DNA of 64,000 nt, taken from the NCBI RefSeq assembly GCF_009856825.1, contig NZ_WVTD01000011.1, positions 1 to 64,000 on the forward strand, in the 5' to 3' direction. The first letter of the stretch is position 1; each line of letters opens with the position of its first letter. The translations under genes and the position numbers were made by a program. Below are positions 1 through 64,000 of the stretch, piece after piece. A model generated the notes under the pieces. It made no database searches. It was not told the origin of the DNA and saw nothing but the letters and a program-made list of their open reading frames with translations. The DNA is from Novosphingobium silvae. GTDB lineage: Bacteria; Pseudomonadota; Alphaproteobacteria; Sphingomonadales; Sphingomonadaceae.

Positions 1-55
1 CTGACCACGACACGATCAGATCCGCCTGCACATCACCATCACGTCGCATCGCCAT
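1..55 (-). CDS. Possible 5' end of a transposase gene (partial)
   Basis: An ATG at 55 on the minus strand opens a frame of 18 codons that stays open to the window edge. The peptide begins MAMRRDGDVQADLIVSWS, which resembles my recollection of the N-terminus of IS1182/IS5-type transposases (an RRDGD start, followed in those proteins by a PRSPGH motif). A GAAGG sequence lies about 12 nt upstream. It sits 66 nt downstream of the XRE gene on the same strand, so it could also be a third gene of that unit. With only 18 residues visible the family assignment is a guess. Confidence 0.3.
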   Translation of the reverse strand, partial: MAMRRDGDVQADLIVSWS

Positions 56-121
56 CGTCGCTGACCGCCTTCTTTCCGTATCCAGGCTGAATCAGATCAC
101 ACCGACTTCGTCAACGCGCTG

Positions 122-436
122 TTAGGCTTTGTCACGTTCAGCCGGACGAAGGTTTTCTAGAAGCTGCAAAACCTTCTCAGCTATGATTAGCTGTCCTCTC
201 CGTGCAATGGGTTGTCCTTCTATCTCTTCGGCAAAGAAGAGAAGTTGAGACATTTTAATGTCCATTGCCTCGCTGTAAGCCGCCAAAAGGTCCATACTTA
301 CGGACTTGTTGGCGTTCTCGATGTCCGAAACCAAGGATTGTGCAACCCCGAGCTTAGCAGCCATCTCAGCTTGCGAGTACCGACAATACAAACGAAGCAA
401 TCGCAGTGCTTCATTAATTGTAGGTCGTTTCGTCAT
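122..436 (-). CDS. XRE-family helix-turn-helix regulator, 104 aa
   Basis: This small DNA-binding protein has a Cro/CI-type HTH at about residues 6-60: an LRLLRLYCRYSQAEMAAKLG first half, then VAQSLVSDIENANKSV as the recognition part. The remaining roughly 45 residues are a helical tail, probably for dimerisation. I chose the ATG at 436 because GAGAGAAAT precedes it; an open frame continues upstream but is Arg/Pro-rich and not protein-like. The gene is AT-richer than its neighbours, which suggests recent acquisition. A 44-residue membrane peptide gene lies 41 nt upstream on the same strand, so the two are probably co-transcribed. XRE proteins in such two-gene units usually repress their own promoter; the target here is unknown. 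Confidence 0.85.
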   Translation of the reverse strand: MTKRPTINEALRLLRLYCRYSQAEMAAKLGVAQSLVSDIENANKSVSMDLLAAYSEAMDIKMSQLLFFAEEIEGQPIARRGQLIIAEKVLQLLENLRPAERDKA

Positions 437-477
437 ATCATTTCTCTCAGGTACGCGGGCTGTCCCGAGGTCACCGC

Positions 478-612
478 CTATTCGTGATGCTTTGATAAAA
501 GCGCCAGAAAGGAAACCACCCGGCCAACCGCGATAACTACCTTCGCAAGAAGGAGCCATTTTGATGGGGCGGGCGGCTGGTGCCGCTGCGTGCGAGGGTC
601 TTTGTTGCTCAT
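478..612 (-). CDS. Small single-pass membrane peptide, 44 aa
   Basis: The ATG at 612 is preceded by a near-ideal AAGGAG with 6-7 nt spacing, much better than chance. The product has a basic, Pro-rich N-terminus (SNKDPRTQRHQPPAPS), one hydrophobic segment at about residues 19-39 (WLLLAKVVIAVGRVVSFLALL) and a short charged tail KHHE. It lies 41 nt upstream of, and on the same strand as, the XRE regulator. I recognise no family. A small hydrophobic peptide next to an XRE protein recalls toxin/regulator or peptide-signal pairs, but nothing in the sequence proves that. Confidence 0.5.
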   Translation of the reverse strand: MSNKDPRTQRHQPPAPSKWLLLAKVVIAVGRVVSFLALLSKHHE

Positions 613-768
613 TTGGCGCTCCTTGTTCGGCCACACCGATCCAACTGATCGGCGCCCGTCGGCACAGGTAGGAGCTATGTTCCGGAGCGCTTTTACCTCG
701 GGCATGCCGCGTCCGGTCCCGGACGGGCGCGGCTCGCCGCCCCCCCCCTCGAGACACAGGTCATGGTT

Positions 769-785
769 GAGAGGACAATCCTCTC
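769..785. promoter_or_regulatory. Perfect 7-3-7 palindrome, candidate operator
   Basis: GAGAGGA-CAA-TCCTCTC is a perfect inverted repeat about 157 bp upstream of the small peptide start. A matching half site, TGTCCTCTC, occurs at 192-200 inside the XRE gene. Size and symmetry suit a dimeric HTH regulator such as the adjacent XRE protein. Binding is inferred only from position. Confidence 0.35.
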
Positions 786-1225
786 ACAGGGCTTGTTCTC
801 GCCCCAGCTTCTGACGGGTTCAGTGTGAGCTACCATCGCCAAACCTAGCTAGAGGCCAACCGAGAATGCCGCAAGATCGCTTATCACCAGTGGAGATAAT
901 GTGCCATTATGACGCGGTTTTTAGCGAAGTCGAAGGTCTGTGCGGGTCGCCCGCTGCCCCGCGAGATACAATTTGGCAGGATTCTCAATCCGCTAAATAC
1001 GGTATGTGCTGTACCGACGATGAGTTATAGATCGACCTTGTAGCTGAATGTCGCGACCAGTTGCGAGGTGGATGGCGGTCTTTGGATCGTGCCGCCCCGA
1101 AGCGCCATTTGGATACCTGGCCGAGCGCCACAGAGGCTAATCAGCGCCCGCGGCAGCTTTCAGGATCGGCACTTGCTGCTTCAAATGACCGAGTTGGGCG
1201 CAAAGCTGCCAACGCGCCTCAATCC

Positions 1226-1254
1226 TTGACCCAGCCCCGCCAATCCCCTACAGG
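1226..1254 (+). promoter_or_regulatory. Possible promoter upstream of rpsL
   Basis: TTGACC at 1226-1231 and TACAGG at 1249-1254 are separated by 17 bp. The -35 is close to consensus, while the -10 matches only at T, A and A. If real, the rpsL leader would be about 415 nt. Alphaproteobacterial -10 boxes are loosely conserved, so this remains tentative. Confidence 0.25.
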
Positions 1255-1674
1255 CGCGCATCCCTCGCGGGTCTGCTCGCGGTGGACGACATAGAGCTGA
1301 ACATTGCCATTCCGGCGGTTTTATCAGGGTTTGCAGCGGTTTCGCCGCTGTCGGTCTTGCGGGACAGGTTCCTTCCTCCGATTCGGGGAAGGGCGGTCGG
1401 GTGGCAGAGTAATCCGGTTGCGCCTTGCGCCGGGTGGAGTGTTTTTCGGCTCACGCCTGCGGCCTTCGAATGGCTCGCGCAGGACCCTGGCGGTCCCGGT
1501 CCTTGCCGGTGATCGCGGTTCGCGCATTCCTTCGCTCCTCCGGCGTGACCCTTCTTCACACTCTTCCTTTCGCAGGCATGGCCGGGCCCGGTATCCAAAG
1601 CCGGGGTGCGATCGGTCCGCGTCGATCTCGTTCGGCGCGCATCCATCGCACTCCCATTTGAAAGAAGAGTATAG

Positions 1675-2046
1675 ATGCCCACTATCAACCAGCTGATCCG
1701 CAAGGGTCGCGAGCCGCAGAAGGCCAAGTCGAAGGTCCCTGCGATGGAGCAGAACCCGCAGAAGCGCGGCGTCTGCACCCGCGTGTACACCACGACCCCG
1801 AAGAAGCCGAACTCGGCTCTCCGCAAGGTCGCCAAGGTGCGCCTGACCAACAGCCGCGAAGTCATCTCGTACATCCCGGGTGAAGGCCACAACCTGCAGG
1901 AGCACTCGGTCGTGCTCATCCGCGGCGGCCGCGTCCGCGACCTTCCCGGCGTTCGCTACCACATCCTTCGCGGCGTGCTCGACACGCAGGGCGTCAAGGA
2001 TCGCAAGCAGAGCCGCTCGAAATACGGCGCCAAGCGTCCGAAGTAA
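1675..2046 (+). CDS. rpsL: 30S ribosomal protein S12
   Basis: S12 sits at the decoding centre of the small subunit and controls accuracy. The 123-residue product is full length and highly conserved: [10 protein letters not shown] at the start, [16 protein letters not shown] at residues 40-55 and [17 protein letters not shown] at 69-85. Lys43 is wild type, but residue 88 is Arg (codon CGC at 1936-1938) where E. coli and Mycobacterium have the streptomycin-contacting Lys. Asp89, the methylthiolation site in E. coli, is retained. GAAGAG precedes the ATG. It is first gene of the str operon, with rpsG 90 nt downstream. Confidence 0.99.
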
Positions 2047-2136
2047 GTCGCTGGCGGCGTGAAGAACGCCGCGCGATACGGATTTACCGGACGGTGAGCG
2101 CCAGGCGCCCGGCCGAAAGAACAAGGAATACCAACG

Positions 2137-2607
2137 ATGTCACGTCGTCGTCGTCCCGAGAAGCGGGAAATCCTGCCCGATCCCAAGTTCGGAGATCTCA
2201 TCCTGTCGAAGTTCATGAACAACCTCATGTACGACGGCAAGAAGTCGGTCGCCGAAGCGATCGTCTACGGCGCCATGGAAACCATGGAAGCCCGCGCTAA
2301 GACCGATCCGGTCCAGCTGTTCCACGACGCGCTGAACAACGTGAAGCCGCAGATCGAAGTGCGCTCGCGCCGTGTCGGCGGTGCGACCTACCAGGTCCCC
2401 GTGGAAGTGCGTCCCGAGCGCTCGCAGGCTCTCGCCATCCGCTGGCTGATCGGCGCGGCGCGCAACCGTCCCGAGACCACCATGGCCGCGCGCCTCTCGG
2501 GCGAGCTGCTCGATGCCGCCAACAACCGCGGCAACGCGGTCAAGAAGCGCGAAGACACGCACCGCATGGCGGACGCGAACCGCGCCTTCTCGCACTACCG
2601 CTGGTAA
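2137..2607 (+). CDS. rpsG: 30S ribosomal protein S7
   Basis: S7 nucleates assembly of the 30S head by binding the 3' major domain of 16S rRNA and contacts the E-site tRNA. The 156-residue product begins [19 protein letters not shown] and carries the conserved [18 protein letters not shown] beta-hairpin at about residues 76-93 and a YRW C-terminus; this is the usual bacterial length. AAGGA lies before the ATG. In E. coli S7 is the translational repressor of the str operon, with its target between rpsL and rpsG. The 90-nt gap here could host such a site, but I did not identify one. Confidence 0.99.
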
Positions 2608-2724
2608 TGCACGGTGTTGCGCCCGGGTGAACTGGTCATCCGGGCGTCACACTTTTATTTCAGGGGGCAAGGTCTTATCTGAAGGCCGCTTTCCGCTCCC
2701 GAAACCCTCGCTAAGGATTCTCCC

Positions 2725-4809
2725 ATGGCACGCAGCCATCCGCTGAATATGTACCGCAACATCGGTATTATGGCGCACATCGACGCTGGCAAGACCACGA
2801 CGACCGAGCGCATCCTCTACTACACCGGCAAGTCCTACAAGATCGGCGAAGTGCACGACGGCGCTGCGACCATGGACTGGATGGAGCAGGAGCAGGAACG
2901 CGGCATCACCATCACCTCGGCAGCGACCACCTGCTTCTGGACTTCCGAGGGCCAGGAATACCGCATCAACATCATCGACACCCCCGGGCACGTCGACTTC
3001 ACCATCGAAGTCGAGCGTTCGCTGCGCGTGCTCGACGGTGCGGTTGCATGCTTCGACGGCGTTGCCGGCGTTGAGCCGCAGTCGGAAACCGTGTGGCGTC
3101 AGGCCGACAAGTACGGCGTGCCGCGCATGTGCTTCATCAACAAGCTCGACCGCACCGGCGCGAACTTCAAGTACTGCGTGCAGTCGATCATCGACCGCCT
3201 CGGTGCGACGCCTGCCGTGCTCTACATCCCGATCGGCCTCGAAGCCGACCTGAAGGGCCTGGTCGACCTCGTCCACAACCGCGCGATCGTCTGGAAGGAC
3301 GAGTCGCTGGGCGCCGAGTTCTTTTACGAGGAAATCCCGGCCGATCTGGCTGACGAAGCCGCCGAGTACCGCACCAAGCTCATCGAGCTCGCCGTCGAGC
3401 AGGACGACGAGGCGATGGAAGCGTACCTCGAAGGCAACGAGCCCGACGTCGACACCCTCAAGGCGCTGATCCGCAAGGGCACGCTGGGCCACGCCTTCGT
3501 TCCGGTCGTCTGCGGCTCGGCGTTTAAGAACAAGGGCGTGCAGCCCTTGCTCGACGCCGTCGTCGATTACCTGCCTTCGCCGCTCGACATCGAAGACGTC
3601 CAGGGTGTCAAGGTCGATTCCGACGAGCCCGACAGCCGTCCGCCGGAAGACAGCGCACCGTTCTCGGCGCTTGCCTTCAAGGTCATGAACGACCCGTTCG
3701 TGGGCTCGCTCACCTTCTGCCGCATCTATTCGGGTACCCTTTCCAAGGGTTCGTACCTGAACTCGGTGAAGGGCAAGAAGGAGAAGGTCGGCCGCATCCT
3801 CGAGATGCACGCCAACGACCGCAAGGACATCGAAGAGGCTTACGCCGGCGACATCGTCGCGCTGGCCGGCATGAAGGAAACCACCACGGGCGACACGCTC
3901 TGCGCTGAAAAGGCGCCGATCGTGCTCGAGCGCATGGAGTTCCCCGAGCCGGTCATCGAGCTCTCGGTCGAACCGAAGACTAAGGCCGACCAGGAGAAGA
4001 TGGGCGTTGCGCTCAATCGTCTCTCGGCCGAGGATCCCTCGTTCCGCGTCACCACCGACCACGAGTCGGGCCAGACCATCATCAAGGGCATGGGCGAGCT
4101 TCACCTCGACATCATTGTCGATCGCATGCGCCGCGAGTTCAAGGTTGAGGCCAACGTCGGTGCGCCGCAGGTGGCTTACCGCGAGTACCTGGGCAAGCCG
4201 GTCGACATCGACTACACCCACAAGAAGCAGTCGGGCGGTACGGGTCAGTTCGGCCGCGTGAAGGTCAAGGTCACGCCGGGTGAGCGCGGTTCGGGCATCA
4301 CCTTCAAGGACGAGATCAAGGGCGGTAACATTCCGAAGGAATATATCCCCGCGATCGAGAAGGGCATGCGTGAGACGGCAGCCTCGGGCTCGCTCGTCGG
4401 CTTTCCGATCATCGACTTCGACATCACCCTGTATGACGGTTCGTACCACGACGTCGACTCGTCCGCCCTGGCGTTCGAAATCGCCGGCCGCGGTGCGATG
4501 CGCGAAGTGGCGCAGAAGGCAGGCATTAAGCTGCTCGAGCCGATCATGAAGGTCGAGGTCGTGACCCCGGAAGAGTTCATGGGCGACGTCATCGGCGACC
4601 TCAACTCGCGTCGTGGCCAGATCCAGGGCACCGACAGCCGTGGCAACGCGCAGGTCGTGGAGGCCAATGTGCCGCTCGCGAACATGTTCGGCTACGTGAA
4701 CACGCTGCGTTCGTTCACCCAGGGTCGTGCGCAGTACACCATGATCTTCTCGCACTACGACGAGGTTCCGGCCAACGTCGCCGCGGAAGTCAAGGAGAAG
4801 CTTGCCTGA
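2725..4809 (+). CDS. fusA: Translation elongation factor G
   Basis: EF-G is the GTPase that drives ribosomal translocation and, with RRF, recycling. The 694-residue protein has the full five-domain length. GTPase motifs are visible: P-loop AHIDAGKTT at residues 17-25, the RGITI switch I sequence, DTPGH at 85-89 and NKLD at 139-142. C-terminal domain IV/V sequences such as GGTGQFGRV and GEFHLD-like GELHLDII are present. AAGGA precedes the ATG. It lies between rpsG and tuf, the normal str-operon position. Confidence 0.99.
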
Positions 4810-4901
4810 CGGCAGGATTGGTTCTAGGGGCGGCGCCTGCATCCGCGGGCTCCGCTCCGATACCCGCAGATTCGAAATCAAGACGAAAGAAGGTTTGAAA
4901 G

Positions 4902-6092
<1,191 letters not shown>

Positions 6093-6125
6093 TTCGCTGA
6101 TCGTCGGCTTCGGCTGAAAGTGATC

Positions 6126-6160
6126 GGCCCGGGCTCCTCCAGGAGCCCGGGCCTTTCGCG
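6126..6160 (+). terminator. Rho-independent terminator after tuf
   Basis: A 13-bp perfect stem, GGCCCGGGCTCCT (6126-6138) with AGGAGCCCGGGCC (6141-6153), is followed by TTTCGCGTTT. It separates the str unit from rpsJ and implies that rpsJ is transcribed from its own promoter or by readthrough. Confidence 0.8.
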
Positions 6161-6285
6161 TTTAATGAGCGGTGCCGCAGTTTTCCTGAAACTACCCCTT
6201 GCCCGACTCGTTGGCACGGTGTAGGGGCGCGGCTCGAATTTGACGGGACTTCGGTCCTTTGGCTCTTTCTCATCGGTAGTAGGTA

Positions 6286-6597
6286 ATGGAAGCTCAGAAC
6301 ATCCGTATCCGCCTGAAGGCGTTCGACCATCGCGTGCTCGACCAGGCCACTGGCGAAATCGCCGACACGGCCCGCCGCACCGGCGCTCTGATCCGGGGCC
6401 CCATTCCTCTGCCGACGAAGATCGAGAAGTTCACGGTCAACCGTGGTCCGCACATCGACAAGAAGTCGCGTGAGCAGTTCGAAGTCCGCACCTACAAGCG
6501 CCTGCTTGACATCGTGCAGCCGAACGCCGCTACCGTCGACGCTCTGATGAAGCTGGACCTCGCGGCCGGCGTGAACGTCGAGATCAAGCTGGCCTGA
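6286..6597 (+). CDS. rpsJ: 30S ribosomal protein S10 (NusE)
   Basis: S10 is a 30S head protein that also acts as NusE in transcription antitermination with NusB. The 103-residue product is complete: [17 protein letters not shown] at the start, [19 protein letters not shown] in the middle and LLDIVQP near the end. The ribosome binding site is weak (TAGGT only). The gene is isolated on both sides, by the tuf terminator upstream and by a 328-nt spacer before rplC. In most bacteria rpsJ and rplC are close together. Confidence 0.98.
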
Positions 6598-6925
6598 GCC
6601 GGTTTCAGGGGTGGCCTGAGAAGGTCGCCCCGCTGGTCCTTTCCGATCGGACCTTAAACGATCGAGGCTTTTTCTTGTCGGCTCCTAAAGCCGGCTTTGC
6701 GGGGAGAAACCCGCAGAGACAGCGCCCCGAAGGGAAACCGGAGGGGACACAAGGGATACCTTCGGCATGGCCTACGGGAAATGCCGGGAATGCGTCCCCC
6801 GTCTCGTTTCCGCGGCCCATGTGGGTTCGCAGGGGACACCTGACCCGGACGGGGTACGTATCACACACAGGGTTGGACATGCGTGCGGGGAAGGTCCTGC
6901 GTACGCCTCTGTAAGGAGTAAGGTC
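6598..6925. other. Structured 328-nt spacer between rpsJ and rplC
   Basis: No gene is here. Several potential RNA structures are visible: GGTCC...GGACC at 6634-6652, the 12-bp palindrome AAAGCCGGCTTT at 6687-6698, and an overlapping hairpin TGCGGG-GAGAAA-CCCGCA at 6698-6715. The rplC frame is open through much of the spacer, but the real start has an excellent ribosome binding site at its end. The length and the competing hairpins suggest a regulatory leader for the S10 operon. It does not look like the gammaproteobacterial S10 leader, which lies before rpsJ. Confidence 0.5.
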
Positions 6926-7681
6926 ATGCGTACCGGCGTGATCGCAAAGAAAGTCGGGATGACCCGCCTGTTCCAGGAGGACGGTCGCCATGTGCCCGTC
7001 ACTGTCCTGGCCCTGGAGGATTGCCAGGTGGTTTCGGTTCGCACCGCAGATCGTGACGGTTACGTCGCGGTTCAGCTCGGTGCAGGCGAAGCCAAGCAGA
7101 AGAACGTCGCCAAGCCGCAGCGCGAGCACTTCGCCAAGGCTCAGGTTCCCCTCAAGATGCGCGTCGCGGAATTCCGCGTCGCCGACGACGCCCTCCTCGA
7201 GGTTGGCGCCACGATCGCAGCCTCGCACTTCGTGCCCGGCCAGCTGGTCGACGTGGGCGGCCACACGCAGGGCAAGGGCTTCCAGGGCGCGATGAAGCGC
7301 TGGGGCTTCGGCGGTATGCGCGCCACTCACGGCGTCTCGATCTCGCACCGTGCACACGGTTCGACGGGTAACCGCCAGGATCCGGGCAAGGTCTTCAAGA
7401 ACAAGAAGATGGCCGGCCACATGGGCGACCGCCAGCGCACCCAGCAGAACCTCGAAGTCGTCCGCGTGGACGACGAGCGTGGCCTGATCTTCGTGAAGGG
7501 CTCGGTCCCGGGCTCGAAGAACGCCTGGCTCACCGTTTCGGACGCCGTCAAGGTCGACCGTCACGCCGAGGCTCCGTACCCGGCAGGGCTCAAGGCTGCT
7601 GCCAACACCAATGAACCGGCCGCTGCCGAGACCCCCGCAGACGTGGCGGCTCCCGAGGCGACCGAAGGCCAGGAGGGCTAA
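6926..7681 (+). CDS. rplC: 50S ribosomal protein L3
   Basis: L3 is an early-assembly 23S rRNA binder whose loop reaches the peptidyl transferase centre. The 251-residue product has [15 protein letters not shown] at the start and the central [17 protein letters not shown] and [28 protein letters not shown] loop. It is about 40 residues longer than E. coli L3 because of an Ala/Glu/Pro-rich, acidic tail from about residue 222 ([20 protein letters not shown]). The ATG at 6926 follows GTAAGGAGTAAGG. The rplD start lies 3 nt after its stop. Confidence 0.97.
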
Positions 7682-7684
7682 GTC

Positions 7685-8311
7685 GTGAAGGTTCAGGTCC
7701 TCAACATCGATGGTTCGGCCGGCAACGGCGACATCGAGCTTTCGGACGACGTGTTCGGCCTCGAGCCGCGCGCGGACATCCTGCACCGCGTCGTCACCTG
7801 GCAGCTCGAGAACCGTCGCGGCATCGCCCGTGCGACCCGCGAGCGTTCGGAAGTTGCCCGCACGGGCAAGAAGTTCGGTCGCCAGAAGGGCGGCGGCACG
7901 GCTCGCCACGGCGACCGCGCAGCTCCGGTCTTCATCGGCGGTGGTAAGGCTCACGGTGCCCGTCGCCGCGAGTTCAACGTCTCGCTGAACAAGAAGATCC
8001 GCGCACTCGGTCTGAAGATGGCTCTCTCGGCCAAGGCCCAGAACGGTCTCGTGATCGTCGACTCGCTTGACGTCGCCGATGCCAAGACCAAGGCGCTTGC
8101 CGGTCAGCTCGCCAAGGCGAACTTCGGCAAGAAGGTTCTCGTCATGGACGGTGAGCAGGTCAACGAGGGCTTCGCGCTCGCGGCCCGCAACATCATCGGC
8201 GTCAACGTGCTTCCTGCTGTCGGCGCCAATGTCTACGACATCCTGAAGCATGATACGCTGGTGCTGACGCGCGCCGCTGTCGAGAAGCTGGAGGCGCGTT
8301 TCAATGGCTAA
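7685..8311 (+). CDS. rplD: 50S ribosomal protein L4
   Basis: L4 binds 23S rRNA and its extended loop lines the peptide exit tunnel. The 208-residue product starts from GTG ([18 protein letters not shown]), with AGGAGG at the end of rplC as ribosome binding site. The tunnel loop [17 protein letters not shown] (about residues 62-78) is intact. In E. coli L4 represses the S10 operon at transcription and translation; the unusual spacer before rplC is a candidate control site here, but that is inference. It overlaps rplW by 8 nt. Confidence 0.98.
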
Positions 8312-8612
8312 GACCGTGGACATCCGTCATTACGACGTGATCCTGTCGCCGCACATCACCGAGAAGTCGACTCTCCTTTCGGAGCACAATGCAGTCGTCT
8401 TCAAGGTTGCCGACAAGGCGACCAAGCCCGAGATCAAGGCCGCCGTCGAGGCGCTCTTCGATGTCAAGGTGACCGGCGTGAACACGCTCGTGACCAAGGG
8501 CAAGACCAAGCGCTGGCGCGGTAAGGCTTACCGTCGCAGCGACGTGAAGAAGGCGATTGTCACGCTGGCCGAAGGCCAGTCGATCGACGTCACCGAAGGC
8601 GTGCGGGGTTAA
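8304..8612 (+). CDS. rplW: 50S ribosomal protein L23
   Basis: L23 lies at the exit of the peptide tunnel and is the docking site for trigger factor and SRP. The 102-residue product contains [20 protein letters not shown] near the N-terminus and the conserved [16 protein letters not shown] near residues 66-81. Its start overlaps the end of rplD by 8 nt, which implies translational coupling. rplB begins 5 nt after the stop. Confidence 0.98.
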
Positions 8613-8617
8613 TTCCG

Positions 8618-9454
8618 ATGGCACTCAAGAACTACAACCCGACCAGCCCGGCACGCCGTGGCCTGGTCCTCGTCGACAAGTCGTCGCTCTGGAAGGGCAA
8701 GCCCGTCAAGGCGCTGACCGAAGGCAAGAGCAAGACCGGCGGCCGTAACAACAAGGGTCATGTGACCTCGCGCGGCATCGCCGGCGGTCACAAGCAGAAG
8801 TACCGCTTCATCGACTTCAAGCGTCGTAAGTGGGACATGGAAGCGACCGTCGAGCGGATCGAGTACGATCCCAATCGCACGGCCTTCATTGCTCTGGTGA
8901 AGTACACCGACGGCGAGCTGACCTACATCATCGCGCCGCAGCGTCTGGCCGTCGGCGACGTGATCGTCGCAGGCGAGAAGACCGACGTGAAGCCGGGCAA
9001 CGCCATGTTGCTCGCGCAGATGCCGGTCGGCACGATCTGCCACAACGTCGAGATGAAGCCCGGCAAGGGCGGCCAGATCGCGCGTTCGGCAGGCACCTAC
9101 GTGCAGGTCGTCGGCCGCGACCGCGGCATGGTCATCGTTCGTCTGAACTCGGGCGAGCAGCGCTACCTGCGTGGTGACTGCATGGGCACGGTTGGCGCGG
9201 TCTCGAACCCCGACAACTCGAACCAGACCCTCGCGAAGGCCGGCCGCAAGCGCTGGCTGGGCCGTCGTCCGCTGACCCGCGGTGTCGCCAAGAACCCGGT
9301 CGACCACCCGCACGGCGGTGGTGAAGGCCGTACCTCGGGCGGCCGTCACCCGGTCACTCCGTGGGGCAAGCCGACCAAGGGTGCGCGCACCCGCAACAAC
9401 AAGCAGACGGACAAGCTCATCATCCGTTCGCGTCACGCCAAGAAGAAGAGGTAA
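8618..9454 (+). CDS. rplB: 50S ribosomal protein L2
   Basis: L2 is required for subunit association and for peptidyl transferase centre assembly. The 278-residue product shows [14 protein letters not shown] at the start, the [16 protein letters not shown] rRNA-binding segment at about 59-74, and the C-terminal [21 protein letters not shown] loop with the conserved histidine essential for activity in E. coli L2. Length and motifs are typical. It is tightly packed between rplW and rpsS. Confidence 0.99.
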
Positions 9455-9460
9455 GTCACG

Positions 9461-9742
9461 ATGGCACGTTCCGTCTGGAAAGGCCCCTTCGTCGACCTCT
9501 ACCTTCTCAAGAAGGCCGAAGTCGCGCAGGATGCCGGCAGCCGCGCTGGTCCGATCAAGACCTGGTCGCGTCGCTCCACCATTCTCCCGCAGTTCGTTGG
9601 TCTGACCTTCCAGGTCTACAACGGGCACAAGTTCATCCCCGTTGCGGTCAACGAGGACATGGTCGGTCACAAGCTGGGTGAGTTCGCTCCCACCCGCTCG
9701 TTCCCGGGTCATGCCGCCGACAAGAAGGGCAAGCGCAAGTGA
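9461..9742 (+). CDS. rpsS: 30S ribosomal protein S19
   Basis: S19 forms the 30S head complex with S13 near the A site. The 93-residue product begins [19 protein letters not shown], carries [22 protein letters not shown] and ends with [21 protein letters not shown], all standard. Its TGA overlaps the GTG start of rplV in a GTGA arrangement, so the two are translationally coupled. Confidence 0.98.
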
Positions 9743-10116
9743 GCAAGCCAGCAGCACCCCGTCGCGTAGGTGACAAGGAGGCTCTCGCGGTCAACACGAA
9801 CATTCGTGGTTCGGCCCAGAAGCTCAACCTGGTCGCTGCCCTGATCCGTGGCCGCCGCGCCGAAGACGCGATGAACATCCTCGCGTTCTCGACCAAGGCG
9901 ATGGCCGTGGATGCCCGCAAGGTGCTCGCCTCGGCGATCGCCAACGCGGAGAACAACCACAACCTCGACGTCGACGCTCTCGTCGTCGCCGAGGCGTCGG
10001 TCGGCAAGTCGATCACCATGAAGCGTTTCCACGCTCGTGGCCGCGGCAAGTCCACCCGCATCCTCAAGCCGTTTTCGCGCCTGCGGATCGTCGTTCGCGA
10101 AGTCGAGGAGGCCTGA
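9739..10116 (+). CDS. rplV: 50S ribosomal protein L22
   Basis: L22 spans the 50S subunit and its beta-hairpin narrows the exit tunnel next to L4. The 125-residue product starts from GTG overlapping the rpsS stop by 4 nt. An N-terminal tail ([18 protein letters not shown]) precedes the core; the tunnel hairpin region [23 protein letters not shown] is at about 95-117. The macrolide-relevant loop looks unaltered. Confidence 0.97.
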
Positions 10117-10119
10117 TCC

Positions 10120-10815
10120 ATGGGTCATAAGAGCAATCCGATCGGTCTGCGCCTGCAGATCAACCGTACCTGGGACAGCCGCTGGTTCGCGGAAGGCCGG
10201 GACTACGGCAAGCTGCTTGAGGAAGACCTCAAGATCCGCAAGTCGATCATGGAGAGCCTGCCGCAGGCTGCGATCTCCAAGGTCGTCATCGAGCGTCCGG
10301 CCAAGCTGTGCCGCATCTCGATCTACGCGGCCCGTCCCGGTGTGATCATCGGCAAGAAGGGTGCGGACATCGAGAAGCTGCGCAAGCAGCTGTCGTCGAT
10401 GACCTCGAGCGAGGTGAAGCTGAACATCGTCGAGATCCGCAAGCCGGAAGTCGACGCCAAGCTCATCGCCCAGGGCATCGCGGACCAGCTGATCCGCCGC
10501 GTGGCGTTCCGCCGTGCGATGAAGCGCGCGATGCAGTCCGCCATCCGTCTTGGCGCCGAGGGCATCAAGATCATGTGCGGCGGTCGTCTCGGCGGCGCCG
10601 AGATCGCCCGCGTCGAGCAGTACCGTGAAGGCCGCGTGCCGCTTCACACGCTGCGTGCGAACATCGACTACGCTGAAGCCGAGGCGCTGACCGCGTACGG
10701 CATCATCGGCATCAAGGTCTGGGTCTTCAAGGGTGAGATCCTGGGCCACGACCCGACGGCGCAGGACCGACTGATGATGGAGGCTCAGACCTCCGGCGTC
10801 CGTCCGGCCCGTTGA
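10120..10815 (+). CDS. rpsC: 30S ribosomal protein S3
   Basis: S3 is part of the mRNA entry channel and helicase together with S4 and S5. The 231-residue product starts [24 protein letters not shown] domain is present with [19 protein letters not shown] at about residues 68-86, and the C-terminal domain carries [32 protein letters not shown]. It follows rplV by 3 nt. Confidence 0.98.
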
Positions 10816-10835
10816 GCCCAGGATAGAGAAGCACC

Positions 10836-11270
10836 ATGCTGCAACCGAAAAAGACCAAGTTCCGCAAGGCCTTCAAGGGCCGGATCAAGGGCGATGCCAA
10901 GGGTGGCACCGACCTGAACTTCGGCTCGTATGGCCTCAAGGCCATGGAGCCCGAGCGGATCACCGCCCGCCAGATCGAAGCGGCTCGCCGCGCGATCACG
11001 CGTCACATCAAGCGCCAGGGCCGCCTCTGGATCCGCGTCTTCCCCGACGTGCCGGTTTCGAAGAAGCCTGCAGAAGTCCGTCAGGGCAAGGGCAAGGGTT
11101 CGGTCGAATACTGGGCGGCCCGCGTTAAGCCCGGCCGCATCCTGTTCGAGCTCGACGGCGTTGCCGGTCCGCTCGCGGCCGAGGCCTTCAGCCGCGCTGC
11201 GATGAAGCTGCCGATCAAGACCAAGGTCGTTGCCCGTCTCGGCGACACCTCGCACCTTGGCGCCGAGTAA
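10836..11270 (+). CDS. rplP: 50S ribosomal protein L16
   Basis: L16 is a late-assembly protein that helps position A-site tRNA. The 144-residue product has the standard start [15 protein letters not shown], followed by [32 protein letters not shown] and [23 protein letters not shown]. The last about six residues (HLGAE) extend slightly beyond the E. coli protein. A 20-nt gap separates it from rpsC. Confidence 0.98.
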
Positions 11271-11281
11271 GGAAGTCCATC

Positions 11282-11488
11282 ATGGCAAACAAGATCGAGG
11301 ACCTTCGCGCCAAGACCGACGACCAGCTCACCGCTGATCTGGTCGATCTGAAGCGCGAGCAGTTCAACCTGCGTTTCCAGGCCGCCACGAGCCAGCTCGA
11401 GGCCCCGGCACGTATCAAGGAAGTCCGTCGCGACATCGCCCGCATCAAGACGCTCCAGGCCGAGCGTTCCGCCGCGGCGAAGGCGTAA
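11282..11488 (+). CDS. rpmC: 50S ribosomal protein L29
   Basis: L29 is a small helical-hairpin protein at the exit tunnel, adjacent to L23. The 68-residue product has [35 protein letters not shown] and [19 protein letters not shown], the typical two-helix pattern. It is spaced 11 nt from rplP and 12 nt from rpsQ. Confidence 0.97.
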
Positions 11489-11500
11489 GGAGAAGCAACG

Positions 11501-11770
11501 ATGCCCAAGCGTATTCTGACCGGGACCGTCGTCTCCGACAAGACGGACAAGACCGTGACCGTGCTCGTCGAGCGCAAGGTGAAGCACCCCCTCTACGGGA
11601 AGATCATCCGCCGCTCGAAGAAGTACCACGCTCACGACGAGGAAAACGTCTTCAAGACCGGCGAGCGTGTCCGGATCGAGGAGACCGCTCCCTACTCGAA
11701 GACCAAGACCTGGAAGGTTCTTGACCGTCTTCAGGCGAGCAAGGGTACGGCGTTCGAGGCCGAGGTCTGA
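11501..11770 (+). CDS. rpsQ: 30S ribosomal protein S17
   Basis: S17 is a primary 16S rRNA binding OB-fold protein of the 30S body. The 89-residue product starts [20 protein letters not shown] and carries [19 protein letters not shown] plus [26 protein letters not shown] precedes the ATG. It ends the S10 group; a 196-nt spacer with a terminator-like hairpin follows before rplN. Confidence 0.97.
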
Positions 11771-11891
11771 GACCCCGGTCGAGATCGGGGCCGGGGGCTG
11801 ATGTCTCCGGCTCTGGCCTTGCCTGACACGAGTGTTGACCTTCGCGGGTGAATGCGGCAAAGGGCCGCCTTCGCCCGCGCAGGGCGACTCG

Positions 11892-11916
11892 GGCCTCTTC
11901 GGGGGCCTGTATTTTT
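11892..11916 (+). terminator. Terminator or attenuator between S10 and spc groups
   Basis: GGCCTC (11892-11897), a TTCG loop and GGGGCC (11902-11907) form a six-pair hairpin with one T-G wobble, followed by TGTATTTTTA. A second weaker hairpin, CCCCG...CGGGG, lies at 11773-11790. The layout suggests partial termination after rpsQ. Confidence 0.5.
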
Positions 11917-11966
11917 AGGAACTGCCGGACTGGTTCCGGCAAGCCAGATGAGAAGGACCCGGATCG

Positions 11967-12335
11967 ATGATCCAGATGCAATCCAATCTCGACGTGGCGG
12001 ACAACAGCGGCGCGAAGCGCGTCCAGTGCATCAAGGTGCTGGGTGGCTCGAAGCGTCGGTTCGCAGGCGTCGGCGACATCATCGTGGTGTCGGTGAAGGA
12101 AGCGCAGCCCCGTGCCCGCGTCAAGAAGGGCGACGTGCATCGCGCCGTGATCGTGCGTACCCGCAAGGACGTACGTCGTGCCGATGGCAGCGTCATCCGC
12201 TTCGACGGCAACGCCGCCGTGCTGATCAACAAGAACGAGGAGCCGATCGGCACCCGTATCTTCGGCCCCGTCGTGCGCGAGCTGCGCGGCAAGGGTTTCA
12301 TGAAGATCATCTCGCTCGCTCCGGAGGTGCTGTAA
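11967..12335 (+). CDS. rplN: 50S ribosomal protein L14
   Basis: L14 binds 23S rRNA at the subunit interface and contacts the silencing factor RsfS and 16S rRNA. The 122-residue product begins [30 protein letters not shown] and ends [12 protein letters not shown], the standard form. It opens the spc group after the 196-nt spacer. Its TAA overlaps the ATG of rplX by one base. Confidence 0.98.
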
Positions 12336-12652
12336 TGGCTGCCGCGAAGATCAAGAAGGGTGATGCCGTCGTCGTCCTGTCCGGCAAGGACAAGGGCCGC
12401 ACCGGCACCGTGCTCCAGGTCCTTCCCAAGGACGGCAAGGTCGTGGTCGAGGGCGTGAACGTCGCCACCAAGCACCGCAAGCCGACCCAGGCGAACCCGC
12501 AGGGCGGCATCGACCGCGTTGCCGCGCCGATGGCGATCAGCAAGGTCGCCGTGGCGGACAAGGACGGCAAGCCCACCCGCGTGCGCTTTGAAACCAAGGA
12601 CGGCAAGAAGGTCCGCGTGGCCGTGAAGTCCGGGGAGACGATCGATGGCTGA
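12335..12652 (+). CDS. rplX: 50S ribosomal protein L24
   Basis: L24 is an assembly-initiating KOW-domain protein. The 105-residue product has the KOW segment [26 protein letters not shown] at about 5-30 and [22 protein letters not shown] start it at the ATG at 12335 that overlaps the rplN stop; the longer open frame upstream is only the rplN alternate frame. It overlaps rplE by 8 nt. Confidence 0.97.
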
Positions 12653-13226
12653 GCAGTACACTCCGCGTCTGCGCTCGAAGTACGACGCCGAAATCGCGAA
12701 GGCTATGACCGAGAAGTTCGGTTACAAGAACGTGATGGAAGTTCCCAAGATCGAGAAGATCACGCTCAACATGGGCGTCGGCGAGGCGAGCCAGGACAAG
12801 AAGAAGGTCCAGACCGCCGCTGCCGAGATGGAAGCCATCGCCGGCCAGAAGCCCGTCATCACCAAGGCCCGCAAGTCGATCGCGCAGTTCAAGCTGCGTG
12901 AAGGCATGCCGATCGGCTGCAAGGTGACGCTCCGTCGCGAGCGCATGTACGAGTTCCTCGACCGTCTCGTGACGATCGCGATGCCCCGCATCCGCGACTT
13001 CCGTGGCCTCAATCCCAAGTCGTTCGACGGCCGTGGCAACTACGCCATGGGCCTGAAGGAGCAGATCATCTTCCCGGAGATCAGCTACGACAAGATCGAC
13101 AAGGTACGTGGCATGGATATCATCGTCACCACCACCGCGAAGACCGACGAGGAAGCGCGCGAGCTGCTGCGCCTGTTCGGTTTCCCGTTCCCGGCTGAAG
13201 AGTCGGAACAGAAGGAAGCGGCGTGA
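12645..13226 (+). CDS. rplE: 50S ribosomal protein L5
   Basis: L5 binds 5S rRNA and forms an intersubunit bridge with S13. The 193-residue product shows [16 protein letters not shown] at about 30-45, the P-site loop with [17 protein letters not shown], and [24 protein letters not shown]. An extra acidic tail ([10 protein letters not shown]) follows the usual end. Its start overlaps rplX by 8 nt. Confidence 0.98.
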
Positions 13227-13252
13227 GCCGCTGAGGAAGAGAGCTTAAGTCC

Positions 13253-13558
13253 ATGGCGAAACTGAGTTCCGTGAACAAGAACGAGCGTCGCAAGAAGCTC
13301 GTGAAGAAGTACGCAGGCAAGTACGAGCGCCTCAAGGCGGTCGCTGCCGACGAGTCGCTCGAAGAAACCGAGCGCCTTATCGCTCGCCTGAAGCTGGCGG
13401 AGATCCCGCGCAACGCCAATCCCACCCGGATTCGCAACCGTTGCGCGACGACCGGCCGTCCGCGTGGTTACTACCGCAAGTTCGGCCTTTGCCGCATCGA
13501 GCTGCGTGATCTTGCCAACAAGGGCATGATCCCCGGCGTGACGAAGTCGAGCTGGTAA
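13253..13558 (+). CDS. rpsN: 30S ribosomal protein S14 (zinc-independent type)
   Basis: S14 completes the 30S head near S3 and S10. The product is 101 residues, the long form. The zinc-finger region reads [23 protein letters not shown] and lacks the CxxC pairs, so this is the zinc-free C-minus paralogue. The gene lies in its normal place between rplE and rpsH, 26 nt after rplE. Confidence 0.97.
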
Positions 13559-13570
13559 GGGTTAGAAGCA

Positions 13571-13966
13571 ATGGCATTGACCGATCCCCTGGGTGATATG
13601 CTCACCCGCATCCGCAACGGCCAGCAGGCGAAGAAGGACTCCGTCCTGTCGCCGGCCTCGAAGCTGCGTGCGCGCGTCCTGGAAGTGCTTCAGCGCGAGG
13701 GCTACATCCGTGGCTTCTCCGACGACGCCACCGGTGCGCACCCGCAGCTTCGCATCGAGCTCAAGTACTTCGAGGGCGAACCCGCCATCAAGCACATCGC
13801 TCGCGTCTCCAAGCCGGGCCGCCGCGTCTACTCGGGTTCCAAGGAACTTCCGATCGTGCGCAACGGCCTTGGCATCACCATCGTCTCGACGCCCCGCGGC
13901 GTGCTTTCGGATGCCGAAGCCCGCACGCAGAACGTCGGCGGCGAAGTGCTGGCGGAGGTCTTCTGA
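13571..13966 (+). CDS. rpsH: 30S ribosomal protein S8
   Basis: S8 is a primary binder of the 16S rRNA central domain. The 131-residue product starts [17 protein letters not shown] and ends with the conserved [19 protein letters not shown]...GGEVLAEVF. In E. coli S8 represses the spc operon by binding near rplE; I could not identify that site here. Its stop overlaps the rplF start by one base. Confidence 0.98.
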
Positions 13967-14499
13967 TGAGCCGCATCGGTAAGAAGCCGGTCGCGATCCC
14001 TGGCGGGGTCACGGCCAAGATCGAGAACGGCGTCCTGTCCGTAAAGGGTCCCAAGGGCACCCTGACCATGGGTCTGTCCGACCAGGTCACCTACTCCGTC
14101 GACGAGGCAACCGTCGCCGTGCAGCCGATCAACCAGTCGAAGCAGGCCCGCAGCCACTGGGGCATGCAGCGCACTCTCGTGTCGAACCTGATGGAAGGCG
14201 TGACCAACGGCTTCACCAAGGTCCTCGACATCAAGGGCGTCGGCTACCGTGCGACGGCTCAGGGCAAGAACCTGAAGCTGCAGCTCGGCTACTCGCATGA
14301 CGTTGACATCGCCGTGCCGGAAGGCATCGAGATCAAGACCCCGGACAACACGACGGTCGAGATTTCGGGCATCGACAAGCAGAAGGTCGGCCAGATCGCG
14401 GCCGAGATCCGTCGCTGGCGCAAGCCCGAGCCTTACAAGGGCAAGGGTATCGCGTATCGTGGCGAGTTCATCTTCCGTAAGGAAGGGAAGAAGAAGTAA
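13966..14499 (+). CDS. rplF: 50S ribosomal protein L6
   Basis: L6 is a two-domain 23S rRNA binder near the factor-binding stalk base. The 177-residue product has [14 protein letters not shown] at the start, [19 protein letters not shown] in the middle and the rRNA-binding [20 protein letters not shown] near the end. It overlaps both rpsH and rplR by one base (TGATG/TAATG). Confidence 0.98.
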
Positions 14500-14837
14500 T
14501 GGCAAAGCTGTCTCTCTTCGCACGCCGCGCTCGCCGCGTACGCACTGCGCTCAAGGCCCGCTCGGGCGGCCGTCCGCGTCTGTCGGTGCATCGCACCGGC
14601 CGTCACATCTACGCGCAGATCATCGACGATGCACAGGGCCGCACGGTCGCCGCAGCCAACACGCTGGGCGCCAAGGGCACTGACATCGATGCCGCCACCC
14701 GCGTTGGCAAGGAACTCGCCGAGGCCGCCAAGAACGCTGGCATCACCTCGGTCGTGTTCGATCGCGGCGGCTTCCTGTACCACGGTCGCGTCAAGGCGCT
14801 GGCCGAAGCCGCCCGTGAAGGCGGGCTGGAGTTCTGA
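14499..14837 (+). CDS. rplR: 50S ribosomal protein L18
   Basis: L18 binds 5S rRNA with L5 and L25 in the central protuberance. The 112-residue product carries [36 protein letters not shown] and the C-terminal [26 protein letters not shown]. Its start overlaps the rplF stop by one base and rpsE begins 2 nt after the stop. Confidence 0.98.
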
Positions 14838-14839
14838 TC

Positions 14840-15574
14840 ATGGCAGACGAAATCAACAACGAACAGCCCATCGCGGCTGACGCGCCCCAGGGCGGCGTTC
14901 CGCACGACGGCGGCGGTCGCGAAGGCGGTCGTGGTCGTGGCGGCCGTGGCCGTGGTGGCAACGACCGCGGCGAACGTGGTGGCCGTGGCGGTCGCCGTGA
15001 CGATCGCCGTGGCGGTCCGCGCAACGAGGAAGAGCAGGGCGAGGAGCTCATCGAGAAGCTCGTCCACATCAACCGCGTTTCGAAGACCGTGAAGGGCGGC
15101 AAGCGCTTCGGCTTCGCAGCTCTGGTCGTCGTCGGTGACGGCAAGGGTCGCGTTGGCTTCGGTCACTCGAAGGCTCGCGAAGTGCCGGAAGCGATCACCA
15201 AGGCGACTGCTTCGGCCAAGAAGAAGATGATCCGCGTCGCGCTGAAGGAGGGTCGCACCCTCCATCACGACGGCAAGGGCCACTTCGGCGCAGGCAAGGT
15301 GAACGTGCGCACGGCTCCGGCCGGTACGGGCATCATCGCCGGTGGTCCGATGCGTGCCGTGTTCGAGAGCCTGGGCGTCGCCGACGTCGTGACCAAGTCG
15401 GTCGGCACTTCGAACCCGTACAACATGATCCGCGCCACCTTCGACGCGCTGACCAACCAGACTTCGCCGAAGTCGGTCGCGCAGCGTCGTGGCAAGAAGA
15501 TCGCGGACCTGCTCGGCCGCGGTGGTGCTTCCGAAGTGGAGGCCGAGGCCGCCGCAGAAGCCATCGTGGAGTAA
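14840..15574 (+). CDS. rpsE: 30S ribosomal protein S5 with an RGG-rich N-terminal extension
   Basis: S5 shapes the mRNA entry channel and decoding fidelity. The 244-residue product is about 75 residues longer than E. coli S5. Residues about 17-60 are almost pure Gly/Arg/Asp with many RGG and GRG repeats ([19 protein letters not shown], then [15 protein letters not shown]). The S5 core follows: double-stranded RNA-binding fold with [25 protein letters not shown], where the spectinomycin loop appears normal, and the C-terminal [13 protein letters not shown]. The tail adds an acidic [13 protein letters not shown]. The extension is in frame and follows the only good start. Confidence 0.97.
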
Positions 15575-15579
15575 GCGAC

Positions 15580-15756
15580 ATGGCCAAGATCAAGATCCAG
15601 CAGATCGGCTCGCCGATCCGTCGTCCCGAGAGCCAGAAGAAGATCCTCATCGGTCTGGGCCTTGGCAAGATGCACCGCATCGTGGAGCGTGAAGACACTC
15701 CCGAAGTGCGTGGCGCCATTGCCAAGCTGCCGCACATGGTGAAGATCGTCGACTGA
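15580..15756 (+). CDS. rpmD: 50S ribosomal protein L30
   Basis: L30 is a small 23S rRNA binder of the 50S subunit. The frame reads [20 protein letters not shown], then [19 protein letters not shown] and ends HMVKIVD, giving 58 residues, the bacterial norm. It starts 5 nt after rpsE. A strong terminator lies 33 nt after the stop, so the spc transcript appears to end here rather than continue to rplO. Confidence 0.95.
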
Positions 15757-15789
15757 TCCTTCTTAGGGATCGGCAGCGATGCCGGACAG

Positions 15790-15824
15790 GGCCTCGGTGG
15801 AAACACCGGGGCCTTTTCCGTTTG
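15790..15824 (+). terminator. Rho-independent terminator after rpmD
   Basis: GGCCTCGGTG (15790-15799), a GAAA loop and CACCGGGGCC (15804-15813) form ten pairs with one T-G wobble, followed by TTTTCCGTTT. It separates the spc ribosomal genes from the inserted lipoprotein gene. Confidence 0.85.
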
Positions 15825-15943
15825 AAGCAGCGCGATCTAAGGGGGTGCACAAGGGCTTCCCACCGTCGGTCGCTGTGCTATTCGCGGGCAGTTCCCCCCC
15901 GGGTCTAGGTCTGGGAACGCACATTTACATCCGAGGACTTTTC

Positions 15944-17143
15944 TTGAACCGCAAGCGACTACTGGCAGCCTCGTGTCTGACCCTGGCAGTGCTCGGGGTT
16001 GCGGCCTGCACGCAGGGTAAGCCGGAAGGCGATGTTCTGGTCGAGGGGACGTCGGTTTCCGCGTGCAACGATGGCCGGGCGGACACCACGTTTCTCGCCG
16101 CCATGCGGGAGAGCGACGCAGCCGTGCGCAAGGGCCTGGCGGAAGGCAGCGCCAACGCCGTGGCGGAGGCAAACAAGGCGCTCGATGCTGGCGACTTCAG
16201 GCTCGTGGGAGCGACCACGGCAACAGGCATTTCCACTGAACCCTACGGTGTGCAATGCCGGGTGCTGGGAGGGCTTTCTCCCTGGAGCATCCGCGCAATC
16301 GCCTTCGTTGCCGATGAGGCGGCAGCCCCCGGGAAGGTCGTGCCTGACGACACGGTGACGGGATTCGGGCGGCGGTACAACGCCGCGATGCTGGCAGACC
16401 CCCGCTATCCTTATGGCGACGTCTGCCGTGCTCTCGACAAGGCGGGACCGATGCCCGCGCTGCCCGACAACCAGGACGCCGGGATCGAGCAGCCCTACGG
16501 CTTTGCGGAACTTGGCACGGCGCGAATGGCGCACGGGCTGGGTGCGGCGGCCCGGCGGGGATCGGTGTCCGACATCGGGGTGCTGATCGAGCGTGAGAGG
16601 CAGGCCGTGAACACGCCTGACCTGTTCGGGCTTACGCCGCTCGCCTGGGCCGTTGCCTATCATCGCTGGCCCGCCGCCGAAGCGCTGCTGCGTGCCAAGG
16701 CAAGCCCGACAGGCGCAACCTGCCAGTCGGTGATCGACCGCGAATCGCCCCTGCAGGTGGCGCGTATCATGCGCTGGTACGGGATGATCCGACGCATGCG
16801 GCCGCTCGTTACCGAGGACGAGTTTGCGGCGCTGCGCCAGAAACCGAGATGGGACGATGCGAGCCTTTCAGAATTCAATCATGCTCTCACCGAGTTGAAG
16901 GAGCGCTATCGGGCGATCCTGCGCCGGCAGAATTTCTCTCGCCACGACCTCCTGTTCCAGGTGGACGAGCAGGGCAACACGACCGAATGCCGCATGGAGC
17001 CTGCCTCCGTTTCGCCGGGCTTCGACAAGGAACTGTGCGGTCTGGCGGTGGAAATCGTACGCTGGACGCCGGCTCGCGACGCCTTTGGCACTCGCGTGCC
17101 GGAGAGCGCGCGGCTTCTGGTGGGCTTTGGCGGCGGAAACTGA
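15944..17143 (+). CDS. Ankyrin-like lipoprotein with TonB-C-like end, inserted in the spc cluster
   Basis: The gene encodes a 399-residue exported lipoprotein. I choose the TTG at 15944 because CGAGGA lies 6 nt upstream and it gives a clean lipoprotein signal MNRKRLLAASCLTLAVLGVAAC with the lipobox cysteine at 22. A middle region at about 200-255 (HGLGAAARRGSVSDIGVLIE, then FGLTPLAWAVAYHRWPAAEALL) looks like two ankyrin repeats. The end at about 335-395 (FQVDEQGNTTECRMEPAS, then CGLAVEIVRWTPARDAFGTRVP) resembles the TonB C-terminal fold common in sphingomonad exported proteins. It stands between the rpmD terminator and rplO. Its function is unknown; a periplasmic protein-interaction role is inferred. 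Confidence 0.85.
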   Translation: MNRKRLLAASCLTLAVLGVAACTQGKPEGDVLVEGTSVSACNDGRADTTFLAAMRESDAAVRKGLAEGSANAVAEANKALDAGDFRLVGATTATGISTEPYGVQCRVLGGLSPWSIRAIAFVADEAAAPGKVVPDDTVTGFGRRYNAAMLADPRYPYGDVCRALDKAGPMPALPDNQDAGIEQPYGFAELGTARMAHGLGAAARRGSVSDIGVLIERERQAVNTPDLFGLTPLAWAVAYHRWPAAEALLRAKASPTGATCQSVIDRESPLQVARIMRWYGMIRRMRPLVTEDEFAALRQKPRWDDASLSEFNHALTELKERYRAILRRQNFSRHDLLFQVDEQGNTTECRMEPASVSPGFDKELCGLAVEIVRWTPARDAFGTRVPESARLLVGFGGGN

Positions 17144-17244
17144 ATTTCCGGGCGGTCGCCGATTCCATGCGTGACATTGCGGCCACGTTCGTCTAACGGC
17201 GCCGCTTCCTATCAGCGCGACAAAAGCGAAAGCGAGTGCAAGAC

Positions 17245-17724
17245 ATGAAACTGAATGACATCCGCGACAACTCCGGCGCCCGTCACCGCCGTATCCGCGT
17301 CGGACGCGGCATCGGCTCGGGCAAGGGCAAGACTGCCGGTCGCGGCCAGAAGGGCGCCAAGGCACGTTCCGGCGTCTCGATCAACGGCTTCGAAGGCGGC
17401 CAGATGCCGCTTCACATGCGTCTTCCCAAGCGCGGCTTCTCGAACAAGAAGTTCGCCAAGGACTACGCGGAAGTGAACCTCGGCCTCGTTCAGAAGGCCA
17501 TTGAGGCCGGCAAGCTCGACGCTGCTGGCGTCATCGACCATTCGGCCCTGAAGGCTGCTGGTCTTGCCCGTGGCGGCAAGGACGGCGTGCGCCTGCTGGG
17601 CAAGGGTGAACTGACCGCCAAGGTGACTTTCAACGTCGCCGGCGCATCGGGCGGTGCAGTCGCCGCCGTCGAGAAGGCCGGTGGCTCGGTCATTCTTCCC
17701 GCAAAGGAAGAAGCTGCGGCCTGA
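17245..17724 (+). CDS. rplO: 50S ribosomal protein L15
   Basis: L15 is a late-assembly 50S protein. The 159-residue product begins [21 protein letters not shown] and contains the Gly-rich [20 protein letters not shown] and the conserved [18 protein letters not shown] start at the ATG at 17245; a GTG three codons earlier is also possible. It is separated from rpmD by the lipoprotein gene and from secY by a 253-nt spacer with a hairpin. Confidence 0.96.
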
Positions 17725-17751
17725 GGCCGGGCGACAGTTCCAAGCCAAACG

Positions 17752-17783
17752 GAGAGGGCGGGCGCCAGGCGCTTCGCCCTCTC
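17752..17783 (+). terminator. Stem-loop after rplO
   Basis: GAGAGGGCG (17752-17760) and CGCCCTCTC (17775-17783) form a nine-pair stem; the loop itself contains GCGCC-A-GGCGC. Only TTGCT follows, so termination may be weak and some transcription may reach secY. Confidence 0.5.
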
Positions 17784-17977
17784 TTGCTATCGGAGCCGGC
17801 TTCTCGCCGCGCACCCAGTGGTGCCCGCGTGACACATGGGCGCCCAATTCGGAACGCGAAGGCCTTTCAGACATCGCTGCAATGTCTATATGGCCAGTTT
17901 CCTTCCAAGGTTCGACAAGGCAGGCCACAGCCGCTAAGGGCGAATCCGATTAGATCATTCGAGGCTTCCACACAGTC

Positions 17978-19345
17978 ATGGCTTCCCGCGCCGACAACAT
18001 TGCCAGTACGCTGAGCCTGGCCAATTTCTCCAAGGCGACCGAGCTGAAGAACCGCATCTGGTTCACTATCGGCGCGCTGATCGTGTTCCGCTTCCTGAGC
18101 TTCGTGCCGCTGCCGGGCGTGAACCCGCTGATCCTCGAATCGCTCTACAGCCAGACGCAGGGTGGCATCCTCGACCTGTTCAACACCTTCTCGGGCGGTT
18201 CGCTTTCGCGCATGAGCCTCATCGCTCTTGGCGTGATGCCCTACATCACCGCCTCGATCGTAGTGCAGCTTGCCGCCTCGCTTCACCCCGCTCTCGTGGC
18301 GCTGAAGAAGGAAGGCGAAGCCGGTCGCAAGAAGCTGAACCAGTACACCCGCTACGGCACGGTCGGCCTCTGTGCGCTGCAGGGCTACTTCCTGGCGGTC
18401 AGCCTCGAAGCCTATGGAGCGTCGAGCGGGCTGCAGGCCGTGGTCGATCCGGGCATCCTGTTCCGCATCGGCGCGGTCATCAGCCTGGTGGGCGGCACGA
18501 TGTTCCTGCTGTGGCTGGGCGAGCAGATTACGTCGCGCGGCATCGGCAACGGCGTCTCGCTCATCATCATGGCGGGCATCGTCGCGCAGATGCCGACCTT
18601 CGCCAGCAACCTGGGCCAGGCCTACTCCGCAGGGGACACGGGCACGATCCTGATCATCGGCCTGATCGCTCTGCTGATCGCCATGATCCTGATGATCTGC
18701 TTCTGCGAGCGCGCCACCCGCCGCCTGCTGATCCAGTATCCCAAGCGCGCGACCCAACGCGGCATGATGCAGGCCGATCGCAGCCACCTGCCGCTCAAGA
18801 TCAACACCGCGGGCGTAATTCCCCCGATCTTCGCGAGCTCGCTGCTGCTGCTGCCGCTCACCATCACCCAGTTCGCCGGCAATTCGCTGACGCCGGACTC
18901 GACGATGGGCAAGGTCGTCGTCACGCTCAACCAGTACCTCGGCCACGGGAAGCCGCTCTACATGCTGCTTTACGCGGCAGGCATCGTATTCTTCTGTTTC
19001 TTCTACACCGCCGTGGTGTTCAACCCGGAAGAAACCTCGGAGAACCTGAAGAAGAATGGCGGCTTCATCCCGGGCATTCGTCCGGGCAAGAACACGGCCA
19101 CTTATCTGGACTATGTTCTCACGCGGATCACGGTCATCGGCGCGATCTACCTGACCATCGTATGTACGGTGCCTGAGTACTTCCTGTCGATGACGGGCTT
19201 GCCGCTGCTGTTCATGGGTGGCACGAGTCTGCTGATTGTCGTGAACGTCACTGTCGATACGATCACCCAGATCCAGTCGCACCTGCTGGCGCATCAGTAC
19301 GGCGATCTCATCAAGAAGGCGAAGCTGAAGGGTCGCCTGCGCTGA
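17978..19345 (+). CDS. secY: Protein translocase subunit SecY
   Basis: SecY forms the inner-membrane pore of the Sec translocon with SecE and SecG. The 455-residue product has about ten transmembrane helices. Conserved landmarks include ELKNRIWFTIGALIVFRFLSFVPLPGV in helix 1, GGSLSRMSLIALGVMPYITASIVVQL in the plug/helix 2 region, and EQITSRGIGNGVSLII around helix 5. A 253-nt spacer separates it from rplO, so it may have its own promoter. adk follows by 51 nt, the common secY-adk pairing. Confidence 0.98.
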   Translation: MASRADNIASTLSLANFSKATELKNRIWFTIGALIVFRFLSFVPLPGVNPLILESLYSQTQGGILDLFNTFSGGSLSRMSLIALGVMPYITASIVVQLAASLHPALVALKKEGEAGRKKLNQYTRYGTVGLCALQGYFLAVSLEAYGASSGLQAVVDPGILFRIGAVISLVGGTMFLLWLGEQITSRGIGNGVSLIIMAGIVAQMPTFASNLGQAYSAGDTGTILIIGLIALLIAMILMICFCERATRRLLIQYPKRATQRGMMQADRSHLPLKINTAGVIPPIFASSLLLLPLTITQFAGNSLTPDSTMGKVVVTLNQYLGHGKPLYMLLYAAGIVFFCFFYTAVVFNPEETSENLKKNGGFIPGIRPGKNTATYLDYVLTRITVIGAIYLTIVCTVPEYFLSMTGLPLLFMGGTSLLIVVNVTVDTITQIQSHLLAHQYGDLIKKAKLKGRLR

Positions 19346-19396
19346 AGGCATTTCGCGCATCGAAACGCGCGGAAGTGAATTTGAGGGGGTAAAGGC

Positions 19397-20050
19397 GTGA
19401 ATATCATCCTTCTGGGGCCGCCGGGAGCAGGCAAAGGGACGCAGGCGCAGCGACTGGTCGACAAGCACGGCATGCGCCAGCTTTCGACAGGCGACATGCT
19501 TCGCGCGGCTGTCAAGGCGGGCACGCCGACGGGCCTGGAAGCCAAGGCCGTGATGGATCGCGGCGAACTGGTTTCCGACGCGATCGTCTCCGCTCTGATC
19601 GGAGACGAGCTTGACGCGATGGGCGCAGAAACAGGCGCCATTTTCGACGGCTATCCGCGGACCGAGGCACAGGCATCCTCGCTCGACGAGATCCTGCAAG
19701 TGCGTGGCCGCCAGCTCGATCATGTCATCGAGCTCGAGGTGAACGAGGACGCGCTTGTCGAGCGCATCACGGGCCGCTTCACCTGCGCCACATGCGGGAA
19801 GGGCTATCACGACACGTTCGAGAAGCCGAAGGTGGAGCAGACCTGCGACAAGTGCGGCGGGCACAAGTTCAAGCGCCGGCCCGACGACAATGCCGAAACC
19901 GTTCGCACCCGCATGGCGGAGTACCGCGCCAAGACCGCGCCGATCCTGCCGATCTACGAGGCTCGCGGCATCGTGAGCAAGGTCGACGGCATGGCGGACA
20001 TGGACGATGTGACGGCAATGATCGAGGCCATTCTCGCTTCGCCTGACTGA
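19397..20050 (+). CDS. adk: Adenylate kinase with zinc-type LID
   Basis: The enzyme interconverts ATP + AMP and 2 ADP. The 217-residue product starts from GTG with GGGGGT upstream. The P-loop is GPPGAGKGTQ at residues 7-16, FDGYPRTEAQ is the NMP-binding region, and RRPDDNAETVRTRM lies at the LID hinge. The LID carries four cysteines, CATC and CDKC, spaced as a zinc site, so this is the long zinc form rather than the cysteine-free E. coli type. Confidence 0.98.
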   Translation: MNIILLGPPGAGKGTQAQRLVDKHGMRQLSTGDMLRAAVKAGTPTGLEAKAVMDRGELVSDAIVSALIGDELDAMGAETGAIFDGYPRTEAQASSLDEILQVRGRQLDHVIELEVNEDALVERITGRFTCATCGKGYHDTFEKPKVEQTCDKCGGHKFKRRPDDNAETVRTRMAEYRAKTAPILPIYEARGIVSKVDGMADMDDVTAMIEAILASPD

Positions 20051-20096
20051 GGCGATCGAGGCCAGGCACCGTGCAGGGCAGATGGGGAGCGCTTCG

Positions 20097-20849
20097 ATGA
20101 AGATCGGCAGGCCGCTGCTTTCGAGCGCCGCTCTCATGCTGTCCGGGGCAGCTGTGCTCGTGTCGGTTCCGGCGTCTGCCAAGGTGGCGCAGGTTTCGGC
20201 GAACGGCTTTGTCATCCGCCATGTGGTTGGCCTCCCCGCGACGCCTGAGGAAGCCTGGGCGGTACTGGTGAAGCCCTCGGTCTGGTGGGCGCCTGACCAT
20301 ACATGGTCGGGCAGCGCGGCGAACCTGTCGATCGATGCGCGCGCGGGCGGCTGCTTCTGCGAAGTTCTGCCTGGTGGTTCGTCGCCGGGCGCTTCCCCTC
20401 GTGGCAGCGTCGAGCACATGCGGGTCGTCTATTCGGAGCGGCCGCGTGCGATCCGCATGTCCGGCGCACTCGGGCCGCTTCAGGCGGATGCCGTCACCGC
20501 GACACTGACGATCCAGATAAACGCGGACAAGAAGGGCGGCACGCAGCTTCTTCTCGAGTATGTGGTCGGCGGTTTTTCCCGCACCGCTTTCGAGAAGCTC
20601 GCTCCCGCTGTCGATGCGATGCTTGCCGAGCAGATGCGCAGGCTTTCGCAGAAGCTTGGAGGTGCCTTTGCCGCCGCTTTCCCGCATGGTGCGGCCGAAG
20701 GGGAGGGCGCTGCCGCTCCTCCATCTGCCTCGGTGGATCCGACAGCGGGCGCCGAGGCGGAGCCGGCTGCGCCGATCTCCGAAGGAAACGGCATCGTTCC
20801 CCTGTCCGACGTTCCCCTGCCGAGCGATGGCAGCATGCGTGGGCGCTGA
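20097..20849 (+). CDS. Exported SRPBCC/START-like protein, 250 aa
   Basis: The product has a Sec signal (KIGRPLLSSAALMLSGAAVLVSVPASA) and then a domain with the SRPBCC ligand-binding pattern: VVGLPATPEEAWAVLVKPSVWW, an aspartate/glycine turn region, and LTIQINADKKGGTQLLLEYVVGG. A low-complexity Ala/Pro/Glu tail follows from about residue 190. I start at the ATG at 20097 because GGGGAG lies 7 nt upstream. The gene sits between adk and rpsM, where ribosomal clusters normally have none. Ligand and role are unknown. Confidence 0.8.
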   Translation: MKIGRPLLSSAALMLSGAAVLVSVPASAKVAQVSANGFVIRHVVGLPATPEEAWAVLVKPSVWWAPDHTWSGSAANLSIDARAGGCFCEVLPGGSSPGASPRGSVEHMRVVYSERPRAIRMSGALGPLQADAVTATLTIQINADKKGGTQLLLEYVVGGFSRTAFEKLAPAVDAMLAEQMRRLSQKLGGAFAAAFPHGAAEGEGAAAPPSASVDPTAGAEAEPAAPISEGNGIVPLSDVPLPSDGSMRGR

Positions 20850-20883
20850 CCGTCAAGCGCGGACGCCAGTTCGCAACGGCACT

Positions 20884-20912
20884 TTGACTGTCGCTGCCGT
20901 TTGCGTTAAACA
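20884..20912 (+). promoter_or_regulatory. Candidate promoter P1 for the alpha operon
   Basis: TTGACT at 20884-20889 and TAAACA at 20907-20912 are spaced by 17 bp. It lies about 260 bp before rpsM. Confidence 0.45.
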
Positions 20913-20979
20913 ATTGCGACCAGGCCCCAGCGCGCGCCGTGCATCGGCGGGCCTCGGACGCTTGTGGACGCTGCAAGCG

Positions 20980-21008
20980 TTGACAGCCTGCTCGAATCGA
21001 GCTAAGCG
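20980..21008 (+). promoter_or_regulatory. Candidate promoter P2 for the alpha operon
   Basis: A consensus TTGACA at 20980-20985 is followed after 17 bp by TAAGCG at 21003-21008. It is nearer to rpsM than P1. The -10 is weak. Confidence 0.4.
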
Positions 21009-21170
21009 CGCCCTTCACTCGAAAGCAACGGCAAGTCCGGAAGGCCCAGACCGCAGTGTTAACAGCACCCGCGAGTTTCGCCAGCCGGACCTTTTGCCAT
21101 TGGTTCTGAAGGGTGTTTGCAGCGTTGAGATAGGGTCCGCCATCGGTCCCTGTGGAGCAGGAGTTTTTAA

Positions 21171-21539
21171 GTGGCACGTATTGCCGGGGTCAATCTCCCC
21201 ACCAACAAGCGCGTGATCATCGCGCTGACCTATATTCATGGTATCGGCCGCACCAAGGCCGTCGAGATCGCCGACAAGCTCGGTATCGACCATACCCGCC
21301 GCGTGCAGGACCTGTCGGACGCCGAAGTCCTCCAGATCCGCGAAACCATCGACGCCGACCACACGGTCGAGGGTGACCTTCGTCGCGAGACCGCGATGAA
21401 CATCAAGCGCCTGATGGATCTCGCATGCTACCGTGGCCTGCGTCATCGCAAGGGCCTTCCGGTTCGTGGCCAGCGCACGCACACCAATGCGCGCACCCGC
21501 AAGGGCAAGGCCAAGCCGATCGCCGGCAAGAAGAAGTAA
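21171..21539 (+). CDS. rpsM: 30S ribosomal protein S13
   Basis: S13 forms head bridges to the 50S subunit and touches P-site tRNA. The 122-residue product starts from GTG with AGGAG upstream and reads [29 protein letters not shown]; the C-terminal tail has [24 protein letters not shown]. It opens the alpha operon behind two promoter-like sequences. Confidence 0.98.
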
Positions 21540-21602
21540 GCCGGGCGGGCCGGCATCCGGCCCCCGGTTTTCCCACGCGATTAATCGACAGGAACCACGA
21601 TC

Positions 21603-21992
21603 ATGGCACGCGAACCCCAGCGCATTAAGCGCCGCGAGCGCAAGAACATCACGAGCGGCATCGCGCACGTGAACGCAAGCTTCAACAACACCATGGTGAC
21701 CATCACCGACGCCCAGGGCAATGCGATCAGCTGGTCCTCGGCCGGAATGATGGGCTTCAAGGGCAGCCGCAAGTCGACCCCGTATGCCGCTCAGGTGGCC
21801 GCGGACGATGCCGGCAAGAAGGCCGCCGAGCACGGCGTGCGCACCCTCGAAGTCGAAGTCAAGGGACCCGGCTCGGGCCGCGAAAGCGCGCTTCGCGCTC
21901 TTCAGGCCGTGGGCTTCACGATTACCTCGATCCGCGACGTCACGCCGATTCCGCATAACGGCGTACGTCCCTCGAAGCGCCGCCGCGTCTGA
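21603..21992 (+). CDS. rpsK: 30S ribosomal protein S11
   Basis: S11 lies on the 30S platform near the mRNA exit. The 129-residue product carries [26 protein letters not shown] and the C-terminal [18 protein letters not shown], both standard. It is 63 nt after rpsM and 105 nt before rpoA. rpsD, which separates rpsK and rpoA in E. coli, is absent, as is usual in alphaproteobacteria. Confidence 0.98.
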
Positions 21993-22097
21993 TCGAGCTA
22001 ATGCGGGCGGTGACCGGTCGCCGCCCGTCTTCGGAACGTCCCGGGCCTTTCCACCAGGCCTTCGGGGCGTAACCGCCATCACTCCCAGGGGAAGTCC

Positions 22098-23165
22098 ATG
22101 ACTGTCAACATCAAGAACTGGCAGGAACTCAAGAAGCCGAACAGCCTTGAGATCAAGCCGGGACCCGACCCCAAGCTCAAGGCGACTTTCGTTGCCGAAC
22201 CTCTCGAGCGCGGCTTCGGCCTGACGCTCGGCAACGCGCTTCGTCGCGTGCTGCTCTCCTCGCTGCAGGGCGCCGCGATCACCTCGATCAAGATCGAGAA
22301 CGTGCTTCACGAATTCTCGTCGCTTGCCGGCGTGCGCGAGGACGTCACGGACATCGTCCTGAACGTCAAGCAGATCGCGCTCAAGATGACCGGTGAGGGG
22401 CCCAAGCGTCTCCAGCTTTCCGCCACCGGCCCGGCCGCGGTGAAGGCTGGCGACATCGCCGTCTCGGGTGACATCGAGGTCATGAACAAGGACCTCGTGA
22501 TCTGCCACCTCGACGAAGGTGCGACGCTCAACATGGAACTGACGGCTGACACCGGCAAGGGCTACGTCCCCGCCGTGTCCAACCGTCCGGTGGACGCCCC
22601 GATCGGTCTCATCCCGGTCGACTCGCTCTACTCGCCGGTTCGCCAGGTCAGCTACAAGGTGGACAATGCCCGCATCGGTCAGGAGCTTGATTTCGACAAG
22701 CTCAACCTGACGGTCGAGACCGACGGCACCGTCACCCCGGAAGACGCGGTGGCCTACGCTGCGCGCATCCTCCAGGACCAGCTGGCTCTGTTCGTCCACT
22801 TCGAGGACATCGCTCCCGTTGGACAGTCGCCGATGATCGGCATGGCCGCAGGTGGCACCGCCACTTCGGAGGAGAGCGACACCAACCAGCTCAACCGCTA
22901 CCTGCTCAAGAAGGTGGACGAGCTGGAGCTTTCGGTGCGTTCGGCCAACTGCCTCAAGAACGACAACATCATCTATATCGGCGACCTGGTCCAGAAGACC
23001 GAAGCCGAGATGCTGCGCACGCCGAACTTCGGCCGCAAGTCGCTCAACGAGATCAAGGAAGTGCTTTCGTCGATGGGTCTGCGCCTCGGCATGGACATCC
23101 CGGGCTGGCCGCCCGAGAACATCGAGGAGATGGCCAAGAAGCTGGAGCAGGAACTGCTCGGCTGA
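22098..23165 (+). CDS. rpoA: RNA polymerase alpha subunit
   Basis: The alpha subunit dimer starts polymerase assembly and its C-terminal domain contacts UP elements and activators. The 355-residue product has the N-terminal domain with [25 protein letters not shown] at about residues 35-59. The C-terminal domain carries [52 protein letters not shown] precedes the ATG. A strong terminator follows 28 nt after the stop. Confidence 0.99.
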
Positions 23166-23193
23166 TCGGACCTTCCGATGCTGGAATGAAGAG

Positions 23194-23227
23194 GGCCTCG
23201 CGGGAAACCGCGGGGCCTTTTTCTTCT
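23194..23227 (+). terminator. Rho-independent terminator after rpoA
   Basis: GGCCTCGCGG (23194-23203), a GAAA loop and CCGCGGGGCC (23208-23217) are followed by TTTTTCTTCT. It closely copies the design of the rpmD terminator. Confidence 0.9.
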
Positions 23228-23330
23228 GATCTGCGCCGAGCGCTGCGAAATGGATGCTCCAGTAAGCGCCCGGCGAAACGGAAATTTGGGCATCGTAAGC
23301 TACGTGAGGCAAGGGCGAGAGTATCCACCC

Positions 23331-23357
23331 TTGACTCGCAACCTGTTTTCGTATTGA
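23331..23357 (+). promoter_or_regulatory. Weak candidate promoter for rplQ
   Basis: TTGACT at 23331-23336 and TATTGA at 23352-23357 are only 15 bp apart, below the usual spacing. The preceding terminator makes some promoter in this 297-bp gap likely. Confidence 0.25.
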
Positions 23358-23462
23358 GGGCGCGCTTCACACGCGAGTGAACCGGCTTTGGGCTGTGGCC
23401 GCACCACACATGCCCGGCAGGCAGTACCTTGAACGGCTGCCTGACGAACAGGAAGAAAAGAA

Positions 23463-23885
23463 ATGCGTCACAAGTACGGCCAGCGCAAGCTGCAGCGCAC
23501 CTCGGGTCACCGCGCCGCCCTGCTGCGCAACATGGCTGCCGCGCTTATCAAGCACGAGCAGATCCAGACCACCACGCCTAAGGCGAAGGAACTGCGTCCT
23601 TACATCGAAAAGCTGATCACCCTGGCGAAGAAGGGTGGCCTGTCGAACCGTCGCCTGGCGCACGCTCGTCTGCTCGACGAGACGCAGGAGAAGAAGCTGT
23701 TCGAAGTTCTCGCTGAGCGCTACGCCGGTCGCGAGGGTGGCTACACCCGCATCATCAAGGCCGGCATCCGCGCATCGGACGCTGCCCCGATCGCGATCAT
23801 CGAACTGGTCGATCGCGACGTGGAAGCCAAGGGCCAGGACTCCGGTCCGGTGATGGCTGACGAGGAGGAGTACGCCGAGGCCTGA
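23463..23885 (+). CDS. rplQ: 50S ribosomal protein L17
   Basis: L17 is an early 50S assembly protein at the bottom of the subunit. The 140-residue product begins [36 protein letters not shown] and has [22 protein letters not shown]. The acidic tail EEEYAEA is slightly longer than in E. coli. AGGAAGAAAAGAA precedes the ATG. Terminators on both sides show that it is transcribed separately from rpoA. Confidence 0.98.
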
Positions 23886-23912
23886 GCCACGGCGTTTCGA
23901 CGGAACAAGGGA

Positions 23913-23948
23913 GCGGTCGCGGACTTCGGTTCGCGGCCGCTTTTCGTT
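23913..23948 (+). terminator. Rho-independent terminator after rplQ
   Basis: GCGGTCGCGGAC (23913-23924), a TTCG loop and GTTCGCGGCCGC (23929-23940) form 12 pairs with two G-T wobbles, followed by TTTTCGTT. It marks the end of the ribosomal cluster. Confidence 0.85.
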
Positions 23949-24028
23949 GTGCCGGCGCGGGAGGAATCCTATCGAGGTCGACCCGGTCGGACCCCGCCGG
24001 TTCTTTCGTCAAGCAGGAGAGACAAGAC

Positions 24029-26221
<2,193 letters not shown>

Positions 26222-26313
26222 GCCTGTGGTTAAGCCGCCCGACAGCATGCGCGGCCTAGCACTTCCCCACGAGGCGGCGCGAACGTGCGCGCCGGTAAGC
26301 GGACAGTTCATCC

Positions 26314-26865
26314 ATGAAGGTCTTTCGTTCTCGCGGCGCTGCAGCACTCGCCATCATCGCCACGCTCTCGCTGAGTGCGTCGCCCGCCTCCGCGCGCGAC
26401 CGTCACGATTGGGGGCGGCACCATCGCCATCGCGGCGGCATCGATGCCGGTAGTCTGTTGGCGGGCCTTCTCGTGGGCGGTGCGGCGGTGGCGATCGCGA
26501 CGTCGGCAAACAGGAACTCGAACACCGATCGCGCCGGTACGCCCGATGATGAACCTGCGCCATATCGCTATCCGGGCGGCCCTGCGGACGGTGAGGCGGG
26601 CTATGGCGACCCCCCTGACGATGCCGGCCTTGGCGACCGTGAGCCTGCAGCCGTTTCACAAGGCCGGTTCGGCGAAGCGGTGGACGCCTGCTCCGCCGAG
26701 CTGGAGCGCGGCGGCAAGCGGATCGCATCGGTCGATGGCGTGCGCCGCATGGGCGAACGCTATAGCGTCGAAGGACGGCTCGAGGATGGTCCGGGCTATG
26801 CCTGCAGTGTCGACGACGCGGGGCATATCCGTTCGGTTGCCGTAGATGGCCGCGCGATGATCTGA
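26314..26865 (+). CDS. Uncharacterised exported protein, 183 aa
   Basis: The N-terminus is a signal peptide (AAALAIIATLSLSASPASA), followed by a His/Arg-rich stretch (RDRHDWGRHHRHRGG) and a glycine-rich hydrophobic segment SLLAGLLVGGAAVAIATSA. The middle is Pro/Asp/Gly-rich and probably disordered. The C-terminal about 60 residues form a compact domain with two cysteines (CSAELERGG and YACSVDDAG) that could make a disulfide. I recognise no family; related short periplasmic proteins are common in sphingomonads. Confidence 0.7.
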   Translation: MKVFRSRGAAALAIIATLSLSASPASARDRHDWGRHHRHRGGIDAGSLLAGLLVGGAAVAIATSANRNSNTDRAGTPDDEPAPYRYPGGPADGEAGYGDPPDDAGLGDREPAAVSQGRFGEAVDACSAELERGGKRIASVDGVRRMGERYSVEGRLEDGPGYACSVDDAGHIRSVAVDGRAMI

Positions 26866-26900
26866 GGGGGTGCGGCTGACGCTGTGGGTGCCACCCGCGC

Positions 26901-27524
26901 TCAGTCGTCGCCCCGGTGCGGCGGTAGCCCCAGCGACCAGTGGATCGCCGCGCCGCGCAGCGTGAAGCCTGCCGCCACGGCAAGCACCCACGTAAGCTCG
27001 GGCGAGACGCCCAGCGCGATGCCTGCGCCGCTGAGGCCCGCGGCGAGCGCTGCGGCGGTCACATAGAGTTCGGGGCGCATCAGGATAGAGGGTTGTCCGG
27101 CAAGGACGTCGCGGATGATGCCTCCGGTGCAGCCTGTCACCACGCCCATCAGGATAGCGGGTGCCGGCGGCACGCCCCACGACAGTGCCTTGATCGTCCC
27201 GAATACCGAGTAGATCGCGAGGCCCAGCGCATCGGCCCACTCCAGCAAGCGTCCCGCCCACCACCGGACCGGCGTGAACCAGGCGACGACAGCCACGGCG
27301 AGGCACACCGGAGCGACGAAGGGGTCGCGCGCCCAGAAGACAGGCGCGCCGATGAGGAGGTCGCGCAGCGAGCCTCCGCCCACCCCGGTTATGAGCGCGA
27401 AGAAGGCCACCGTGACGAAAGTCTGGCGCAGCCGCGCGGCTGCCAGTGCACCGGTGAGAGCGAAGACGGCGATGCCGACGAGGTCGAGGGCAGGGGGAAG
27501 GGCAGGGGTGAGGGGCGGCGTCAT
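26901..27524 (-). CDS. TRIC/UPF0126-type membrane channel protein
   Basis: The 207-residue protein has about seven hydrophobic helices and the two-fold UPF0126 repeat. Each repeat has its GG-RD signature: GGGSLRDLLIGAPVFW in the first and GGIIRDVLAGQPSILM in the second. Prokaryotic members of this family are related to trimeric intracellular cation channels and form cation pores in the inner membrane; the physiological ion here is unknown. It is convergent with the preceding exported gene and divergent from the metallopeptidase lipoprotein. Confidence 0.9.
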   Translation of the reverse strand: MTPPLTPALPPALDLVGIAVFALTGALAAARLRQTFVTVAFFALITGVGGGSLRDLLIGAPVFWARDPFVAPVCLAVAVVAWFTPVRWWAGRLLEWADALGLAIYSVFGTIKALSWGVPPAPAILMGVVTGCTGGIIRDVLAGQPSILMRPELYVTAAALAAGLSGAGIALGVSPELTWVLAVAAGFTLRGAAIHWSLGLPPHRGDD

Positions 27525-27728
27525 GCCCCGGCCCTAGCATGGCCAGCGCGTTTGGGGCTCTGTGAAAATGCGCGGCGCGCACGATCGCATCGGCACCTAC
27601 GGCTGCACTTCCCCCGCCGCTGCCTTGGGCGATTGGCGAACGTTCTATGGATTGATCGGGCAAGCGGGCTTGCACCCTGCGCCCGGGGTTCTAGTTTGCG
27701 GGCAGACCTTCATCCGACGGACGAGTTC

Positions 27729-29447
27729 ATGACTTTCTTCAAGCGCGTAACCCCGGCCGCCCTTCTGCTGGCGAGTGCCGCCTGCACCACGGCCCAGTCG
27801 CCCACCGGGCTCGAAGGAGCCGCGCCCGCTCCCCCGGCGGCTGTCCCTCTTCCTGCGGGGACCGGAGAGCCCGACTACGACCTTGCCGCGCAAAAGGAAA
27901 AGCTGGCGACGATCCCGATGGAGGTCGACACCGCCTTCCTGAGCGCCGAGGAGCGCGACGTGGTGAACCTGCTCATCAAGGCCTCCGACCTGATGAGCGA
28001 GATCTACCTTCGCCAGCGCTACGAGAAGAACCCGGAGGTGCGGCGGGTGATCTCGATGAACCGCCGCGCGGACCGGGACCTGCTGGTCGAGATGTTCGAC
28101 CGCAACTTCGGTCCTTGGGACGAAATGGCGGACCTTCGCCCGTTCTGGGGCACGACCCCCATGCCCGAGGGCGCCGGCTTCTACCCGGAGGATCTCACCC
28201 GCGCTGAGCTTGAGGCTTACGTTGCAGCCCATCCCGATCAGAAGGCAGCGCTGCTCAGTCCCTACACTGTCGTGCGGCGGAACGGCGCAAAGCTCGTGGC
28301 GGTCCCCTACTCCGTCGCTTACCGCGAGTGGCTGGAGCCTGCGGCGAAGCTGCTTGAACAGGCCGCCGCGCGGACGAGCAACGCAAGCCTGAAGCGCTTT
28401 CTTGCCCTGCGTGCCAAGGCGTTCCGCACCGATGACTACTACGAGAGCGAGCTGGCCTGGATGGACCTTGCGGGCACGCCGATCGAAGTCGCGATCGGGC
28501 CTTATGAGGTCTACACCGATCGCCTGATGGGAGCGAAGACCTCTTTCGAGAGCTTCGTCACGCTCAAGAACCCCGAAGAGTCGGCGGCCCTGGCGAAGTA
28601 CAAGAACCATCTGAAGGACATGGAAGCAAATCTTCCGATCGAGGAGCGGTACAAGAACTTCCAGCGCGGCTTCGAAAGCCCGATCGCCGTCGCCGAGCAG
28701 GTGCGCGGAGGGGGAGACAACGTGCCCGGCTCGCAGACGATCGCCTTCAACCTTCCCAACGACGAGCGCGTGCGCGAGGCCAAGGGCGCGAAGAAGGTCA
28801 TCCTTTCGAACGTACTCGGCGCCAAGTTCGACCGCATCCTCAAGCCCATGGCGCCGCTCGTGCTGAAGCCCGACCAGGCTGCGCTCGTGGCGAAAAGCTA
28901 TATGCAGTACGAGACGCTGTTCCACGAACTGTCGCATAGCCTGGGTCCGGGCTCGATCACCGTGAACGGCACGAAGACAACCGTCGACAAGGCGCTGAAG
29001 GAGCAGAACTCGGCGCTGGAGGAGGCCAAGGCCGACGTGGCTGGCGTGTGGAACATCCTGCTGATGATGCGGAAGGGCGAACTTCCTGCAGCCGAGCGGC
29101 CGGAGCTGTTCGCAACCTACTTCACCGGCATCTTCCGTGCGGTTCGCTTTGGCGCGGTGGAAGCGCATGGACAGGGCGCGGCGCTGCAGTACGCCTACCT
29201 TCGCGCACACGGAGCCTTCTCCTACGATGCCGCGGCGCGCCGCTATGTAGTCGACGACGCGCGTATGGAGGCTGGTCTGAAGGCGCTGCTGCATGACATC
29301 CTGATGCTGCAGGCAACGGGAGACTACGAGGGGACCAAGGCCTTCATGGGCAAATGGGCGCGGCTCGACGCCGAGGCGGAGAGCGCCATCGCTGCCATGA
29401 GTTCGCTTCCCGTGGATGTTCGCCCCATCTATCCCGACGCGATCTGA
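27729..29447 (+). CDS. M49-like zinc metallopeptidase lipoprotein
   Basis: The 572-residue product starts with a lipoprotein signal (RVTPAALLLASAAC, lipobox Cys19). The zinc site is HELSH at residues 399-403, with the third ligand in EEAKAD at 431-436. This pairing of HExxH with an EExxAD helix resembles the dipeptidyl-peptidase III-like (M49) group, including the plant/bacterial branch where HExxxH is replaced by HExxH. The ATG at 27729 is the only start that fits the signal; the frame open upstream is not protein-like. A periplasmic or outer-membrane-anchored peptidase is inferred. Confidence 0.85.
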   Translation: MTFFKRVTPAALLLASAACTTAQSPTGLEGAAPAPPAAVPLPAGTGEPDYDLAAQKEKLATIPMEVDTAFLSAEERDVVNLLIKASDLMSEIYLRQRYEKNPEVRRVISMNRRADRDLLVEMFDRNFGPWDEMADLRPFWGTTPMPEGAGFYPEDLTRAELEAYVAAHPDQKAALLSPYTVVRRNGAKLVAVPYSVAYREWLEPAAKLLEQAAARTSNASLKRFLALRAKAFRTDDYYESELAWMDLAGTPIEVAIGPYEVYTDRLMGAKTSFESFVTLKNPEESAALAKYKNHLKDMEANLPIEERYKNFQRGFESPIAVAEQVRGGGDNVPGSQTIAFNLPNDERVREAKGAKKVILSNVLGAKFDRILKPMAPLVLKPDQAALVAKSYMQYETLFHELSHSLGPGSITVNGTKTTVDKALKEQNSALEEAKADVAGVWNILLMMRKGELPAAERPELFATYFTGIFRAVRFGAVEAHGQGAALQYAYLRAHGAFSYDAAARRYVVDDARMEAGLKALLHDILMLQATGDYEGTKAFMGKWARLDAEAESAIAAMSSLPVDVRPIYPDAI

Positions 29448-29584
29448 AAAGGCCCGCCGCTCCGGCAAGATACCTTGCCGGTGGCGCGCGGGGTGTCCCG
29501 TGCGCCATCGGCATCGGCTTTCCTCGGTACGCACCCCTCCTGAGGGTGTGTACGTGTCCGTTCAGTTGAACAGGCCGGCGACGG

Positions 29585-30343
29585 TCAAGGCGTGAAGCGG
29601 AAGTATGCGACCAGGCGCGAGCCGTAATGCCGGTCGGTCCAGGGGGAGGATCGGTCCACCTCGCTGGCGCCGATGGAAGTGCCGGAATAGCGCACACCGG
29701 CCGCGAAGCTGGATTCAGCGTATTCGGCGCCGAGGTGATGATCGAGATAATCGCCGCCCGGTCGCAGGCGAGCCGAGCGTGGGTCGCCGTCCTTCGTTGA
29801 CCCGCTGGTGTGGCCCACACCGCCGTAGAGGGTCAGGGGTGTGCCGGGAATGCCCGCGGAGAGCCGGGCGTCGACGTAGAGGTTGCTCCCCCCGATCGCG
29901 TCCTGCGATGGGGCAAAGGCCGCTCCGACCGAGAGTTGCGCCAGGCCGAGCGTGCGCGAGACCTGTCCCGTCACCTCGACATAGCTGGTGCCCGAGCGTC
30001 CGATAAACAGGTTGCCGCGCACTCCGACGTCGAACTCCCAACCGGCGGCCTGCATGCTGTAGCGCGGCGCGATGCCGACACCGATGTCCGCGCCGCCATG
30101 ACGAGCGCTTTCGCGCAGCGTCACGGCGTCCATGTCGAGTGCGAGGTCATAGGTGACGGGCACGGTAGCGCCGATGCCGAGCGCGGCCTTGCCGTCGCTC
30201 CATCCAAGGCCGCGCTCGCGGTGATCGGTTTCCGCCTCGAAGGAGATCGACGGCGCGGACTGCGCGGCTGCCGGAGCAACCCAGGCGGTGGCGAGCAGAA
30301 TGGCACCGCAGCAGGCACCGGTCGTCCGGAAGGGTCGCGTCAT
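29585..30343 (-). CDS. TorF-like outer membrane beta-barrel protein
   Basis: The 252-residue product has a signal peptide (GAILLATAWVAPAAAQS) followed by alternating hydrophobic/polar beta strands rich in Gly, Tyr and Ser (YSMQAAGWEFDVGVRGNLF, LYVDARLSAGIPGTPLTLYGGVGH) and a terminal aromatic strand ending AYFRFTP, typical of outer-membrane barrels. The overall pattern matches the TorF putative porin family, with which I equate it tentatively. The next gene upstream, 18 nt away on the same strand, encodes another exported protein, so they may be co-transcribed. Confidence 0.75.
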   Translation of the reverse strand: MTRPFRTTGACCGAILLATAWVAPAAAQSAPSISFEAETDHRERGLGWSDGKAALGIGATVPVTYDLALDMDAVTLRESARHGGADIGVGIAPRYSMQAAGWEFDVGVRGNLFIGRSGTSYVEVTGQVSRTLGLAQLSVGAAFAPSQDAIGGSNLYVDARLSAGIPGTPLTLYGGVGHTSGSTKDGDPRSARLRPGGDYLDHHLGAEYAESSFAAGVRYSGTSIGASEVDRSSPWTDRHYGSRLVAYFRFTP

Positions 30344-30361
30344 ATGGGGAAAACGTATCCG

Positions 30362-30790
30362 TCAGTTGGAGGCAAGGTTGTGTGCCGCGTCGATCGCGGC
30401 GAGGGCATGCTGGCGATCGCTGGCTGCCGCCGCGGCAAGATGCGCGCCGATAGCCGGCTGCCTATCCTCAACAAGCGCGGTCAACTGCTCAGCGCGGCCG
30501 CGGCAGTCGCCGGGAAGGTTGCGGGTGAAGGTCTTCTCGCCGGGTACCCGGGCATGGAGTTCATGCCCGCCGTCGGCGATGATGCGATCGACCGAGACGG
30601 TCGCCGTCATGATGCAGCGCTGCGTGGAAGGGCGGGTTCCTGCGGACATCCCGATCGTGCGCGCGCGCGTTTCCACAGCGGCGCGGTAGTCCACCTTGTA
30701 GGTTCCGCCCCGATGATCGAGCGCCACGCTGTGGACTGGCACGCTGGCAGTCGCAGCGGCAGCAAAGGCGGTGAGGGCAAGCAGGCTCAT
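30362..30790 (-). CDS. Uncharacterised exported protein, 142 aa
   Basis: The ATG at 30790 follows GGGAGAC and gives a short signal peptide MSLLALTAFAAAATASVPVHS. The mature part has one YKVDYRAAVETRARTIG beta segment, two cysteines (TQRCIMTATVSVDR and LPGDCRGRA) and an Ala-rich helical end. It somewhat recalls UrcA-type exported proteins of sphingomonads but lacks their usual spacing, so I leave it unassigned. It lies just upstream of the TorF-like gene on the same strand. Confidence 0.7.
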   Translation of the reverse strand: MSLLALTAFAAAATASVPVHSVALDHRGGTYKVDYRAAVETRARTIGMSAGTRPSTQRCIMTATVSVDRIIADGGHELHARVPGEKTFTRNLPGDCRGRAEQLTALVEDRQPAIGAHLAAAAASDRQHALAAIDAAHNLASN

Positions 30791-31182
30791 ATCGTCTCCC
30801 TTTATCGATGGAGTGCCTAAAAACCAGGCACATCTGCACATTACTTGTGCAAAGGCGAGTTAAGTGTCGATTGCTTCCCATCTGTTGCCGCAGTGTGATG
30901 ATCTTTGCTCCCGATGGACCAGAAAGAGGATGTCGGGCGGACATCGGCGGCGGGCGCTCTTTCTCTCCTTGGCGGCTCCCGCACGATTCCGAAGGCTGCA
31001 ATGAACTGCGGGAGTGGCCCAGTGCCGTCCTTGCCTCCTTCCGAGGGCGCCAGGAGTAGCCGTACGGGGAGTGCAGGTGGTGATCGGTTGACCTCATTGC
31101 GTGGAGCAGCCGAGGGCGGCCCTGACCACGGGCCGCGCCCTGGTCTCACGGAATAGCCCCGGCCGCAGTGCTGGTCCGTGTG
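30791..31182. other. Gene-free spacer with an inverted repeat
   Basis: No coding frame looks real in these 392 bases. The notable element is the perfect repeat TGCACA-TTACT-TGTGCA at 30835-30851, about 45 bp upstream of the exported gene at 30790. A GGCGGCCCTGACCACGGGCCGC-like hairpin lies near 31108-31130, downstream of the DUF4403 gene, and could help terminate it. Confidence 0.5.
30835..30851. promoter_or_regulatory. 6-5-6 inverted repeat, candidate operator
   Basis: TGCACA (30835-30840) and TGTGCA (30846-30851) are perfectly complementary around TTACT. The position, about 45 bp before the start of the minus-strand exported gene, suits an operator. The regulator is unknown. Confidence 0.35.
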
Positions 31183-32658
31183 TTACTTGTCGACTGTGAT
31201 CGAGGCGGTGCCATCGGCCCACACCGGAAGGTAGAGGCCTTGTCCCGCCGCCTTGATGCGCCCGGTACGGGTGCGCAACACCTTCGCCCGGATCACCAGG
31301 TCGCCCTCTCGTTTGTCCTCGATAGCGCGATCGATTTTCCCGAGCAGTTCGTTGTAGTCCTTTTCGAAGTTCTGCGCGAGAGCGGCGGCGATGGTCCGGC
31401 CCATGCCCGGCGCGTTGGCAAGTCGCAGGATGAGGTTGCCGCCCGTCATGTCGGTGGTGCCACTGACTTCGAAGTTCTCGAACCCCACACGGCGGGAGTT
31501 GTCGGCGTTGAGGGGCACGCCCGTCATCCAGACCGTTCCTTTTGTCGGATCAACCCTTCCGGCAAGGTCCGTGGCGGTGAATTCGACCCCTACGGCGATC
31601 CGTCCGCCGGTGGTGCCGTAGATCGTCACTTTTCGGAAGTCGGCGCGCACCGGGCCGACACCCGGCACTTGGAAGGGACGCCTGGAGCGCTTGTGCAAAG
31701 CCTTTGTCAGCACAGGTTCCAGCTGTGCGTAGTCGGCGATGACCGGGATAAAGAAGGCCAGGCGCCCCGCATCAGCCTCCAGCGGGCGAACTGCGGGCAG
31801 CGGGGTCGGACTGGGATCGGCCGGGCGCTGGCCGACATGTGTTTCGGTTAGGGCTTTGACGCCAAGGTTAAGCACCAGGCGCTTGCCGTCGAGCCGGTAG
31901 CCGCCGTACTGCACTTCGCGCGGGCTGATGCGCATCCACACCGGCGGGTTGTCGCGGTTGAGCAGAAGTGTCGTGAACGCTGAACTCCAGGCTTTCTCCA
32001 CCTGCCGGCGCACTTCGAGCTTCCCGAGCTGGCGCGGCAACTCGCGCTCCAGGCGGGCGATCACCGGGGCAAGTTTGGCGTCGGCCTGCTCGGTGAAGTC
32101 GATCCGCTGACCCAGGAAGTTCAGGTGCGGGCGATTGGTCCAGTCGTAGCGTATGTCTATCGTGCCCCTAGGAGTCCAGTCCTGGGCAAGCGTCAGGCGG
32201 ACCACTGCATGTGCCATGGCGTCGGCGGTCGCGGTCTCGCGCTTGAGGACACCGCCGATGTCTTCGGCACGCACGACCGCATGGAGCGGCATGGCCAGCA
32301 CGATTTCCTCGCCCTTGCCAGCAAAGCGCAGGGGCCCGCGCGCCACCTCGCCGACGATGCGGCACTTGATCTCGGGTGTCCTGATCTTCGCGATGCCGAT
32401 ATCAACGCCTCTTGACGGCACGCAGGTCTGGCCGGGTTTGTCGATCGTCCAGAGCGTACGGGGAACTTCGCGCTCCAGCGCCGCTGTGAGATCGCCGAGG
32501 TCGGCATGGATGGGCACCGTGATGAGCGAAGCCTGCGGATCGATCCTGATCGTATCCTGCGCACGTCGCGGCGGCTCGTCATCGCGGCGGCTACAGGCGG
32601 GAAGCGCGAGCAGGGCAGCGACAGCGGCTGCTACGGTGATCTGTCGCGGAATCCTCAT
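31183..32658 (-). CDS. DUF4403-family lipoprotein
   Basis: The 491-residue product has the lipoprotein signal RIPRQITVAAAVAALLALPAC followed by SRRDDE. The mature part is beta-rich with repeated short strands and carries DUF4403 features: AMPLHAVVRAEDIGG, RIDFTEQADAKLAPVIARLERELP, and GVEFTATDLAGRVDPTKGTVWMTGVP. Family members are exported proteins of unknown function. The ATG at 32658 is chosen because it starts the signal; upstream sequence in this frame is not protein-like. A terminator separates it from lpd. Confidence 0.8.
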   Translation of the reverse strand: MRIPRQITVAAAVAALLALPACSRRDDEPPRRAQDTIRIDPQASLITVPIHADLGDLTAALEREVPRTLWTIDKPGQTCVPSRGVDIGIAKIRTPEIKCRIVGEVARGPLRFAGKGEEIVLAMPLHAVVRAEDIGGVLKRETATADAMAHAVVRLTLAQDWTPRGTIDIRYDWTNRPHLNFLGQRIDFTEQADAKLAPVIARLERELPRQLGKLEVRRQVEKAWSSAFTTLLLNRDNPPVWMRISPREVQYGGYRLDGKRLVLNLGVKALTETHVGQRPADPSPTPLPAVRPLEADAGRLAFFIPVIADYAQLEPVLTKALHKRSRRPFQVPGVGPVRADFRKVTIYGTTGGRIAVGVEFTATDLAGRVDPTKGTVWMTGVPLNADNSRRVGFENFEVSGTTDMTGGNLILRLANAPGMGRTIAAALAQNFEKDYNELLGKIDRAIEDKREGDLVIRAKVLRTRTGRIKAAGQGLYLPVWADGTASITVDK

Positions 32659-32823
32659 CTGCCGTGTTGCCCCGGTATGCGCATTGAAAGGCTGCAATTC
32701 GCCGGCGGGCAATGTGTTCCGGATGCACACACGATCGCACCGTATCGTCTGCTCGACTTCGCTCAGGTTCGGATCTCGTCGGGAGCCTTGTAGGACGCCA
32801 ATGGTCGATTCGCCGCGCATGCG

Positions 32824-32856
32824 AAAAGGGCCGGCGCTCCTCGCACCGGCCCTTTT
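32824..32856 (-). terminator. Terminator after lpd
   Basis: AAAAGGGCCGG (32824-32834) and CCGGCCCTTTT (32846-32856) make a perfect 11-pair stem with an 11-nt loop. The minus-strand transcript ends in a TTTT arm after lpd; because the arms are A/T-tailed on both sides it could also act on plus-strand transcripts. Confidence 0.85.
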
Positions 32857-32878
32857 CTTTTTCTTGCCTGGCGGCCGA

Positions 32879-34279
32879 TCAGATGTGGATCGGCTTGCCG
32901 GTGACAGCCATCGCCGCTTCCTTGATCGCCTCGGAGTGCGTCGGGTGAGCATGGCAGGTGTAGGCGATATCCTCGCTGGTGGCACCGAACTCCATGGCCT
33001 GCGCGGCCTGGGCGATCATGGTGCCGGCGACGGAGGCGATGCACCACACGCCGAGCACGCGGTCGGTTTCGGCATCGGCGATCACCTTCACGAAGCCGTC
33101 GGGCTCGTGGTTGGTCTTGGCGCGCGAGTTGGCGAGCATCGGGAACTTGCCGACTTTCACCCCGCCACGCTCCTTGGCGGCCTCTTCCGTCAGGCCCACG
33201 CCCGCGAATTCGGGCTGCGTGTAGACGACACCCGGGATGACGTCGTGGTTCACGATCCCGGTCATCCCTGCGATGTTCTCGGCAACGGCGATGCCTTCGT
33301 CCTCGGCCTTGTGGGCAAGCATCGGGCCGGGGATAACGTCGCCGATCGCCCAGACGCCGTCCACCTTGGTGGCGAAGTCATGGTCGGTCTCGATCTGGCC
33401 GCGCTGGTTCAGTTCCAGTCCGATCTTGTCGAGGCCAAGACCCTCGGTGTTCGGACGGCGGCCGATCGACACGAGCACCACGTCGGCCTCGATCACTTCG
33501 GCGTCGCCACCGGCTGCGGGCTCGACGGTGACCTTGGCGGTCTTGCCCTCGACGGAAACGCCGGTGACCTTGGTGCCGAGCTTCAGGGCCATGCCCTGCT
33601 TCTTGAAGATCTTGCCGGCTTCACGGCGCACTTCGCCGTCCATGCCTGGAAGCAGCTGGTCGAGGAATTCGACGACGGTGACTTCCGCGCCGAGACGCCG
33701 CCACACCGAACCGAGCTCAAGGCCGATCACCCCGCCGCCGATGACGACCATCTTCTTGGGCACCGAAGCCAGTTCCAGGGCACCGGTCGAGTCCACGACC
33801 ACGCCGCCCGCGTTGTCGATCTCGACGCCCGGGAGCGGGGTGACCGAGGAGCCGGTGGCGATGACGATGTTCTTGGCGGTGACGGTCTTGCCGGCCACCT
33901 CGACGCTGTGCGCGTCCTTGAACTGCGCGTAGCCCTTCAGCCAGTCGATCTTGTTCTTCTTGAACAGGAATTCGATGCCGCCGGTCAGGCCCTTCACCGC
34001 GTCGATGCGCTGGCCCTGCATGGTGGGAAGGTCAAGCTCGGGCGTGACCTTGATGCCCATCTTGGCCATCGAGCCGCCTTCCTTCGCCGCTTCGAAATAC
34101 TCCGAAGCATGAAGCAGCGCCTTGGAGGGGATGCAGCCGACGTTGAGGCAGGTGCCGCCCAGCGTCTCACGCCCTTCGGCGCAGGCGGTCTTCAGGCCCA
34201 GCTGCGCGGCGCGGATCGCCGCAACGTAGCCGCCGGGGCCGGCACCGATGACAAGAACGTCGTAGTCGTAATCAGCCAT
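32879..34279 (-). CDS. lpd: Dihydrolipoamide dehydrogenase (E3)
   Basis: E3 reoxidises dihydrolipoyl groups with FAD and NAD+. The 466-residue product has the FAD motif VIGAGPGGYVAAIRAAQLG at residues 10-28, the redox-active pair Cys44/Cys49 in GGTCLNVGCIPSKA, the NAD-binding VVIGGGVIGLELGSVWRRLG, and the C-terminal CHAHPTHSE with the active-site histidine. It is last in the order sucA-sucB-lpd and therefore probably serves 2-oxoglutarate dehydrogenase. A terminator lies between sucB and lpd, so its level may be lower. Confidence 0.97.
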   Translation of the reverse strand: MADYDYDVLVIGAGPGGYVAAIRAAQLGLKTACAEGRETLGGTCLNVGCIPSKALLHASEYFEAAKEGGSMAKMGIKVTPELDLPTMQGQRIDAVKGLTGGIEFLFKKNKIDWLKGYAQFKDAHSVEVAGKTVTAKNIVIATGSSVTPLPGVEIDNAGGVVVDSTGALELASVPKKMVVIGGGVIGLELGSVWRRLGAEVTVVEFLDQLLPGMDGEVRREAGKIFKKQGMALKLGTKVTGVSVEGKTAKVTVEPAAGGDAEVIEADVVLVSIGRRPNTEGLGLDKIGLELNQRGQIETDHDFATKVDGVWAIGDVIPGPMLAHKAEDEGIAVAENIAGMTGIVNHDVIPGVVYTQPEFAGVGLTEEAAKERGGVKVGKFPMLANSRAKTNHEPDGFVKVIADAETDRVLGVWCIASVAGTMIAQAAQAMEFGATSEDIAYTCHAHPTHSEAIKEAAMAVTGKPIHI

Positions 34280-34351
34280 GTTCAGGCCTCCTCACGCTCG
34301 TGCTTCGCACACAACAGACACGAGCGGTAATGAATCGTTTCAGCGCAAGCG

Positions 34352-34389
34352 AAAACCCCGCCCGACCTGAATTTCGCGGCGGGCGGGGC
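34352..34389 (-). terminator. Terminator-like hairpin between sucB and lpd
   Basis: CCCCGCCCG (34356-34364) pairs with CGGGCGGGG (34380-34388). Read on the minus strand it ends in TTTTCGC. It probably attenuates transcription from sucB into lpd. Confidence 0.65.
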
Positions 34390-34398
34390 TTGTCGGTC

Positions 34399-35640
34399 TC
34401 AGAGGTCGATCAGGAGCCTGGTGGGATCCTCGATCGCTTCCTTGATGGTCTTGAGAGCGGTGACCGCCTCGCGGCCGTCGATGATGCGGTGGTCGTAGGA
34501 CAGCGCGATGTACATCATCGGGCGGATCACGATCTCGCCGCCGCGAACAACCGGGCGATCCTCGATGCGGTGAAGGCCCAGCACAGCCGACTGCGGCGGG
34601 TTGATGATCGGGGTCGACATGAGACCCCCGAACACGCCGCCGTTGGAGATCGTGAAGGTGCCGCCCTTCATGTCTTCCATGGTCAGCTTGCCGTCCTTGG
34701 CCTTCTTGCCGAAGTCCGCGATGGCCTTTTCGATGCCCGCGAAGCCGAGCTTGTCGCAGTCCTTGACGACCGGAACGACAAGGCCGGTGGGCGCCGAGAC
34801 CGCGATCGAGATGTCGACGTAGTCGTGGTAGACGATCTCGTCACCGTCGATCTGCGCGTTGACGGCTGGGATGTCCTTGAGCGCCAGGACCGAAGCCTTG
34901 GCGAAGAACGACATGAAGCCGAGCTTGATGCCGTGCTTCTTCTGGAAGATGTCCTTGTACTTCTCGCGCGCCTCGATGACGGCCGACATGTCGACGTCGT
35001 TGAAGGTGGTGAGAAGGGCCGCGTTGTCCTGTGCGGACTTGAGGCGCTTGGCGATCGTCTGGCGCAGGCGCGTCATCTTGACGCGTTCCTCGTTGCGCGC
35101 GGCCGGAGCTGCGGCAGTGGCCGGAACCGATGCGCCCGAGGCGGGGGCAGAGGCTGGCTTGTTCTTGGCCGCTTCAAGGACGTCGTCCTTGGTGATGCGG
35201 CCGTCCTTGCCGGTGCCCTTGATGGTCGCGGGATCGATGCCGTGCTCGAGGATCGCCCGGCGCACGGCCGGCGAGAGAACCGACGAGCCTGCCGACGCCT
35301 CTTCCGTAGCGGCGGCGGGAGCCGGCGTCGGGGCGGGGGAGGGCGCAGGCGCCGAAGCCGCGGGGGCAGCTGCTGCCGGCTTGGCAGCGGTGGGAGCACC
35401 CGAACCGGCTTCGATCGTGGCAATCAGCGCGTCGACGGTGACGGTGTCGCCTTCCTTGGCGAGGTGCTGGCCCATGACGCCCGCGTGGGGCGCCATGACG
35501 TCGATCGCGACCTTGTCGGTTTCGAGGCTGGCAATGGGCTCGTCGGCAGCGACGGCTTCGCCCGGCTGCTTCAGCCATTGGCCGATGGTGGCCTCGGAGA
35601 CGGACTCGCCGAGCGTGGGGACCTTGACTTCAGTGGACAT
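34399..35640 (-). CDS. sucB: Dihydrolipoyl succinyltransferase (E2 of 2-oxoglutarate dehydrogenase)
   Basis: E2 transfers succinyl from lipoamide to CoA. The 413-residue product has one N-terminal lipoyl domain with Lys43 in [10 protein letters not shown], an Ala/Pro linker, the peripheral subunit-binding domain with [32 protein letters not shown] at about 120-152, another linker, and the catalytic domain ending with [15 protein letters not shown], where His and Asp are catalytic. It follows sucA by 8 nt and is coupled to it. Confidence 0.97.
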
Positions 35641-35648
35641 GATTTATC

Positions 35649-38507
35649 TCAAGCCTTCTGCTTGCGACGGAGTTCGGAACGAACGGAAAGATGCAGGGCA
35701 TCGGCGACCAGCGCCGCCTGCTCGGCGGTGTGGCGCTTGGCGAGGCCGGTGGCAGGCGATGCCGAGGCGGAACGGCCTGCATAACGCGGGCGGGGCGCGG
35801 AAACGCCCGCCTCGTTGGCGGCTTCCTCGATCAGCGGCTCGACGAAGAACCAGGAACCGTTGTTCTTGGGCTCCTCCTGGCACCAGACAATCTCCTCGAG
35901 GTTCGGCATCTGCGAGAGACGCTTGGCCAGCGGCTCGCCCGGGAAGGGGTAGAGCTGCTCGAGGCGGATGATCTGGGTGTCGGTAATCTCGGCCGCGTTG
36001 CGGGCTTCGAGCAGGTCGTAGAACACCTTGCCCGAGCACAGGATGACCTTCTTCGTCTCCGCGTCCGAAGCCGGGTTGGGATCGGAGAGGATGCGCTTGA
36101 AGTCGCCTTCGATGAAGTCCTTGGCCGAAGACTTCGCCAACGGATGGCGCAGCAGCGACTTGGGCGTCATGATGATGAGCGGCTTGCGGAAGGGGCGGTG
36201 CATCTGCCGGCGCAGCACGTGGAAGTAGTTGGCCGGGCTGGTGATGTTGCAGACCTGGATGTTGTCCTGTGCGCACAGCTGCAGGTAGCGTTCCAGGCGG
36301 GCCGAGGAGTGCTCGGGGCCCTGGCCTTCGTAGCCGTGCGGCAGCAGCATGACCAGGCCGTTCGCGCGCAGCCACTTGGATTCGGCCGAGGCGATGTACT
36401 GGTCGATGATGATCTGCGCACCGTTTGCGAAGTCGCCGAACTGCGCTTCCCACAGCACCATGGTCTTGGGGTCGGCGCTGGCGTAGCCGTACTCGAAGCC
36501 GAGCACGCCATACTCCGACAGCGTCGAGTCCAGCACCTCGAAGCGGCCGTGCGGCAGCGTGGCGAGGGGGACGTACTTGTGCTCGTCGGTCTGGTCGGTC
36601 CAGACGGCGTGGCGCTGCGAGAAGGTGCCGCGGCCGCAGTCCTGACCGGACAGACGAACGCCGTAGCCTTCGGTGACGAGGCTGCCGAAGGCAAGCGCCT
36701 CCGCCGTCGCCCAGTCGAACCCGTCGCCCGACTTGAACATCTCTTCTTTGGCGGCAAGCACGCGGGCGAGCGTCTTGTGGACGGTCAGGTCCTCGGGCAC
36801 CGTGGTGAGGACGCGGCCAAGGCTCTCGAACAGCTTGGGCTCGATCTTGGTGTCGACGTTGCGGCGCGCGGTCTCGGGATCGGCGGGCTTGTGGAAGCCG
36901 CTCCACTGGCCGGCGAACCAGTCAGCCTGGTTGGCCTTGTAGGTCTTGGCCGCCTCGAACTGCTCTTCGAGATAGGCGGTGAAGCTTTCCTCGGTCTGCG
37001 GCAGGAAGGTGTCGTCGATCACGCCCTCGCCCTTCAGGCGATCGGCGTAGATCCGGCTGACCGGCGGGTGCTGGCGGATCTTCGCGTACATCAGCGGCTG
37101 CGTGAAGCCGGGCTCATCGCCCTCGTTGTGGCCGAAGCGGCGGTAGCACCACATGTCGATCACGATGTCGCGGCCGAACTTCTGGCGATAGTCGATCGCG
37201 AGCTTGCACGCGAAGGTCACCGCGGCCGGGTCATCGCCATTGACGTGCAGGATCGGCGCCTGAACGCCCTTGGCGACGTCCGAGGGGTAGGGCGAGTTGC
37301 GCGCGAACTGCGGGCTCGTCGTGAAGCCGATCTGGTTGTTAATGACGAAGTGGATGCAGCCGCCGGTGTTGTAGCCCTTGACGCCGGAGAGGCCGAAGCA
37401 CTCCCAGACGATGCCCTGGCCGGCGAAAGCGGCGTCACCGTGGATGAGGACCGGCAGCACCTGCTTGTGGCGGGCGCCCGCGCCGATATCGTCGCCGATG
37501 TCGTCGGCGATCACCTGGTAGGCGCGGACCTTGCCGAGCACGACCGGATCTACCGTCTCGAGGTGCGAGGGGTTGGGCATCAGGCTCATGTGGACCTTGA
37601 TGCCGTCGAACTCACGGTCGGCGGAGGTGCCGAGGTGGTACTTCACGTCGCCCGAGCCGCCGACGTCCTCGGGGTTGGCGGTGCCACCCGAGAATTCGTG
37701 GAATATGACCTTGTAGGGCTTGGCGAGCACGTTCGCGAGAACGTTCAGGCGGCCGCGGTGGGCCATGCCGTAGACGATCTCCTTCACGCCGAGCTGGCCG
37801 CCGTACTTGATCACGGCTTCCAGCGCCGGGATCATCGATTCGCCGCCGTCGAGGCCGAAACGCTTGGTGCCCACGTACTTCTTGCCGAGGAACTTCTCGT
37901 ACTGCTCACCGCGCACGACGGCCTGAAGGATCGCCTTCTTGCCCTCGGGCGTGAATTCGATCTCCTTGTTGGCGCCTTCCATGCGCTCCTGGAGGAAGCG
38001 GCGCTCCTCGGTGTCGGCGATGTGCATGTACTCGAGGCCGACCTTGCCGCAGTAGTTCGCGCGCAGGATCTGCACGATCTCGCGCACGGTCGTCCATTCG
38101 AGGCCCAGCGTGCCGCCGACGTAGACCTTCCGGTCCTGCGCGTCGCCGACGAAGCCGTGGTATTCGGGGGTGAGATCGGCGGGCAGCTGGCGCTGGTTGA
38201 GACCGAGGGGGTCAAGATCCGCAGCAAGGTGACCGCGCACGCGATATGTGCGGATCAGCATCATGGCGCGGATGGCGTCTGCCGCCGCTTCGTCTATGCG
38301 GGACTGATCGACCTTGGCGCCGCCCTTCGCGGCAGCCTTGGCGATCTCCGCCTTGAGGGCCGTCGGGTCAAGGCCCTGCGTCCAGTCGTCCTCGGCGTCG
38401 CCGCCGACGAGGGGCCAGTTGCGGGGTTGCCAGCTTGGGCCGGCCTGGGGCTCGTCGAGTCCCATGTCAGGGGTGAAATCGAAACTCTCGTCGCCCATAG
38501 GAATCAC
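35649..38507 (-). CDS. sucA: 2-oxoglutarate dehydrogenase E1
   Basis: The thiamine-diphosphate E1 decarboxylates 2-oxoglutarate and succinylates the lipoyl group of E2. The 952-residue product is full length. Signature segments include YGMAHRGRLNVLANVL, the HGDAAFAGQG active-site loop, GCIHFVINNQIGFTT and the CYRRFGHNEGDEP metal/ThDP region. A short AGGTGA stands before the ATG. A GC-rich stem-loop separates it from sucD. Confidence 0.98.
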   Translation of the reverse strand: MIPMGDESFDFTPDMGLDEPQAGPSWQPRNWPLVGGDAEDDWTQGLDPTALKAEIAKAAAKGGAKVDQSRIDEAAADAIRAMMLIRTYRVRGHLAADLDPLGLNQRQLPADLTPEYHGFVGDAQDRKVYVGGTLGLEWTTVREIVQILRANYCGKVGLEYMHIADTEERRFLQERMEGANKEIEFTPEGKKAILQAVVRGEQYEKFLGKKYVGTKRFGLDGGESMIPALEAVIKYGGQLGVKEIVYGMAHRGRLNVLANVLAKPYKVIFHEFSGGTANPEDVGGSGDVKYHLGTSADREFDGIKVHMSLMPNPSHLETVDPVVLGKVRAYQVIADDIGDDIGAGARHKQVLPVLIHGDAAFAGQGIVWECFGLSGVKGYNTGGCIHFVINNQIGFTTSPQFARNSPYPSDVAKGVQAPILHVNGDDPAAVTFACKLAIDYRQKFGRDIVIDMWCYRRFGHNEGDEPGFTQPLMYAKIRQHPPVSRIYADRLKGEGVIDDTFLPQTEESFTAYLEEQFEAAKTYKANQADWFAGQWSGFHKPADPETARRNVDTKIEPKLFESLGRVLTTVPEDLTVHKTLARVLAAKEEMFKSGDGFDWATAEALAFGSLVTEGYGVRLSGQDCGRGTFSQRHAVWTDQTDEHKYVPLATLPHGRFEVLDSTLSEYGVLGFEYGYASADPKTMVLWEAQFGDFANGAQIIIDQYIASAESKWLRANGLVMLLPHGYEGQGPEHSSARLERYLQLCAQDNIQVCNITSPANYFHVLRRQMHRPFRKPLIIMTPKSLLRHPLAKSSAKDFIEGDFKRILSDPNPASDAETKKVILCSGKVFYDLLEARNAAEITDTQIIRLEQLYPFPGEPLAKRLSQMPNLEEIVWCQEEPKNNGSWFFVEPLIEEAANEAGVSAPRPRYAGRSASASPATGLAKRHTAEQAALVADALHLSVRSELRRKQKA

Positions 38508-38641
38508 CTGTCGCCACGCGGGACGGGCTGTCCCGGCGTTGTCCTGTATTGGCGGCGCTGACGGTTCCGGGGAGGAAGGGCCGCAAGACCGCTCGGGTAC
38601 TTCGCGAACGGGCGCACTGACCCGCTACGCGTCTTGTAAGC

Positions 38642-38679
38642 CTCCGGCGGCGGCGCGGTTCCGCCGCGCGCCGCCGGAG
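38642..38679 (-). terminator. GC-rich stem-loop between sucD and sucA
   Basis: CTCCGGCGGCG (38642-38652) pairs with CGCCGCCGGAG (38669-38679), and inner GCGCGG/CCGCGC arms extend it. No T-tract follows, so it may be an mRNA stabiliser or processing boundary rather than a full terminator. Confidence 0.5.
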
Positions 38680-38687
38680 TATTCAAA

Positions 38688-39578
38688 TCAGGCGTATTCC
38701 TTGAGGACTTCCACAAGGGTTTCGCCGAGCAGCGAGGGGCTGGACGACACCTTGATGCCGGCTTCTTCCATCGCCGCGATCTTGTCCTCGGCGCCGCCCT
38801 GGCCGCCCGACACGATCGCGCCGGCGTGGCCCATGCGGCGGCCCGGAGGCGCCGTGCGGCCGGCGATGAAGCCGGCCATCGGCTTCTTGCGACCACGCTT
38901 GGCCTCGTCCTTGAGGAACTGCGCCGCTTCTTCCTCGGCGCTGCCGCCGATCTCGCCGATCATGATGATCGACTTGGTCTCGTCGTCGGCAAGGAACAGC
39001 TCGAGGACGTCGATGAAGTTCGTGCCGTTGACCGGGTCGCCGCCGATGCCGACTGCGGTGGTCTGGCCGAGGCCTGCGTTGGTGGTCTGGAACACGGCTT
39101 CATAGGTAAGCGTGCCCGAGCGCGAGACAACGCCCACCGAACCCTTCGAGAAGATCGAACCGGGCATGATGCCGATCTTGCACTCGCCGGGGGTCAGCAC
39201 GCCGGGGCAGTTCGGGCCGATCAGGCGCGACTTCGAGCCCGAAAGCGCACGCTTCACGCGGACCATGTCGAGGACGGGAATGCCCTCGGTGATGCAGACG
39301 ATCAGTTCCATCTCGGCATCGATCGCCTCGAGGATAGAGTCGGCGGCGAACGGCGGCGGAACGTAGATGCACGAGGCAGTCGCGCCGGTCGCGGCCTTGG
39401 CTTCGGCGACGGTGTCGTAGTTGGGCAGGCCGATGTGGGTCGTACCGCCCTTGCCGGGGGTGACGCCCGCGACCATCTGCGTGCCGTAGGCAAGCGCCTG
39501 CTCGGTGTGGAAGGTGCCGGTCGCGCCGGTCATTCCCTGCGTGATGACCTTGGTATTCTTGTCTACGAGGATCGACAT
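38688..39578 (-). CDS. sucD: Succinyl-CoA synthetase alpha subunit
   Basis: The alpha subunit binds CoA and carries the phosphohistidine of succinyl-CoA synthetase. The 296-residue product shows [21 protein letters not shown] at the start, the CoA-binding [19 protein letters not shown], and the phospho-His251 in [13 protein letters not shown]. Its obligate partner sucC is not next to it: the upstream gene is mdh. A 180-nt spacer separates it from sucA. Confidence 0.97.
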
Positions 39579-39600
39579 CGATTCCTACCTCATTCGTGAT

Positions 39601-39616
39601 CCCGGCGTGCGCCGGG
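39601..39616. other. Short hairpin between mdh and sucD
   Basis: CCCGGCG-TG-CGCCGGG is a perfect 7-pair inverted repeat in the 151-bp gap, 23 bp upstream of the sucD start. No T-tract follows. It could regulate sucD translation or stabilise the mdh message. Confidence 0.4.
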
Positions 39617-39729
39617 GTCCAGTTGAATTGGTGACTTGAACAGGCCGTTCCAGTCGGGGGTCAGTTTCCTGTCCCTCGCTCCCATCCTTGCCCAGGCGGA
39701 CGAGGACGGGAAGCGCGGACTGGTGTGGA

Positions 39730-41056
<1,327 letters not shown>

Positions 41057-41428
41057 TCAGTGGCCAAGGCGGCGCTCGGCAGCGGCCGCCATACGGCGGT
41101 CGAGCCTGCGGCAAATCTCCAGCCAGCGAATTTCTGCCGACTCGTCCCCTGCGGCATGCGCGGCCAAGGCTTCGTCTCGAGCCAGAGTGGCGGCGGACAG
41201 TCCGTGGCGGGCAAAGTGCATGAGCGCTGCGGCCAGCGCCGCGTCGAGGTCCGCAGGCTGCAGCGCGGCCTCTCCGGCTGGCGCGGTGCGTGCAAGGGCC
41301 ATGCGGCGGGTCTGGCGGCGCGTTGCAGGCGGGTTGTCGTTGCCCGCGCTCAAGGGCGCACCCGGACAGAGCGCACGTGCGATGGCCGGAGTCGTCCCGC
41401 CCCAGGCGGCGGCGAAGCGGATGGTCAT
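41057..41428 (-). CDS. Uncharacterised small protein, 123 aa
   Basis: The ATG at 41428 follows an AGAGG and gives TIRFAAAWGGTTPAIARALCPGAPLSAGNDN, then a basic RRQTRRMALARTAP stretch and an Ala/Arg-rich helical end with AALMHFARHGLSAATLARDEA and WLEICRRLDRRMAAAAERR. There is no signal peptide or membrane segment. The frame continues upstream only as the antisense-type shadow of the hydrolase gene. I do not recognise a family; the C-terminal helices look like a small coiled regulatory or structural protein. Confidence 0.6.
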   Translation of the reverse strand: MTIRFAAAWGGTTPAIARALCPGAPLSAGNDNPPATRRQTRRMALARTAPAGEAALQPADLDAALAAALMHFARHGLSAATLARDEALAAHAAGDESAEIRWLEICRRLDRRMAAAAERRLGH

Positions 41429-41576
41429 GTACGGGCCTCTTGCTTGCCGGGTCACATTCGAACGCGCTCTGCCTAGCATGGCAGGCGCTAACCCATCATG
41501 AGAAGACTTGGTTTCATAAGTCTTGACCAAGAGGTCCTCCGGTATTTGCGTAAGCAATGCTTTGCAAGGCAAGGCA

Positions 41577-42836
41577 TCAGCTACGCGGGTCGGCGATCCA
41601 CCTGCCTGAGTTCGCATACTCGCCCCGAATGCCCTGTGCGCCGGGCAAATTCTGCGCGCGGTAAAGCGATTCGCCGCCCCGTTCGCGCACCTCGCTGGTG
41701 TATGCCGGAGAAGCCTCGGGCGCCTGGGGTCCGGCGGCTGAACCCGGCCGCGACACGGTGGGCGCGGCTGCTGTAGGCTCCACGAGGCCGAAGGCGCGCT
41801 GCACGGCCAGTGGGTCGAGCGCGGCGGGGGTGCTGGCAGACGAGAGGGTGTCCTCGCGGCGGTGGGGAGCAGCAACCGGCTCTCCGCCCAGATAGGCATA
41901 TCGGAACGTCGCGGGGCTGCCCGCGCCGCCCCGGAAGCTGTAGAAGCGGTGCGCGCCGATGGTGGCGAGATAGTTGAGGCTCGGCGCCCAATAGGGCCGC
42001 ACCTGAACCGTATGGTAGTGCGTCGCGAGACCGGCAGGCGCATATACGTAGCCGGATAGCGCCGCGCGGGCGACCTCCTGCGCCCGGTCCCAGAACAGGC
42101 GCTGCGGACGCCGCGCCAGCGATCCATCGCAGGTAAACGAGAACTGGCAGCCGGTACTGCGCTCGGAACCCTGGTAGACGACACCGCACACGGTCTTGGG
42201 ATAGCTGGGATGAGCCACGCGGTTGAGCACGACCTGCGCCACTGCGCGCTGACCGGCGTCAGGCTCGCTCGCCGCCTCGTAGTAGATGGCGGCGGTGAGG
42301 CACTGCAGCGCACGGCTGCGGTCGACGCCTGAATTGTCCACCCGGAGAGAGCGGGCGACTGGGCCGGAAACCGCGTCGTCCGAATCCGAGCGGATACCCT
42401 CGCCGATGCGCAGGGGAGCGGATTCGCTCTCAAGGTAATAGAAGGCCGAGCCGGGAAAGCCGGCGCCGGTCTGCTCGAAAGGCATGGGGGCGGGCTCTAT
42501 GTCGGCAGTGCCGGCATCGGCAATGGCGAACCGGCTCCAACCCGCGGGTTCCGCAAAGGCGGGAAGGGCCACTGCTCCCAGCATTGCCGCTGCCAGTGCC
42601 CAGCGCCGGTGCAGTCGCATGAGCACATATCCGATCCCGCGTGTACGGCGAGCGAACCGCGCGGTGAAGTCGCGCGGGCGCTCGATGCGTGCTTTCTCCC
42701 GCACACCCGGCGTCGCGGTCGCGATCTCAGGTTCAGGAAGGGGAGAAGCCAAAGGCACGAAGTTCCAGTCAGCCGAAAGAGTCGCAGCGGTGCAGACCGG
42801 GCCTAGCGACGGTGCAGGCAGGATGCACCCGGCCAT
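41577..42836 (-). CDS. SleB-type cell wall hydrolase
   Basis: The domain at about 175-285 matches the SleB/Hydrolase_2 family of peptidoglycan hydrolases: ALQCLTAAIYYEAASEPDAGQRAVAQVVLNRVAHPSYPKTVCGVVYQGSE, then GCQFSFTCDG, with the catalytic glutamate in YYEAAS. A hydrophobic segment LHRRWALAAAMLGAVALPAFA (about 74-94) anchors or exports it. Start is uncertain: the ATG at 42836 gives 419 residues with a basic cytoplasmic N-terminus, while the ATG at 42620 would give a simple signal peptide. The C-terminal third is Pro/Ala-rich and likely disordered. Confidence 0.85.
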   Translation of the reverse strand: MAGCILPAPSLGPVCTAATLSADWNFVPLASPLPEPEIATATPGVREKARIERPRDFTARFARRTRGIGYVLMRLHRRWALAAAMLGAVALPAFAEPAGWSRFAIADAGTADIEPAPMPFEQTGAGFPGSAFYYLESESAPLRIGEGIRSDSDDAVSGPVARSLRVDNSGVDRSRALQCLTAAIYYEAASEPDAGQRAVAQVVLNRVAHPSYPKTVCGVVYQGSERSTGCQFSFTCDGSLARRPQRLFWDRAQEVARAALSGYVYAPAGLATHYHTVQVRPYWAPSLNYLATIGAHRFYSFRGGAGSPATFRYAYLGGEPVAAPHRREDTLSSASTPAALDPLAVQRAFGLVEPTAAAPTVSRPGSAAGPQAPEASPAYTSEVRERGGESLYRAQNLPGAQGIRGEYANSGRWIADPRS

Positions 42837-42961
42837 TCCGCGTCGTCCCGCTGCGGTACAACGAACTGGAGTACGCTTAAGGAGTTAAGATCCGGTCGCC
42901 GAACGCAAGCCGACGAGGCGGCAGGGCGAAAGGCTCTCTTGGTGCCTCGGCTGGCTGCCGT

Positions 42962-43120
42962 TCAGCCCTGGACGAACCGTTCCTTGGACCAGACCCGCAT
43001 TTCGCCTGAATGTGCCCGGTTTTCACGCAGGTGCTCTTCGCGTTGGTGGTCGAGGATAAGCGATCCGGTGCCGCGCTCGCGGCGGCTGCGACGGAAGGGA
43101 ATCTCGGCTCCGATGTTCAT
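42962..43120 (-). CDS. Small basic protein, 52 aa
   Basis: The ATG at 43120 has an excellent GGAGAGGAG upstream, which is why I accept this short frame. The product NIGAEIPFRRSRRERGTGSL, then ILDHQREEHLRENRAHSGE and MRVWSKERFVQG is very rich in Arg/Glu and has no signal or membrane segment. It lies 49 nt after rlpA on the same strand, so it is probably co-transcribed. No family recognised. Confidence 0.6.
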   Translation of the reverse strand: MNIGAEIPFRRSRRERGTGSLILDHQREEHLRENRAHSGEMRVWSKERFVQG

Positions 43121-43169
43121 GTCGTGTCTCCTCTCCGGGAGACAACGTTCTGGTTCGCGGCGCGGTTCC

Positions 43170-43739
43170 TCAAAGAGCGCCGACACCGCGCACGAACTGT
43201 TCCCTTAGGCTGGAGAGGCTGCGGTCCGGCAACGGCTGCAGCTCTTTGGCGGGCTTGCCCTTGCGTAGTGCCGCACGGTCATTCTCTGCAGGCTCCACCA
43301 CGCGCACCCGAACGGCCGCCTTGCCCTTGTCGCGGATGCCAAGGTGCTCCGCAGCGCCTCTGGACAGGTCTATCAGGCGCCGGGAATCGCCGAAGGGCCC
43401 GCGATCGTTCACGCGCACAAGGATGCGACGCCCGGTGTCGAGCGCCGTCACCTCGACATAGGAGGGGAGCGGCAGGGTCTTGTGCGCGCCGGTGATCCAC
43501 TTTGGTCGGAACCGCTCGCCATTCGCGACCTGGTTGCCGCTCTCGCTGCCGTACCAGGTCGCATAGCCAAGCATGTCATAGCCGGGCTGGGCGGCTGGGA
43601 CGAAGGTGGTCCCGCGTACCTTGTAAGGAGCGCCGATACGCACCGGTACGTCGCTGACCGGTCGATACTTCGTGCCGCCACCGCAGGCGGCAAGCGTTCC
43701 GGCGAGCAGGAGCGAAAGGGCATTGCGGAAGGCAGGCAT
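43170..43739 (-). CDS. rlpA: RlpA-family lytic transglycosylase lipoprotein
   Basis: RlpA proteins cleave glycan strands lacking stem peptides at the septum. The 189-residue product has a lipoprotein signal PAFRNALSLLLAGTLAAC and one double-psi beta-barrel domain: YATWYGSESGNQVANGERFRP, the catalytic-type His in GAHKTLPLPSYVEVT, and VRVNDRGPFGDSRRLIDLSRGAAEHLGI with its aspartate. There is no SPOR domain, unlike E. coli RlpA, so septal targeting must differ. I start at the ATG at 43739 that opens the signal. Confidence 0.9.
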   Translation of the reverse strand: MPAFRNALSLLLAGTLAACGGGTKYRPVSDVPVRIGAPYKVRGTTFVPAAQPGYDMLGYATWYGSESGNQVANGERFRPKWITGAHKTLPLPSYVEVTALDTGRRILVRVNDRGPFGDSRRLIDLSRGAAEHLGIRDKGKAAVRVRVVEPAENDRAALRKGKPAKELQPLPDRSLSSLREQFVRGVGAL

Positions 43740-43858
43740 GAGCGCCAGCCTAGGGGCGGCGCGCGGGCTCTCCAATGCGAGAACGCCGGCTTTCCACAAG
43801 CGCGCCCGGAACCGGGCCAAGACCATGCCGGTTGCTCCTGCCAAACCAAGGAGTCACG

Positions 43859-45397
43859 ATGCCCACGATCCTGCAGACCATGACCGTTGCCGCGCGCGAC
43901 CGGGCGCGCCTTGCCGAGGCGAGTGCGGTGATCGCCCGCTTCGGCCTGGATTCGTTGCTGATGCGGCTGGGTCTCCCGGTGCAGGGGGTGGACGGTCACG
44001 TGGGCGAGGATGCCGACCTGCCCACCCGCACGCGCCGCGCGCTCGAAGCGCTGGGGCCGACTTACGTGAAGCTTGGCCAGATACTCGCCACCCGGCGTGA
44101 CATGCTTGCCGATGAGTGGATCACCGCTTTCGAACACCTGCAGAGCAGCGCGCCGCGGCTCCCTTTCGAGGCGTTACGGCCTGCAGTAGAGGAAGCTCTG
44201 GGGGAGCCACCCGAGACCGCCTTCGCCCGCTTCGATCCAGAGCCGCTGGCTGCAGCCTCGATCGCGCAGGTTCACCGTGCCGCGCTGAAGGATGGGACGG
44301 AGGTTGTGGTGAAGATCCGCCGCCCCGGCATCCGCCGCGCGATGGAGGCCGACCTGAGGCTGCTGCGCCACCTTGCCGCTCTCGCCGAGGCTCGGAGCGA
44401 CATGGTGCGGCGGATGACGCCCACCGCGATGATCGAGCAACTGGGTCGCGAGATCCTGGACGAGCTGGATTTCACCAACGAAGGGCGCAATGCCGACATG
44501 CTGCGCGCCGATCTCGCCCCGATCGGGCGGGTGGTGGTGCCGCGCATCCATTGGGAATATTCTTCGAACGGCCTTCTGGTCATGGACTATGTCGAGGGCA
44601 TCCCCCCTCGCGAGCCTGCCGCACTGCGGGCCGGCGGGATTGATCCGGACGCGATCGCCGAGCTCGGGGCGCAGCTCGTCCTCGAGATGGTGCTCGTCAA
44701 CGGGCGGTTCCATGCCGATCCGCACCCGGGCAACCTGCTGTGCCTTCCCCCGGCGGAGCCCGGCGGGCGCGACCGGCTGGCGCTGCTGGACCTCGGCTCG
44801 GTCGGCTTCGTGTCGCCGCGCCGCCAGCACGAGTTCCTGACGTTCATCCTCTCGCTTCGCAGCAACGACCCCGGCGGGGTGGCAGACATGCTGGCTTCGT
44901 GGTCGCAGGCGGGCGAGGTGCCGCGCGAGCGTCTGCTGGTCGCCTCGGAGCGGCTTGTCGCTCGCCACGGCAGCGGAGCGCTGGTGCTGAACGCGATGGT
45001 GGGTGACTTCTTTCCGCTGCTGCGCAAGGAAGGGCTGGTGCTGCCGCCGGACCTCGTACTTATCTTCAAGGCCATGGTGACGATGGACGGCGTGCTCTCG
45101 CGCATCGCGCCGGACTTCGATCTGTCCGAAGCGCTGGGAACGCTACGCGCCCGGCTCGTGACATCGCGCCTGACCCGCCTTGCCGCGCCCGACCGGATGG
45201 AAGCGGTGTTGCTTGAACTGTCACGTATTTCCGCCGACGCGCCGCGGCTGATCCGGGCCGCTGCCGCTCGGCTGGAGAAGCCGGAGGGCAGCCGGATCGA
45301 TCCGGGGCAGGCACGTGCGATCCGCTATGCAGGCGTGCTGATCGCCGGCGCCATCATAGTGCACGCCCTGGCGGGACTGGCGCCGGCCCTGACATGA
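43859..45397 (+). CDS. ABC1/UbiB-family atypical kinase
   Basis: UbiB/ADCK proteins are ATP-binding, protein-kinase-like proteins needed for ubiquinone biosynthesis. The 512-residue product has the family signatures GPTYVKLGQILATRRDMLADEW (KxGQ motif, residues about 63-84), the Ala-rich AAASIAQVHRAALKDGTEVVVKI loop with the catalytic lysine, FHADPHPGNLL and LLDLGSVGFVS. One hydrophobic helix ends the protein. The ATG at 43859 follows AAGGAG by 5 nt. Sphingomonads often have more than one member, so it may be UbiB itself or a paralogue. Confidence 0.88.
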   Translation: MPTILQTMTVAARDRARLAEASAVIARFGLDSLLMRLGLPVQGVDGHVGEDADLPTRTRRALEALGPTYVKLGQILATRRDMLADEWITAFEHLQSSAPRLPFEALRPAVEEALGEPPETAFARFDPEPLAAASIAQVHRAALKDGTEVVVKIRRPGIRRAMEADLRLLRHLAALAEARSDMVRRMTPTAMIEQLGREILDELDFTNEGRNADMLRADLAPIGRVVVPRIHWEYSSNGLLVMDYVEGIPPREPAALRAGGIDPDAIAELGAQLVLEMVLVNGRFHADPHPGNLLCLPPAEPGGRDRLALLDLGSVGFVSPRRQHEFLTFILSLRSNDPGGVADMLASWSQAGEVPRERLLVASERLVARHGSGALVLNAMVGDFFPLLRKEGLVLPPDLVLIFKAMVTMDGVLSRIAPDFDLSEALGTLRARLVTSRLTRLAAPDRMEAVLLELSRISADAPRLIRAAAARLEKPEGSRIDPGQARAIRYAGVLIAGAIIVHALAGLAPALT

Positions 45398-45398
45398 G

Positions 45399-45457
45399 AA
45401 GGCGCCCGCAGGCCGCAAGGTGCAAGGGGAACTTGCGCCCCGCGGCCGGCGGGCCTT
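45399..45457. terminator. Convergent stem-loop between the ABC1 kinase and 45461 gene
   Basis: The gap between the two convergent genes contains AAGGC(G)CCCGC near 45400 that can pair with GCGGGCCTT near 45449-45457, plus an inner CAAG...CTTG pair. It probably terminates both transcripts, but has one bulge and no clear T-tract. Confidence 0.4.
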
Positions 45458-45460
45458 GCG

Positions 45461-45877
45461 TCAGCTGCCGCTGGCGGGTGGAAGCGGATCGGCGGGGCAC
45501 TTGGCCGCATCGCCGTTCCAGCAGTACGGGTTGGTGCGTTCCCACTGCTTGCGCGTCTCGCGGTATTGCTGGCGAGCCTGCGCATTGGCGGTGAGGGCAT
45601 CGGAGTAGAGCGCGTCGTTGCGCTCCTGAGCCATTCCGTTGAGCGCGACCGCAGCCTCATGGTGGGCCTGGCTCGCGCGATTGGCTTCAACCTGTTGCCG
45701 GGCGGCCTGAGCCTGCCGGGCATTGAGCATTTGTCGCCGGGTTTCCGGATCGCCGGGCTCGGGAGCGCTGGACACCGGCTTTTCCGCCCGGTCTTGCGCC
45801 TGTGAAGGAACGGGAAGCGCAGTCGCCAGAACTGCGGCAAGAGCGAAGGCAGGTGCATATTCTCGGATTGGGCGCAT
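45461..45877 (-). CDS. Uncharacterised exported protein, 138 aa
   Basis: The ATG at 45877 follows AGGAGAAAGCC and opens a signal peptide REYAPAFALAAVLATALPVPSQAQ. The mature part is a long Ala/Gln/Arg-rich helix (RRQMLNARQAQAARQQVEANRASQ, HHEAAVALNGMAQERND), likely a coiled coil, and ends with NPYCWNGDAAKCPADP, where two cysteines may form a disulfide. I recognise no family. Confidence 0.7.
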   Translation of the reverse strand: MRPIREYAPAFALAAVLATALPVPSQAQDRAEKPVSSAPEPGDPETRRQMLNARQAQAARQQVEANRASQAHHEAAVALNGMAQERNDALYSDALTANAQARQQYRETRKQWERTNPYCWNGDAAKCPADPLPPASGS

Positions 45878-46149
45878 GGCTTTCTCCTGATCTAGGCGGC
45901 GCAGAGGTGCGGCCGCATTTGTCAGGATCAACGTGCAGCAGCCGACCGAGGTTTCCGAGTTCGACTTCCGGAAACCCCGACCCGTCCCCTTCAGCACGCC
46001 CCGATGAAGTGCCCGACGTACCATGCACCATCGCGCCCGGGCGTGGATATGCTGAGGAAACCAATGCGCGCCCGGCGCTTGCAAGCCTTGCCTCCGGCAC
46101 ATCGCACCCCATCTACCGCAAAACCCGTGCCGCGCCTCTTGAAGCGTGC

Positions 46150-46164
46150 GAACAAATCTGGAAC
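46150..46164 (+). promoter_or_regulatory. LexA (SOS) box in front of uvrA
   Basis: GAAC-AAATCTG-GAAC is a perfect alphaproteobacterial SOS box (GTTC-N7-GTTC on the other strand). It ends 11 nt before the uvrA ATG, so LexA bound here would block the promoter. Confidence 0.85.
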
Positions 46165-46175
46165 ACGTCTCCTCC

Positions 46176-49079
46176 ATGAGCCTTACCCACATCACCGTGC
46201 GCGGTGCGCGCGAGCACAATCTCAAGGGTTTCGACATCGCGCTCCCGCGCGAGAAGTTGATCGTCATCACCGGACTGTCCGGGTCGGGCAAGTCCAGCCT
46301 GGCGTTCGATACGATCTATGCCGAAGGCCAGCGGCGCTATGTGGAGAGCCTCTCCGCCTATGCCCGCCAGTTCCTCGAGATGATGCAGAAGCCCGATGTC
46401 GAGCATATCGACGGCCTTTCGCCTGCCATCTCGATCGAGCAGAAGACGACGAGCCGCAATCCGCGCTCCACCGTGGCGACCGTGACCGAGATCTGGGACT
46501 ACATGCGCCTGCTTTGGGCGCGCGTGGGCGTCCCGTACTCGCCCGCCACCGGCCTGCCGATCGAAGCGCAGACCGTGTCGAACATGGTCGATCGCGTCAT
46601 GGCCCTGCCGGAGGGCACGCGTCTCTATCTGCTTGCACCGGTGGTGCGCGGTCGCAAGGGCGAATACCGCAAGGAACTGGCCGAGTGGCAGAAGGCGGGC
46701 TACACCCGCGTGCGCATCGACGGCGAGTTCTACCCGATCGAAGACGCGCCCGCGCTCGACAAGAAGTTCAAGCACGACATCGAGGTCGTGGTCGATCGCA
46801 TCGCGGTGAAGGAGGGTATCCAGACCCGCCTTGCCGACAGCTTCGAACAGGCCCTCAAGCTGGCGGAAGGGCTGGCCTATGCCGACCTGGCCGACGGCAA
46901 CGTTCCCGGGCGCGAGGACGACGAGCAGGGCAAGAACCTGAAGGGCGCGGGCCTCCCAGCCAATCGCATCGTCTTTTCCGAGAAGTTCGCCTGTCCCGTC
47001 AGCGGCTTCACCATCGAGGAGATCGAACCACGGCTGTTCTCGTTCAACGCGCCTCAGGGAGCGTGCCCGGCCTGCGACGGCCTTGGCGAGAAGCTGCTGT
47101 TCGACCCGCAACTGGTCGTTCCCAACGAGCACCTGACGCTCAAGCAGGGGGCCATCGTGCCCTGGGCCAAGTCGAATCCACCCAGCCCCTATTACATGCA
47201 GGTGCTCTCCAGTCTGGCTGCGCACTTCGGTTTCGCCCTGACGACGCCGTGGGACGAACTGCCAGGCGAGGTCAAGCTGGTGATCCTCTACGGCACCGGT
47301 GGCAAGGCGGTGCCGCTCACCTTCAAGGACGGGCGCAAGGAATACACCGTCAACAAGGCGTTCGAGGGCGTGATCGGTAACCTCAATCGCCGGATGGTGC
47401 AGACCGACAGCGCCTGGATGCGCGAGGAACTGTCGAAGTTCCAGACTGCGCAGCCTTGTGAGACCTGCGGTGGCAAGCGCCTCAAGCCCGAGGCGCTTTC
47501 CGTCAAGGTCGGCGGGAGCGACATCGCCGACGCCGCGCGCCTGTCCGTCGCGGATGCCTTTGCATGGTTCGGCGGCCTGGAGGAGCGGCTCGGCAACCAG
47601 CAGAAGCAGATCGCGCACGCCATCCTCAAGGAAATCAACGAGCGCCTGGGCTTCCTGAACAACGTTGGGCTCGATTACCTCAATCTCGACCGTACATCGG
47701 GCACGCTTTCGGGCGGAGAGAGCCAGCGTATCCGCCTTGCCAGCCAGATCGGCTCGGGTCTGTCGGGCGTGCTCTACGTGCTCGACGAACCCAGCATCGG
47801 CCTTCACCAGCGTGACAACGACATGCTGCTCGAGACGCTCAAGCGGCTGCGCGATCTGGGCAATACCGTCATCGTGGTGGAACACGATGAGGACGCGATC
47901 CGCACGGCCGACCACATCGTCGATCTGGGGCCCGGCGCGGGTGTGCACGGCGGCGAAGTGGTGGCCGAAGGCACGCTCAAGCAGGTGCTCAAAAGCAAGC
48001 AGAGCCTCACCGCGCAGTATCTGAACGGCGCTCGCCGGATCGAGGTGCCCGCAGAGCGCCGCAAGGGCAATGGCCACTTCGTGACCGTGGAGAACGCGCG
48101 CGCCAACAACCTGACAGGCGTCACCGCGAAGTTCCCGCTCGGCACTTTCTGCTGCGTGACCGGGGTCTCGGGCTCGGGCAAGTCCTCGCTTACCATCGAC
48201 ACGCTGCAGGCGGGCGCCTCACGCCAGCTTAACGGTGCGCGGGTGATTGCGGGCGCGCACGACAGGATCACGGGTCTTGAGAAGTGCGACAAGGTGATCG
48301 AGATCGACCAGTCGCCGATCGGCCGTACCCCGCGCTCCAACCCGGCTACCTACACCGGCGCTTTCACCCAGATCCGCGACTGGTTTGCAGGCCTGCCCGA
48401 AAGTCAGGCGCGCGGCTACAAGCCGGGGCGCTTCAGCTTCAATGTGAAGGGCGGCCGGTGCGAGGCGTGCCAGGGTGACGGTCTCATCAAGATCGAGATG
48501 CACTTCCTGCCCGACGTCTACGTCACGTGCGAGGAGTGCCACGGCAAGCGGTACAACCGCGAGACGCTGGAGGTGAGGTTCAAAGGCCTGTCCATCGCCG
48601 ACGTGCTCGACATGACGATCGAAGATGCCGAAGAGTTCTTCAAGGCCGTCCCGCCCATTCGCGACCGCATGCACATGCTGAACGAAGTAGGGCTGGGCTA
48701 TGTGAAGGTGGGCCAGCAGGCGACGACACTTTCGGGCGGGGAGGCGCAGCGTGTGAAGCTGGCCAAGGAACTGGCGCGCCGTTCCACCGGACAGACGCTC
48801 TACATCCTGGACGAGCCGACCACCGGCCTCCACTTCGAGGACGTGCGCAAGCTCCTCGAAGTGCTGCACCGCCTGGTGGATCAGGGCAATTCCGTGGTTG
48901 TCATCGAACACAACCTCGACGTTATCAAGACGGCCGACTGGATCATCGACATGGGCCCCGAGGGCGGCGTGCGCGGTGGCCAGATCGTGGCGGAAGGGAC
49001 GCCGGAGGAGGTGGTGAAGGAACCGCGCAGCTTCACCGGTCAGTACCTGAAGCCGCTTCTGGGAAGCTGGGCGAAGTAA
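46176..49079 (+). CDS. uvrA: Excinuclease ABC subunit A
   Basis: UvrA is the damage-recognition ATPase of nucleotide excision repair. The 967-residue product has both ABC cassettes: Walker [15 protein letters not shown] at about 31-44 and [12 protein letters not shown] in the second half, signatures [19 protein letters not shown] and [15 protein letters not shown], and zinc-finger cysteines in [11 protein letters not shown] and CEACQGDG...[11 protein letters not shown] start at the ATG at 46176: a GTG at 46146 would put the LexA box inside the gene. The SOS box predicts induction by DNA damage. Confidence 0.97.
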
Positions 49080-49409
49080 CGGCGGCAGCGAATGGCCGGG
49101 CGGCAGCGATCGCCCGGATCCGTCATGAGGCGGCCGGGCAAATACGGCCCAATGGTGCGACGATCAGTTTTTGCAGGTGAGGGCTGAAATGTCGGCCGGA
49201 AAATGCTGCCCTATGGGCCTGCACATGGTTGTGCTCAACTGTTCGCCGACGGGATCAAACGACTGAGCCGAAGCGGAAGCATGCGGGGAACGCATCGGCG
49301 TTCTCGCGGTTATCGTGAGTGAAGGCCGGCGCGGCGCTTCCCCCACCCCTCCCGAGCTGCGCCGGCCGACATACCTCCCAAAAACAGAGAGGATTGGCCG
49401 AGCTACTGG
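49080..49409. other. Gene-free spacer after uvrA
   Basis: Two hairpins are visible: CCGGGCG...CGCCCGG at 49096-49117 just after uvrA, and GGCCGGCGC...GCGCCGGCC at 49324-49367 just after the convergent rlpA-like gene. Neither has a strong T-tract. The rest shows no gene. Confidence 0.5.
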
Positions 49410-49877
49410 TCAGTCGTTGAGGATGGCGAGTTCCACCTTGCCGCTTCCCCGGGCGAGGATACCGATCTCCTCGGCGGCGGCATCGGACAAATCGATTACG
49501 CGGTTGCCGTGAAAGGGACCGCGGTCGTTCACCGTAACAACGACGGTTTCGCCGTTGACTGGATTGGTCACCTGCAACTGGGTGCCGAAAGGGAGCGTCC
49601 GGTGGGCGCAGGTCAGCGCGTCGGGATCGAAACGCTGGCCGCTGGCAGTGCGTGCACCCTTGAGGTGACGTCCATAGTAGCTCGCCATACCGCCCGCGAT
49701 CGGCTCCAGATCAAGCGTCGGCGCGGCGTGCGGAACGGAAAGCAGGGATGCGGGAACTTCTGGAGCAATAGCGGCGTTCACCGCGAGAATACCGGAATCG
49801 GCCTGGACGGGACCCGCAAGGTTGAGGGTCATGGCGGCGGCAAGCGCGGCCAGTCGGCCGGTTCGACGGATATTCAA
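49410..49877 (-). CDS. Second RlpA-like septal ring protein, 155 aa
   Basis: A Sec signal (LAALAAAMTLNLAGPVQA) precedes a single double-psi barrel: GGMASYYGRHLKGARTASGQRFDPD, CAHRTLPFGTQLQVTNPVNGE and VTVNDRGPFHGNRVIDLSDAAAEEIGI, retaining the His and Asp of the RlpA active site. It lacks the lipobox of the first RlpA and any SPOR domain. The start codon is TTG at 49877. It is a soluble periplasmic paralogue, about 6 kb from the lipoprotein form. Confidence 0.85.
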   Translation of the reverse strand: MNIRRTGRLAALAAAMTLNLAGPVQADSGILAVNAAIAPEVPASLLSVPHAAPTLDLEPIAGGMASYYGRHLKGARTASGQRFDPDALTCAHRTLPFGTQLQVTNPVNGETVVVTVNDRGPFHGNRVIDLSDAAAEEIGILARGSGKVELAILND

Positions 49878-49947
49878 GCAAAACCCCGCTTCGTCGTTGA
49901 CGATGCCGGACGTCCTACCTTCGACCTCGCTCGGGCGCTACCCACGC

Positions 49948-49981
49948 GAAAGCGGCCCGTCGCGTAATGGCAACGGGCCGC
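49948..49981 (-). terminator. Terminator after argG
   Basis: GCGGCCCGT (49952-49960) pairs with ACGGGCCGC (49973-49981) around a 12-nt loop. On the minus strand it is followed by TTTCGCG. It lies 29 bp after argG. Confidence 0.7.
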
Positions 49982-50009
49982 CGGATGCGGTTAAGCTTTC
50001 GGGAACGAC

Positions 50010-51230
<1,221 letters not shown>

Positions 51231-51298
51231 GGGGCAGGCTCCAGGAAACTTTCGGGCGGGCGGTTAGCAGGGGGGTGCCTGTTCCGCAATGGGCCGGT

Positions 51299-52540
51299 TC
51301 AACCGCCGCCCAGCTGCCGTTCCCTCTCTGCGATGTAGTCACGCGCCAGGGGCAGGGCGTGCCGGCTGCGGGTGTACTGAATCTGGTAGTTGCACATGCC
51401 CCCGCTCTCGAACGCAGCCGTCGCGCCGGAGAGATAGAAGATCCACATGCGGTAGAAACGCTCGTCATAAAGCCGCACGATGGCGTCACGGTTGGCCACG
51501 CAGCGCTTGTACCATTCGCGCAGAGTGAAGGCGTAGTGAAGCCGTAGCGTTTCGACGTCGGTCGCGATCAGCCGAACCTTCTCGCTTGCGGCGAGGGTTT
51601 CGCTGAGCGCGGGAATGTAGCCACCCGGGAAGATGTACTTTCGCGTGAAGGCGTCCGTCGATCCCGGTCCGCCCATGCGGCCGATCGTGTGGAGCAGCAT
51701 CACGCCCTCGTCCGTAAGCAGCGTGGCGCAGTCACGGAAGAAGCGACCGAACTGCGCCTGGCCAACGTGCTCGAACATGCCGACGGAAACGATGCGGTCG
51801 AACTTGTCGCCCCGCGCCGCAAGGTCGCGGTAGTCGATCAGCTGGAAGTCGATGCGGTCGGCGACCCCGGCCTCCTCCGCCCGCTCGCGGGCAAGCGCCA
51901 GCTGCTCCTCGCTGAGAGTGATGCCCTTCACCCTGACGTCGAAGTTGCGGGCGAGATAGATCGCCATGCCGCCCCAACCGCACCCGATGTCGAGTACCGT
52001 CTGGCCGGGCTCAAGCGCCAGCTTGGCAGCGATGTGGGCGAGCTTGGCGGTCTGCGCCTGCTCCAGGGTCATGTCGCGATCGGGCCAGTAGGCACAGGAG
52101 TACTGCATGTGCTCGGCATCGAGGAACAGGCGATAGAGATCGTTGCCCACATCGTAATGATGGGCGATGTTCTTCTTGGCGCTGGCCGCCCGATTGATGC
52201 CGTCGACGAGAGTGATGAGCTTTCCGCCCACCCGCTTGAGCGGTGAGTTCTCCTTCAGTTCGCCGCCCCGGTCCCAGCGGGCATTGGCGCGCAGGAGCTC
52301 GACGAGCTCCATGATGTCGCCTTCCTCCACCACGAGCTGCCCGTCCATGAAGGCTTCGGCAGCGCCGAGACGCGGATCGTGCAGGATGCGGCGCTCGGCC
52401 GACTTGTCGGTAAAGCGGATGCGGACCTGGGGGAAGCCTTCTGTCGCGGTGCCGAAGCGGCGCAGGCTGCCATCGGGGCGGAGGACTTCGAGGACGCCGT
52501 GGCGAACCCCACGTTCGAGGAAGCGGTCAAGGATAGCCAT
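51299..52540 (-). CDS. cfa: Cyclopropane-fatty-acyl-phospholipid synthase
   Basis: The enzyme methylenates cis-unsaturated fatty acyl chains of phospholipids using SAM. The 413-residue product has the family core: IAHHYDVGNDLYRLFLD, MQYSCAYW, the SAM motif VLDIGCGWGGMAIYLAR at about 190-206 and VSVGMFEHVGQAQFGRFF with its catalytic residues. The ATG at 52540 is chosen because it aligns with the family start; the open frame continues upstream without a good site. Confidence 0.93.
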   Translation of the reverse strand: MAILDRFLERGVRHGVLEVLRPDGSLRRFGTATEGFPQVRIRFTDKSAERRILHDPRLGAAEAFMDGQLVVEEGDIMELVELLRANARWDRGGELKENSPLKRVGGKLITLVDGINRAASAKKNIAHHYDVGNDLYRLFLDAEHMQYSCAYWPDRDMTLEQAQTAKLAHIAAKLALEPGQTVLDIGCGWGGMAIYLARNFDVRVKGITLSEEQLALARERAEEAGVADRIDFQLIDYRDLAARGDKFDRIVSVGMFEHVGQAQFGRFFRDCATLLTDEGVMLLHTIGRMGGPGSTDAFTRKYIFPGGYIPALSETLAASEKVRLIATDVETLRLHYAFTLREWYKRCVANRDAIVRLYDERFYRMWIFYLSGATAAFESGGMCNYQIQYTRSRHALPLARDYIAERERQLGGG

Positions 52541-52647
52541 TGGGGGTTTCTGCGGGGGTAGGGCGGCTGCCGCAAGGGGGCATGTGTTGCAAAATGCACA
52601 AAGCTGGGGACCGGCCGGTTGCGTAACCCGCATTCAGCACGCCGGGT

Positions 52648-53412
52648 CTACTGGCGGGCGAGGAACAGCACGTCGCGCGGCTGTGCGGTCAGATGCTGGC
52701 CGGAATCGACGAAAAGCGTCTCGCCGCTTGCTAGCCATCCGCCGGCAAGGAACAGCGCTGCGCCCGCAACGTCCTGTGCCGTTGCCCGGCGATGCAGCAG
52801 GTTCATCCGATGCGAGATTTCGGCTTCCGCCTCGGTCTGGTCATGGCTGGCGAGAATGGCTCCGGGCGCGATGCCGTAGACACGGTCGCGGCTGTCCAGA
52901 CGGGCCATCGACAACATCGGGATGGTCGCGGCCAGCGCATGCTTGCTCATTGTATAGGAAAAGAAATCGGGATTGGGGTTGAGCAGCTTCTGGTCGGTGA
53001 CGTGGATCAGCCGGCGTCCGCCCAACGCTCTGGCGCTCGCCAGGAAAGCCTGCCCCAGCCTTGTCGGTGTGGCGGCATTGACGCGCATGGCGGAGGTGAA
53101 GACATCGGGATCGAGCGTCTGTGCGCTGTCGATGTCGAATACTCCGGCGCAGTTCACCAGAACCCGCCAGTCGTCCAGCCTGGCAGCAAGCGCCTCGACC
53201 ATCGCGGGCCCTTCGATCCAGTCGTCGAGGTCGGCAGAGACGATCTCGGCGCTGGGCAGTTCCGCCGCCAGCGCCTCCGCCTGCTCGCGCGAGCGGCCGT
53301 AGTGGATGATGACGTGCCAGCCGGCTTCGCCGAAAGCCCTTGCGATGGCCGCGCCGATCCGCTTCGCGCCGCCGGTTACCAGCATCGCAGGTCGAGCGGC
53401 GATGGCGCTCAT
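52648..53412 (-). CDS. SDR oxidoreductase, pteridine-reductase/FolM-like
   Basis: The 254-residue product has the NADP motif MLVTGGAKRIGAAIARAFGEAG at about residues 10-31, where the Arg after Lys is typical of pteridine reductases and FolM, then VNCAGVFD and the catalytic Tyr-x3-Lys in FSYTMSKHAL. It may reduce dihydromonapterin or a similar pterin, but the SDR family is broad and the substrate is inferred. The ATG at 53412 fits the usual start. Confidence 0.8.
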   Translation of the reverse strand: MSAIAARPAMLVTGGAKRIGAAIARAFGEAGWHVIIHYGRSREQAEALAAELPSAEIVSADLDDWIEGPAMVEALAARLDDWRVLVNCAGVFDIDSAQTLDPDVFTSAMRVNAATPTRLGQAFLASARALGGRRLIHVTDQKLLNPNPDFFSYTMSKHALAATIPMLSMARLDSRDRVYGIAPGAILASHDQTEAEAEISHRMNLLHRRATAQDVAGAALFLAGGWLASGETLFVDSGQHLTAQPRDVLFLARQ

Positions 53413-53679
53413 CGCTTGCCCTGCCTTGCTGCCCTTCGCTCGCCTCCGGACAGTCCTTGCGGTCTGGGGCGAGCCGGAAGGCTGATCGCGTGTGCCTGCC
53501 GGAAGGAAGTAGATGGGAGGGGCGCAAGCGGCTGGAACATCAGCCTCTTGGAGCATAGGCGAGCCATCTATGGAAGGGCTCGTTGCGAGCAAGATCGTTC
53601 ATCGTACCCGCGCCTGTTCAATGGCCTCCCGGGCGACGGCATCGCTTGCAAGGCGCTGCCAAGACCCGCCTCGGCACAA

Positions 53680-53713
53680 AAAAGCGCGCCGTCCGCTTGG
53701 ACGACGCGCTTTT
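53680..53713 (-). terminator. Terminator after the glycine-zipper gene
   Basis: AAAAGCGCG with GTCC (53680-53694) pairs with GGAC and CGCGCTTTT (53699-53713) through a GCTT loop and a small internal mismatch. The A/T-tailed arms allow termination in either direction. Confidence 0.75.
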
Positions 53714-53745
53714 CGCTCAGGGAACTTTGAGTACGCAGGCCGCTA

Positions 53746-54075
53746 TCAGCGGCAGCGCGAGCCCGAACCGCCGCGATCGATCTCACGGCCGACCACCGCG
53801 CCGCCCGCGGCACCGAGAAGCGTGCCGACCGTACGATCGCCGCGGGTGTCGATCGCACGTCCGGCCAGGGCACCAGCAACACCGCCGATAAGAAGGCCGG
53901 TGGTGCCGTTCTTCTTCTTGCAGCGATAGCGGCCGTCGTTGCCGCGCCAGTAACGCACGCCGTCGCTGGTGCGGTGATACTTGCGGTGATCGCGCGCTTC
54001 GGCGGGAACGGTGACGGCGGTCATGGCCGGGACGGTGAGCGCCATCATAGTGGCGGCGAGAATGACTTTACGCAT
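53746..54075 (-). CDS. Glycine-zipper 2TM-domain exported protein
   Basis: The 109-residue product has a signal peptide (RKVILAATMMALTVPAMTAVTVPAEA) and two glycine-zipper helices, GTTGLLIGGVAGALAGRAID and RTVGTLLGAAGGAVVGREID, that match the 17-kDa surface-antigen/SlyB-like domain. The linker is basic (DHRKYHRTSDGVRYWRGNDGRYRC). Such small envelope proteins are common in sphingomonads. It is divergent from the PhzF remnant. Confidence 0.85.
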   Translation of the reverse strand: MRKVILAATMMALTVPAMTAVTVPAEARDHRKYHRTSDGVRYWRGNDGRYRCKKKNGTTGLLIGGVAGALAGRAIDTRGDRTVGTLLGAAGGAVVGREIDRGGSGSRCR

Positions 54076-54099
54076 GTGTGTCTGCCCTCATTGGCTGCG

Positions 54100-54771
54100 T
54101 GGTTTGATCTGGTAACGCCACCAGCGGGGGAACTGCCGTTCGCCGGACACCCGACACTGGGATCGGCTCATGCCTGGCTTGCCGCGGGCGGAGTGCCGAA
54201 GCGCGCTGGCCAGGTGGTGCAGGAATGCGGCGTCGGGCTGGTTGAAGTGCGCGAACGCGAAGAGAGGCGCCTGGCGTTCCGTGCACCGCCGCTGATCCGG
54301 TCAGGCCCGCTTGATGCCGACGATCTTACGGAGACGCTGCGGCTGACCGGAGCGGATGAAGCGGTGCTGGTCGCTGGCGTCCATGCCTCGAACGGACCGG
54401 GCTGGAAGCTGCTTCACCTCGCGTCGTCGGATGCCGTGCTGGCGGCCCAGCCTGCCTCGCGGGCGGATCCGGGCACCGACGTCGCGCTTCTGGGGCCATG
54501 CGCTCCGGGAGGAACCGCGCAGTTCGAGGTAAGGGCATTCTTCGCAGACGCGTCGGGGCGAATGGTGGAAGACCCGGTCACCGGCAGCCTCAATGCGGCA
54601 GTGGCGCAGTACCTTTTCGCGCAGAACCTGGCGAGCGGCAGCTACGTCGCCGCGCAAGGCCGCATGACCGGCGCCAATGGGCTGGTGCACTGCTCGCAGG
54701 AAGCGGATGGCGAGGTGTGGATTGCCGGTCGCGTGGAAACCGTTTCCAGGGACGGCGCGCTGTTCTCCTGA
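54100..54771 (+). pseudogene. 5'-truncated PhzF-family gene
   Basis: The frame contains the middle and end of a PhzF-like isomerase/epimerase: VTPPAGELPFAGHPTLGSAHAWL, then the C-terminal signature MVEDPVTGSLNAAVAQYLF. The N-terminal about 55 residues, which carry the family's catalytic glutamate and first strands, are missing. Upstream sequence in the same frame is the antisense of the glycine-zipper gene, so the gene was cut by deletion or rearrangement near 54080-54100. A TTG at 54091 could start a short product, but it would lack the active site. Confidence 0.7.
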
Positions 54772-54775
54772 CGGT

Positions 54776-54975
54776 CAGGCCGGCTTTCCCAGCGACTGGG
54801 GCGGCGCTTTCGGGATCGTAGAGAACGAGGTTAAGGTGGTGCATCGCGTGAACCCGGCGGCGGATGTCGCTGGCGGCGAGCGCCTCGCGCAAGGCAAGAT
54901 GTCCATCGGGTTGCCGCCGTGCTGGTCAATGTCGAACGCGCCGAAGGCGTCGGACAGGGCGGCATGGTTCTTCGG
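54776..54975 (-). pseudogene. Decayed gene remnant with a frameshift
   Basis: On the minus strand one frame reads NHAALSDAFGAFDIDQHGGN then PMDIL; near 54900 the protein-like reading moves to another frame, LREALAASDIRRRVHAMHHL then NLVLYDPESAAPVAGKAG. Together they look like a formerly continuous protein, with no start codon at the left. I cannot name the family. It lies between two other genes in a short decayed patch. Confidence 0.35.
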
Positions 54976-54980
54976 AAAGG

Positions 54981-55496
54981 TCAGTACTGGCGCGTGCCGG
55001 TGGCATCGCTTAGCTTGAAGACTGGGATCGCTTCGAGCGCCTTCATCATGACCAGCGGGATAACCCTGTCCGTCGCCTTCTGGTAGTCAGCGTAGAAGGG
55101 GTGGCAGTCTGTCATGAAGGTCCAGACCTTGTCACGCTCGGTACCTTGCGGCTCGCGCCAGGTGCCGCGGAAAGCCTGAGTGGCGATCTGGAACTCCACC
55201 ATGTCGCTATCGAGGAGGTTAAGATACCAGGCAGGGTGATGGTCGGCCCCGCCCTTGGATGCGCAGATCACCACCTCGCCGCCGATGTCGGCATAGCAAA
55301 GGGGCGTGATGAAGACCTTCCCGCTCTTGCGACCGGTGTACTTGATGAGGCAGTGCGTAGCGAAGGACCGACCGCCCACAGGCGTGATGTCCATGATGTG
55401 TCCGTGCGCGCCGCCCGATGCGAGATACATCTCGCGGTGTTCGGTTGCCCAGTCCTTGCGAGCTTCGCGGATCACTGCGGATGTACCGTCGCTCAT
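54981..55496 (-). CDS. Deazaflavin-type nitroreductase-like (DUF385) protein
   Basis: The 171-residue product has the F420/deazaflavin nitroreductase family pattern: LIKYTGRKSGKVFITPLCYADIGGEVVICASKGG, then HHPAWYLNLLDSDMVEFQI and the C-terminal FMTDCHPFYADYQKATDRVIPL. These proteins bind F420 or related flavins and reduce hydrophobic substrates; cofactor use here is inferred. The ATG at 55496 follows GGAGAGGACGAAGACC. Confidence 0.85.
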   Translation of the reverse strand: MSDGTSAVIREARKDWATEHREMYLASGGAHGHIMDITPVGGRSFATHCLIKYTGRKSGKVFITPLCYADIGGEVVICASKGGADHHPAWYLNLLDSDMVEFQIATQAFRGTWREPQGTERDKVWTFMTDCHPFYADYQKATDRVIPLVMMKALEAIPVFKLSDATGTRQY

Positions 55497-55616
55497 GGTC
55501 TTCGTCCTCTCCTGCTCCGGGGAGGATGACCGATCAGAGGTTCGGGCGTCCAATCCCGAATGGGAACGCCCGGGAGGCATCGCCCGGGCGAAAGCCGGAT
55601 GGTGAGCCGAGACGTC

Positions 55617-56237
55617 CTAGCCTGCTGCCACGTCCTTTTCGGGCGGGAATGACAGGTGCGCCATCAGATTGTCGATGAAGGCCTCGTGCTGCGTTTTCGT
55701 GCCGCTGCCGCCGGGACGGATCAGCAGGTCCGAGCGGTAGCCGAGCACGGCAGCGACGGTGACCTGCGTCAGCCGTTCCGCGTCTTGGGGCCGAAAGCGG
55801 GTGGCGAAGAACTCGGTGATGCACGCGCGCATTTTCGAAGGCCCCCGCGCATAGAACATCTCGTTGATTTCGGGGAAACGCTCCCCTTCGGCAACCACGA
55901 GCCGGTACAGGAGCATCGAATTTTCATTCTGCAGGCAGTCGATGAAGCGCAGGCATGCCCGCCGCAGCGAGGCCGGGGAGAACGTCTGCCCGGTCAGTAC
56001 CTCGTCGATATCGCGCGAGAATGTTTCGACGTGCTTGTCGATCACGGCGGCGAAGAGATCTTCCTTTGCGGCAAAATGGGCCCAAAGCGTGGCTTTGGAC
56101 CCGCCAAGCGCGTCAGCGATCGCGGACATTGTTGTGGCCGCATAGCCCTGCTTGAAGAAGAGGCGCGTGGCGACCTTCACGATCTCGTCGCGCTTGCGTG
56201 CCTTGTTGAGCTCTCGTTTTCCCATCAATTCCGTCAT
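55617..56237 (-). CDS. TetR-family repressor of the adjacent efflux operon
   Basis: The 206-residue protein has an N-terminal HTH: ARKRDEIVKVATRLFFKQGYAATTMSAIADALGGSKATLWAHFAAKEDLFAAV, the typical TetR pattern, followed by a helical ligand domain. Divergent transcription from the efflux operon, with two matching GTAC-N6-GTAC operator sites between them, indicates that it represses both units. The ATG at 56237 or the one at 56225 may be the start; the first is drawn here. Confidence 0.93.
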   Translation of the reverse strand: MTELMGKRELNKARKRDEIVKVATRLFFKQGYAATTMSAIADALGGSKATLWAHFAAKEDLFAAVIDKHVETFSRDIDEVLTGQTFSPASLRRACLRFIDCLQNENSMLLYRLVVAEGERFPEINEMFYARGPSKMRACITEFFATRFRPQDAERLTQVTVAAVLGYRSDLLIRPGGSGTKTQHEAFIDNLMAHLSFPPEKDVAAG

Positions 56238-56241
56238 AGTC

Positions 56242-56257
56242 GTACCACTCAGTACGC
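56242..56257. promoter_or_regulatory. TetR operator O1
   Basis: GTACCACTCAGTACGC contains GTAC-N6-GTAC and starts 5 bp upstream of the drawn TetR start. It matches O2 at GTACC, AGTACGC and one central T. Confidence 0.7.
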
Positions 56258-56264
56258 TTTTCGT

Positions 56265-56294
56265 TTGACAGGTTCAAGCAACACTTCGTAAAAA
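56265..56294 (+). promoter_or_regulatory. Efflux operon promoter
   Basis: TTGACA (56265-56270) and TAAAAA (56289-56294) are 18 bp apart, between the two operators. Transcription would start at about 56301, almost at the ATG at 56303. Confidence 0.6.
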
Positions 56295-56296
56295 AT

Positions 56297-56312
56297 GTAC
56301 CGATGAGTACGC
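56297..56312. promoter_or_regulatory. TetR operator O2 overlapping the start codon
   Basis: GTACCGATGAGTACGC is the second GTAC-N6-GTAC site. It contains the ATG of the outer membrane factor gene (56303-56305), so repression would block the predicted transcription start directly. Confidence 0.7.
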
Positions 56313-57763
56313 AAATCAAACCACGATTCGCGGCGGCTTCGCTGCTGGCGATCTCCCTTTCCCTGGCCGGATGCATGGCGCCCGACCTTGGTCCGCGCCC
56401 GCAGCTCACAACGCCAGGTGCGCTTGAATCTACCAAGGCGCTTGCTTCCGCGCGGGCGGCCACGGAGTGGCCGCAGGAGCGCTGGTGGACGGTCTACGGC
56501 GATCCCCAGCTCGACGCGCTGGTCGAGGAGGCGCTCGCCGGATCCCCCAGTGTCGCTCTTGCGCAGGCGCGTATCCGCCAGGCGCGGGGCGCGGCAGGTG
56601 TGGCCGGAGCCGACCTCCTGCCGACGCTTGGGGGGCAAGCGTCCGGCGGGCTGACCAAGCAGAGCTACAACAACGGAGTCCCGAGCGACTTCGTTCCCAA
56701 GGGCTGGAAAAGCACGGGCACTCTTGCGCTTTCGGGCGATTTCGACCTCGATCTCTGGGGGGCGAACCGCAAGGCGCTTGCGGCGGCGACTTCCGAGGCC
56801 GAAGCTGCCGAGGCCGACGCCAGGCAGGCGGAGCTGATGATCTCCAGCAATGTCGTTTCCTCCTACTTCGACCTGGCGCGTCTGCTGGAGCGGGGCAGGG
56901 CGCTCTCGGACGCGACCGAGGCGCGGCGTTCTTTCGTGGACCTCACTGGCCAGCGCGCTCGCGAGGGGCTCGACAATCTTGCCCCTCTCCGCCGTGCAGA
57001 GTCCGCCGCCGCCGCATCGCGCGCGGAGCTTTCTGCGAACGAGGAGCAGGTGCTGCTGCGCCGTCATGCGCTCGCGGCGCTGCTCGGCAAGGGCCCCGAC
57101 CGGGGGCTTGCCATTACGCCTCCCGCCATCGCCACAGTCCCGGTCTCGGGTATTCCCGCAGATGCGGGCATCGCCCTTGCGGGTCGGCGGCCCGACATCG
57201 TCGCCGCGCGCCTGCGCGCCGAGGCGGCGGGTGCGCGCATCGATCAGGCCAAGGCGGCGTACATGCCCAACATCTCGCTTCGCGGGCTGTTCGGCCTGAC
57301 CTCGCTTGGGCTCTCCAACCTGATCGACAGCGGTTCCACCTACGGCAACGTGGGCGGTGCCCTCAGCCTGCCGATCTTCCAGGGCGGACGCCTGAGGGGC
57401 CAATACACGCAGGCGCGCGGCGGCTATGACGCGGCAGTAGCCAACTACAACGAGACCGTGGTCGGCGCCCTTCAGGAAGTCGCCGATGCGCTCGCCAGCC
57501 GTGAGGCTGCGTCCAGTCAGGAAGTCGATGCGGCAGAAGCTGCCCGCACGGCGCAGATCGCCTACGATCTATCCATGCAGCGCTTCCGTGGCGGGCTTTC
57601 CAACTACCTCGATGCACTGACGTCGCAGACTGCCGCGCTGGAAGCGCGCCGGGCCGCGATCGATGCCCATTTCCGTACCCTCGCCCTGGAGGTCGCGCTG
57701 CAGCGCGCACTTGGCGGCGGGTTCGAAGACAATTCCAGCAAGAAGGCTTCCGACGATGAGTGA
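56303..57763 (+). CDS. NodT-family outer membrane efflux lipoprotein
   Basis: The 486-residue product is the TolC-like exit duct of a tripartite pump. The signal RFAAASLLAISLSLAGC gives an N-terminal lipoprotein. Two repeats of long coiled helices include EWPQERWWTVYGDPQLDALVEEALAGSP (entry domain) and LRAEAAGARIDQAKAAYMPNISLRG in the second. The ATG at 56303 lies within operator O2 and has no ribosome binding site, suggesting leaderless translation. Its stop overlaps the next gene. Confidence 0.92.
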   Translation: MSTQIKPRFAAASLLAISLSLAGCMAPDLGPRPQLTTPGALESTKALASARAATEWPQERWWTVYGDPQLDALVEEALAGSPSVALAQARIRQARGAAGVAGADLLPTLGGQASGGLTKQSYNNGVPSDFVPKGWKSTGTLALSGDFDLDLWGANRKALAAATSEAEAAEADARQAELMISSNVVSSYFDLARLLERGRALSDATEARRSFVDLTGQRAREGLDNLAPLRRAESAAAASRAELSANEEQVLLRRHALAALLGKGPDRGLAITPPAIATVPVSGIPADAGIALAGRRPDIVAARLRAEAAGARIDQAKAAYMPNISLRGLFGLTSLGLSNLIDSGSTYGNVGGALSLPIFQGGRLRGQYTQARGGYDAAVANYNETVVGALQEVADALASREAASSQEVDAAEAARTAQIAYDLSMQRFRGGLSNYLDALTSQTAALEARRAAIDAHFRTLALEVALQRALGGGFEDNSSKKASDDE

Positions 57764-58934
57764 TGATGTGCAGCACCAGCCTGCTGCCCCTGCAGACAAC
57801 GAGGGTGCGCCTTCGCGGCCGTCGGGCGGAAGCGTGGTCGGCAAGAAGAACCGCAAGCCGCTGCTGATCGGTCTGGCAGTGGCGGTGGTGGTGATCGCCG
57901 CCGCCGTGCTCCTGTACGACATCTTCATCGGCAGCCGCTCGGTATCGACAGACAACGCCTACGTCGGTGGAGAGAGCGCGGAGGTGACCCCGCTCACGGC
58001 CGGACAGGTGGTGGAAGTGCTCGTCACCGACACGCAGCCGGTGCGCAGGGGGCAGATCCTGTTCCGCCTGGACGACAAGGACCAGCGCATCTCGCTCGCG
58101 CAGGCGCAGGCCCAGGTCGAATATGCCACCCGTCGGTATGGCCAGTCGCTTGCCAATAACAACGCGCTGGGCGCCGCAGCCGATGCCAGCGCAGCGCAGA
58201 TCAGCTCCGCGCAGGCCAAGCAGGCTTCGGCGCAGGCCACGCTGGAACGTGCGCAGGAAGACTATCGCCGCCGCGCCGCGCTGGCCGAAGGCGGCGCCGT
58301 CTCGGGAGAGGAACTGACCTCCGCTCGCCAGGCGCTCGCGTCTGCCCGCGCCGCTGCACAGGAAGCCGCCGCCGCCGTCGTCCAGGCGCGCGCCAACACC
58401 AACAGCGCCCGCCGCCAGGAAGAAGCGGCCGTTGCCCTGACGCGCGGCACCTCCAACCAGACCGCGCCCGAGATCCTGCTCGCCAAGGCGCAGCTCGCCA
58501 ACGCCAAGCTGGCGATGGAACGCACCGTGGTCCGCGCGCCGATCGACGGTGTCATCGCGCGCCGTTCGATCCAGGTCGGGCAGAAGGTGGAAGCGGGCAC
58601 GGTCGCGATGATGATCGTGCCGGTCGGCCAGCTCTACGTCGATGCCAACTTCAAGGAAGACCAGCTCGGCAAGGTCCGCTCGGGCCAGACCGCGATTGTT
58701 ACCTCCGACTTCTACGGCGACGATGTGAAGTACCATGGCAGGGTCGTCGGCTTTTCGGGCGGCACGGGCGCGGCGTTCTCGCTGATCCCGGCGCAAAACG
58801 CGACCGGCAACTGGATCAAGGTCGTGCAGCGCCTACCGGTGCGCATCGAGCTGGACCCGCGCGAGCTCAAGCAGCACCCGCTGCGGATCGGCCTTTCGAT
58901 GGAAGCCGAGATCGACCTGACGAGTAAGGACTGA
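57756..58934 (+). CDS. EmrA/HlyD-family membrane fusion protein
   Basis: The 392-residue adaptor bridges inner-membrane transporter and outer-membrane duct. A cytoplasmic tail precedes one transmembrane helix at about 36-54 (LLIGLAVAVVVIAAAVLLY); then come STDNAYVGGESAEVTPLTAGQV, a long Ala/Gln coiled-coil hairpin from about 110 to 240 and VRAPIDGVIARRSIQVGQKV. It overlaps the outer membrane factor stop by 8 nt and the transporter start by 1 nt. Confidence 0.93.
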   Translation: MSDDVQHQPAAPADNEGAPSRPSGGSVVGKKNRKPLLIGLAVAVVVIAAAVLLYDIFIGSRSVSTDNAYVGGESAEVTPLTAGQVVEVLVTDTQPVRRGQILFRLDDKDQRISLAQAQAQVEYATRRYGQSLANNNALGAAADASAAQISSAQAKQASAQATLERAQEDYRRRAALAEGGAVSGEELTSARQALASARAAAQEAAAAVVQARANTNSARRQEEAAVALTRGTSNQTAPEILLAKAQLANAKLAMERTVVRAPIDGVIARRSIQVGQKVEAGTVAMMIVPVGQLYVDANFKEDQLGKVRSGQTAIVTSDFYGDDVKYHGRVVGFSGGTGAAFSLIPAQNATGNWIKVVQRLPVRIELDPRELKQHPLRIGLSMEAEIDLTSKD

Positions 58935-60490
58935 TGGCGAGCGCGGCAGCGGGCAATCCGGCGCGCGCGCCGGCTGAGCCGCAGTTCACCGGCGCGCGGC
59001 TCGTCCTGGCGGGCTTCGTTCTCGCCATGGCCAACTTCATCGTCGTGCTCGACATGACGATCGCCAACGTCTCGGTACCGCACATCGCGGGCGGCCTTGC
59101 CGTCTCGAACTCGAGCGGCACCTGGGTTATCACCTCGTACGCGGTTGCCGAGGCGATCTGCGTGCCGCTGACCGGGTGGATCACGGGTCGCTTCGGAGCG
59201 GTGCGTACGTTCCTCGTGAGCCTTGCCGGTTTCGGCGTCTTCTCGGCTTTGTGCGGCATGTCGAGCACGCTCGGCATGCTGGTGGCGTTCCGTCTGGGGC
59301 AGGGCCTTTGCGGCGGTCCGCTCATGCCGCTCACGCAGACGCTCATGCTGCGCATCTTCCCCAAGGAAATGCATTCAAAGGCAATGGCGATGTGGGCGAT
59401 GACGGTCGTCACCGCGCCAATTATTGGCCCGATCCTGGGCGGTTCCATTTCTGACAACTGGTCGTGGGAGTGGATCTTCTTCATCAACGTGCCGATCGTG
59501 CTGATCATCTTCTTCGCGCTGATGCACCTGCTCAAGGGCGTGCATACGCCGCTGCAGAAGCTGCCCATCGATGTGGTCGGCCTCGTGCTGCTGGTGATCT
59601 GGGTCGGCGCGTTCCAGATGATGCTCGACCTTGGCCGAGAGGAAGACTGGTTCGCCTCCACCGAGATCATCGCGCTGGCCTGCACCGCCGCGATCTTCTT
59701 CTGCGGCTTCGTGATTTGGGAGCTGACGGAGGAGCACCCCATCGTGGACCTGAAGGTCTTCCGTCATCGCGGTTTCACCGCCGCTACGCTGTCGCTGATG
59801 ATCGCGTTCGGGACCTACTTCTCGGCTGTCGTGGTCATTCCGCAGTGGCTGCAGACCTCGATGGGCTACACCGCGACGCAGGCGGGCTATGCCATGGCGT
59901 TCGCCGGTGTCCTGGCCGTCATCGCCTCGCCCTTCGTGCCCAAGCTGATGCAGAAGTACGACCCGCGCCTGCTCGTGTTCATCGGGATCGCGTGGCTCGG
60001 GGTCTGCGCCTGGGTGCGCACGTACTGGTCGACCGACGCGACGTTCTGGACGATCGCCTTCCCACAGCTGATCCAGGGGGCGGGCGTCTCGCTGTTCATG
60101 GTGCCGCTTACCACCATCAGCCTCTCGGCGGTGCTGCCGGAGGAAACCGCTTCGGCGGCGGGCATCGCCAACTTCGGACGCACGCTGGCGGGCGCAGTGG
60201 CGACGGCCATCATCACCACGATCTGGAGCGATCTTGCGACCACTAACCGGGCGGAAATGGTCGGCACGCTCAACGGGCAGGGGCAGGTGGCAAGGACGCT
60301 ACAGGACACGGGCTTCTCCATGGACCAGGCGCGCGGCTTGATCGATCAACTCGTGGCGCAGCAGGGTCTGGCCCTGGCGACCGTGCACATCTTCCAGATC
60401 TCGGCGGTGGCCCTGTTCATCGCTGCATGCACGATCTGGCTCGCTCCGCGTCCGCCCAGGAACGCCAAGCCGGCTTCCGGCGGACACTGA
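58934..60490 (+). CDS. DHA2-family MFS drug:H+ antiporter (EmrB/QacA type)
   Basis: The 518-residue product has about 14 transmembrane helices. Family markers are NFIVVLDMTIANVSVPHIAGGLAVS in helix 1, the WVITSYAVAEAICVPLTGWITGRFGA motif A-like loop, and GQGLCGGPLMPLTQTLML. It completes a tripartite MFS pump. Substrates cannot be predicted; hydrophobic antibiotics and fatty acids are common for this type. Confidence 0.95.
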   Translation: MASAAAGNPARAPAEPQFTGARLVLAGFVLAMANFIVVLDMTIANVSVPHIAGGLAVSNSSGTWVITSYAVAEAICVPLTGWITGRFGAVRTFLVSLAGFGVFSALCGMSSTLGMLVAFRLGQGLCGGPLMPLTQTLMLRIFPKEMHSKAMAMWAMTVVTAPIIGPILGGSISDNWSWEWIFFINVPIVLIIFFALMHLLKGVHTPLQKLPIDVVGLVLLVIWVGAFQMMLDLGREEDWFASTEIIALACTAAIFFCGFVIWELTEEHPIVDLKVFRHRGFTAATLSLMIAFGTYFSAVVVIPQWLQTSMGYTATQAGYAMAFAGVLAVIASPFVPKLMQKYDPRLLVFIGIAWLGVCAWVRTYWSTDATFWTIAFPQLIQGAGVSLFMVPLTTISLSAVLPEETASAAGIANFGRTLAGAVATAIITTIWSDLATTNRAEMVGTLNGQGQVARTLQDTGFSMDQARGLIDQLVAQQGLALATVHIFQISAVALFIAACTIWLAPRPPRNAKPASGGH

Positions 60491-60495
60491 GAGTT

Positions 60496-60575
60496 CGGCC
60501 GGACGGAAGGAGAGGCATCCCCCAGCCTCTCGAGCAACAGTCTCGCGAGCCCCCACTCGCTCTTCCGTCCGGCCG
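60496..60575. repeat. 80-nt long inverted repeat with internal hairpins
   Basis: Arms of 14 perfect pairs, CGGCCGGACGGAAG (60496-60509) and CTTCCGTCCGGCCG (60562-60575), enclose two further hairpins: GAGAGGC...GCCTCTC (60510-60531) and GCGAG...CTCGC (60545-60560). The three helices can fold as a three-way junction; no T-tract follows. It could be a terminator, a REP-like repeat or a small structured RNA. Confidence 0.6.
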
Positions 60576-60635
60576 TTCCATCTGCGCGGCGCGGCGGGCC
60601 TTGCCTGCGGCGGTGCGCGCCTCCATGCCTTGGCG

Positions 60636-61247
60636 ATGAAGCACGCTCCTCGCCGCCACTCGCCTGCCGCCGCCCGCAACCGCGGCCCCATTCTCGACGT
60701 GCTGCGCGGCGTTCTGCCAGCGACGGGCAGGGTGCTGGAAGTGGCCAGCGGCACGGGCGAGCATGCGGCATTCTTCGCTGCCGCGCTGCCCGGCCTCGTG
60801 TGGCAGCCGACCGATCCGGACGCAGGCGCGCGAGAGTCCGTCTCTGCCTGGCGCGAGGAGGCAGGCTGCGCGAACTTGCTTCCGCCCCTTCCGCTCGATG
60901 CTGCGGACGTGGATTGGCCGGATACCGTCGGCAGGGTCGAGGCGGTGCTGTGCATCAACATGGCCCACATCAGCCCTTGGGCCGCGACCCAGGGACTGAT
61001 GGCGGGGGCTGCGGTTGTGCTGGCGCCGGACGGGGCGCTCGTGCTCTATGGACCGTTCCGGCGCGAAGGACATGCGCTGGAGCCGGGGAACATGGCATTC
61101 GACGAGGACCTGAGGCGCCGCAACGCGGAGTGGGGCCTGCGCAGTGTGGAAGACGTGCGGGCCTGCGCGGCCGATCATGGCATTGCCTTCGACCGGTTGG
61201 TCGAGATGCCCGCGAACAACCTCGTGCTGGTTTTCAGGAATCGCTGA
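60636..61247 (+). CDS. DUF938 family methyltransferase-like protein
   Basis: The 203-residue protein has the DUF938 pattern of a class-I SAM-binding fold: KHAPRRHSPAAARNRGPILDVL at the N-terminus, the SAM motif VLEVASGTGEHAAFFAAALP at about 33-52, VEAVLCINMAHISPWAATQGLM, and LVLYGPFRREGHALEPGNMAFDEDLR. I start at the ATG at 60636; a TTG two codons before is possible. It is convergent with and overlaps the MATE gene by 14 nt at their 3' ends. Function unknown. Confidence 0.85.
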   Translation: MKHAPRRHSPAAARNRGPILDVLRGVLPATGRVLEVASGTGEHAAFFAAALPGLVWQPTDPDAGARESVSAWREEAGCANLLPPLPLDAADVDWPDTVGRVEAVLCINMAHISPWAATQGLMAGAAVVLAPDGALVLYGPFRREGHALEPGNMAFDEDLRRRNAEWGLRSVEDVRACAADHGIAFDRLVEMPANNLVLVFRNR

Positions 61248-62568
61248 ACGCGCGGCGGACAAGTCCGGGCAGAACCACCGCCTGTCCGGCCGCGCGTGCG
61301 GCGAAAAGCACGGCGAAGGCCATCCACAGCCCATGGTTTCCGAAGGGCTCCAGCAGCCAGAGCAGGCCAAGGTAGAGCGCCATCGCCGCCGCCATCGTTC
61401 CCAGCATCGCGCGTGTCCATCCCGCGCCCACGAACACACCGTCGAGCACGAAAGACGCGACGCTGAGGAGCGGCATGGCCGCGAGCCACACCGCATAGTC
61501 GCGGCTTGCTGCGATAACCTGCGGATCGGTGCTGAAGGCCGATGCCAGCCATCCGCCGCCCAGCGCATAGAAGATCGACAGCGCCAGCCCCGCCGCCCCG
61601 CCCGAGACAAGAGCCGCGCGCATCGCGGCATCGAACCGGGCCTTCCTGCCGGCCCCCACAGCCTCGCCGCAGAGCACCTGAGCGGCGCTTTCGAAACCAT
61701 CGAGGAGCAGTGTGGAAAGCATGAAGAGCTGGAACAGGATGCCGTTGGCGGCAAGCGTCACAGGGCCGGCCTGCGCTCCGCTGCGGGCGAACAGGAGAAG
61801 CGCGGCGGTGATCAGCACCGTGCGCATGAACAGGTCGCGGTTGAGGGCAAAGAGGCGCAGCAGGTCCGCCCTCGCCCAGGTGGACCGGCGCGCCGCGGCG
61901 GCCAGCGCCTGGTGCACCGCCCCCTCGCGCGCCACCACGGTTGCGAGCAGGGCGAGCTTCAGGACCTCGGAACAGAGCGTCGCGCCGGCTACTCCGGCGA
62001 CGCCCCAGCCTGCGACCAGCACCAGAACCAGGTCCAGGGCGATGTGTACGAGGTTCGCCGTGATTTCCACGCCGAGCACGAAGCGCAGGCGCCGCCGCCC
62101 GATCAGCCAGCCCACGAGTACGCAGTTGGCGAGCCAGACTGGCCCCGACCAGTAGCGGATGAAGATATAGGTCTGCGCCTGTCCGCGCATCGGGCCTGTC
62201 GCCTCCAGCAGGTCGAGCCCGGCGCCGATCGTCCATGGCATGGCGACCAACAGGACCGCACCGATCGCAAGGGCCACCGCCATGGCGCGCACCAGTGTCT
62301 CTCCCTGTGCGCGCTGCGTGGAGCCGCCCGCTTCCCGCCCGCTTTCCTGCGCGGTGAGGGCGACAGTGCTCATCCGCAGGAAGTTGAAGACGTTCAGCAG
62401 GCCGAGCATGAACTTGGCGCCGAGTTCCACCGCGCCCTGCGCCGATGCATCGCCCAGTCGCCCGATGGCCCACATGTCCGCCAGTCCAAACAGCGCTGTC
62501 GCGACATTCGTCAGCATAGCGGGCAAGGCGATGGACCAGAGCTGGCGGGCGGTATCGGCGCGGGTCAA
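61234..62568 (-). CDS. MATE-family efflux transporter (DinF-like)
   Basis: This multidrug/toxin-type antiporter has about 12 transmembrane helices; recognisable parts are RQLWSIALPAMLTNVATALFGLADMWAIGRLGD at the start, GFESAAQVLCGEAVGAGRKARFDAAM, and ASFVLDGVFVGAGWTRAML. No ATG exists near the family start. The TTG at 62568 aligns with related proteins and gives 444 residues, while the next upstream ATG would add 50 non-conserved residues. I favour the TTG. Confidence 0.85.
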   Translation of the reverse strand: MTRADTARQLWSIALPAMLTNVATALFGLADMWAIGRLGDASAQGAVELGAKFMLGLLNVFNFLRMSTVALTAQESGREAGGSTQRAQGETLVRAMAVALAIGAVLLVAMPWTIGAGLDLLEATGPMRGQAQTYIFIRYWSGPVWLANCVLVGWLIGRRRLRFVLGVEITANLVHIALDLVLVLVAGWGVAGVAGATLCSEVLKLALLATVVAREGAVHQALAAAARRSTWARADLLRLFALNRDLFMRTVLITAALLLFARSGAQAGPVTLAANGILFQLFMLSTLLLDGFESAAQVLCGEAVGAGRKARFDAAMRAALVSGGAAGLALSIFYALGGGWLASAFSTDPQVIAASRDYAVWLAAMPLLSVASFVLDGVFVGAGWTRAMLGTMAAAMALYLGLLWLLEPFGNHGLWMAFAVLFAARAAGQAVVLPGLVRRAFSDS

Positions 62569-63106
62569 GGAAAGGTCCGGAACCTCGGGAGCAAAAGGAT
62601 GGCGGGCGTTTAACCAGACCTGGCCGCCCCTGCAATGCGCGAGTCGCGGCACTTGCGCTCGCGAGAAAGATGCTGCGCTGCGGCAGTGCAGCCACGCATC
62701 GCATATCCGATCAAACAATCGGCACTTGCGTCGGCCGAGAAAATCAGGGAGATTGTCAGGTGAAGAAGCGCTGCGCCGTCATGCTGCAGCTGCGAGAAAA
62801 TCGGCGCGCCGGGGTTTGTTTTCCCCGGCGCGCTCTCTCCCAACACCGGTAAGGTTGCAAGAACCTTTCACGGGCCACATTGCCGCAGAATTTCGGCTTC
62901 GCCAAGTCGAATCTCACGTCCGTGCTGCGCAGCATGAAATTTCCATGAACTGTCACATCGCAGACACGGGCGGGACATCTCGGTGACGACAAGTCAGGAC
63001 GTCGCAATCTCCCCGTCCCGCTCCTTGACCCTGCCAGTATGGCGCGCGTCGTCTTCTCCCGTGAGGTCCCGTCGGCGGAGCATTCAACGCGGGCCCTCGA
63101 TGATCC
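62569..63106. other. Gene-free spacer between MATE and P450
   Basis: No convincing gene lies in these 538 bases. A strong hairpin, CGCGCCGGGG (62805-62814) with CCCCGGCGCG (62823-62832), is followed by CTCTCTCC. A T-rich loop makes it look like a terminator-type stem, but its partner gene is unclear. The remainder has no recognisable RNA. Confidence 0.5.
62804..62833. terminator. 11-bp stem-loop in the MATE-P450 spacer
   Basis: GCGCGCCGGGG and CCCCGGCGCGC enclose TTTGTTTT. It stands about 275 bp beyond the P450 stop on the minus strand, and may belong to a small transcript in between. Confidence 0.4.
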
Positions 63107-64000
63107 TCACCAGACCAGCGGCAGATGTTCCGGGCCGATGACGCCGCCGGGACGGTACTCGATCTGCGTACCTGCCTTTACGGAAAAGCGAGGAATGCGC
63201 TTCAGCCATTCCTGCAGGCCGATCTTCACCTCGAGGCGGGCGAGGTGCGCGCCCATGCAACTGTGCACCCCCACGGTGAAGGCGAGTATCGTCTTACGCG
63301 GACGGTCGAAGTCCACTTCCTTCGGATTGGGGAAGACGTCCGGATCGAAGTTGCAGGCGGGCAGCACGAAAGTCACCCGGTCTCCCTTCTTCATCCGGAC
63401 GCCGCGCATCTCATAGTCCTGGTCCAGCACACGGCCCGAAAAGGTTACCGACCAGCGGCGCAGCAATTCTTCCACGATCTTGTCGATGTCGTCGGGACGC
63501 TGGTGGATCTCCTCGACCTTGTCCGGATTTTGGGCAAGATAGAGCCAGATGTTGTTCATCGTCGCGAACACAGTGTCCAGTCCGCCAATGAACAGAAAGC
63601 AGACGAAGCCGAAGATTTCCTTGTCCGACAGTGGCGCGCCATCGGGTGCTGCATGGGCGATCCGGCTTACCACGCCGTCGTCGGGACGGGCCTTCTTCTC
63701 CTCGATTGCGCTCTTGAGGTAGGCGGTGATCTTCTGCATCGATTCCGCCATGATCGCACGGTCGTTCGAGTGCAGAAGCTGCACGGCCCAGTCCACGAAC
63801 TCGTCGCGCATGGACTGGGGCAGGCCCATGATGTCGAGGAAGACGGAGACGGGCAGAGGGCGACCGTACTCCTCGGTGAACTCGCAGGTTTCACCGGCCG
63901 CGACACGCGCCTCGATCGTGTCCAGGAGATCGTTGGCGCGCTTTCGGATTTGAGTTTCCAGCTTCAGCACGCCCTGCGGACTGAACACCGGGTCCACGAT
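63107..64000 (-). CDS. Cytochrome P450 (partial, C-terminal part)
   Basis: The visible 297 residues are the C-terminal two-thirds of a bacterial P450; the gene continues beyond the right edge. Landmarks: FSPQGV near the left end, the I-helix FIGGLDTVFATMNNIW where Asp-Thr replaces the more usual acid-Thr-Thr, ExxR in EELLRR, and the heme loop FTVGVHSCMGAHLAR with the axial cysteine. The pattern resembles CYP101/CYP111-type enzymes of sphingomonads that oxidise terpenoids or aromatics; the substrate is not predictable. Confidence 0.92.
   Translation of the reverse strand: MVDPVFSPQGVLKLETQIRKRANDLLDTIEARVAAGETCEFTEEYGRPLPVSVFLDIMGLPQSMRDEFVDWAVQLLHSNDRAIMAESMQKITAYLKSAIEEKKARPDDGVVSRIAHAAPDGAPLSDKEIFGFVCFLFIGGLDTVFATMNNIWLYLAQNPDKVEEIHQRPDDIDKIVEELLRRWSVTFSGRVLDQDYEMRGVRMKKGDRVTFVLPACNFDPDVFPNPKEVDFDRPRKTILAFTVGVHSCMGAHLARLEVKIGLQEWLKRIPRFSVKAGTQIEYRPGGVIGPEHLPLVW

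Follow-up and report, generated by a model that had tools for sequence, protein, structure and literature searches.

What does a long, perfect inverted repeat do directly behind the last gene of an efflux operon? The question is raised by an 80-nt element of Novosphingobium silvae, which lies in a 64,000-nt stretch of contig NZ_WVTD01000011.1 (RefSeq assembly GCF_009856825.1) that is referred to below, as a whole, as the window. A preliminary description of the element had offered three readings, namely a REP/BIME-like mobile repeat, a processing signal and a small RNA domain. A processing or end signal, in the form of an mRNA 3'-end structure, appears to be the most likely of these.

Gene neighbourhood

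The genes around the element are as follows.

55617 to 56237, minus strand: TetR-family regulator, divergent
56303 to 57763, plus strand: NodT-type outer-membrane efflux protein (TIGR01845 above cut-off), first gene of the presumed operon
57663 to 58934, plus strand: emrA-like periplasmic adaptor (PF00529 and PF13437 above cut-off, TIGR00998 below cut-off); the coordinates are those of the first start of the open reading frame and the true start may lie further in
58934 to 60490, plus strand: emrB-like DHA2 MFS permease (TIGR00711 above cut-off)
60630 to 61247, plus strand: DUF938 (methyltransferase-like) gene, co-oriented and downstream of the element; start codon uncertain

The efflux set has the order OMF-EmrA-EmrB. 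Its last gene, emrB, stops 5 nt before the element, which confirms the placement after the efflux operon, and the DUF938 gene begins about 55 nt beyond the element. At the other end of the operon (window 56240-56320), transcription seemingly starts almost without a leader, with TTGACA followed by GTACCGATGAGTAC, inside which the ATG lies. This near-leaderless arrangement recurs in many orthologues whose start could be placed. GTAC repeats at the operon start may act as an operator.

Predicted fold of the element

The element consists of the following parts.

60496 to 60509, plus strand: 5' closing arm CGGCCGGACGGAAG, pairing with the 3' arm
60510 to 60531, plus strand: inner hairpin 1, 7-bp stem GAGAGGC/GCCTCTC, loop ATCCCCCA, C-run predicted to be fully unpaired
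60532 to 60544, plus strand: weak bulged 4-bp hairpin between the two main hairpins, in the predicted fold
60545 to 60560, plus strand: inner hairpin 2, 5-bp stem GCGAG/CTCGC, loop CCCCCA, C-run predicted to be fully unpaired
60562 to 60575, plus strand: 3' closing arm CTTCCGTCCGGCCG, with no T-tract after it

The closing arms are 14 nt each, 100% complementary and separated by 52 nt, exactly as the preliminary description had them. The window has two repeats with perfect arms of 14 nt or more and a spacer of at most 60 nt, namely the element and an intragenic repeat at 30178-30218. By the same criteria, 20 simulated sequences with the window's dinucleotide frequencies gave one pair between them, so such arms are rare by chance. 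Folding of the 80-nt element as RNA, a check that had been proposed, gave -51.8 kcal/mol against -26.95 +/- 3.18 kcal/mol in dinucleotide shuffles (z -7.8), and none of 200 shuffles folded as well. The minimum-energy structure makes up 60% of the ensemble. In this predicted fold, the two main hairpins present the C-rich loops AUCCCCCA and CCCCCA. The element had been called a three-way junction with inner hairpins that abut almost without linkers. The closing stem with its 7-bp and 5-bp hairpins is indeed predicted, but the weak hairpin at 60532-60544 (pair probabilities 0.80-0.96) makes the predicted junction four-way, and it is three-way only if that hairpin is discounted. Likewise, the one-nucleotide gap between the last inner helix and the closing arm is present (U60561, the sole unpaired base of the junction), but 13 nt lie between the 7-bp and 5-bp hairpins.

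The reported absence of a T-tract holds: in the window, no TTTT occurs within 160 nt 3' of the emrB stop, and a terminator scan of 60200-60900 gave 0 matches. No promoter-like site was found in 60200-60900. Rfam gave 0 matches at the gathering score in the window and none in three orthologous loci; below threshold, the only matches over the element were to two microRNA families, both on the minus strand. The lack of a T-tract raises the possibility that the element is part of a Rho-dependent terminator with its C-runs as the Rho-loading sequence. This is possible because C exceeds G both in the element (34 C and 23 G, with C at 11 of the 20 unpaired bases) and in the 100 nt 3' of it (44 C and 32 G). 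Rho loads on long, poorly structured C-rich RNA, whereas the C-runs here are 5-nt pieces within tight hairpins and the first 54 nt past the element are balanced (22 C, 20 G). We therefore regard a Rho-loading role as unlikely.

Copy number

A REP/BIME-like repeat would be expected in several copies. BLAST of the element against its own genome gave one match. Across 61 genomes, its own included, two matched, the other being G031, where the match lies at the same place behind emrB. The pattern AGGC-CCCCC-GCCT of the inner hairpin had 13 matches in the genome and its reversed control 8; among the 13, the long outer stem is present at the element site alone. A covariance model, R2, was built from five relatives with the window left out, and at E <= 0.01 and with strict filters it had one match in the genome, which is the element itself (E 4.6e-4). 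BLAST, pattern and covariance model thus all led to the element site only. The element is extragenic and palindromic, as REP/BIME sequences are, but it is single and, at 80 nt, not a short unit. By copy number it is not a REP/BIME, and that part of the preliminary description is not borne out for this copy. A copy that is single, unconserved and not transcribed had also been named as the outcome that would count against the whole proposal. This holds for copy number and fails for conservation, since the element is kept at this locus in several related species.

Conservation behind emrB

The proposed search of the genome and of relatives, which found one match in the former, yielded similar elements at the same locus in the latter. 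A clearly similar element, termed type 1, occupies the same place in five relatives (L036, L038, L041, L073 and L047). Four of the five are without the window's extra hairpins, so the branched junction itself is not conserved; type-1 elements have in common an outer stem and an apical loop with a C-run. Covariation was likewise among the checks proposed. In the five relatives, 7 of 20 pairs are compensatory (4 of 16 in the outer stem and 3 of 4 in the inner one), against 2.7 in shuffled alignments, with 0 of 500 shuffles as high, a count that comes from five sequences and from a structure chosen after they had been viewed. The number of further pair types in the same five does not rise above the shuffles (185 of 500 as high).

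Across the genus, model R2 gave seven matches in 6 of 149 genomes, all at emrB 3' ends. One of the seven is the minus-strand reading of the same site, and the matches include the window, G093 and G133, none of which was used in building the model. Because its filters were strict and 34 candidates were scored in each genome, this search may have passed over weak copies. On 652 kb, made up of the other 25 orthologous loci, the window and 400 kb of its own genome, R2 recovered the window's element on both strands and one further match at E 0.38. A run of four T within 160 nt after emrB is found in 0 of 8 group-1 loci, which makes intrinsic termination unlikely there. The gene neighbourhood with DUF938 and MATE accompanies seven of the eight type-1 carriers and L047 has MATE alone; DUF938 is also present in three non-carriers (L045, L049 and L051). 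L041 and L073 each have, from 4521, another C-looped hairpin directly before the type-1 element, with the loop GCCCCCGAACA or GCCCCCGTAACA. In L041 the arms of this second hairpin are the type-2 arms described below, in swapped order.

Stem turnover and dispersed palindromes

The 3' ends of emrB orthologues carry several unrelated stem types, one of which is terminator-like, and several ends are without a comparable long hairpin. Type 2, with the arm GGCGGCACCGGC, occurs in L033, L034, L048 and L055 and in looser form in L057 and L066. Its four close members are predicted to form a three-way junction with two C-rich loops, and the covariation in type 2 is weak (2 pairs, with 25 of 500 shuffles as high). 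All six type-2 loci, and many others, have a convergent gene beside them that is putatively CheB-like by our own reading. Type 3 (eight loci) is a hairpin of the form AGCCGCCGACGCC...GGCGTCGGCGGC, followed directly by at least four T in five of the eight loci and by TTT in three.

The stem types are distributed differently over the EmrB tree. Type 3 corresponds to one starred clade and is carried by all eight of its orthologues. Type 1 needs three changes: seven carriers stand in a starred eight-row clade with L049, and the window stands outside this clade on a weakly supported fork. A tree that unites the type-1 carriers in one clade is rejected (p-AU 8e-8; 0.003 when L049 is included), the groups having been named after the tree was seen. 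Type 2 needs six changes, which is no better than shuffled labels.

The covariance model of type 2 led to a family of dispersed palindromes of the genus. These are near-perfect, about 80 nt long and of the form GGCACCGGCCC-N-CTCCCCC...GGGGGAG-N-GGGCCGGTGCC. Copies were read in other Novosphingobium genomes (L119, L122, L125, L126, L147, L149, L151, L152, L155, L156 and L158), and these 11 paired copies have 36-42 predicted pairs. Of 149 genus genomes, 73 contain the palindrome core GGCACCGGCCCNCTCCCCC, at as many as 40 half-sites in a genome; its reversed control has 0 matches in every genome. The core has 0 matches in the window's genome. As a raw count based on a simple gene caller, 9 of 14 loci read (16 were submitted) lie between convergent genes. 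Three palindrome copies gave no Rfam match. Model R3, built for type 2, had three strong matches, all at emrB ends and probably its own source sites, and eight weak ones (E 0.003-0.008) in five other genomes. Six of the eight weak matches are copies of the dispersed palindrome (L119, L122, L123, L124, L125 and L126; the other two are L120 and L121), the copy in L123 carrying an insertion and L119 and L124 being one site on two strands. Type-2 emrB stems and dispersed palindromes have a 12-nt outer arm in common, which suggests that the palindromes may supply new stems at gene ends. Separately, the terminator-like emrB hairpin of Novosphingobium sp. PhB165 is followed closely by a member of the dispersed family (L037:4610-4692), a perfect palindrome whose arms are 34 bp long; similar remnants can be read in L043 and L070.

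Could the element itself be a REP/BIME- or MITE-like mobile palindrome that landed behind emrB? It is extragenic and palindromic, the type-1 carriers do not form one clade, type 2 is clustered no more than shuffled labels, and the type-2 arm GGCGGCACCGGC recurs in a palindrome that is dispersed in the genus. The window's genome, however, holds one copy of the element and none of the dispersed family's core, and under strict filters the type-1 stem was found at emrB ends only in 149 genomes. The DUF938-MATE block beside seven of eight carriers fits inheritance or joint transfer of the block, a point qualified by the three non-carriers that also have DUF938. We consider a mobile palindrome improbable.

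C-rich loops

The stems turn over and the loops recur. The 160 nt past the emrB stop were folded for 38 distinct orthologous emrB 3' ends, and an enclosed unpaired run of at least four C was present in 22 of 38 in the sense direction and in 3 of 38 in the antisense direction. The same measure gave far lower counts at other gene ends, which were located with a GC-frame gene caller of simple design: in the window's own genome 17 of 196 sense and 12 antisense, in four relatives 14 of 187 sense and 14 antisense, and within the orthologous loci 0 of 36 sense and 0 antisense. A genus-wide habit of C-rich loops was for this reason rejected as the sole explanation. Runs of at least five C were found at 16 of 38 emrB ends and at 4 of 187 other gene ends of the four relatives. 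Fisher's exact p against the gene ends of these relatives is 1.6e-11 for at least four C and 5.9e-11 for at least five, values that overstate the case because the orthologues are related and no correction was made for this. The sample was drawn from 44 orthologous loci, of which 30 were kept and 14, with identity of at most 57%, set aside, and from 29 further loci, of which 22 were dropped since their first 60 nt were identical to a row already kept. Six of the left-out rows (L060, L061, L062, L069, L075 and L076), when read by eye, had no comparable C-looped element; counted as negatives, they bring the figure to 22 of 44. Among strong 3' hairpins in 464 kb of the window's genome, 10 of 167 have CCCC loops and 6 of 167 have GGGG loops. 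One long hairpin of the window, at 49324-49367 between convergent genes, has a 12-bp stem and the C-rich loop GCTTCCCCCACCCCTCCCGA.

These loop counts bear on whether the element acts as DNA or as RNA. A DNA-level site, such as a cruciform or a target for a protein or an IS, would agree with the palindromic arms and with the z of -7.5 obtained when the 80 nt are folded as single-stranded DNA. The C-runs, however, are specific to one strand relative to emrB (22 against 3 of 38), which a cruciform does not require, and the position is tied to the 3' end of a gene. A purely DNA-level role is accordingly very improbable.

A loop that is kept while stems differ is what would be expected if the loop pairs with something. 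The element could then be a regulatory RNA derived from the 3'-UTR, either released or bound to the mRNA, whose C-rich loops pair with G-rich sites of other mRNAs, for instance Shine-Dalgarno regions, or bind a protein. Besides the strand bias of the C-runs across stem types, their accessibility fits this reading, with a mean unpaired probability of 0.74-1.0 in 12 elements, as does the fact that types 1 and 2 both contribute to the ends with CCCCCCAGC (9 of 38) and to those with CCCCCAGC (10 of 38, the window included). There are precedents in GsrN of Caulobacter (PMC5869019) and in the 3'-UTR sRNAs described for Rhodobacter (PMC8625941). Against a regulatory RNA stand the lack of a promoter-like site and of an Rfam match noted above, and the 16 of 38 orthologous ends that are without an enclosed C-run, some clades being wholly without it. 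Pairing between the two ends of the operon was considered and rejected: the promoter is near-leaderless, and the operon starts that could be placed offer no G-rich leader before the outer-membrane gene, in a comparison in which some rows have the start of this gene missing or set too far upstream. A regulatory RNA is a possible but rather doubtful reading. More tentative still is its specific form, in which the 3' end of the emr operon would encode a genus-restricted RNA whose functional part is the CCCCCCAGC-like loop on unrelated stems. Induction of the efflux pump would then also release an RNA that targets G-tracts, a built-in sRNA or sponge that would couple efflux to other genes.

A probable operon 3'-end structure

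With middling confidence, we favour the reading that the element is the 3'-end structure of the mRNA of the emr-type efflux operon. A sister clade has a terminator-like hairpin at this place, the predicted structure is extremely stable, and in E. coli it is established that stem-loops can shield mRNA against 3'-5' exonucleases (PMC5927463). The element would be transcribed just past the emrB stop and would fold into a rigid GC-rich hairpin. Such a hairpin could block 3'-to-5' exonucleases, and in this way define or protect the 3' end of the efflux mRNA and uncouple it from the downstream DUF938 gene. With no U-tract present, a transcript that ends here would depend on Rho, on pausing, or on endonucleolytic cleavage and subsequent trimming as far as the hairpin. 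The element is dispensable, since 16 of 38 orthologous ends have no enclosed C-run and several have no comparable long hairpin.

Stem and U-tract are the features by which hairpins at operon ends are usually assessed, the loops being regarded as free to drift. C-rich loops are not needed for a 3'-end role and point to a second function, perhaps base pairing. Their presence at this locus in many related species on differing stems makes the element probably an mRNA 3'-end structure and possibly an sRNA. When a C-rich loop keeps returning at one locus while its stems are of several unrelated kinds, the pattern is what one would predict for an RNA whose action depends on the loop. Should this be so, induction of drug efflux would bring a regulatory RNA along; should it not, the locus still illustrates clearly how stems turn over where a conserved operon ends. 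Among the matches listed in our search of open-licence papers, none described an RNA element behind emrB in Novosphingobium or the dispersed palindrome; one of them deals with the action of a noncoding RNA on emrB mRNA in Proteus (PMC8508932).

Comparison with known systems

REP/BIME sequences (PMC12306157) resemble the element in being extragenic, palindromic and 3'-terminal. Their unit in E. coli is described as 14-40 nt long, whereas the element has 80 nt and is single-copy here. Intrinsic terminators are alike in position and in having a GC-rich hairpin, and the sister clade has such a hairpin at this place with at least four T after it in five of eight loci; the window and the other group-1 loci, in contrast, have no T-tract directly after theirs. 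In GsrN and other alphaproteobacterial sRNAs that bind their targets through C-rich loops, the conserved part is a C-run in a hairpin loop, and GsrN of Caulobacter is described as acting through a 5' C-rich loop that pairs with a G-tract in the katG leader (PMC5869019). The likeness is one of loop, and the element differs in sitting behind an efflux operon with no promoter of its own found. The stem-loops that protect mRNA 3' ends, of the malE-malF type and as described for programmed operon decay (PMC5927463), differ from the element, which is a junction whose C-rich loops are seen again in relatives and whose protective role is putative. They share with it a multi-gene transcript, presumed in its case, no need of a U-tract and, as is found here just past the emrB stop codon, a stable stem-loop structure at or after the stop.
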